A DNA stretch of 32,324 bases from contig CANDVA010000027.1 of the NCBI GenBank assembly GCA_947389015.1, positions 1 through 32,324 of the forward strand, read 5' to 3'. Both the position numbers and the translations under genes were made by a program. Shown here in pieces: positions 1-32,324 of this stretch. The notes beneath the pieces were generated by a model. The model was given only the letters and a program-made list of their open reading frames with translations. It did no database searches and was not told the DNA's origin. Every line of letters starts with the position of its first letter. Position 1 is the stretch's first letter. Origin of the DNA: an uncultured Clostridia bacterium. GTDB taxonomy: Bacteria > Bacillota > Clostridia > Oscillospirales > Ruminococcaceae.

Positions 1-155
1 AAAAACTTGCTAAAATTCTTTGCGTAAATTGTGTCAAGTGATATTGACAAAATCAGATCATCGTCCGCGAAAAGCTCTGACCACAAGCCCGCTGCTTGCT
101 TAATATCGCCGACGTTTTTGTAGTAGTTTGGGTACGCCGTCCTAAGAATTTCCAT
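1..155 (-). CDS. Phage helicase-loader-like protein, 3' end cut by window edge
   Basis: An open frame starts with ATG (complement of 153-155) and runs off the left edge, giving 51 codons. It begins MEILRTAYPNYYKNVGDI and continues with AAGLWSELFADDD. The pattern 'YPN-x-YK ... LWxExFxDD' is the one I associate with phage replicative-helicase loader/inhibitor proteins of the G39P type, which deliver DnaB to a phage origin. The start overlaps the end of the replisome-organizer gene by 14 bases, so the two are translationally coupled, and initiator followed by loader is a normal phage replication order. Family assignment rests on a short N-terminus only. It could also be an unrelated small phage protein. 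Confidence 0.55.
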   Translation of the reverse strand, partial: MEILRTAYPNYYKNVGDIKQAAGLWSELFADDDLILSISLDTIYAKNFSKF

Positions 156-996
156 AATCTGTACTGTATCCCGGTACGTCAATTTCTTTAGCCTCCTGTT
201 CGTCAAGCTCTCTAAGCAAATCCGTGAACGGATTGCCTGAGTTAGACGCGCCCTGCGGTTTGCTTTGCGAGGACGGTCTGCATTTAGTCTGCTCCTCCTC
301 GTATCGCGATACCACCCAGTTCAAGATCGCTCTGTAATCGCACTTGTATGTTTTCCCCGATTGTCCCTTGTAGTTGTCAAGTATCTCAATGCACCTCTTT
401 GCGCCTTGTTCTCCGAGTTTCGTAACGAGTGACGAATATTCGTCATTGGTCATACTGACAAACTCGGCGAATTTGCGCTTTTCGGGTTCGTTCTTTTTCT
501 TGACATCAACAGGGGGTTCGGCGGGTTCGCGCGCGCGCGCGTGTATGCTCTCTGCTTGTCTGCTTATCTGTCTATCTGTCTTTAATAAAGAAGCTGTGTC
601 GTTGGTTTGACGTTGGTTTGTCGTTGGTTTGACGTTGGTTTGACATTCCGCTTGCCGTTGGTTTGTCGTTTGTTTGTCGTTTTGCTTGTCGCACGCTCCC
701 TCACAATCGTAGTCAAGCAGTGTTATAATGCTGTTTTGCGGGGTTGAATTTATTGCTATTTTGTTTGTCGATTTCAAACGCTCCAACGCCGTCCTTGCTT
801 GTCGAATTGTAACGCCGCATTTTCGCGCGAGCTCTGAAACGCTTGTCAACACTTGTCCGCGCTCCAGATGGACACTTCCAACATCGGCAGCTTTGTATTT
901 TGCCGCAAGCCTCAACCGTATGTAAACCAACAGCGCGACATTATCATTATACCACGCCCACTCGTTGAGGTTGTCAGGCAATTTTATAAATCCCAT
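142..996 (-). CDS. Phage replisome organizer / replication initiator-like protein
   Basis: 284 residues. The N-terminus (about 1-100) looks like a winged-helix phage replisome-organizer domain, with a helix-turn-helix around residues 50-75 (SVSELARKCGVTIRQA). Residues 100-165 are a low-complexity, Gln/Thr/Asn-rich linker encoded by short DNA repeats. The C-terminal part (about 175-235) contains YKCDYRAILNWVVSRYEEE, a motif recurrent at the C-terminus of DnaD-like phage replication proteins. The likely role is to bind the phage origin and recruit the helicase loader encoded immediately downstream. The ribosome site AGGTGG lies 4 bases before the ATG. The linker DNA holds 11-bp iterons, so the origin may lie inside this gene, as in lambda O. 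Function is inferred from domain pattern and context. Confidence 0.65.
   Translation of the reverse strand: MGFIKLPDNLNEWAWYNDNVALLVYIRLRLAAKYKAADVGSVHLERGQVLTSVSELARKCGVTIRQARTALERLKSTNKIAINSTPQNSIITLLDYDCEGACDKQNDKQTTNQRQAECQTNVKPTTNQRQTNDTASLLKTDRQISRQAESIHARAREPAEPPVDVKKKNEPEKRKFAEFVSMTNDEYSSLVTKLGEQGAKRCIEILDNYKGQSGKTYKCDYRAILNWVVSRYEEEQTKCRPSSQSKPQGASNSGNPFTDLLRELDEQEAKEIDVPGYSTDYGNS
528..541. repeat. Alternating CG tract (14 bp)
   Basis: A run of seven CG dinucleotides within the initiator linker, encoding Arg-Ala repeats. It is followed by TGTAT, a run of short tctg/tctat repeats and an AT-rich stretch before the iterons. Alternating purine-pyrimidine DNA can adopt left-handed form under supercoiling. 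Its relevance to origin melting is speculation. Confidence 0.6.
600..689. repeat. Tandem 11-bp iterons inside the initiator gene (candidate origin)
   Basis: Units of the form cgttggtttg(a/t) start at 600, 611, 622, 633 and 656, with degenerate copies at 667 (cgtttgtttgt) and 678. A 12-base spacer occupies 644-655. The 11-base period is one helical turn and is not a multiple of three, so conservation is at the DNA level rather than the peptide level. Direct repeats inside a phage initiator gene are the usual form of a phage origin. The protein-binding role is inferred. Confidence 0.65.
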
Positions 997-1004
997 ATTG
1001 CCAC

Positions 1005-1259
1005 CTACTTTAACGAGATCGGCGCAATGCGCGGCGCGTTCTCAGTGTGGGGAGCGGCTTTCGGCGGTGTTCCTTGTGGCTGTCCTGTTTCCAAAAAGCG
1101 GCGCAAACTGTCAGTATTTACCAAGATTTTGCGTCCTGCACGAACGGAAATAACATTTCCCTCTGCCGCCCAGCGGCGTACACAGTGGGGACTTAACCCG
1201 TAAATATCAGCGGCGGTCAAAATAGTCTCCATTCGGGGATTTTTCATAGTATTTTCCAT
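1005..1259 (-). CDS. Small helix-turn-helix (excisionase/MerR-like) DNA-binding protein
   Basis: 84 residues. Residues 12-58 match the excisionase/MerR-type helix-turn-helix pattern: TAADIYGLSPHCVRRWAAEG followed by a wing with VRAGRKILVNTDSLRRFLETG. The last 25 residues are a Pro/Ala-rich tail. A GGGGGA ribosome site lies 7 bases before the ATG. The stop codon of the upstream gene is 3 bases away and the initiator gene follows after 8 bases, so all are one leftward operon. In phages such proteins serve as excisionase or as early regulators. Its position far from the integrase means either is possible, and sequence alone does not decide. Confidence 0.6.
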   Translation of the reverse strand: MENTMKNPRMETILTAADIYGLSPHCVRRWAAEGNVISVRAGRKILVNTDSLRRFLETGQPQGTPPKAAPHTENAPRIAPISLK

Positions 1260-1262
1260 ACG

Positions 1263-1547
1263 TCATTCCCCCTTGTTTTCCTTGATGTATTTCTTGACAC
1301 CGCGCAAAGCCGCTCGTGCGCTCTTTATCCGGGCATTTTGCTGCCGCAAGTAAATAAGCGCTTCGCTTACGTTTAAAGGCAGATAATAACCGTCGTGCTC
1401 CCAATCTGAACAGATAGGCGCGCCCTGCTCACGTTCGCGCTGAACCCAGCGACGACATTCGCGCGGTTTAATGCCCTTTCGCTCCGAGAGAGTTTTCATC
1501 AGGATAGCATTTGACCGTCCTACGGGTATAAAATCTGAAATATTCAA
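1263..1547 (-). CDS. Winged-helix-like phage/mobile-element protein of unknown function
   Basis: 94 residues from the chosen start. The pattern MNISDFIPVGRSNAI, then a helix-turn-helix-like LKPRECRRWV-type segment, then GAPICSD and GYYLPLNVSEALIYL, is one I recognise from small putative DNA-binding proteins in clostridial phages and conjugative elements, where a winged helix is followed by a C-terminal helix. The start chosen is a TTG at 1547 because AGTGAGG lies 5 bases upstream and relatives begin near this point. A TTG at 1571 would add 8 residues but its GGAG is only 2 bases away. It is the second gene of the leftward early operon. No function can be assigned. Confidence 0.5.
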   Translation of the reverse strand: MNISDFIPVGRSNAILMKTLSERKGIKPRECRRWVQREREQGAPICSDWEHDGYYLPLNVSEALIYLRQQNARIKSARAALRGVKKYIKENKGE

Positions 1548-1565
1548 AATTTCCTCACTTTCCGA

Positions 1566-1594
1566 TTGCAAAGCTCCGAAAAATGTGTTATAAT
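1566..1594 (+). promoter_or_regulatory. Promoter of a predicted antisense RNA
   Basis: TTGCAA (1566-1571), 17-base spacer, TATAAT (1589-1594), oriented against the early operon. Inverted arms AAAGCTCC (1570-1577) and GGAGCTTT (1601-1608) flank the -10 box symmetrically and could be an operator. Confidence 0.45.
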
Positions 1595-1600
1595 AACATT

Positions 1601-1676
1601 GGAGCTTTTTAACCTAATTTACCTGTGTTAGAGTTCCGTCTTGCCGTTCGGTGTTCCAGCACCGAGCGGCTTTTTA
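1601..1676 (+). ncRNA. Predicted antisense small RNA in the phage early operon
   Basis: A promoter at 1566-1594 predicts a start near 1601, and a strong intrinsic terminator ends it at about 1676. The roughly 76-base transcript carries no convincing reading frame and is antisense to the junction between two genes of the leftward operon. Its arrangement recalls small antisense RNAs in phage and plasmid replication control. It is predicted only from promoter and terminator geometry. Confidence 0.4.
1643..1675 (+). terminator. Intrinsic terminator of the predicted antisense RNA
   Basis: Arms gccgttcggtg and caccgagcggc form an 11-pair stem with one G-U pair and a 6-base loop, followed by TTTTT at 1671-1675 on the + strand. 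No T-run follows on the other strand, so it terminates rightward transcription, although both flanking genes read leftward. Confidence 0.7.
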
Positions 1677-1838
1677 ATTTTCCGAAGCTGCTTTTTCGGC
1701 GTTCTTGGTATGCTCTCCCGCCTTCTTTTCCCAAAAACGGCGGTTGTACTCGCGTACGCGCTCTTTATTCTTGGCACGCCATTTTTTGTAGTATTCCCTA
1801 CGTGCTTGAATAGCTGCGTTTTCTGTTGCTTTACTCAT
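1674..1838 (-). CDS. Small basic phage early protein, unknown function
   Basis: 54 residues, first gene of the leftward operon. The start chosen has AAGGTGG (complement of 1844-1853) just upstream. A longer frame beginning at 1901 would start inside the promoter region. The protein is highly charged (RREYYKKWRAKNKERVRE and NRRFWEKKAGE), predicted almost wholly helical, with no membrane segment. Similar short Lys/Arg/Glu-rich proteins sit next to the repressor in other clostridial prophages, but I know of no assigned function. The predicted antisense-RNA terminator overlaps its stop codon. Confidence 0.55.
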   Translation of the reverse strand: MSKATENAAIQARREYYKKWRAKNKERVREYNRRFWEKKAGEHTKNAEKAASEN

Positions 1839-1888
1839 AAAATCACCACCTTTAATAAAATAAAAACTGAATTTCTTTTTACTTTCTC

Positions 1889-1917
1889 TTGACAAATGCA
1901 CTTTTATGTGCTATAAT
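1889..1917 (+). promoter_or_regulatory. Repressor-integrase promoter
   Basis: TTGACA (1889-1894), 17-base spacer, TATAAT (1912-1917): a consensus match reading toward the repressor gene. The spacer contains the short inverted repeat gcac-N6-gtgc (1899-1912), a possible operator half-site pair. It overlaps the opposing early promoter. Confidence 0.8.
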
Positions 1918-1918
1918 G

Positions 1919-1947
1919 AGTATAACACAAAAATAAGCAAAAGTCAA
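1919..1947 (-). promoter_or_regulatory. Early (leftward) phage promoter
   Basis: On the minus strand, TTGACT (complement of 1942-1947), 17-base spacer, TATACT (complement of 1919-1924). Transcription would start near 1912 and run into the early operon. Its -10 box lies one base from the -10 box of the rightward promoter. Confidence 0.75.
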
Positions 1948-2005
1948 TAGTTTTTTCTGGTTTTGAAAAAATGCAAATATAAGTGCGCGATGGAGAGGTA
2001 GCATT

Positions 2006-2728
2006 ATGGTAAACGAGAAGAAAATGGGTAGACCTAAACGCGAAAAAAGCCCCTTTAATGATATTTTTCGTGAATTGACGAAAGGCGAAACGCAAAACGA
2101 AACAGCGGCAAAAATCGGAGTAGCACGCCAGAATATTTCAAAATGGATTTCGGGAGAAACGGCTCCAGACATCATTACGCTAGGGAAAATTGCAAGTGCT
2201 TACAATGTTTCAACCGATTACCTTCTAGGACGTTCCAAGAGCAAAGATACAGAGCAAACTGAAAAAAAAGCAGTGTGTGATTATTTGGGGCTTTCAGAAG
2301 ATGCCATTGGTTATATACAGGAAACTAATACGCTTTGGAGATGTAAAATTGATAATGAAGCATATTTAGAAAAACTTTTTTCAACCAAAACTTTTAGAGA
2401 AATACTGAATGAGCTTATCCATATTGAAGATTATGGTTATAAACTACGGCAGCACGCTCAAGACATTGCCAAAAAAAGGGCAAGCGGCGAGAAATACAAT
2501 GATATTTTAGGAGAAATACTTCTTACAGGTGTGTGGTCAAATTTACCGCTTATAAAAAGTGATATTATGTATTTAACATCACACTTAATTACAGAGATAG
2601 AAAGTAATATAAATAAAGCCCTAGACGATGAGAGCCTTAAAGCGTTAGAAGAAATTAATAATTTTTTTTCCGAAAGAGCTTGCACGTTTAGGAGCAATAA
2701 TAAAAAGGACTGTGACCCAAATGGCTAA
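2006..2728 (+). CDS. Phage CI-like repressor (XRE family)
   Basis: 240 residues. Residues 18-75 form an XRE/Cro-CI helix-turn-helix: NETAAKIGVARQNISKWISG with recognition helix ARQNISKW, then APDIITLGKIASAYNVSTDYLLG. Before it is an AT-hook-like GRPKR at residues 8-12. The C-terminal 150 residues are helical and show no recognisable peptidase (LexA-like) Ser/Lys pair, so induction may not depend on RecA-stimulated self-cleavage. A GAGAGG ribosome site precedes the ATG by 8 bases. The gene lies directly behind a consensus promoter and its last 8 bases overlap the integrase start, giving a lysogeny operon. The role as master repressor of the leftward promoter is inferred from position. Confidence 0.8.
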   Translation: MVNEKKMGRPKREKSPFNDIFRELTKGETQNETAAKIGVARQNISKWISGETAPDIITLGKIASAYNVSTDYLLGRSKSKDTEQTEKKAVCDYLGLSEDAIGYIQETNTLWRCKIDNEAYLEKLFSTKTFREILNELIHIEDYGYKLRQHAQDIAKKRASGEKYNDILGEILLTGVWSNLPLIKSDIMYLTSHLITEIESNINKALDDESLKALEEINNFFSERACTFRSNNKKDCDPNG

Positions 2729-4157
2729 CATCACCCCGCGCCGCGACAAGAACGGCAACATAACAAGCTACACTATCCGAGTATATCACGGCTACGATAA
2801 CAACGGAAAGCGTTTGAAGCCGTTCACAACATCATACAAACCCGAAAAGGGAATGACTGAAAAGCAGATCGCAAAAGAATTGAACCGCTTTGCTGTGAAG
2901 TACGAGGAGCAGTGTACGCGAGGTTATAAGCTTGACAATAAACAGACGTTCGCGGAGTATGCCGAGTACGTCATTCAGCTGAAAGAGCGCAGCGGGGTAA
3001 AGCACAACACGATCTACTCATACCGTAAGCTGGCGGAGCGCATAAATCAAGGTATCGGACATTTAAAGCTCAATGATATCCGACCGCAGCACCTTAACGA
3101 ACTATATTCACAGCTTGCCAAGAGCGGCTTACGAGAGCGCACGGGCATAGCGGCGGCTAGACATCTGTCAAGCGGAGAAACGATCTTAGCCGCTCGCCTA
3201 AAATCGCTCGATATCGCTCACAAAGCCGTTGCTCAAAGGGCGGGAGTAGCAGTAAATACCTTTGCTAACGCGGTTCACGGAAAGAACATAGCCGCCGATA
3301 AAGCGGACGCAATCGCGGCGGCATTGGGCGAGAGCACCGCTGCATTGTTCAATGTGCAAAAGAATATGCAGCCGCTCTCAAATAAGACGATCTTGGAACA
3401 TCACCGCTTTATCTCCGTTGTTCTCGCGCAAGCCGAAAAGGAACTGCTGATCCCGTACAATCCCGCCTCAAAGGCAACGCCGCCCAAAGTTATAGCAAAG
3501 GAAGCGAATTACTTTGAAGTGGACGACATAAAGCGTATACGCGACTGTTTAGAGCAAGAGCCGATAAAATGGCGAGCGGCTGTTCATTTGCTGCTCATCA
3601 CGGGAGCGCGGCGCGGTGAGATACTGGGCTTGAAATGGAACTGCGTTGATTGGCAAAACGAGCAAATTTATATCTGCAATAATCTGCTGTACACGTCCGA
3701 TCGGGGAATATATGAAGATACGCCCAAAACGGCAAACTCGCAGCGTTACATAAAGCTGCCAGGTCAGACTATGGAACTGTTGAGAGAATATCGGCGCTGG
3801 CAGTTGGAGCAGCAAGCCGCATACGGCGACAAATGGCAGAATACGGGCTTTGTATTCACGCAGGAGAACGGCGCACCGATGAACCCCACCAGCTTGACAA
3901 GCTACTGCACCGACTTCTCCAAGCGGTACGGGCTGCCGCATATTAACCCGCACGCGTTCCGCCACACAATGGTCAGTGTTCTATACTTTAACGGCGTTGA
4001 CAGTATAAGTATAAGCCGCCGCTTAGGTCACAGCAAGGTCAGCACGACAACCGACAAATACGGGCATATAATGCGGAAAGCCGACGAAGCAGCCGCGAAC
4101 TGCATTGCAGATGTGATATTCGACGAGCCTAAAGAGAAGAACGCCAAAATCTCATAA
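2721..4157 (+). CDS. int: Tyrosine integrase with an internal XRE-type helix-turn-helix
   Basis: 478 residues. It has an N-terminal arm-binding domain (about 1-60, ITPRRDKNGNITSYTIRVYHG), a SAM-like core-binding domain starting near 72, and a C-terminal catalytic domain from about 260. Catalytic residues are visible: Arg297 (ITGARRGE), Lys336 (TPKTANSQR), His411 and Arg414 (HAFRHT), His437 (LGH) and Tyr447 (TTDKYGH). Residues about 147-212 interrupt the core-binding domain with an XRE-like helix-turn-helix (AVAQRAGVAVNTFANAVHGK). The ATG at 2721 was chosen because AAAAGGA lies 11 bases upstream, while the in-frame GTG at 2712 sits too close. The gene ends 180 bases from the tRNA-Arg 3' end, which identifies the target. 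It is probably co-transcribed with the repressor. Confidence 0.93.
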   Translation: MANITPRRDKNGNITSYTIRVYHGYDNNGKRLKPFTTSYKPEKGMTEKQIAKELNRFAVKYEEQCTRGYKLDNKQTFAEYAEYVIQLKERSGVKHNTIYSYRKLAERINQGIGHLKLNDIRPQHLNELYSQLAKSGLRERTGIAAARHLSSGETILAARLKSLDIAHKAVAQRAGVAVNTFANAVHGKNIAADKADAIAAALGESTAALFNVQKNMQPLSNKTILEHHRFISVVLAQAEKELLIPYNPASKATPPKVIAKEANYFEVDDIKRIRDCLEQEPIKWRAAVHLLLITGARRGEILGLKWNCVDWQNEQIYICNNLLYTSDRGIYEDTPKTANSQRYIKLPGQTMELLREYRRWQLEQQAAYGDKWQNTGFVFTQENGAPMNPTSLTSYCTDFSKRYGLPHINPHAFRHTMVSVLYFNGVDSISISRRLGHSKVSTTTDKYGHIMRKADEAAANCIADVIFDEPKEKNAKIS

Positions 4158-4164
4158 TCAACAA

Positions 4165-4197
4165 GCCGCTCGATCTGAAATTCGAGCGGCTATTTTT
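4165..4197 (+). terminator. Terminator of the repressor-integrase operon
   Basis: Perfect 9-pair stem gccgctcga / tcgagcggc with an 8-base loop, followed by TATTTTT. It lies 8 bases after the integrase stop codon. Confidence 0.85.
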
Positions 4198-4236
4198 CGT
4201 ATTGTTCGGTATCGTTTAATGAAATTTTATAAAAAT

Positions 4237-4258
4237 GGCGCACAAACGGCGCACGAAA
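4237..4258 (+). repeat. Two 11-bp-spaced direct repeats beside the att site
   Basis: ggcgcac occurs at 4237-4243 and again at 4248-4254, one helical turn apart and each followed by A-rich bases. They sit between the integrase gene and the tRNA end, where integrase arm-type sites are expected. The binding role is inferred. Confidence 0.35.
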
Positions 4259-4299
4259 ATTTAATTATGCACCTTAACTATTGCCTGCCCCAAAACAAG

Positions 4300-4329
4300 A
4301 AAACCCGCTCAACCCTAACGGTTAAGCGG
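4300..4329 (-). terminator. Terminator for tRNA-Arg, supplied by the element
   Basis: Reading leftward, CCGCT-t-AACC / GGTT-g-AGCGG forms an interrupted 9-pair stem with a 5-base loop, followed by G and TTTT. It lies just past the tRNA 3' end, on the phage side of the expected junction. Confidence 0.6.
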
Positions 4330-4337
4330 TTTCATTG

Positions 4338-4414
4338 TGGCACGCCAGGAGGGATTCGAACCCCCGACCCTCTGGTTCGTAGCCAGATACTCTATCCAGC
4401 TGAGCTACTGGCGC
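4338..4414 (-). tRNA. tRNA-Arg (anticodon ACG), likely attachment site
   Basis: 77 bases with CCA encoded. The acceptor GCGCCAG pairs with CTGGCGT (one G-T), the anticodon stem-loop is TCTGG-CTACGAA-CCAGA, and the T-loop is GGGGG-TTCGAAT-CCCTC. Anticodon ACG (A34 normally edited to inosine) reads CGN arginine codons. The 3' end points at the integrase gene, the classical arrangement when a phage recombines into a tRNA 3' end and restores the gene. Confidence 0.95.
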
Positions 4415-4448
4415 GTACTGTTGCAGAGTAACTCCAACAACAATAATA

Positions 4449-4477
4449 ATTATAACACTTTTAAACAGATTTGTCAA
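4449..4477 (-). promoter_or_regulatory. Promoter of tRNA-Arg
   Basis: Minus strand TTGACA (complement of 4472-4477), 17-base spacer, TATAAT (complement of 4449-4454), about 35 bases before the mature tRNA 5' end. Confidence 0.85.
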
Positions 4478-4520
4478 GAGTTTTTTTAAAAATTAGAAAA
4501 ATTTTTATTCGCCATAATGG

Positions 4521-4880
4521 TCAGTACCGTTGCATATTGCTTTGTACCTTTGGAGGCAGATCTTCCCATTCAACTTCGCACCATGAAAGAACTCCCCTTA
4601 TCGGCGCGTATTCCAGTTTCAGGTAAGCGTTGTCTTTCAGAATATTATCAGCGCCGAAAGTAATCTCTTTTTCATGTCCGTCCGAGGAGTAGCTTTCCAG
4701 AGTGTAAAGATATCTCATATTGCCGGTCAGATCCACGACACCGCCGTCTGAGTGATTTTCTTCGCGTTTTGCATTGTCGATCTGTGTATAATATGCGGCT
4801 TTTGGAGGATAGATCAGAAATATCCCCGCGCCGATCAAAGCGGCAATCCCCAAAATGATGCCGATAAAAATTTTTTTCAT
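4521..4880 (-). CDS. YxeA-like (DUF1093) small exported/anchored protein
   Basis: 119 residues. An N-terminal hydrophobic segment (about 4-24, IFIGIILGIAALIGAGIFLI) acts as signal or anchor. The rest matches the YxeA pattern: YYTQID near residue 32, YLYTLESYSSDGHEKEITFGAD at about 57-78, then NAYLKLEY and a final WEDLPPKV. The ATG at 4880 is preferred because GAGGG lies 9 bases upstream, while the ATG at 4889 abuts it. In Bacillus subtilis yxeA follows the yxdLM exporter genes. Here it closes a six-gene operon led by a BceAB-type exporter, the same association. The biochemical role of YxeA proteins is not established. Confidence 0.75.
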   Translation of the reverse strand: MKKIFIGIILGIAALIGAGIFLIYPPKAAYYTQIDNAKREENHSDGGVVDLTGNMRYLYTLESYSSDGHEKEITFGADNILKDNAYLKLEYAPIRGVLSWCEVEWEDLPPKVQSNMQRY

Positions 4881-4892
4881 AATACTCATCCC

Positions 4893-5609
4893 TCACTCCC
4901 GAGCCATTACTTCCTCGGCTTCGTTTTCCGACAGCACATCGTTATCGAGCATTGCCTGCAGAACCTGCCCGAGACGCTGCTTCGCAAGCTCCGGCTCCTC
5001 ATCGGGCGAATAGGCACTCGGCGCGTTTGGCAGTCCCGCGAGCATCGCGCACTCATACTCGGAAAGCTCCGAGGGCGATTTATCAAAGTAACCTCGCGCT
5101 GCGGCGGTGATACCGTAGTAGTCGCTGCCAAAGTAAATCGTGTTCACGTACAGCTCGAATATCTCGTCCTTTGACAGCGCGTTTTCCAGCTCAAATGCTG
5201 CGTAGACCTCAGCAAATTTACGTTCGATCTTCTTCTCCTGCGTGAACCAAAGGTTTTTGGCGAGCTGCTGAGTGATCGTGGAGCCGCCCTGTTCAAACGA
5301 CAGCGATTTGATATCGTACAGCAGTGCCCGCGCTATCGACTTCAAGTTGATGCCGTTGTGTGTGCGAAATTTTCTGTCCTCGACCGAGATGACCGCGTCT
5401 ATGTAGAAATCGGGCAGCTCGGATATTCTCGCGAAATCATCCTTCGCCTGCAACTGAGCGACAAGAGCGTCGACAGGATGTTCGGTTTTGGCGTTGTTCC
5501 ACATTACTGCGCCCTTTATTGCGAAAAACGCGGTTACCGCCACACAAAGTGCCGCAACGATACCGACAATACTAAAAATCGTTCTTATAATTTTCTTTTT
5601 TGTTTTCAT
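4893..5609 (-). CDS. mtgA: Monofunctional peptidoglycan glycosyltransferase (GT51)
   Basis: 238 residues. One membrane segment (about 8-31) is followed by a complete GT51 domain that polymerises lipid II glycan strands outside the cell. Motifs in order are the catalytic glutamate in VEDRKFRTHNGIN (Glu77), GGSTITQQLAKNLW (108-121), the second glutamate in RKFAEVYAAFELE (Glu134), ELYVNTIYFG (152-161) and a final AMLAGLPNAPSAYSP. No transpeptidase domain follows, so it is an MtgA-type stand-alone enzyme and not a class A PBP. GAGGAG lies 5 bases before the ATG. The start overlaps the preceding small gene by 38 bases. Its place between an antimicrobial-peptide-type exporter and YxeA suggests envelope repair under stress. 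Confidence 0.9.
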   Translation of the reverse strand: MKTKKKIIRTIFSIVGIVAALCVAVTAFFAIKGAVMWNNAKTEHPVDALVAQLQAKDDFARISELPDFYIDAVISVEDRKFRTHNGINLKSIARALLYDIKSLSFEQGGSTITQQLAKNLWFTQEKKIERKFAEVYAAFELENALSKDEIFELYVNTIYFGSDYYGITAAARGYFDKSPSELSEYECAMLAGLPNAPSAYSPDEEPELAKQRLGQVLQAMLDNDVLSENEAEEVMARE

Positions 5610-5757
5610 GATTACTCCTCGCGATCAGTCCCGCTGCCTTGCCGCCCATTCTCGAAGCGAACCATATGATTACGAATACTATCGCGGCGGGAATTGCGGC
5701 AAGCGCGAGTATTATGCCGAATGTTTTGTGTGTGGCCTTTTCAAGCTTTTGCTTCAT
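5572..5757 (-). CDS. Small single-pass membrane protein, unknown function
   Basis: 61 residues. A charged N-terminus (MKQKLEKATHK) is followed by a hydrophobic helix at about 13-35 (FGIILALAAIPAAIVFVIIW) and a basic tail. A strong ribosome site GGGAGG lies 8 bases before the ATG, and the 3' end overlaps the glycosyltransferase start by 38 bases, so it is very likely translated and coupled to that gene. No family is recognised. A partner or regulator of the exporter or the glycosyltransferase is plausible from context only. Confidence 0.65.
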   Translation of the reverse strand: MKQKLEKATHKTFGIILALAAIPAAIVFVIIWFASRMGGKAAGLIARSNHENKKENYKNDF

Positions 5758-5789
5758 TGCTGAGTCCTCCCGTATAATGTTTTATTTTG

Positions 5790-6554
5790 TTATTTGTAAA
5801 TTTCGCTTGTTTTTGCGAATTTCAGACCGTAGTTTTTGAACAGCGGCTCGTCTTTAAATCTTCCGAGCGTGTTTTCGTTTTTGAATTTGATATATCCGTC
5901 AACGCCTGTTGCAATAAGGCTTTCGCTTTCAAACGATGTCATGTTCTCCGTCGTACATACATAGAACACGGGCGCATCGTCAAATGCCGGCAGCGCCGTT
6001 TCGGAACGCCAGGTGTAATATTTATCGGGTGCGTACTTCAAAAACGCGATCTTGTGCCGTTCCGTAAATCCGTTTTCAATTCCTCCGTGGTCCGCGGCTT
6101 TCAGCGCGTCTTCGGTGAGGAATACTTTCAGTTCTTCGGCAACCCTTTCGTTGAGCGTGTTTGGCAGCAAATACAGCCGCACGCCATCCCAAGCCTCGTC
6201 GATGCTGCCGTCGAGCGGTCTTAAGCCGATTTCCTCAAGATATGACGGAGATACGGCAAAATACCAGAACCCGTCCTTGGGAACGTTCTTGTAAACGCCG
6301 CCGGATTTCCAATCGTTCAGTATGTCCTTGCCATAATACTCAGTTTCAGCAAGCATTACGCCGTCCTCGCGCTGGACCGCTTTGTACCAATTAAACATAT
6401 CCGCGCGGAACTCATCGAAATCTCCCTCAAAGAAAAACTCTTTAAGCGCGTAATATTCGGGAACATCCGCTCTGTTCAGCAGTTGCGCCGCAAGCACCCC
6501 TGCTGCGATAACGACTGTTCCGACAACTGCCGCAAGGATCGCTTTTGCTTTCAT
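5790..6554 (-). CDS. Membrane-anchored extracytoplasmic protein, unknown function
   Basis: 254 residues. An N-terminal hydrophobic anchor (about 4-27, ILAAVVGTVVIAAGVLAAQLL) has no lipobox cysteine. The outer part is acidic and rich in Tyr/Phe/Trp (EYYALKEFFFEGDFDEFRAD, then NVPKDGFWYFAVSPSYLEEIGL). A central segment resembles a binding fold (VRLYLLPNTLNERVAEELKVFL). It begins 7 bases after the permease stop and is therefore in the exporter operon. The layout is reminiscent of the outer domain of bacteriocin-associated membrane proteins found with such exporters, but I cannot assign a family. A sensor or substrate-capture role for the exporter is possible. Confidence 0.7.
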   Translation of the reverse strand: MKAKAILAAVVGTVVIAAGVLAAQLLNRADVPEYYALKEFFFEGDFDEFRADMFNWYKAVQREDGVMLAETEYYGKDILNDWKSGGVYKNVPKDGFWYFAVSPSYLEEIGLRPLDGSIDEAWDGVRLYLLPNTLNERVAEELKVFLTEDALKAADHGGIENGFTERHKIAFLKYAPDKYYTWRSETALPAFDDAPVFYVCTTENMTSFESESLIATGVDGYIKFKNENTLGRFKDEPLFKNYGLKFAKTSEIYK

Positions 6555-6561
6555 GATCCAC

Positions 6562-8597
6562 CTACTTCCCGTTGCCGCTGACTATACCCAGATAACTGCG
6601 CGAGGTGATCTTGTAGAACAGCACGTACATCAGCGCAAACACCACGAAACTGCTTATCGTCATCATTCCGAACAGCCCCGTATCCGTCATATCAAACAGC
6701 CGCAGCATCCGCGACAGTATCGGGAACGCGAACGCCATATGCATACCCGCCGCCGCGAGCGGCAGAAAGAATACCGTAAGCACCTGCGAGTTTATCGTGG
6801 ACTTAACCTCGCGGCGGCTCATTCCCACCTTTTGCAGTATCTCAAACCGCGCCGCGTCCTCAAAACCTTCGCTTATCTGCTTGTAGTACATTATCAACGC
6901 CGCCGAGAGGATAAACACGCCGCCCATTAAAATGCCAAGGAAGAACAGCCCGCTGTAAATGCCGTAGTAGCTGTCACGGAGAGTTGCGCGCGTGTCAATA
7001 TCTATCGCCATGTCGTATTCCTGTGTTAATACCCCCGTGACGTCATACGAGTTCAGCATATCGCAGACCTGCTGTATTTCGGGCAGATCGCTCTCGCTGT
7101 CGGAGATATTGAAATTATATGTGATATAAAGCGAACGTCCGATCTCCGATAACTGATATTGAAATATCTCGTTAAGCACCGAAATATCCTTTACAAAGAA
7201 ATATACGGGTATCTCAATTGTCGAGTACAACTCCTCCTCGTCAAACTTCAGGCTTTGCTCTATCGGGATAATGTTGAATTCTCCGACGTCGCCGATAGTG
7301 AGCCTGCCCATATGCTTGACGTGCTCGGTCAGCGGCTCGTAAACTGCGATATCTCGTTCGCCGAGCGTAATGCCAAGTTCTTCTACCTCGTCGAATTCCT
7401 CAATAAGGTAGAAGTTTCCCGAGACATAATAATTCGATTCCTCGGTATCCCCGTCGGGGTCGGGAAGCGGAACGCCCATATAATCGCGCAGCATATCGGT
7501 GCCCAGTCCCAAACGGTGCTGTATATACTCGCCGTGCGGAGCACTCGGATATCCGTAGTCCTTGACGGCTTTATTTATCGTCTCATAGAGTTTATCAAAG
7601 TCCTTAACGTCCTCGTGAATGTAAGAGGTCGTCATTATGTCATATGGGTACTTACGTTCAACAAAGCCGTTGACGCCGATAAACAATGAGGTTGTAGACG
7701 AGATAGTAACTAATACCATAGTCGCCAGAATGCAGATAGATGCCAGTCCCGCGCCGTTTCTGCGCATACGGTAAGCCATCTGCGAGATCGAAACAAAGTG
7801 ATTGGTCTTGTAGTAGTATTTCTTGTTTTTTTGCAGAATTTTGCACATCACCACGCTGCCCGCAATAAACAGCAGATAGGTGGCGATAATCACCATAATC
7901 ACCGCGAACATAAACGCGACAAGAGCAACGTCTGGGCGTTCTATCGTCACCGCCATATAGTAGGCGAAACCGAGCAGTATCAGCCCGATGACAGCTCCCG
8001 GGATATTAGTGCGCGGAGGTCGCTCACCCGTATTCTCTGAGTGCAGCAGCTCAACGGGACGCGAGAAGAAAAGCTGCCGAAGCGAGTTCATAAGTATCGC
8101 GGCAAACACGATAGCGAACCAGATGATCGCTCCGATTATCGACGGGATATCCACCGAAAACGTGTACACAAGCTGCTCGGCGAGCATACGGGTAGCCAAC
8201 AGCTCCGCGAGCTTGGAAAACAGCATTCCGAATCCCAGCCCCGCGACTATCGAGACCGCGTACATCAGCAGCGTTTCCCATATCAGTATCCGTGCTATCT
8301 GTAATTTTCCGAGACCCAGGATATTGTACAGTCCGAATTCGCGCTTGCGCCTTTTAATAAGGAAAGAGTTGGTATAGAACAAGAAAATAGCCGAGAATAT
8401 CGCCATTACGATAATGCCGATAGCAAGTATCTCGCTCATTCCGGTGCCGCCCTTCATTTCCGAGAGCAGGGGGTTCCCCGCGAGAAAGCCGATAATATAG
8501 AAGATCATGACCATAAGCGACGAGGTGAGGATATACGGCGCGTACGCTCTGCCGTTCTTTTTTATCCCGACAAACGCGAGTCGTGAGTAGAGCGTAG

Positions 8598-8601
<4 letters not shown>
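6562..8601 (-). CDS. BceB-type ABC transporter permease (FtsX-like)
   Basis: 679 residues. The first 310 residues hold about seven membrane segments, including the FtsX-type stretch with KRRKREFGLYNILGLGK (about 104-120), where the permease contacts the ATPase. A large extracytoplasmic domain (about 312-545) follows, then three more helices with a second coupling motif, RFEILQKVGMSRREVK. Ten helices with one large outer loop between helices 7 and 8 is the BceB architecture, used for resistance to and sensing of peptide antibiotics acting on lipid II cycle intermediates. The start ATG overlaps the ATPase stop (ATGA). BceB proteins usually signal to a BceS-type kinase, and none is encoded nearby. 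Confidence 0.88.
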
Positions 8602-9362
<761 letters not shown>

Positions 9363-9479
9363 AATATTGTAAAACTCCTTATTTATATAGGAGAGCAGGG
9401 GAGGGCGGTTTTTAGGATAATGTGCTGTGTGTATGCGGCTTAGGTTTTTATGCACCCTCCGCTCTGTTCTCTGTTTACT

Positions 9480-9487
9480 ATTATAAC
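9480..9487 (-). promoter_or_regulatory. Extended -10 promoter of the exporter operon
   Basis: Minus strand TGTTATAAT, an extended -10 (TGn before TATAAT, complement of 9480-9485). No -35 match exists at 16-18 bases (the hexamer is TGGCGA), which is typical of a promoter that needs an activator. Confidence 0.5.
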
Positions 9488-9517
9488 ACAGCCGAAAATA
9501 ATTCGCCATTTATTTAT

Positions 9518-9544
9518 CTTACATTTTTCTTACATTTTTGTAAG
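9518..9544. promoter_or_regulatory. Three phased CTTACA half-sites (candidate operator)
   Basis: cttaca occurs at 9518-9523 and 9529-9534, and inverted as tgtaag at 9539-9544, at 10-11 base steps. They lie about 45-70 bases upstream of the predicted exporter-operon start, where OmpR-family regulators such as BceR typically bind. The binding role is inferred. Confidence 0.5.
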
Positions 9545-9663
9545 ATTGCCCGCGTGAGTTTATATTATGTGTTTATTATAGCATAGTTTAAGATTTTTTG
9601 CAAACATTGTGTAAGTTAAATCGGAATATAGCGCAGTAACACTATGACCCCAAAATCGGGATT

Positions 9664-9866
9664 CCAAAGGGACTGGTCCCTTTGGCGGGATGCAAGGGCA
9701 GAGCCCTTGCCGGGTTCGGGCAGAGCCCGAAACGCCGCAAAGCGGCAAAAAAAAGCGCTAAAAGGGCTTGGGGAAAAACTCTTGTTTTTCCCCAAATCAA
9801 GGATTTTGCCAACAGGCAAAATCCTTGATCAATTACCTTTTTCTGCCAGTGACAGAAAAAGGTAAT
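9664..9866. repeat. Array of seven consecutive hairpins (intergenic palindromic element)
   Basis: Seven abutting inverted repeats, each with different sequence: 9664-9685 (10 bp stem, loop 2), 9692-9710 (8, loop 3), 9715-9731 (7, loop 3), 9734-9746 (5, loop 3), 9768-9795 (12, loop 4), 9797-9828 (14, loop 4) and 9832-9866 (14, loop 7). A poly-A tract (9747-9754) separates the GC-rich first four from the longer last three. Short frames across it are low-complexity artefacts. It resembles palindrome-rich intergenic elements I associate with Ruminococcaceae genomes. Mobility or RNA function is not shown by the sequence. Confidence 0.75.
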
Positions 9867-9971
9867 CCGCGCTCCGAGCAACACCTTACTGGTATAAATC
9901 CTGATTTGCTTTAAAGCCTTTTCGTAATATTGCCCAAAAAACAAACAAAAAAATTGTACAAAACTCCGCCC

Positions 9972-9999
9972 TTGTAAGTTGACAAAAATGTGTTATAAT
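9972..9999 (+). promoter_or_regulatory. Promoter of the GH94 phosphorylase gene
   Basis: TTGTAA (9972-9977), 16-base spacer, TATAAT (9994-9999). A TTGACA also occurs at 9979-9984 but only 9 bases from the -10, so it is not a usable -35 for this box. The leader is about 55 bases. Confidence 0.55.
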
Positions 10000-10061
10000 T
10001 AACTCATACCAATAAAACAAATCAGCCTTTCAGCTGTAAATTTAATACGGAGGTCACAATT

Positions 10062-12437
10062 ATGAACTACGGTCATTTTGACGAGCAAAACAAGGAATAC
10101 GTTATCACGCGTCCCGATACGCCCTCGGCTTGGGCAAACTATCTCGGCGACCCTAACTACGGCGCTATCATCTCGAATAACGCGGGCGGATACAGCTTTG
10201 AAAAGAGCGGCGCTAACGGGCGTATTATACGTTACCGATTCAACGGCGTTGCCAACGACCAGCCCGGACGGTACGTCTACATCAAAGACAGCGAAAGCGG
10301 CGAATACTGGAGCGGCTCGTGGGCTCCCGTTTGCAAGCCCCTTGACGAGTACAAGAGCGAGTGCCGCCATGGTACCGCGTACACCGTCATCTCCTCGGAG
10401 TACAAGGGCATAAAGTCCGAGGTGTCCTACTACGTTCCGCAGGGTCAGACCTATGAGGTCTGGGCGGCTAAGATCACCAATACAGACAGCAAGCCCCGCA
10501 AGCTTTCCGTAACGGGTTACTGCGAATTTGTCAACGATAACAACTACGAGCAGGATCAGGTAAATCTCCAGTACACGCTGTTCATTACCCACACCTACTT
10601 TAAAGGAAACTTCGTGCTACAGCGTCAGAACGAGCTTCAGGGCGGCAGATCGCGTTTCCTCGGCGTGGCGAAGGCTAAGGTTGACGCGTACTGCGGTGAT
10701 CGTGACGCGTTTGTCGGCACTTACAGAAGTTACGCAAATCCTAAGGGGATCGAGGAAGGCTTAAAGGGCGACCTAAACTACTGCGGCAACTCCTGCGGCG
10801 CGCTCCAGACTGACATCGTATTGCAGCCCGGCGAGACCAAGGAGCTTACGTATATCCTCGGTCAGAAGGACGAAAGCACCGCAAAGGAGCTTATCGCCAA
10901 GTACGAAAAGGACGGCGTTGTAGAAAAGGAGCTTGACGAGCTCAAGAACTACTGGCACGGTAAGCTCGACAATCTTCAGGTCAACACTCCCGATCCCAAT
11001 TTCAACAATATGGTGAACACCTGGAACGCGTATAACTGCTTTATCACGTTCATCTGGTCGCGCGCGGCTTCGTTCCAGTACTGCGGTCTGCGCAATGGCT
11101 TCGGTTACCGTGATACCGTTCAGGATATTCAGGGAATTATCCACCTCGCGCCCGAAATGGCAAAGGAGCAGATCGTGTTTATGCTGTCCGCTCAGGTAAC
11201 AAACGGCGCGGGTCTGCCACTTGTCAAGTACACTCATAACGCGGGTCACGAGAATACGCCCGACGATCCCGAGTACGTTAAGGAGACGGGACACCCGTCC
11301 TACCGCGCGGACGACGCGTTGTGGTTGTTCCCGACCGTCGCCAAATATATCGGCGAGAGCGGAAACACCGCGTTCCTCGACGAGGAGATTTACTACGCGA
11401 ACGACAGCGAAAAGGGCACGGTCTACGATCATCTCAAGAGAGCGATCTCGTTCTCGATGAACAATCTCGGCAACCACGGGATGCCCGCCGGTCTGCACGC
11501 CGACTGGAACGACTGCCTTCGTCTGGGCAAAAAGGGCGAGAGCACGTTCGTTGCGTTCCAGCTCGTTTACGCTATAAAGATACTGCGCGGCTACGCAGTC
11601 GAGAAGAACGATAACGAGTACGTGAAGTATCTCGACGAGATAAACTCGAAGCTTACCGATATCCTCAATGCCTGCTGGAATGAGGACAGATTTATCCGCG
11701 GCTATAAGGAGGACGGCGAGGTCATCGGCAAGCGCACCGATCCCGAGGCGTCGATGTGGCTCAATCCGCAGTCGTGGGCGGTCATCTCGGGCTTTGCTTC
11801 AAAGGAGCAGGCGACCGCGGCGCTTGACAGCGTAGAGCGCGAGCTGAACACGCCTTACGGCGCAATGGTAATGTATCCGCCTTATGTAGATCACGCGTTT
11901 GACGGCGCGCTTATGCACTGCTTCAACGCTTGTATAAAGGAGAACGGCGGTATATTCTCGCAGCCGCAGGGCTGGCTTATCCTCGCGGAGGCTAAGCTCG
12001 GACGCGGCGATATGGCGTACAAATACTGGACGGAGGCTGCTCCCGCGACCTATAACGACGAAGCTGAAAAGCGCGAGCTTGAGCCGTATGTATACGGTCA
12101 GTTTGTAGAGGGCAAGGACAGTCCTTTCGCGGGCAGGGCACACGTTCACTGGCTGACGGGCACTGCGTCCACGGTCATGGTAGGCACGACCGAGGGTATT
12201 CTCGGACTTAATCCCAATACAAAGGGCTTGGTTATTGACCCGTCTATACCGTCGGAGTGGAAGGAGTTTACCATGAAGAAGAACTTCCGCGGTCACAGGC
12301 TGAACGTTACCGTTAAGAACCCCAACGGCTCGCAGCACGGCGTAAAGTCCGTTACGGTAAACGGCGAAAAGCTACCCGAGAATCTTATCACCGAGAACAT
12401 TCTCAAAGACGTAAACGAGGTAATTATTGAAATGTAA
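10062..12437 (+). CDS. GH94 disaccharide phosphorylase (cellobiose/chitobiose phosphorylase family)
   Basis: 791 residues, full length for GH94. These cytoplasmic enzymes cleave a beta-linked disaccharide with phosphate, giving a sugar 1-phosphate without spending ATP. The N-terminal beta-sandwich starts GHFDEQNKEYVITRPDTP and NAGGYSF. The (alpha/alpha)6 barrel carries GYRDTVQD and the catalytic-acid motif ADWNDCL (DWND at 481-484), then IKENGGIFSQPQGW and HWLTGTAS. From memory of the family, the short loop after DWNDCL and segments such as NYLGDPN and YANPKGIEEG look closer to chitobiose or cellobionate phosphorylases than to classical cellobiose phosphorylase, so the substrate is left open. 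No signal peptide. ACGGAGG precedes the ATG. Monocistronic, between its own promoter and a terminator. Confidence 0.9.
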   Translation: MNYGHFDEQNKEYVITRPDTPSAWANYLGDPNYGAIISNNAGGYSFEKSGANGRIIRYRFNGVANDQPGRYVYIKDSESGEYWSGSWAPVCKPLDEYKSECRHGTAYTVISSEYKGIKSEVSYYVPQGQTYEVWAAKITNTDSKPRKLSVTGYCEFVNDNNYEQDQVNLQYTLFITHTYFKGNFVLQRQNELQGGRSRFLGVAKAKVDAYCGDRDAFVGTYRSYANPKGIEEGLKGDLNYCGNSCGALQTDIVLQPGETKELTYILGQKDESTAKELIAKYEKDGVVEKELDELKNYWHGKLDNLQVNTPDPNFNNMVNTWNAYNCFITFIWSRAASFQYCGLRNGFGYRDTVQDIQGIIHLAPEMAKEQIVFMLSAQVTNGAGLPLVKYTHNAGHENTPDDPEYVKETGHPSYRADDALWLFPTVAKYIGESGNTAFLDEEIYYANDSEKGTVYDHLKRAISFSMNNLGNHGMPAGLHADWNDCLRLGKKGESTFVAFQLVYAIKILRGYAVEKNDNEYVKYLDEINSKLTDILNACWNEDRFIRGYKEDGEVIGKRTDPEASMWLNPQSWAVISGFASKEQATAALDSVERELNTPYGAMVMYPPYVDHAFDGALMHCFNACIKENGGIFSQPQGWLILAEAKLGRGDMAYKYWTEAAPATYNDEAEKRELEPYVYGQFVEGKDSPFAGRAHVHWLTGTASTVMVGTTEGILGLNPNTKGLVIDPSIPSEWKEFTMKKNFRGHRLNVTVKNPNGSQHGVKSVTVNGEKLPENLITENILKDVNEVIIEM

Positions 12438-12458
12438 TTAAAAAGCGAACAATAAAAA

Positions 12459-12487
12459 AACGCGGTTGTTGGTTCAGCCGCGTTTTT
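12459..12487. terminator. Bidirectional terminator between convergent genes
   Basis: acgcgg / ccgcgt stem (12460-12465 with 12478-12483) around a 12-base loop, with A-run before and TTTTT after. It serves the GH94 gene rightward and the histidine kinase gene leftward. Confidence 0.75.
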
Positions 12488-12499
12488 GTTGTGTTTAGA

Positions 12500-15076
12500 T
12501 CACTTTTTAATGTACTTGTCAAGCAGTCTCGCGACGGTATTGACGTCGATAGGCTTGGAGGTGTGCGCGTTCATTCCCGCGTCTAGACACTTCTTCACGT
12601 CCTCCGAGAACGCGTCCGCGGTCATCGCTATGATGGGGATATCCTTGTCGGGGCGATCGCACGCGCGTATCGCCTCGGCAGCCTCGTAGCCCGACATAAC
12701 CGGCATTCTGATATCCATAAGTATCGCCTTGTAATAGCCAACCTCGCTGTTCTTAAACATCTCAACGCAGATATTTCCGTTCTCGGCGTGGTCGATATCC
12801 AATCCCAGCTCGGACAGCAACTCGTTCGCGATCTCCCAGTTGAGCTCGTTGTCCTCTGCGAGCAGTATTTTCAAATTATCGAAGGTAACCTCGTCGTCGG
12901 GACGCTCTACGACATTATCAGCGTCTGCGGCAGACGGTGTTTCGCTGCTCATAAACTGTTTCAGTCCGTAGTACAACGTTGACTTGAACAGCGGCTTAGA
13001 GATAAATCCCGAAATGCCGGCCGCACGCGCGTCGTTCTCGATATCCGACCAGTCATATGCCGAGATCAGCAGAATAGGGATATCGTCGCCGAGCGTTTGG
13101 CGTATCTGCCGAGCGGTCTCAACGCCGTCGATACCGGGCAGCTTCCAGTCAAGCAGTATTATATGGTACGGGATATTGCTTTTCTGTTTCTGCGCGACCA
13201 TTTTCACGGCGCTTTCTCCGTCGAGCGTCCATTCCGCCTCGATACCGATATTTTTCAGCGATTCCGCGGCACTGCGGCAGATCAGCTCATTGTCGTCAAC
13301 GACCAGCATATGCCAGTTTGGAAGTATCATTTCCTCTTCGCGAATCTCCGCCTTTTCAAGGTCGAGCGTAACAAAGAAGTGTGTGCCCTTTCCGGGGGCG
13401 GTCTCGAGGTTTATCGTTCCGTCCATGGCGTCGACGATATATTTCGTTATCGCCATTCCGAGACCGGTTCCTTCGGTCTTGTGAACGCGCTTGGAGTCCT
13501 CGCGTGAGAACGCATCAAACACGCTCTTCTTGAACTCCTCAGTCATTCCGATACCCGAGTCCTGTACCTCGATGTTCACCTGTATGTAATTATTGCCCTT
13601 CTCCGACGGTTTTTGATACATTCTTACCTCAATAGAGCCGCCGTCGGGAGTGAACTTGACAGCGTTTGATAAGAGGTTGATGATAATCTGATTAAGGCGC
13701 ACGCTATCACAGTATACGTTCTCCGTTTCGATATCATAAATGAACACGTCAAACTTCTGCCTCTTTGAACGAACCTGCGGCTGAACTATGCTGACGATAG
13801 ACTCCATGACCTCTCTGAGCGAGATCTCGGACATTGAGAGGGTCATCTTTTCGCTTTCAATCTTCGACATATCCAGCACATCGTTGATAAGTCCAAGCAA
13901 ATGCTTGCTCGACAGCGCGATCTTGCCCAGACAGTTTTCGACCTGTTGCTTGTTGTCTATATTCGCCGTCGCGATAGCGGTCATGCCGACGATAGCGTTC
14001 ATAGGTGTTCTTATATCGTGCGACATATTGGACAGGAATTCGCTTTTCGCCTTGTTTGCGTGCTCCGCGTCCTGTCTTGCCTCAACCAGCATCTGCATCT
14101 GTTTGCGGCTGTTCCTGAAATACATGAAAAATATCAGACAGATCACCGACAGATTGATGACCATACACACCACAAAAAGCATTGTGCGGTCGTGGTCGAG
14201 TGCGTTTATTGTGCTATCCAGTTCTCCGTAAGGCATGACCGTCACAAGATACCATTCCGAATGAGCCAGCGGAGTGCAATAAATATGACTGCGCTCGTTA
14301 AGGATAGGCATTACGGACGAAAAGTCCTTGTGCTCCTCCATCGCGTCACGCAATTCATCTATGAATGCGTTCGCTCCGTCGTCTCCGTGCTCCGCAAATG
14401 TGGCGCGTATCCTTTCAAAGTAGTTATTCAGATCCAGGTCTATATTTTTTACTATAAAGCTTCCGTCGCGGCGTATGATATGCGAATATGTAAGCGTGTT
14501 ATCAATGTCCAGCGACAACACCTCGTTTATATACGAAGCGGGGATTCCCGCGACAAGCGCAATGCTTTTTTCTCCGTTTTCCATCGGGTAAGCAGTGGGA
14601 ATACCCATCATTATGATCTTTTCTTCCGTGCGTGAATGTCCCACGGCGATTTTCTTTTCTCCGTTACGCAGCGAACCCAGAAACGACGCGGTATCCTCCA
14701 GCTGCACCTCGTCGCCGTATATCATATGAAACTTGCCGTCCCAATCATAAAAGGCGAGATAATCAAAGCTGCGTATAGTGCCCTCGTGTTGGAGCTGCCC
14801 GATAAGATCTGAACCGTATTCAGCCTCCTCGGGCGGCAGATTTATGACCATGGTTTCAAGCTGATTCATACGAAGATTCATCGTGGTTTCAAAGTGCATG
14901 GCGATCTTTTCGCTCATGCCCTGCATATAGATAGTTCCTACATTGTTAATGACCTGCTGGCTTTCACGCTCCATTGTCAATACAAAAAAGGAAAGCGTGC
15001 CTACGATTACAGCAATAAGCAGAGCCAGACTGGCAAGCAGAAATCCGGCAGTTTTCTTTTTATTGGATGCTGTCAA
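12500..15076 (-). CDS. Hybrid histidine kinase with two receiver domains
   Basis: 858 residues from the chosen TTG start. Membrane helix 1 (about 10-34) and helix 2 (about 296-320) enclose a 260-residue outer sensor of Cache-like pattern ([28 protein letters not shown]). Then come HisKA with phospho-acceptor His353 ([11 protein letters not shown]), HATPase with N-box Asn471 ([10 protein letters not shown]), DSGIGM and GTGLGM, receiver 1 with Asp643 (LLDWKLPG), and receiver 2 with Asp788 ([10 protein letters not shown]) and Lys841. AGAGGTGAG lies 6 bases before this TTG. The alternative ATG at 15103 overlaps the Hpt stop but has no ribosome site. Signals probably pass from receiver to the Hpt protein and on to the HD-GYP regulator encoded upstream. 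The ligand is unknown. Confidence 0.9.
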
Positions 15077-15099
15077 TTTGAACTCACCTCTGTAAATGA

Positions 15100-15453
15100 T
15101 CACTCGTCAAGCTGTGCCAAAGCAGTTATTGTCATATCGTAATCGGCGCGCACCTGTTCAAGCAGCTCCGCGGCATTGTCTGCTACGCTGTTGCGAAGCG
15201 CTTCGGTAAGCTCGGAGGAGGACTTTTGAAGCTTGTCGAGCCCCAGATTTGCGCAAAGTCCTTTCAGCGTATGCGCCATTCTGAACGCGGTGGGATAATC
15301 CTTGCTGTTAAACGATGTGCTCAGATCTCCCATAGTTTTGTCGTTCAGAAATTTTCTTACAAATTTCCCCAACATTTTCTCGGAATTGCCCATTCTCATA
15401 AGAACGGCTTTGTAATCCGATCCAATCTCATTATAAAAGGCTTCTAATGTCAT
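15100..15453 (-). CDS. Stand-alone histidine phosphotransfer (Hpt) protein
   Basis: 117 residues, an all-helical Hpt domain. The phospho-accepting histidine is His61 in [19 protein letters not shown], matching the AHxLKGxxxxxG signature. It has no kinase or receiver domain, so it should shuttle phosphate between a receiver domain of the adjacent hybrid kinase and that of the HD-GYP regulator. AAAGGGG lies about 9 bases before the ATG. The gene overlaps the regulator gene by 23 bases and meets the kinase gene at its other end, which argues for one translationally coupled phosphorelay unit. Confidence 0.9.
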
Positions 15454-17068
15454 TGCTGTCCGCCCCTTTCATAAGTCCGTAAGCGTTCCCGGCGGGAACG
15501 AGCTTTCCGATAACGCCCGTATACCGCTGCGGCTCCTCAAGTGTCCACGTAGTGCGGCACACCAATTTATATGTATTGCAGTGGGTATCCGCGGGATAGC
15601 GGCGATGCTCCTCGGCAGTGTCGGTTATTCTGAATGTCTGCACGGGAGTTGCCTCACCGGGCTTTACTGTAATAAGCTGATGTACGTAAAACTGCACGAT
15701 AGGCTGTTCCGCAGACATAGACCTGAACCTTGCCGACAAATCGGCAAGCGTTTTCTGACCGAATACGCTTATCAAGGTCTCATTATGCGTGGGATCGATG
15801 ATCGTCTCCTCGGCGCCTAGAACCTCCGCACCGTTCGCGGACAGCGTGAGCATATCGGAGACCGCGTTGTACTCGAACGAGTATCCGCCCGTAATGCCTT
15901 CAAAGAAACGGTTCTTCATCTTTTCGTATTCCAGCAGATGCAGAAGCCTGTCGGAGGAATACATAGCGTCGTTTTTCAGCAGCTCGTGAGCGAATTCCTT
16001 GATCTCGTCCTCGCCGCGGATATTCGCGCCGTTGCCCTCCTTAACGAGACGCATCTCCTCGGCGCGGTTATTCATACAAGTGAGCAGCAGCGGATTGAAC
16101 TGTCCGCACTCGCCCTTGGATATCATCTCGATAGCGGTATCGTGCGAGAAAGCTTTCTTGTAAACGCGCTCCGCTGTGAGCGCGTCGTAAACGTCCGCGA
16201 GCGACACAGCCTGAGCCGCGATAGGGATATCGTCTCCCTTCAGTCCGTCGGGATAGCCGCGTCCGTCCCAACGCTCGTGATGCCAGCGCGCGATAGAATA
16301 CGCGAGCTTGACAATTGGTTCGTCGCGGTAGAACGGCAGCTCGGACAACATCTGAGAGCCCACCGCGGAGTGCGATTTCATTATCGCGAACTCCTCGTTT
16401 GTGAGCCTGCCGGGTTTATTCAGTATCTCATCCGGAATAGATATCTTTCCTATATCGTGCAACGCGGAAACGGTTGAAATAAGCGAAATATCCGCCTCCG
16501 TGAGCTTATACCGATCGGTTATCTTGATAAGCTCCCTGAGCAGTATCTCGGTATAGCTCTGCACGTTGATGACGTGCATACCGCATTCACCGTTTCTGAA
16601 CTCGACGGTATGCGCCAATATTTCGATCATGACGCGCGAATTTTTTTCCTTCTCGTAAAACTGATCCGCAACCAGTCCCGCGAGCTTTTTCTGCTTAGCG
16701 TACAGCGCGGTAATATTGCGGCAGCGCTTCTGAACGATCAGCGAATCAAACGGACGGCGAATAAACTCGGTAACGCCAAGCTCGTACGCCTTGTGGATAG
16801 CCTCCGCCGAATCCTCGGAACTTATCATAATTACGGGAAGATCGGACAGCCAGCCGTTCTTGTTCATTATATCAAGAACTTCCAGCCCGTTCATTACGGG
16901 CATGACCATATCCAACAGCACAAGCGAAATTTCGGTATTGCGCTCGCTGAGAAGAGTTACAGCCTCGTTTCCGTTAGCCGCCTCAAATATTTCATACTCG
17001 TCGGCAAGCATATCGGTAAGGATTTCGCGATTCATTTCAGAATCGTCAACAATAAGTATTTTTTCCAT
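15431..17068 (-). CDS. Response regulator with HD-GYP c-di-GMP phosphodiesterase domain
   Basis: 545 residues. The receiver domain (1-120) has Asp8/Asp9 and phospho-acceptor Asp53 (LLDMVMPVMNG), but the usual conserved lysine before Pro is Arg105 (FIRRPFD). The HD-GYP domain (about 140-340) keeps His204-Asp205 (HDIGKISIPDEILNKPG), His263-His264 (WHHERWDGRGYPDGL), SLADVYDALT and GQFNP, so it should hydrolyse c-di-GMP. A C-terminal region (about 370-545) resembles a PAS-like fold but is not confidently recognised. It is the first gene of the phosphorelay operon, behind a consensus promoter. No Shine-Dalgarno sequence lies near the ATG, and the only good one (AAAGGAGG) is about 80 bases upstream, before a hairpin. 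Confidence 0.9.
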   Translation of the reverse strand: MEKILIVDDSEMNREILTDMLADEYEIFEAANGNEAVTLLSERNTEISLVLLDMVMPVMNGLEVLDIMNKNGWLSDLPVIMISSEDSAEAIHKAYELGVTEFIRRPFDSLIVQKRCRNITALYAKQKKLAGLVADQFYEKEKNSRVMIEILAHTVEFRNGECGMHVINVQSYTEILLRELIKITDRYKLTEADISLISTVSALHDIGKISIPDEILNKPGRLTNEEFAIMKSHSAVGSQMLSELPFYRDEPIVKLAYSIARWHHERWDGRGYPDGLKGDDIPIAAQAVSLADVYDALTAERVYKKAFSHDTAIEMISKGECGQFNPLLLTCMNNRAEEMRLVKEGNGANIRGEDEIKEFAHELLKNDAMYSSDRLLHLLEYEKMKNRFFEGITGGYSFEYNAVSDMLTLSANGAEVLGAEETIIDPTHNETLISVFGQKTLADLSARFRSMSAEQPIVQFYVHQLITVKPGEATPVQTFRITDTAEEHRRYPADTHCNTYKLVCRTTWTLEEPQRYTGVIGKLVPAGNAYGLMKGADSNDIRSLL

Positions 17069-17080
17069 AAATTGAACAAA

Positions 17081-17137
17081 AGCGGATCGTTTACGGCTAG
17101 CTGCATTTCTGTAAACGGTAAAAGTCGCACTCCGCTC
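17081..17137 (-). promoter_or_regulatory. Structured leader of the phosphorelay operon
   Basis: In the minus-strand leader, GCGGA pairs with TCCGC and CGTTTAC with GTAAACG, forming a two-part hairpin between the AAAGGAGG site and the regulator's ATG. A 32-codon GTG frame starting inside it overlaps the regulator start in another frame. Regulatory meaning is inferred. It does not match a c-di-GMP riboswitch by eye. Confidence 0.35.
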
Positions 17138-17175
17138 TCTTGCCGCCTCCTTTCGGTTGCATTACACTTATTATC

Positions 17176-17204
17176 ATTATAACATATTCCCGTAATTTTG
17201 TCAA
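17176..17204 (-). promoter_or_regulatory. Promoter of the phosphorelay operon
   Basis: Minus strand TTGACA (complement of 17199-17204), 17-base spacer, TATAAT (complement of 17176-17181). This gives a leader of about 100 bases. Confidence 0.85.
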
Positions 17205-17228
17205 CAGTAAAAGCTAAATAAGATTTAC

Positions 17229-18131
17229 TTAATTAGTCAAGTCCTCGGGCAGTTTATCCAGCGTTATAGCGCGCGGGTCGTTGTAAACCCCGCGCAGTGT
17301 TTCGTTATCGTTGGTCATAAGGAACTGAGTATGCCATGTCATGAACCACGCCCACACAGCGCCGTCGCGCACAAAATCGCGTACAGGCGGAACGTTTCCG
17401 CATTCGTGGAACGCCATGGGTTTGTCGGTCAGATTTTTCAGCAGATCCCACCCCGCCTTGTGAGTGGTGTTATCATAGGTATCTGAGCCGATTATATCGC
17501 AATATTCGTCCCCGGGATACCACCCGTCCTTGACAAAGTCCGCGTAGCCGAGCACCCATATAAGGTTGTCAAGCTTATATTCATTTGTAAATTTATCGTA
17601 CATCAATCTCCAAAGGCGCTTGAAATTCTCCGCGCCGCCCTTGCCCCACCAGAACCATTGCCCGTCGAACTCGTGGAACGGTCTCCACAGGACGGTCACG
17701 TCTGCGTCGCGCAGCTCTTGGAGCGCTCTCGCCGCCCTATCCCAGCTTAACATAAGGGTAGTGTTCTCCTCCGTGCCCTCCGTGAACAGCCGCTCAAAAT
17801 CGGGATCGTCCTCCTTAGACTCGGGATAATCGCTTATCGCAACGCCCGTGTGCCAGCAGATAGTCACGAGGCCGCCGCGCTTTGTCCACGCTATTGAGCG
17901 CGCCACAACGCCGTCGAAATCGTTCGCCTTGAAGTCAAGCCCCCTCATGGCGGGAAGCTTCCCCGTGACCTTCAATATATGATCCATTTCATATTCGGGC
18001 GAGCCCGCCCATATGCTCTCCTGCTGAGCCGTGATGATATTCGTACCGAAATTTTCACAGATATACCCGAATATTCTCCGCGTTTTATCGTTTGAGCGTG
18101 GATTTGTCAGCGTGTACTTGTTTTTGTTCAT
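17229..18131 (-). CDS. GH26 beta-mannanase, apparently cytoplasmic
   Basis: 300 residues, a single GH26 catalytic barrel that cleaves beta-1,4-mannosidic bonds. The acid/base glutamate is Glu154 in WRPFHEFDGQWFWWG, with the usual His153 before it. The nucleophile is Glu243 in PMAFHECGNVP. Supporting segments are WHTGVAIS near 93-100 and SDTYD near 216-220. There is no signal peptide, membrane anchor or carbohydrate-binding module, which is unusual for a GH26 mannanase and suggests action on imported manno-oligosaccharides. The gene appears monocistronic. A GH26 family member of other specificity cannot be excluded. Confidence 0.85.
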   Translation of the reverse strand: MNKNKYTLTNPRSNDKTRRIFGYICENFGTNIITAQQESIWAGSPEYEMDHILKVTGKLPAMRGLDFKANDFDGVVARSIAWTKRGGLVTICWHTGVAISDYPESKEDDPDFERLFTEGTEENTTLMLSWDRAARALQELRDADVTVLWRPFHEFDGQWFWWGKGGAENFKRLWRLMYDKFTNEYKLDNLIWVLGYADFVKDGWYPGDEYCDIIGSDTYDNTTHKAGWDLLKNLTDKPMAFHECGNVPPVRDFVRDGAVWAWFMTWHTQFLMTNDNETLRGVYNDPRAITLDKLPEDLTN

Positions 18132-18247
18132 AATAAGTCTTACCTTTCAGTTTTTTATTCGTTTATGTTATTATAATTCGGTGAAACAGGTTTGTCAATC
18201 CCGATTTCTCGTTTTCATCAAATATTCACCGCGGTGCCCCTATAAAT

Positions 18248-18284
18248 AAAAACCGCCGTTGGAGCGCTCCAACGGCGGCGGAAG
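18248..18284. terminator. Terminator after fucO (26-bp perfect palindrome)
   Basis: ccgccgttggagc / gctccaacggcgg at 18253-18278 is a perfect 13-bp inverted repeat with no spacer. Leftward it is followed by TTTTT (complement of 18248-18252), and rightward a T-run also appears. Confidence 0.85.
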
Positions 18285-18293
18285 TTTTTTCAA

Positions 18294-19439
18294 TTACAAC
18301 AGCTTCTTGTAAAGCTCCGTGATCTCCTCAACCGAGGTATCTCTCGGGTTTCCGGGACGGCAGGCGTCGTCAAACGCGGACTGCGCAAGGAACGGGATAT
18401 CCTCGGGTTTTACGATGTCCTTCAGATCGTCGGGGATACCGACGTCCTTCGAGAGCTGCTTTACAGCCTCGACAGCCGCCTTTCTGTATTCCTCCTGCGA
18501 CATATTCTCCGTGCCCTTAACGCCCATAGCCTTGGCGATATCGCGGTATTTTTCGCCCGTTTCAGGAGCGTTGTACTCCATAACGGTCGGCAGGATTATC
18601 GCGTTCGCGATACCGTGCGGCGTGTCATAGAGCGCTCCGAGCGGGTGCGCCATAGAGTGGACGATACCGAGACCTACGTTTGAGAAGCCCATTCCCGCAA
18701 CATACTGACCGAGAGCCATACCCTCGCGTCCATCGGGATCGTTGTTTACCGCGCCGCGCAGCGAGCTCGAGATGATCTCGATTGCCTTGAGATGGAACAT
18801 ATCAGACAACGCCCACGCGCCCTTGGTGATATAACCCTCGATAGCGTGTGTGAGCGCATCCATGCCCGTTGCCGCTGTAAGCCCCTTGGGCATCGTGCTC
18901 ATCATGTCCGGATCGACAACGGCAACGATGGGAATATCGTGCGGGTCAACGCATACCATTTTTCTGTTCTTTTCGGTATCGGTAATAACATAGTTTATAG
19001 TGACCTCTGCGGCCGTGCCCGCGGTAGTCGGAACGGCAATTATGGGAATGCAAGCCTTCTTTGTGGGCGCAACGCCCTCCAGACTTCTCACATCGGCAAA
19101 CTCGGGGTTATTGATGATTATGCCGACAGCCTTAGCCGTGTCGATAGACGAGCCGCCGCCGATAGCGATGATATAGTCCGCGCCGCATTCCTTGAATGCC
19201 GCAACGCCTGCCTGTACGTCCGAAATAGTAGGATTGGGCTTGATCTGCGAAAAGACAGTGTACGCAAGCCTCTCGTTATCAAGAATATCCGTGACCTTTT
19301 TTGTGACCTCAAACTTGATCAGGTCGGGATCGGAGCAGATAAACGCCTTTTTAAAGCCTCTGCCCTTGACCTCGTCGGCAATAGCGGCAAGCGCTCCCTT
19401 TCCGTGATACGAGGTCTCGTTGAGAATAAAACGGTTCAT
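18294..19439 (-). CDS. fucO: Lactaldehyde reductase / 1,2-propanediol oxidoreductase
   Basis: 381 residues, group III iron-dependent alcohol dehydrogenase that interconverts lactaldehyde and 1,2-propanediol with NAD(H), the last step of anaerobic fucose or rhamnose breakdown. Long stretches match the E. coli FucO pattern as I remember it: MNRFILNET start, IAIGGGSSIDTAKA, NNPEFADVRSLEG, VPTTAGTAAEVTINYVIT, VCVDPHDIP and metal-binding MDALTHAIEGY and VHSMAHPLG...TPHG (Asp, His, His, His ligands). The ATG at 19439 is chosen for its AAAGGA site 9 bases upstream and its fit to the family start. It lies 47 bases after the PocR chemoreceptor gene in the same orientation. Confidence 0.92.
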   Translation of the reverse strand: MNRFILNETSYHGKGALAAIADEVKGRGFKKAFICSDPDLIKFEVTKKVTDILDNERLAYTVFSQIKPNPTISDVQAGVAAFKECGADYIIAIGGGSSIDTAKAVGIIINNPEFADVRSLEGVAPTKKACIPIIAVPTTAGTAAEVTINYVITDTEKNRKMVCVDPHDIPIVAVVDPDMMSTMPKGLTAATGMDALTHAIEGYITKGAWALSDMFHLKAIEIISSSLRGAVNNDPDGREGMALGQYVAGMGFSNVGLGIVHSMAHPLGALYDTPHGIANAIILPTVMEYNAPETGEKYRDIAKAMGVKGTENMSQEEYRKAAVEAVKQLSKDVGIPDDLKDIVKPEDIPFLAQSAFDDACRPGNPRDTSVEEITELYKKLL

Positions 19440-19486
19440 AGCAAACATTCCTTTCATCATATGTTTTCCGCGTTAGGGCGGAGGTT

Positions 19487-20503
19487 TTACTTGATTTTCG
19501 ATATAAGCGAGTTGACGTTCTCGAGCATATTGCGAAGCTTTTCAATAACGGCGCTGTTCTGCTCGATAGCGGAGTGAACGCCGTTTATCTGTTCGTTGAC
19601 GTCGTTCATGGACTTTTTGATGCCGTTGAGCGTCTTCTCTATCTCGGCGGTCTGCTTTGTGTTTTTGTCGGAGAGAGTGCGCACCTCCTGTGCGATAACG
19701 TTGAAGCCTTGACCCGCAGCGCCCGCGCGCTTTGCCTCGATAGACGCATTAAAGCCTATCAGCGTAAGCTGCGTAGAGCCGTTCTCAATGGTCTTGATAA
19801 TGTTGTCGGTGGTTGCGACAGCCTTCGCTGCTGCGGCAACGGTATCCTCGATATTTTTAAAGCTGTCCGTAAGACTCTTTATAGCATTCACGGACTCGTC
19901 GGTCTGCGCGTTGATATCGGTGAATTGATCCTGTATTTCCGCTACGATGGAAGCGTCGCGGTCCGCCTGTTCCTGCGCGAGCACGCGCTGATATCCCACA
20001 TCGGACAGTGCGTTTGCCATCTGATAAAGAAGATTTGCCGCTGCGTCGATCTGCTCCTTGGGAACGATCTTGACCTTATGTACCGCGCTGACATAGCGGT
20101 CGGGGTCTACTCCAATCTCGGCGGCGATCCTGCGGAACTTTGCTTCGTCTGGTTCCTGAGTCAGCACCTGACCGCCGATAAGCGAGCCGATATACCGACC
20201 GTTGACGATAATAGGCGCGGCGAAATCCACCAGTCCGCCGTGGCAGTAATAAACGGACGGACGACCGGTGCGCGACGAATCCGAACCGCCTTGCAGGTCG
20301 CACTTGTTGCAGCGTTCACAGCCTATCGGCGACTTGCGCGTAAGGCTCATACAGAATTCGGTCGGGTTGCTCAAGCGCGTTACAGAGCCTGTTTCATCGG
20401 TCGCGAGCGCCGCCATTCCCGTCGCTTCGGCAAATGCGTCCTGAAGCGACTGCAAGGTCTGACGGTCGATTACGTCCAACAGAGTGAGGTTGTCTATGTT
20501 CAT
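19487..20503 (-). CDS. Soluble chemoreceptor with PocR sensory domain
   Basis: 338 residues, no membrane segment. Residues about 8-170 match the PocR ligand-binding domain, with the clustered cysteines Cys51, Cys62, Cys65, Cys68 and Cys87 (GCERCNKCD; YYCHGGLVDFAAPI). Residues 185-335 are a methyl-accepting signalling hairpin with the tip NASIEAKRAGAAGQGFNVIA and EVRTLSDKN, so it should contact CheA/CheW. PocR is the regulator of propanediol metabolism in enteric bacteria, and its domain is thought to sense propanediol-type or related metabolites. Being in one operon with FucO suggests cytoplasmic sensing of propanediol or lactaldehyde. AAAGGAG precedes the ATG. Confidence 0.88.
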   Translation of the reverse strand: MNIDNLTLLDVIDRQTLQSLQDAFAEATGMAALATDETGSVTRLSNPTEFCMSLTRKSPIGCERCNKCDLQGGSDSSRTGRPSVYYCHGGLVDFAAPIIVNGRYIGSLIGGQVLTQEPDEAKFRRIAAEIGVDPDRYVSAVHKVKIVPKEQIDAAANLLYQMANALSDVGYQRVLAQEQADRDASIVAEIQDQFTDINAQTDESVNAIKSLTDSFKNIEDTVAAAAKAVATTDNIIKTIENGSTQLTLIGFNASIEAKRAGAAGQGFNVIAQEVRTLSDKNTKQTAEIEKTLNGIKKSMNDVNEQINGVHSAIEQNSAVIEKLRNMLENVNSLISKIK

Positions 20504-20545
20504 AATTCCAGCTCCTTTGGATTAAATTAAAAGCTTCACAACCTT

Positions 20546-20574
20546 ATTATACAATATTTTTGAAAATAAATCAA
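20546..20574 (-). promoter_or_regulatory. Promoter of the PocR receptor-fucO operon
   Basis: Minus strand TTGATT (complement of 20569-20574), 17-base spacer, TATAAT (complement of 20546-20551). Just upstream is the small inverted repeat aacat-tg-atgtt, a possible operator. Confidence 0.75.
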
Positions 20575-20687
20575 GCAAAATATGTGTGTAAATCAACATT
20601 GATGTTACAAAAATAAATGTAAAATTTGGCACTTTTGCACAAAAGACGCATTGGAACACGGATTTAATATCGCCCCGATGTAAACCG

Positions 20688-21686
20688 TTACATATTATCG
20701 TTTTTGTTATTGCGATCGACTATGCCGCATATTCCTAGCACCACCGCAAACAGCACTCCCGCTACGGGGAACACCACCCACGAGTTCGATTCCCGGGAGC
20801 TTCCGTCGATAAATAGCAGCCAAACCAGATAAACGGCTACCGTAATTCCCCAGTATATCGGCGAGATCTTTGCCGCCAGCCGCGCACGACGCTTGTATTT
20901 CGGGGTATAGTCACCCTCTTGGAGCAGCTTCCGCATACTCGCCTCGCGCACTCCCGCGGTAATAAAGAACACCACTCCGACGCCCGCGATAAGCATTGTC
21001 GCCGCCAACAGCAGCACTCTCTGGAAGTCGCTCGCCGCCAGCGCTCCGATAAACGTCGGCACGGGCGAAACGACGCACAGGCACGCTCCGATAATGTTGC
21101 TTCTGACGTAGGTATCGTGGTATGCCTTTTGGCGTTCCCTTATCATTCCGACAACGCCGTACTCCGTCTCGAACGATTCCGTTTCCAGAAACTCGTACCG
21201 CTTGCTCTGAGCGTCGGTGTACAGATAGATTCCCACCGCTGCCGCCGCCATAATCAGCAGCACAGCCATTCCGAGTACGGCGGCGACGTTCTCGGGGAAC
21301 GGCGGCTCGGGCAGCGTTGTCGTGCCGCCGAATATTATAAACTGCGCCGCTGCGGCGATATTTATAAACGTCGCCAGTGCGATCTTCCAAGAAGCGTTTT
21401 TACGCAATTCAAGAAACTCGTTAGCCTCGGCGAGCGTGACCTTGCGGCAGCCGTCCGGCGCGTCTTTCCCGACAAATTCCTCGTCCTCCAGTTCGTCCTT
21501 TAAAAGGTAGTCGGTCGTTACACCGAACAACTCCCCGAGCTGCAAAATTTTCTCCAGGTCCGGAATGCTCTGCGCGCCCTCCCACTTGCTCACCGCCTGC
21601 CGCGAAACATTCATTTTCTCGGCAAGCTCCTCCTGTGACATTCCACTCTTCTTTCTGAGTTTTGCCAATTTGTCTGTCAAAATCAT
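20688..21686 (-). CDS. XRE-family regulator with a multi-pass membrane domain
   Basis: 332 residues. The N-terminal XRE helix-turn-helix (about 1-62) has MSQEELAEKMNVSRQAVSKWEG and ends FGVTTDYLLK. After an acidic linker come about five hydrophobic segments (around 98-116, 133-155, 205-225, 226-247, 273-292 and 302-322 are candidates), so the DNA-binding domain should be tethered to the membrane. AGGTGA precedes the ATG. Such fusions are common in Clostridia and are presumed to link envelope state to transcription, but no function or target is known to me. It stands alone with its own upstream region. Confidence 0.85.
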   Translation of the reverse strand: MILTDKLAKLRKKSGMSQEELAEKMNVSRQAVSKWEGAQSIPDLEKILQLGELFGVTTDYLLKDELEDEEFVGKDAPDGCRKVTLAEANEFLELRKNASWKIALATFINIAAAAQFIIFGGTTTLPEPPFPENVAAVLGMAVLLIMAAAAVGIYLYTDAQSKRYEFLETESFETEYGVVGMIRERQKAYHDTYVRSNIIGACLCVVSPVPTFIGALAASDFQRVLLLAATMLIAGVGVVFFITAGVREASMRKLLQEGDYTPKYKRRARLAAKISPIYWGITVAVYLVWLLFIDGSSRESNSWVVFPVAGVLFAVVLGICGIVDRNNKNDNM

Positions 21687-21803
21687 AAAATCACCTCATT
21701 TGTTATTTTGGGGTCGTTTTCCCTTCGGAAATCGTTGCTTCCGATACGCTAATTCTATCATTTTTCGTGGTTGCAAACTACCAACCGCCGCTTTTCAATG
21801 CGT

Positions 21804-21816
21804 CAACCGACGGTTG
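21804..21816. promoter_or_regulatory. Small palindrome upstream of the XRE membrane regulator
   Basis: caaccg-a-cggttg, a 6-1-6 inverted repeat, with related caaccg nearby at 21782-21787. It could be an operator for the adjacent XRE protein, which is inference from position only. Confidence 0.25.
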
Positions 21817-21846
21817 CGTTTGCGCTAATAAACGGAAATAAGGCGG

Positions 21847-21878
21847 AAAACAGCCCGAAAATCTTCATTTTCGGGCTG
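21847..21878 (-). terminator. Terminator of pnp
   Basis: Perfect 12-bp stem cagcccgaaaat / attttcgggctg with loop cttc at 21851-21878. Read leftward it is followed by TTTT (complement of 21847-21850), 10 bases past the pnp stop. Confidence 0.85.
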
Positions 21879-21888
21879 TAATTATTTA

Positions 21889-24012
21889 TTAACCTTGCTG
21901 AGCCTTTTTCTTAGCCTCGATATCCGCGAGAGCGTCCTTTCTCGAAAGGTTGATACGCCCCTGCTGATCAATCTCCATTACCTTAACGATTATCTCGTCG
22001 CCTATGGAAACAACGTCCTCGACCTTTTCAACGCGGTGATTCTCGAGCTTGGAGATGTGAACCATTCCGTCCTTGCCGGGAGCGATCTCGACAAACGCAC
22101 CGAAGTTCATAATGCGAACGACCTTGCCCTTGTAGATAGCGCCGATCTCGGGCGGATTGACAATAGTGTGGATAACCTGAACGCACGCGTTCGCCTTTTC
22201 GAGATCCGCGCCGCAGATGAATACGTTTCCGTCCTCGTCCACGTCGATCTTGACCTCGAAGTCCGCGCAGAGCTTCTGAATGACCTTTCCGCCCTTGCCG
22301 ATAACGTCGCTGATCTTGTCCACGGGAACCTTTGTCGTGAGCATCTTGGGAGCGTACTTGCCGACCTCCTTGCGGGGCTCGGGGATAGCCTTGAGCATTA
22401 CCTCGTCAAGGATATAGTCGCGCGCCTTGTGGGTCTTTTCAAACGCGCTCTTAATGATCTCGGGAGTTAGACCGTCGATCTTCAGATCCATCTGAATGGC
22501 GGTGATACCCTCGTGAGTGCCGGCAACCTTAAAGTCCATATCGCCGAAGAAGTCCTCGACGCCCTGAATGTCGACCATGGTCATCCAACGGTCACCCTCG
22601 GTGATAAGTCCGCAGGAGATGCCCGCGACGGGTTTCTTTATCGGAACGCCCGCGTCCATAAGCGCCAGTGTCGAACCGCATACCGAGCCCTGCGAGGTGG
22701 AGCCGTTCGAGGACAGGACCTCCGAAACCAGTCTTATCGCGTAGGGGAAATCCTCAACGGACGGGATAACGGGAATGAGCGCTCTCTCGGCGAGCGCGCC
22801 GTGACCGATCTCGCGTCTGCCCGGACCTCTCGAAGCCTTTGTCTCGCCCACGGAGTAGGCGGGGAAGTTGTAGTGGTGCATATAGCGCTTGCCGTCCTCG
22901 TCGTCGAGACCCTCCAGCTTCTGGGAGTCGGAAACGGGACCGAGCGTACAGATCGTCATTACCTGCGTCTGACCGCGCGTGAAGATACCCGAGCCGTGAA
23001 CTCTCGGCAGCACCGCGACCTCCGCAGCGAGCGGTCTCATCTGATCGAGCGCGCGTCCGTCGACGCGCTTTCCGTCGTCGAGCAGCCAGCGGCGTACAAC
23101 GAACTTCTGGAGCTTGTACATACACTCGTCGATCATCGCGATCTGCTCGGGGTACTGCTCGTCAAACTTCTCGTGAACCTCCGCGTATACGGGCTGCAAA
23201 CGCTCCTCGCGGATATTCTTGTCGTCGGTGTCCATAGCGTAGCGAACCTTTTCGATAGCGAACTCGGAGATAGCGTCGTACATATCGTGGTCGACCTCCA
23301 TGCTCTCAAACGAGAACTTGGGCTTGCCGATCTGCGCCTGAATGTCCTTGATGAACGGGATAAGACTCTTTACGATCTCGTCGTGACCCGCCATAATGGC
23401 GTTGAACATCACGTCGTCGGGGACTTCGTTAGCGCCCGCCTCTATCATAACGACTTTCTTCTCGGAGCTTGCCACGGTCAGATTGAGGTCGGACTTCGCT
23501 CTCTGCTCCTGATCGGGCATAAGCACGATCTCGCCGTCTACCAGACCGACGGAGATACCGCCGATAGGTCCGTTCCACGGAACGTCGGAGATAGATACCG
23601 CGATGGACGCGCCGATCATTCCGAGTATCTCGGGAGAGCAGTCGGGGTCAACTGCAAGCACCGTCATGGTGATCGCCACGTCGTTTCTCATATCCTTGGG
23701 GAACAGAGGGCGCATAGGTCTGTCGACGACACGCGAAGTAAGAATAGCCTTCTCGCTCGGTCTGCCCTCGCGCTTCAGAAAGCCGCCGGGGATCTTTCCG
23801 ACGGAGTAAAGCTTCTCCTCGTAGTCCACCGCGAGCGGGAAGAAATCCACGCCGTCACGGGGCTTGGGGGAAGCGGTAACGTTTACCATTACGACGGTCT
23901 CGCCGTAGCGTACCCAGCACGAGCCGTTAGCCAGACCGCAGACCTTGCCCGTTTCGACGGTCAGCTCTCTGCCCGCGAACGTTGTCTTGAATACCTTGTA
24001 ATTTTCAAACAT
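21889..24012 (-). CDS. pnp: Polyribonucleotide nucleotidyltransferase (PNPase)
   Basis: 707 residues, full length. A phosphate-dependent 3'-5' exoribonuclease acting in RNA decay. Two RNase PH-like domains (about 1-230 and 325-555) flank a helical linker. The second carries the active-site region, with RGPGRREIGHGALAERAL, SNGSTSQGSVCGSTLALMDAG and DFFGDMDFKVAGTHEGI. The C-terminus holds a KH domain (VIGKGGKVIQ near 575) and an S1 domain (YKGKVVRIMNFGAFVEIAPG near 630, DGMVHISKL). AAAGGA lies 10 bases before the ATG. It follows rpsO, the conserved bacterial order, but a terminator and hairpin-rich spacer separate them, so part of its expression must come from read-through or a promoter I could not identify. 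Confidence 0.97.
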   Translation of the reverse strand: MFENYKVFKTTFAGRELTVETGKVCGLANGSCWVRYGETVVMVNVTASPKPRDGVDFFPLAVDYEEKLYSVGKIPGGFLKREGRPSEKAILTSRVVDRPMRPLFPKDMRNDVAITMTVLAVDPDCSPEILGMIGASIAVSISDVPWNGPIGGISVGLVDGEIVLMPDQEQRAKSDLNLTVASSEKKVVMIEAGANEVPDDVMFNAIMAGHDEIVKSLIPFIKDIQAQIGKPKFSFESMEVDHDMYDAISEFAIEKVRYAMDTDDKNIREERLQPVYAEVHEKFDEQYPEQIAMIDECMYKLQKFVVRRWLLDDGKRVDGRALDQMRPLAAEVAVLPRVHGSGIFTRGQTQVMTICTLGPVSDSQKLEGLDDEDGKRYMHHYNFPAYSVGETKASRGPGRREIGHGALAERALIPVIPSVEDFPYAIRLVSEVLSSNGSTSQGSVCGSTLALMDAGVPIKKPVAGISCGLITEGDRWMTMVDIQGVEDFFGDMDFKVAGTHEGITAIQMDLKIDGLTPEIIKSAFEKTHKARDYILDEVMLKAIPEPRKEVGKYAPKMLTTKVPVDKISDVIGKGGKVIQKLCADFEVKIDVDEDGNVFICGADLEKANACVQVIHTIVNPPEIGAIYKGKVVRIMNFGAFVEIAPGKDGMVHISKLENHRVEKVEDVVSIGDEIIVKVMEIDQQGRINLSRKDALADIEAKKKAQQG

Positions 24013-24073
24013 TGTCTGTATTTCCTTTCATAATTTGTGTTTCCGTGAAGGCACAGCCGTTCTGCAAAAAAGT

Positions 24074-24194
24074 CAGCCGCCGCAGGCTGCCCTGTGTTGA
24101 ACGACGTTTCGGCGTTCAATCGGGGCAACTGCGCAAACGTTGCGTTTGCGCGCTGCCTTACGCAGTGCAGAAGCTCAGTTTTATGCAGCTCTGC
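24074..24194. repeat. Hairpin-rich rpsO-pnp spacer
   Basis: Consecutive inverted repeats: cagcc/ggctg (24074-24089), ttgaacg/cgttcaa (24097-24119), gcgcaaacg/cgtttgcgc with a 3-base loop (24131-24151), and gcag-a-agct/agct-ctgc (24167-24194). In other bacteria this spacer carries the RNase III-processed leader through which PNPase controls its own mRNA. A similar role here is inferred. Confidence 0.55.
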
Positions 24195-24223
24195 GCCCTC
24201 TTTTTCCGCCGCGAAATAAAGTG

Positions 24224-24252
24224 AAAAAGGGCAGAAAAACGCTCTCCTGCCC
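24224..24252 (-). terminator. Terminator (attenuator) after rpsO
   Basis: Leftward GGGCAG / CTGCCC stem (complement of 24247-24252 with 24229-24234) around a 12-base loop, followed by TTTTT (complement of 24224-24228), 10 bases past the rpsO stop. It should limit transcription into pnp. Confidence 0.7.
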
Positions 24253-24262
24253 CAGTTCTCAA

Positions 24263-24529
24263 TTACTTACGCAAGCCGAGCTTTGCAACGATAGCACGAT
24301 AACGCTCAATATCCTTTTTCTGGAGATAATTGAGCAGATTTCTTCTGCGGCCGACCATTTTCAGAAGTCCGCGTGTGGAATGATGATCCTTCTTGTGGAC
24401 CTTGATGTGCTCGGTGAGGTCGTTGATGCGCTTCGTAAGGATAGCGATCTGCACCTCGGGAGAGCCCGTGTCGTTCTCGTGCTTGCGGTTAGCCTCGATA
24501 ACCGCGGTCTTTTCTTCTTTTCTTAACAT
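24263..24529 (-). CDS. rpsO: 30S ribosomal protein S15
   Basis: 88 residues, the normal S15 length. S15 binds the 16S central domain early in small-subunit assembly. Characteristic segments are [42 protein letters not shown] and [22 protein letters not shown]. The ATG at 24529 is chosen because GAGGTG lies 4 bases upstream and family members begin MLRKEEK. An in-frame ATG at 24544 would add 5 residues and overlap the ribosome site. Its 115-base structured leader may allow S15 autoregulation. Confidence 0.97.
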
Positions 24530-24643
24530 AGTACACCTCTTCATTATTCTCCGATATCACAGCATAGGGACTCGGTGCGTCTCCTTTGGAGCTATATCCG
24601 CTATCCGTGAAATTGGATATTTTTATGTGCGGAATTGCACAAC
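24530..24643 (-). promoter_or_regulatory. Structured rpsO leader, candidate S15 autoregulatory element
   Basis: The transcript can form TGTGC/GCACA, TATCC/GGATA and a longer element GATATAGC pairing with GCT-gtg-ATATC that encloses CTCC-aaa-GGAG. Structured S15-binding leaders of several unrelated types are known in Firmicutes. Whether this one belongs to a known class cannot be judged by eye. Confidence 0.4.
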
Positions 24644-24649
24644 ACTAAC

Positions 24650-24678
24650 ATTATATCATATTTTTTTTGGTTTGTAAA
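24650..24678 (-). promoter_or_regulatory. Promoter of rpsO
   Basis: Minus strand TTTACA (complement of 24673-24678), 17-base spacer, TATAAT (complement of 24650-24655). Confidence 0.8.
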
Positions 24679-24744
24679 GGGGGTTTTTAAAAACTTTTTT
24701 ATTTATTATGCTGGAGACAAACGGTACTTTTTACGCATAACAAC

Positions 24745-24773
24745 TTGACATTTTATTTAAAAAATGGTATGAT
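24745..24773 (+). promoter_or_regulatory. Promoter of the EAL-domain gene
   Basis: TTGACA (24745-24750), 17-base spacer, TATGAT (24768-24773). The start near 24780 leaves a leader of about 70 bases before the preferred ATG. Confidence 0.8.
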
Positions 24774-24848
24774 ATAGAAGTAATGCTTGATATAAAACGA
24801 GCAGCGCGGACGAGCGCCGCGCGCCCGATCGTTATGGGAGGTGAACGT

Positions 24849-26753
24849 ATGCCCATTCAGATGCAGTGCTGCGGATTGGCTTTGATGGCGATACTGCTGT
24901 ATTTTTACAAGAGCCAAAAGACAATTAAGCTGAATACGGGCAGAGCATTCTTGAATGCGTTTTGCATGACGTTTGTCTGCATAATGTTCGATATCTTCTC
25001 CTGCATTGCGATAAGCAGACGGGATATCTTTCCCGGGATCGTAGTCGAGATCATCAGCAAATCTTACCTTGTAACGCTGGTGGGCGTGTCGTTCTTCGCG
25101 CTGATGTATATATGTACGGATATTTACACCGTCAAAACAGAATACAACAGAATAATGCTCCGCTACGGCATTGCCGTGGCGGCTGCCGTGGTGCTTATCT
25201 ACGCGCTTCCGATAGAGTTCTACTCGGACGAGGCGACGGGCGTTTTGTATTCGGCAGGTCCGAGCGATTACGCGACCTACAGCTTTGCGCTTGCGACGGT
25301 CGTGTTCGTTACGGTGCGCCTTATCAAGGACAAAGCGAAGATAAGCCGCACCAAGCGTATCGCCGTAATGACGTGGCTCGGTGTGTGGATCCTTGCGGCG
25401 TTGATACAGTTCTTCAACCCAAAGCTGCTTTTAGTGGGCTTCGCAAGCTCGGTCGGTATGCTGGTGCTCTATCTCAGGCTTGAAAACCCCGGCTTCAACA
25501 TCGACAGGGAGACGGGATTGTTCAATCATGAAGCTTTTATGCAGTATACGGGTGAACTGTACGGTATGAACAAAAAATTCTCGGTGCTCGGCATAATAAT
25601 CACTCCGGGGTCGTTCAGGGCGCTGCGCTCGGATATCGAGGGCGAAATTATCGCCGAGGCGGTAAGGTATCTGTCAACAATGACGGATATGATAGTGTTC
25701 AGGAATTCAAGCAATGAGATACTCCTGCTCTATCCCGGCAGAGAGACTGCCGAAAACGGTATCAAGACTATACGTAAGCGCTTTGAAAAGGGCTGGGGCA
25801 AGAACGGAGGAATTCTTGTTTCACCAAATTGGGTATACGTGCCCGATTCGATGGTCGCTGACAATACGGAGGAACTGCTGTATTTAATGCGCTATGTCGG
25901 TCATGACGGCAGCGAGCTGCCCGAAAACCGCTTCTACGAGGTAACATCCGAGCTGGCTGCGCAGCTGAGGCTCGAGAAAGATACCGGTCAGCTCATTATG
26001 GATGCGATAACGAACGACCGCGTGGAGGTCTGGTTTCAGCCTATTTTCTCCACAGAGGATCACCGCTTTACATCTGCCGAGGCGCTTGTCCGTATCCGCA
26101 AAGATGACGGGGAGCTTGTTCCGCCGGGGTTGTTTATAGAAATCGCCGAGCATAACGGAATGATCTTACAGCTCGGAGAGATCGTGTTCAGAAAGGCGTG
26201 CCGCTTTATCAGCGAGACCAAGATACAGCAGTACGGCGTAAAGTATATCGAGGTAAATCTTTCGGTGGTACAGTGTGCTTACAACGAGCTTGCCAAGGAC
26301 TACATACGGATAATGGAGGAGAACGGCGTCGCTCCCGAGCTTATCAACCTTGAAATTACCGAGTCCGCTTCAATGAACGCGCGTAAAACCTTGCTCGACA
26401 ATATGAAGAGGCTTATGGATTACGGCGTGACTTTCTCGCTGGACGATTTCGGAACGGGTCAATCCAATCTCAATTACATTATGGATATGCCCGTCGAGAT
26501 CGTAAAGTTCGACAAGGGAATGACGAACGCATATTTCGAGAACGGCAAGGCTAAGTACATTATGGACGCGGCGATGAATATGATCCGCGGACTTGATCTG
26601 AAAATTGTGTCCGAGGGCATTGAGACCGCCGAGCAGTTCTACACCATGGAAAATCTCGGAATAAACTACATTCAGGGCTATTATTTCTCAAAGCCCTTGC
26701 CCGGCGATGAGTTTCTGGAGTTTATAAAAAAGTCAAACAAAAAAGCATACTGA
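24849..26753 (+). CDS. Membrane EAL-domain c-di-GMP phosphodiesterase with degenerate GGDEF
   Basis: 634 residues. The N-terminal 210 residues have about seven membrane helices, a MASE-like sensor. Residues about 215-345 align with a GGDEF fold (DRETGLFNHEAF), but RNSSNEILLLYPG stands where GG(D/E)EF should be, so cyclase activity is unlikely. The EAL domain (about 375-620) is complete: EALVRI (411-416), EVNLS, NLEITES, LDDFGTGQSN (Asp532-Asp533), VKFDKGM, VSEGIETAEQ and QGYYFSKPLP, so it should hydrolyse c-di-GMP to pGpG. The ATG at 24849 has GGGAGGTG 5 bases upstream. The ATG at 24783 lies almost at the predicted transcription start. Monocistronic, with its own promoter and terminator. Confidence 0.9.
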   Translation: MPIQMQCCGLALMAILLYFYKSQKTIKLNTGRAFLNAFCMTFVCIMFDIFSCIAISRRDIFPGIVVEIISKSYLVTLVGVSFFALMYICTDIYTVKTEYNRIMLRYGIAVAAAVVLIYALPIEFYSDEATGVLYSAGPSDYATYSFALATVVFVTVRLIKDKAKISRTKRIAVMTWLGVWILAALIQFFNPKLLLVGFASSVGMLVLYLRLENPGFNIDRETGLFNHEAFMQYTGELYGMNKKFSVLGIIITPGSFRALRSDIEGEIIAEAVRYLSTMTDMIVFRNSSNEILLLYPGRETAENGIKTIRKRFEKGWGKNGGILVSPNWVYVPDSMVADNTEELLYLMRYVGHDGSELPENRFYEVTSELAAQLRLEKDTGQLIMDAITNDRVEVWFQPIFSTEDHRFTSAEALVRIRKDDGELVPPGLFIEIAEHNGMILQLGEIVFRKACRFISETKIQQYGVKYIEVNLSVVQCAYNELAKDYIRIMEENGVAPELINLEITESASMNARKTLLDNMKRLMDYGVTFSLDDFGTGQSNLNYIMDMPVEIVKFDKGMTNAYFENGKAKYIMDAAMNMIRGLDLKIVSEGIETAEQFYTMENLGINYIQGYYFSKPLPGDEFLEFIKKSNKKAY

Positions 26754-26758
26754 TCTGC

Positions 26759-26787
26759 TTATCCCCTGCAATGGGGATAATTTTTTT
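26759..26787 (+). terminator. Terminator of the EAL-domain gene
   Basis: Perfect 8-bp stem ttatcccc / ggggataa with a 6-base loop, followed by seven T, directly after the stop codon. Confidence 0.9.
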
Positions 26788-26878
26788 AAAATAATCCATG
26801 AAAACTGTAAGATTTTTCGTTTTTCCGCGCATAGATAGATGAATCGAGCTTGATAAATTTAATCGTGGAGGTGATGAT

Positions 26879-27427
26879 GTGCGTGACGCGGAATTGCTGG
26901 ACTTGCTCCGCGGTAATCCCGAAAAGGGATTAAAAGCGCTAATGTCGCAATACGGAGGACTGGTTTATGCCGTGGTAAGGCGAAATCTCCCCCGTTCGGC
27001 GTTCTGCGACGCCGACGCGGAGGCATGTGCCGCGGACGCGTTCGGCGATTTTTATCTGGAGCTGGATAAGTACGATCCGTCAAAGGGAAGTATTCGGGCG
27101 TGGCTGTGCGTTATAGCGAGGCATAACGCCGTGGATCTGGCGCGGCGGAACGCGGCGGTTCTTCCCTTGGACGAGGAAATGAGCGCGAATTCGGACGGGG
27201 CTTCATTGGAGAGCGAACTGGTGGGTCGGGAGCTGCGGAGAGCGGTGCTTTTGGCGGTGAAAGGCTTGGGCGAGCCCGACCGTGAGATAATTCTGCGTAA
27301 GTTTTATTTGGGAGAGCCCTCAAAAAATATAGCCGCGCGCTTGGGCATGTCGGCGTCAAACGTCGACACAAGGACGAGCCGTGCCATAGAAAAGCTTCGG
27401 AAAAGTCTTGTTGATTGGAGGAAATGA
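26879..27427 (+). CDS. ECF-type RNA polymerase sigma factor
   Basis: 182 residues. Region 2 spans about 20-90 (SQYGGLVYAVVRRNL; AFGDFYLELDKYDPSKGSIRAWLCVIARHNAVDLAR). Region 4 spans about 125-178 (LGEPDREIILRKFYLGEPSKNIAARLGMSASNVDTRTSRAIEKLRK). Regions 1.2 and 3 are absent, the ECF arrangement. The GTG start has GGAGGTG just upstream. The next gene starts 2 bases after the stop and encodes a membrane-anchored protein of anti-sigma layout, so this pair probably responds to an envelope or extracellular signal. The regulon is unknown, and no clear self-type promoter was found upstream. Confidence 0.9.
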   Translation: MRDAELLDLLRGNPEKGLKALMSQYGGLVYAVVRRNLPRSAFCDADAEACAADAFGDFYLELDKYDPSKGSIRAWLCVIARHNAVDLARRNAAVLPLDEEMSANSDGASLESELVGRELRRAVLLAVKGLGEPDREIILRKFYLGEPSKNIAARLGMSASNVDTRTSRAIEKLRKSLVDWRK

Positions 27428-27429
27428 CT

Positions 27430-28977
27430 GTGAACGATAGATTGGAAGATATTCTCGGCGCTATGCAGCCTAGTGAGCTTGACGAGATACTTACGGATGA
27501 TATAGGCGCGGAGCTGCCGAGGGGCGCTTCGCGGCGTATTGAAAAAATGGCTCTGCGGAAGGCGGGGCTTAAAAATAAAAAGCGTGTGCGCTTTAATTAT
27601 CGGGTGTGGGCGCCCGTCGCCGCTTGTCTGGTGCTGGCGGTGAGTCTTACGGGGGTTGCCGCTGCCGCGGAGGTGCGGGAATACAATGCCGCCGTGGATT
27701 TCTTTGCGGAAAACGGTCTGTCCGCGGAGGGGCTCAGCCGCGAGGATATCAAGGCGGTGTACCGCGATATCTCAACGAACCGATTTATCAACGGCAAGAC
27801 CGCCGAGGTCATAAGGCGTTCCGTCCCCGGGGTGGAGATCCTTCAAGACGAGCCCACTCCCGAGGAACTGTCCGCTTTGTGGAACAGCAATGTCAATGCA
27901 TGGTGCGGCTCACATACGAACGCCGACGTGAACTACAAGATCGACTACGAATTACCGCCCGGGGCGGAGCATTGGGAGTGGGACAATGTCACCGTAGAAT
28001 GTCTCCGCGGCGATGAAACGCTCTGGAAAACGAGTTTCCCCAATCTCGGAAAAAAATGGGGCGACGACGAGCTCTATATCAAAGACTGCGTAATGACGTC
28101 CGCGGGAACTGCTGTTTGGGGGCAAATAGACTGTTGGAATGTAACCGATGGCTCCAAAAGTCCGGGGTGCACCTACGGTCTGCTGGCGCGTATCGATGAC
28201 AGCGGCGAAAAGCTCTGGGAACGCAGGCTCGATCACGGGTTTGAGAACGAATATATAGGCGCGGTGCTGGACAACGGCGACGGAACGTGGGCGGTAATCA
28301 GCCGCGGAGACCTTGAGTATCTGTGCCTTAGTCAATACGATATTAGCGGTAACGAGCTAAGCTTCCGTAAAACGAAGGTCGGTGTTAAGGGCATATGGAA
28401 CGCCGCGCGGCTGGGAGACGGTTATCTGGTGCAGCTCGGAGATTATACCGGCGGCAGTTACGCTCATCTTGCAAAGCTTGACAGAAACGGAAATATCACC
28501 GATAATTTCGTCTACGAGGGAGACGGCTGCGACTATCATATTACGGATATGGCGGAGTTTGAGGGTAGGGTATATCTGTCTGCGTATGCCGTACCGAAAC
28601 AGGCCGGAGAGGGAGGAAGATACGAGATCTCCGATATTCTGGAATATACGTTTGAAAAAGGAACTTACGAGATAAGCAGCGAGGAGCTTACTCCTCTGGT
28701 GCGGGATAATTATACCGCCGTACTGCTGCTGTGCGACCCCGAGGGCGGCGAGCCCGAGACGTTTTATTCCGCTAAGGGCTCACTGGGCGGTAAGCTGACC
28801 GTTGAAGGCGAGCGGCTGAAATGGGATGCGGAGAGCATCGTCTCGACATTTTTCTCGCCTTATACGAGCTCATTCTCAATAGGCGGCACTTGTCGGGTCT
28901 ACCGATATTCCTTTGATGGCTCGGGCACGCTTGCGGAGTGCGAAGATACGGGAGAGACAACCAGTTATTCCAGATAA
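27430..28977 (+). CDS. Probable anti-sigma factor with extracytoplasmic propeller-like domain
   Basis: 515 residues. The N-terminal 55 residues are cytoplasmic and helical (NDRLEDILGAMQPSELDEILTDDI). One membrane helix follows at about 61-80 (APVAACLVLAVSLTGVAAAA), then a 430-residue outer domain. That domain repeats short strands ending in 'D-x-G-x' turns (LLARIDDSGEKLWERRL; LDNGDGTWAVISRGD; LAKLDRNGNITDNFVYEG), a beta-propeller-like pattern. The GTG at 27430 has GGAGG 8 bases upstream. The in-frame ATG at 27424 is too close to it. Position directly after an ECF sigma gene plus this topology suggests an anti-sigma whose outer part senses a ligand. No zinc-binding motif (HxxxCxxC) is present, so the sigma-binding mode is not the classical one. 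Confidence 0.75.
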   Translation: MNDRLEDILGAMQPSELDEILTDDIGAELPRGASRRIEKMALRKAGLKNKKRVRFNYRVWAPVAACLVLAVSLTGVAAAAEVREYNAAVDFFAENGLSAEGLSREDIKAVYRDISTNRFINGKTAEVIRRSVPGVEILQDEPTPEELSALWNSNVNAWCGSHTNADVNYKIDYELPPGAEHWEWDNVTVECLRGDETLWKTSFPNLGKKWGDDELYIKDCVMTSAGTAVWGQIDCWNVTDGSKSPGCTYGLLARIDDSGEKLWERRLDHGFENEYIGAVLDNGDGTWAVISRGDLEYLCLSQYDISGNELSFRKTKVGVKGIWNAARLGDGYLVQLGDYTGGSYAHLAKLDRNGNITDNFVYEGDGCDYHITDMAEFEGRVYLSAYAVPKQAGEGGRYEISDILEYTFEKGTYEISSEELTPLVRDNYTAVLLLCDPEGGEPETFYSAKGSLGGKLTVEGERLKWDAESIVSTFFSPYTSSFSIGGTCRVYRYSFDGSGTLAECEDTGETTSYSR

Positions 28978-28992
28978 ATCGGTATAGAGCGG

Positions 28993-29025
28993 AAAAGACT
29001 GCGCTTTTTTGGCGCAGTCTTTTTT
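28993..29025 (+). terminator. Terminator of the sigma/anti-sigma operon
   Basis: gactgcgc / gcgcagtc stem with a 7-base loop (28997-29019), preceded by AAAA and followed by six T. Confidence 0.88.
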
Positions 29026-29062
29026 GATCGTTTTTATTGAGTAAGGCTAAGCAGCTTGACTG

Positions 29063-29263
29063 TTATCCTCCAAGAAAATTCTCAACCAAGTCAAACGCGT
29101 GAATTTCCGACGCGCCGAACAGGTTAAGCTTCTCCACAAAGGTTTCTATGTCATTCTTGCGGAGCGAAACATCGTTGACAACGGTATCGCCGCAGCATAT
29201 GCCGTAGGTCTCGAACGCCTTGCCGTTTTCGGCCGCTATCGGTATTTTTGTAATTGACCACAT
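29063..29263 (-). CDS. Small DUF6514-like protein
   Basis: 66 residues. The ATG at 29263 is chosen because GGAGGTG lies 4 bases upstream. A longer frame from 29320 would include the promoter region. The pattern is an N-terminal beta hairpin (FETYGICCGDTVVNDVSL), a helix (RKNDIETFVEKLNLFGA) and a final HAFDLVENFLG, which matches small clostridial proteins grouped as DUF6514, of unknown function. It is cytoplasmic with no membrane segment. It is divergent from yerC and monocistronic. Confidence 0.6.
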   Translation of the reverse strand: MWSITKIPIAAENGKAFETYGICCGDTVVNDVSLRKNDIETFVEKLNLFGASEIHAFDLVENFLGG

Positions 29264-29444
29264 GGTGCACCTCCGATCAGCGCAGCAGGATCCTCCTGCT
29301 CTGTTTAAATTATAACACATTTGTGGTTAAAATGGGGAAAACAGAAAGAAAAAATTTCCCATTTGTCAAAAGATTGTGTAATAACAATAAAATACTCAAT
29401 GTTTTTTGTGGATAACCACAATAGAAAAAAGGAAAAAATAGGGG

Positions 29445-29473
29445 TTGACTTTTAAGCTTTATTATGCTAAAAT
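29445..29473 (+). promoter_or_regulatory. Promoter of the yerC-methyltransferase operon
   Basis: TTGACT (29445-29450), 17-base spacer, TAAAAT (29468-29473). The leader contains the hairpin cgagga-gcga-tcctcg (29490-29505) just before the GGAGGT ribosome site, so sequestration or protection of the start is possible. Confidence 0.7.
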
Positions 29474-29523
29474 AAAATACAGAAGAAATCGAGGAGCGAT
29501 CCTCGGAATTTGGAGGTAGTATT

Positions 29524-29814
29524 ATGAGAAAATCCGATGAAAATCTGGCGCTGCTTTACAAGGCGGTGCTGACGCTGAAAAACGAGAAGGAGTGCGCGGC
29601 TTTTTTCGAGGATCTGTGCACACCGCAGGAGCTCAGCGCTATCACGCAGCGGCTTCATGTCGCGAGCATGCTGACCGATGGCAATGTCTATAACAGCATT
29701 GTTGACGCGACGGGCGCGTCAACGGCTACTATTTCCCGTGTCAACAAAACGCTGACCTATCAAACGGCAGGCGGCTATAAAATGGTATTCGACCGTATGA
29801 AGGGCAAGAAATAA
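29524..29814 (+). CDS. yerC: YerC/YecD-family TrpR-like regulator
   Basis: 96 residues, the normal length for this family of TrpR-like winged DNA-binding proteins in Firmicutes. The helix-turn-helix lies around residues 37-75: TPQELSAITQRLHVASMLTDG and then SIVDATGASTATISRVNKTL as recognition region. GGAGGT lies 6 bases before the ATG. The stop codon shares one base with the next start (TAATG), so it is translationally coupled to a methyltransferase gene. The target and effector of YerC proteins are not established to my knowledge. Confidence 0.88.
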   Translation: MRKSDENLALLYKAVLTLKNEKECAAFFEDLCTPQELSAITQRLHVASMLTDGNVYNSIVDATGASTATISRVNKTLTYQTAGGYKMVFDRMKGKK

Positions 29815-30557
29815 TGTGCTGTGGCGAGGGCTATTTTGAGGATTTCGCCGAGGCCTACGATGCGCTGACCTTTAATGTGCCGTATGATGAAATAGCCGAA
29901 TATTACACTAAGATATTGTGCAAAATGACGGACGGCAGACGGCTTTTGGATATGGGATGCGGTACGGGCAGTCTAACGGTTCGTATGAAAAACCGCGGCT
30001 TTGATGTGATAGGTCAGGACGCGTCCGTTGATATGCTCGGTTACGCTGCGCAAAAGTCAAGCGAGATACGATGGATTCTCCAGCATATGGAAGAAACCGA
30101 GCTTGGCGAGCCTGCGGACGCGGTGATCTCTACGCTTGACAGCATAAATCATCTGCCGGACAAAGCTTCTTGGGAGCGGTGTTTCGGTAAGGTCTGCGAG
30201 AATTTGAAGAGCGGCGGCGTGTTTGCGTTTGATGTGAATACTCCGTACAAGCAACGCGAGATACTTGGAGAAAATACATTCGTTTACGATGTGGACGGCG
30301 TTTATTGCGTTTGGCAGAATTCGTTCGACGAAGCGGACAACGGCGTTGATATCGATCTTGATTTATTTTTTGAAGAAGAAAACGGTACATATTCGCGCGG
30401 TGAGGAGCATTTCAGAGAAATTGCGTTTTCCGAGGCGGAGGTGCGCGAAATGCTGAACGCGGCTGGCTTTGAGGTTGTGAATGTGTGGGAATATCTCACA
30501 TTTAATTTGCCGGCGGAAAACAGCGAAAAGTTACTGTTTTTGGCGAAAAGGCATTAA
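29814..30557 (+). CDS. Class I SAM-dependent methyltransferase
   Basis: 247 residues. Motif I is LLDMGCGTGSLTVRMKNRG (about 44-62), followed by an acidic residue region DVIGQDAS, motif II-like ADAVISTLDSINHL (about 99-112) and LKSGGVFAFDVNTPYK (motif III). The N-terminus FEDFAEAYDALTFNVPYDEIAEYY is typical of the YqeM-like small-molecule or RNA methyltransferases of Firmicutes. The substrate is unknown. GAAGGG lies about 10 bases before the ATG, and the start overlaps the yerC stop. No membrane segment. Confidence 0.85.
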   Translation: MCCGEGYFEDFAEAYDALTFNVPYDEIAEYYTKILCKMTDGRRLLDMGCGTGSLTVRMKNRGFDVIGQDASVDMLGYAAQKSSEIRWILQHMEETELGEPADAVISTLDSINHLPDKASWERCFGKVCENLKSGGVFAFDVNTPYKQREILGENTFVYDVDGVYCVWQNSFDEADNGVDIDLDLFFEEENGTYSRGEEHFREIAFSEAEVREMLNAAGFEVVNVWEYLTFNLPAENSEKLLFLAKRH

Positions 30558-30694
30558 ATATTACAAGCTGTAATGTCAGCGGTGATAAAGCGCCGCACAT
30601 TATAATTGCGGTTGACATACAATATTATATGTATAGCGGAATATTTATAGCAGGATTTGATAAATAAAGATAAAAATATCGAAAGGCAAATGGA

Positions 30695-31567
30695 ATGGGA
30701 AAAATTGTAAGAGCTTTGTCCGCGGAGGGCGGTGTGCTTTGCTCGGCTATCGACTCCACGGATATGGTAAGGGAAATGGCAAGGCTGCATATGGCGACGC
30801 CCGTTGTGACAGCGGCGCTCGGAAGAATGACCACTGCGGTCTCGATCATGGGCGCGATGCTGAAATATGAGGGGGATACGCTGACACTCAGAATAAACGG
30901 CGGGGGACCGTGCGGCACATTGACAGCGGTTTCCGACTACCGCGGTAACGTGAAGTGCTGCGCGGGCGACCCGAGCGCGAACGTCCCGCTGACCGAGGAC
31001 GGAGCGCTCGACGTGCGGAGCGTGATCGGCACGGAGGGCTCGCTGACCGTCGTCAAGGACATGGGGCTGAAGGAGCCGTATGTCGGACAGATACCGCTTG
31101 TTTCGGGCAATATCGCGGAGGATATTACCGCGTATTATTCCGTCAGCGAGCAGCTACCTACAGTGTGCGCGCTTGGGATTCTGTTCGATAAGAACGGAGG
31201 AGTGCAGGCGGCGGGCGGTTATATGGTACAGGTAGTACCGCCTATTTCGGACGATTCCGTAAAGGTACTGGATGAAAACCTCGCGAAAATGGACTCGGTT
31301 CAGCAAATGCTTGAGAGACGGCTCGACCCGTCGGATATCGCATTGAACGCTCTTGTGGGGCTGGATGGAGAGATACTGGACAGCTGGGATGCGTGCTATC
31401 ATTGCGACTGTTCGCGCGAGAGGACGGAGCGAGTGCTGATATCACTCGGCAAAAAGGAGCTTGCGCGGCTTGCCGAAGAGCAGAAAGAAACAGAGGTTTG
31501 TTGTCACTTTTGCAATAAAAAGTATAGATTTACCGCCGATGAAATGTTGAAATTGCTGAAAGAGTAA
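30695..31567 (+). CDS. hslO: Hsp33 redox-regulated chaperone
   Basis: 290 residues, full length. Hsp33 is a cytoplasmic holdase switched on when its zinc is released on oxidation. The N-terminal domain has MATPVVTAALGRMTTAVSIMG and LRINGGGPCGTLTAVSDY. The C-terminal zinc switch is complete: Cys237 and Cys239 (HCDCSRER) with Cys270 and Cys273 (CHFC). Further cysteines are present in the N-domain. GAAAGGC lies upstream of the ATG. The gene follows the methyltransferase after 137 bases, which contain a TTGACA (30612) without a good -10 at normal distance. Confidence 0.96.
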   Translation: MGKIVRALSAEGGVLCSAIDSTDMVREMARLHMATPVVTAALGRMTTAVSIMGAMLKYEGDTLTLRINGGGPCGTLTAVSDYRGNVKCCAGDPSANVPLTEDGALDVRSVIGTEGSLTVVKDMGLKEPYVGQIPLVSGNIAEDITAYYSVSEQLPTVCALGILFDKNGGVQAAGGYMVQVVPPISDDSVKVLDENLAKMDSVQQMLERRLDPSDIALNALVGLDGEILDSWDACYHCDCSRERTERVLISLGKKELARLAEEQKETEVCCHFCNKKYRFTADEMLKLLKE

Positions 31568-31584
31568 TTTTTTTCAAAAAATGC

Positions 31585-31613
31585 TTGACATTTTAAATCG
31601 AAACGTGTATAAT
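31585..31613 (+). promoter_or_regulatory. Promoter of the tRNA cluster
   Basis: TTGACA (31585-31590), 17-base spacer, TATAAT (31608-31613): consensus, about 28 bases before the first tRNA. Confidence 0.9.
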
Positions 31614-31641
31614 ATAATAGTCGCTTGAAACGGCGGCAGCC

Positions 31642-31717
31642 GGAAGTTTAGCTCAGCTGGGAGAGCATCTGCCTTACAAGCAGAGGGTCATAGGTTCGAG
31701 CCCTATAACTTCCACCA
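31642..31717 (+). tRNA. tRNA-Val (anticodon TAC)
   Basis: 76 bases with CCA encoded. Acceptor GGAAGTT/AACTTCC, anticodon loop CTTACAA within CTGC/GCAG-type stem, T-loop TTCGAGC. Confidence 0.96.
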
Positions 31718-31748
31718 TGATCGGCGCATTGTGTAATGCGCCGAATTC

Positions 31749-31825
31749 GGCCCGGTAGTTCAGTTGGTTAGAACGCCGCCCTGTCACGGCGGAGGTCGTG
31801 AGTTCGAGTCTCATCCGGGTCGCCA
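31749..31825 (+). tRNA. tRNA-Asp (anticodon GTC)
   Basis: 77 bases with CCA encoded. Acceptor GGCCCGG/CCGGGTC with one G-T, anticodon arm CCGCC-CTGTCAC-GGCGG. Confidence 0.96.
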
Positions 31826-31903
31826 GTTTCCGTCTCTGCAATGGTTGTCGCCAATGTGCAGAGCTGCGAAAATGCTGCAAAAACCCGACAGAGTTTTGTT
31901 TGT

Positions 31904-31979
31904 GCCTCTGTAGCTCAGTCGGTAGAGCAGGGGACTGAAAATCCCCGTGTCATTGGTTCGATTCCGATCGGAGGCACCA
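31904..31979 (+). tRNA. tRNA-Phe (anticodon GAA)
   Basis: 76 bases with CCA encoded. Acceptor GCCTCTG/CGGAGGC with one T-G, anticodon arm GGGGA-CTGAAAA-TCCCC. Confidence 0.96.
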
Positions 31980-31982
31980 TTT

Positions 31983-32058
31983 GCGGATTTAGCTCATCTG
32001 GTAGAGCGCCACCTTGCCAAGGTGGAGGTAGCGAGTTCGAGCCTCGTAATCCGCTCCA
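31983..32058 (+). tRNA. tRNA-Gly (anticodon GCC)
   Basis: 76 bases with CCA encoded, 3 bases after tRNA-Phe. Acceptor GCGGATT/AATCCGC, anticodon arm CCACC-TTGCCAA-GGTGG. Confidence 0.96.
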
Positions 32059-32080
32059 GCGCACTAGCGGCGCTATTTTC

Positions 32081-32154
32081 GGCGCTATAGCCAAGTGGTA
32101 AGGCATGGGTCTGCAACACCCTGACCCCCAGTTCGAATCTGGGTGGCGCCTCCA
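32081..32154 (+). tRNA. tRNA-Cys (anticodon GCA)
   Basis: 74 bases with CCA encoded. Acceptor GGCGCTA/TGGCGCC, anticodon loop CTGCAAC, T-loop TTCGAAT. No strong terminator follows before the rRNA-type promoter. A weak ctcg-gaa-cgag hairpin precedes a T-run at 32195-32202. Confidence 0.95.
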
Positions 32155-32222
32155 CCCGAAAGGGTTATATCCTGTCTCGGAACGAGGATGTCAAATTTTT
32201 TTGGAAATTTTTAAAAAACCTC

Positions 32223-32324
32223 TTGACAAGTTGTTCCGAAAGTGATATACTTTATAAGTCGTTTTAAAACGGCGCACAGTTCCTTGAAAATTGAACAATA
32301 CAGAAAAGAACGAATTAACATGAC
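32223..32324 (+). promoter_or_regulatory. Ribosomal RNA operon promoter and 16S leader
   Basis: TTGACA (32223-32228), 17-base spacer, TATACT (32246-32251), with an A/T-rich UP-type stretch at 32193-32219. The leader contains TTCCTTGAAAATTGAACAAT, the sequence type found shortly before 16S rRNA genes in Clostridia. No mature 16S sequence is reached in the window. Confidence 0.75.

Follow-up and report, generated by a model that had tools for sequence, protein, structure and literature searches.

What is a run of perfect hairpins, each unlike the others, doing in the genome of an uncultured Clostridia bacterium of the Ruminococcaceae? The window, by which we mean the whole stretch of 32,324 nucleotides that was analysed, carries seven such hairpins within positions 9,664–9,866, as an earlier note had observed and as we confirmed on the sequence. 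Hairpin 1 (9,664–9,685) has a 10-bp stem and a 2-nt TG loop, while hairpins 2 (9,692–9,710) and 3 (9,715–9,731) have stems of 8 and 7 bp, each closed by a 3-nt AGA loop. Hairpin 4 (9,734–9,746), with a 5-bp stem and an AAA loop, was identified by reading the sequence and appears in both folds. Hairpins 5 (9,768–9,795) and 6 (9,796–9,829) have stems of 12 and 15 bp with TCTT and AACA loops, respectively, and hairpin 7 (9,832–9,866) combines a perfect 14-bp stem with a 7-nt loop; it has one C-A mismatch further in, and its outer bases covary between copies. The shortest stem is therefore 5 bp, as first described, but the longest is 15 bp rather than 14; likewise, the hairpins are closely spaced but not strictly abutting, with gaps of 6, 4, 2, 21, 0, and 2 nt. 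Two of them have the 11-mer GGGCAGAGCCC in common. A CRISPR array was rejected, since there are no shared direct repeats with unique spacers, and the array holds only two-copy repeats of 8–12 nt, in line with the initial view that it is neither a CRISPR array nor a tandem repeat.

The element extends beyond this run. The whole unit, unstranded like its hairpins, spans 292 bp from site to site (9,617–9,908), and its ends are inverted copies of one 14-bp site, TAAATCAGAATTTA...TAAATTCTGATTTA. The left site, TAAATCGGAATATA (9,617–9,630, minus strand), and the right site, TAAATCCTGATTTG (9,895–9,908, plus strand), each differ from the family site by 2 mismatches. Four bases inside the left site lies the inner arm AGTAA (9,635–9,639, plus strand), and four bases inside the right site its counterpart TTACT (9,886–9,890, minus strand). 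Matches to the 14-bp site at up to 3 mismatches in the window (4, versus 3.8 in shuffles) are at about shuffle level, so that the sites are identified by their pairing and by other copies rather than from the window alone. The unit sits between two divergent reading frames, the right one encoding a GH94 protein, and the region 9,600–9,960 folds strongly on both the plus strand (−141.6 kcal/mol, z −8.5) and the minus strand (−152.5 kcal/mol, z −9.3); none of 100 shuffles matches this on either strand. The rpsO-pnp spacer, proposed as another hairpin-rich region, is moderately structured (z −3.1 for 24,060–24,210) and has no match to the 14-bp site.

The window's own genome (G000), queried with positions 9,640–9,880, has about 30 distinct places that match; the remainder of the 60 matches are reverse-strand matches of the palindromes. 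The site TAAATTCTGATTTA occurs there 66 times at up to one mismatch, compared to once in the reversed control. Complete units, defined as paired sites with up to three mismatches tolerated in the partner, number 22 and measure 291–399 bp; many further units are broken by contig ends. Nineteen of the 22 are hairpin arrays, two have a different non-coding interior, and one (G000:C7:85577-85937) encloses a 92-aa ORF and thus represents a site-bounded gene unit in this genome. The second non-coding type (G000:C16:8100-8467 and C28:25423-25790) has the same sites around an unrelated interior, with ends that are alike over ~25 bp, and contigs C6, C37, and C38 terminate in pieces of it. An AGTAA-like inner arm recurs in other hairpin copies, similar though without identity. 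The dinucleotide TA is found at 33 of the 44 unit ends, with no longer target repeat in view. According to a simple ORF script, the neighbouring frames are divergent for 7 units, tandem for 11, and convergent for 3, and the remaining unit is at a contig end; the intergenic position of the units arises partly by construction, because the script dropped frames overlapping a unit by >100 nt. A stop codon is overlapped or lies within 5 nt in 7 of the 22 units.

These many copies, with inverted terminal sites, unrelated flanks, and absence from one orthologous locus, support the earlier suggestion of a palindromic mobile element. The absence concerns the C8 locus, where both flanks are present without the unit in G014, G047, G054, and G011 (four of 10 genomes searched); in these relatives the junction is too diverged to read a target duplication or a clean empty site. 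No empty site was apparent at the locus of the window unit, with none in G042 or G014 and with differing left flanks. In G020 (L098/L192, G020:C20) it holds a 45-bp mini-unit consisting of a site, 17 bp, and a worn site, with no hairpins; this lies upstream of the orthologous GH94 gene, ~15 bp off in position, with a different left neighbour. The window copy itself, with sites worn by two mismatches each, may be inert.

The same sites bracket single genes in relatives. Among 43 genomes of the genus, including the window's own, the exact site is present in 22 and a wider form, TAAATYCYGATTTA, in 30. Selecting for one exact site and an ORF covering more than 60% of the unit, we found 38 gene units. 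The start codon lies 10–20 nt past the first site in 26 of them, while in 17 the stop codon is the TAA contained in the second site. By eye, the upstream flank often shows a TTGACA/TATAAT-like promoter followed by TTACTAAGA, and the downstream flank often shows TGCGAGTAACCGAATA and a terminator-looking inverted repeat; other flank types also occur. The AGTAA-like arm lies inside the hairpin units and outside the gene in gene units. A Pfam scan of 35 of the 38 unit ORFs and the window's GH94 frame (L130, L186:4796, and L188 were dropped) assigned cargo families that include six GNAT acetyltransferases and two each of nitroreductases, glyoxalase-like proteins, and isochorismatases, the last being a single unit present in two genomes; a cupin, a methyltransferase, and a protein with a metallo-beta-lactamase fold also occur.

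A search with the 5′ motif alone led to 33 named loci from Ruminococcus, Oscillospiraceae, and Clostridia MAGs and from two R. flavefaciens records; they partly overlap the G genomes (L207 = G014, L221 = G022, L228 = G013) and are thus not fully independent, and one of the two motif matches in L217 was used. An ORF of at least 60 aa begins within 100 nt in 24 loci, and in 23 of these 24 a second site (up to 3 mismatches) lies at the stop codon; in a control window placed further along, this holds for 1 of 24. This test covered sense ORFs, and antisense frames were inspected afterwards for eight loci. The single exception, L224, appears non-coding. The other nine loci comprise hairpin arrays in L218, L237, L236, and L229 (the last without a visible promoter), a reversed gene in L228, a near-empty unit in L215, an antisense frame in L213, and two that are cut short (L212 and L230).

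Several comparisons indicate that the units move. An isochorismatase unit, sites included, is identical at 542 of 543 bp between G022 and G013, and its 300-bp flanks show no match on either side; over another 4-kb locus, the identity between these genomes is 84.0%. Furthermore, of 17 pairs alike in their upstream flanks, 16 contain dissimilar units, although the pairs are not independent. Four relatives (L103/L117, L102, L107, and L186) have similar upstream flanks around different contents, namely a nitroreductase, a GNAT protein, a glyoxalase-like protein, and a 125-aa protein of unassigned family; a gene that follows is one that we take to resemble ttcA.

Hairpin arrays occupy the same slot as the genes. 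In L218 and L237, both from genome G336, promoter-like sequence precedes an array that has both sites. G336 contains five full-length array copies, the query and four at 94–98% identity, which end at the sites; L342 and L339 lie behind promoter-like sequence and TTACTAAGA, that is, in the gene slot, while L336–L338 lie outside it, with similar 5′ flanks in L337 and L338. Another genus of the family has arrays as well: those in L314 and L315 come after the first site, and those in L346 and L347 have a recognisable site at either end. Arrays in L236, L229, L314, L315, and L344–L347 were judged by eye; for L218 and L237, the folding energy per base, taken without shuffles, was considered in addition. 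The platform motif, at one mismatch, is present in 5 of 295 genomes drawn evenly from the order, and all 5 are among the family's 26. It has no match at this threshold in the window's own genome, and the window unit sits outside any promoter platform. With a 32-base near-palindrome as the query for empty platforms and up to 2 mismatches tolerated, 6 places came up in 5 genomes; the contents of three are a gene unit in G022, a gene unit in G014, and a hairpin unit at G000:C23. Four viral-contig scans returned 0, 8, 0, and 0 stretches.

In genome G042, most of the 60 matches fall on the hairpin part, and the site core (within one mismatch) is found at 4 of 36 flanks in 20 stretches, where 0.4 would be expected. 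Hairpins and sites can thus part, as this genome is rich in hairpins yet mostly without sites. Several of its arrays (L280–L299) have CGCAGCTAAAAAACGGGATT-like ends, some head to head and mostly without the 14-bp site. We regard the G042 arrays as an older or differently moved branch.

Based on the copies, the site-to-site boundaries, the unrelated flanks, the interspecies gene unit with the same sites, and the arrays in the same slot, we consider it probable that the window array forms the non-coding interior of a MITE-like mobile cassette, moved in trans by a putative enzyme that also moves genes. Such an enzyme would recognise TAAATNNNNATTTA, probably together with the AGTAA/TTACT-like arm four bases away, and would move whatever lies between two sites, mostly a single promoter-driven gene in relatives and elsewhere a hairpin array. 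In the window's own genome, hairpin units would have multiplied in the manner of MITEs. One enzyme, presumably a site-specific recombinase, would act on both kinds of unit, and folding as single-stranded DNA might, speculatively, aid recognition. Several observations sit uneasily with this reading: the AGTAA-like arm is placed differently in hairpin units and gene units, sites are mostly missing from hairpin-rich G042, the platform motif has no match in the window's own genome at one mismatch, the covariation counts given below are mixed, and the scans described below turned up no enzyme, target duplication, or clean empty junction. Our verdict is that, in its way of working, the window unit resembles the passenger in a gene-cassette system.

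One close comparison for such a system is the integron. Like integron cassettes, the units are promoterless single genes close to sites and behind promoter-like sequence; they carry GNAT, isochorismatase, nitroreductase, and glyoxalase-like cargo, and some members are gene-less. The relatives' gene units form a platform of exchangeable single genes behind promoters, the latter recognised by eye. They differ in that two short inverted sites (TAAATNNNNATTTA) take the place of one attC and that there is mostly one gene per place, with several places per genome. attC sites have RYYYAAC/GTTRRRY ends. Moreover, an integron integrase above the cut-off is found in 0 of the 43 genus genomes, and membership in the integrons was not supported. 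Matches below the cut-off are uninformative because they occur in all 43 genomes as well as in 14 of 14 control genomes, and ten loci around some of the best weak matches (L195–L204) contain no site within 2 mismatches. More tentatively, and with somewhat less than an even chance of being right, we propose a Ruminococcaceae gene-cassette system distinct from integrons, in which a recombinase would exchange single genes and arrays at the palindromic site TTACT-N4-TAAAT-N4-ATTTA-N4-AGTAA behind dispersed promoters, and the arrays would be selfish gene-less cassettes.

Among the alternatives, the one that best withstands the data is an ordinary MITE, that is, the remnant of a DDE insertion sequence with a TA target and inverted repeats of ~14–25 bp; the gene units would then be mobile insertion cassettes (MICs) of the same transposase. 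MICs harbour a passenger gene but lack a transposase. The hairpin units resemble both classes: they are short, non-autonomous, bounded by inverted terminal repeats, and present in many copies below about 600 bp that lack a transposase. The TA at most unit ends and the likeness of the ends despite unrelated interiors also speak for this explanation, and much of the data would follow from an inverted-repeat transposase that works on these ends. Against it stand the common upstream flanks of different units in the 16 of 17 non-independent pairs; promoter-like flanks shared by different units, and an interior of unlike perfect hairpins, set these elements apart from MITEs and MICs. A search for the source enzyme covered 111 ORFs near sites (123 were picked, and the 12 largest, all >600 aa, were left out), and neither a recombinase nor a transposase is among the 25 Pfam families listed of 179, so that a recombinase may lie among the rest; no autonomous copy came up in the sequences examined, and a target duplication was not found either, the C8 junction being diverged. 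Mobile insertion cassettes have been described in the literature (PMC5444012, PMC6542083). We consider the MITE explanation unlikely, although it deserves more weight than the ones below.

Compared to the mobile-cassette reading, it is improbable that the array is a selected structured RNA or transcriptional element (a terminator, insulator, or processing site) whose copies are retained for function. One argument in its favour is the conservation of pairing. Three hairpins make up a right half that the copies have in common, and the left half comes in two versions; as these versions align poorly, covariation was scored on the right half only (alignment A1). Across 19 copies, standard pairs fill 99.6% of the 816 pair cells, compared to 95.5% in shuffles, and sliding the pairing partners lowers this value to at most 57%. 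Doubly changed cells number 46, versus 19.0 (sd 3.7) in shuffles, with 0 of 500 shuffles reaching 46. Two further counts do not exceed shuffles: 6 pairs with double changes (equalled by 54 of 500) and 11 further pair types (equalled by 500 of 500). The covariation, with mixed counts among related copies, thus favours selection on pairing without proving it. The position of the array directly behind promoter-like sequence in L218 and L339 also agrees with an RNA role. On the other hand, the array has no Rfam match (the Rfam matches in the window are six tRNAs), a simple scan shows no terminator-like site inside it, and just 3 of the 22 copies lie between convergent frames compared to 7 between divergent ones. 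The two strands fold alike, loops flip, and four relatives lack the C8 copy. With regard to the structured-RNA option raised in the earlier note, template switching at the DNA level also explains the covariation.

Template switching is suggested by how the stems vary. Stem changes fall in blocks, such as ATCAAGG/CCTTGAT versus ATCGGCG/CGCCGAT, and loops occur in both orientations: among the 19 copies, the loop of hairpin 5 reads AAGA in 17 and its reverse complement TCTT, as in the window, in 2, while that of hairpin 6 reads AACA in 16, AATA in 1, and the reverse complement TGTT in 2. Footprints of template switching include multiple compensated changes and loop inversion, according to a published account (PMC8794818). 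The hairpin units share these compensated blocks and inverted loops with the template-switch mutations at quasipalindromes considered there, with the difference that the process was proposed there for RNA genes (PMC8794818), whereas here it would act on a repeated non-coding unit. Short template switches during replication would use one stem arm as the template for the other, at times inverting the loop. From the block-wise compensated changes and inverted loops, we infer that template switching is the likeliest cause of the perfect stems. Recent copying and strong selection on pairing were the two causes offered initially; this third one, which agrees with the inverted loops, had been omitted.

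Finally, REPIN/BIME-like palindromes mobilised by a RAYT (Y1 transposase) are a very improbable source: the units are likewise high-copy palindrome mosaics and Y1_Tnp matches are present in G000, but one of these is frame-broken and two are partial, none of five relatives with hairpin matches (G042, G014, G020, G012, and G001, with few in G020) has a RAYT, and the unit ends are inverted 14-bp sites unlike those of REPINs. With no intact RAYT in the six genomes tested, this candidate was rejected.

Across the titles and abstracts retrieved from the open-licence literature, with subscription papers and preprints outside this scope, nothing describes these sites or arrays, and the end sites shared by the arrays and the moved genes hint at an undescribed gene-shuffling system. 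The stems offer a natural case of perfect-hairpin upkeep, in which copies are numerous, compensated changes come in blocks, and loops are flipped, and the unit that is identical at 542 of 543 bp in two species provides a direct handle for testing the cassette system. If the mobile-cassette reading is true, hairpin arrays would mark where a gene-placing system has acted, and Ruminococcaceae would place single genes behind promoters in their own way, in a genus without an integron integrase above the cut-off.
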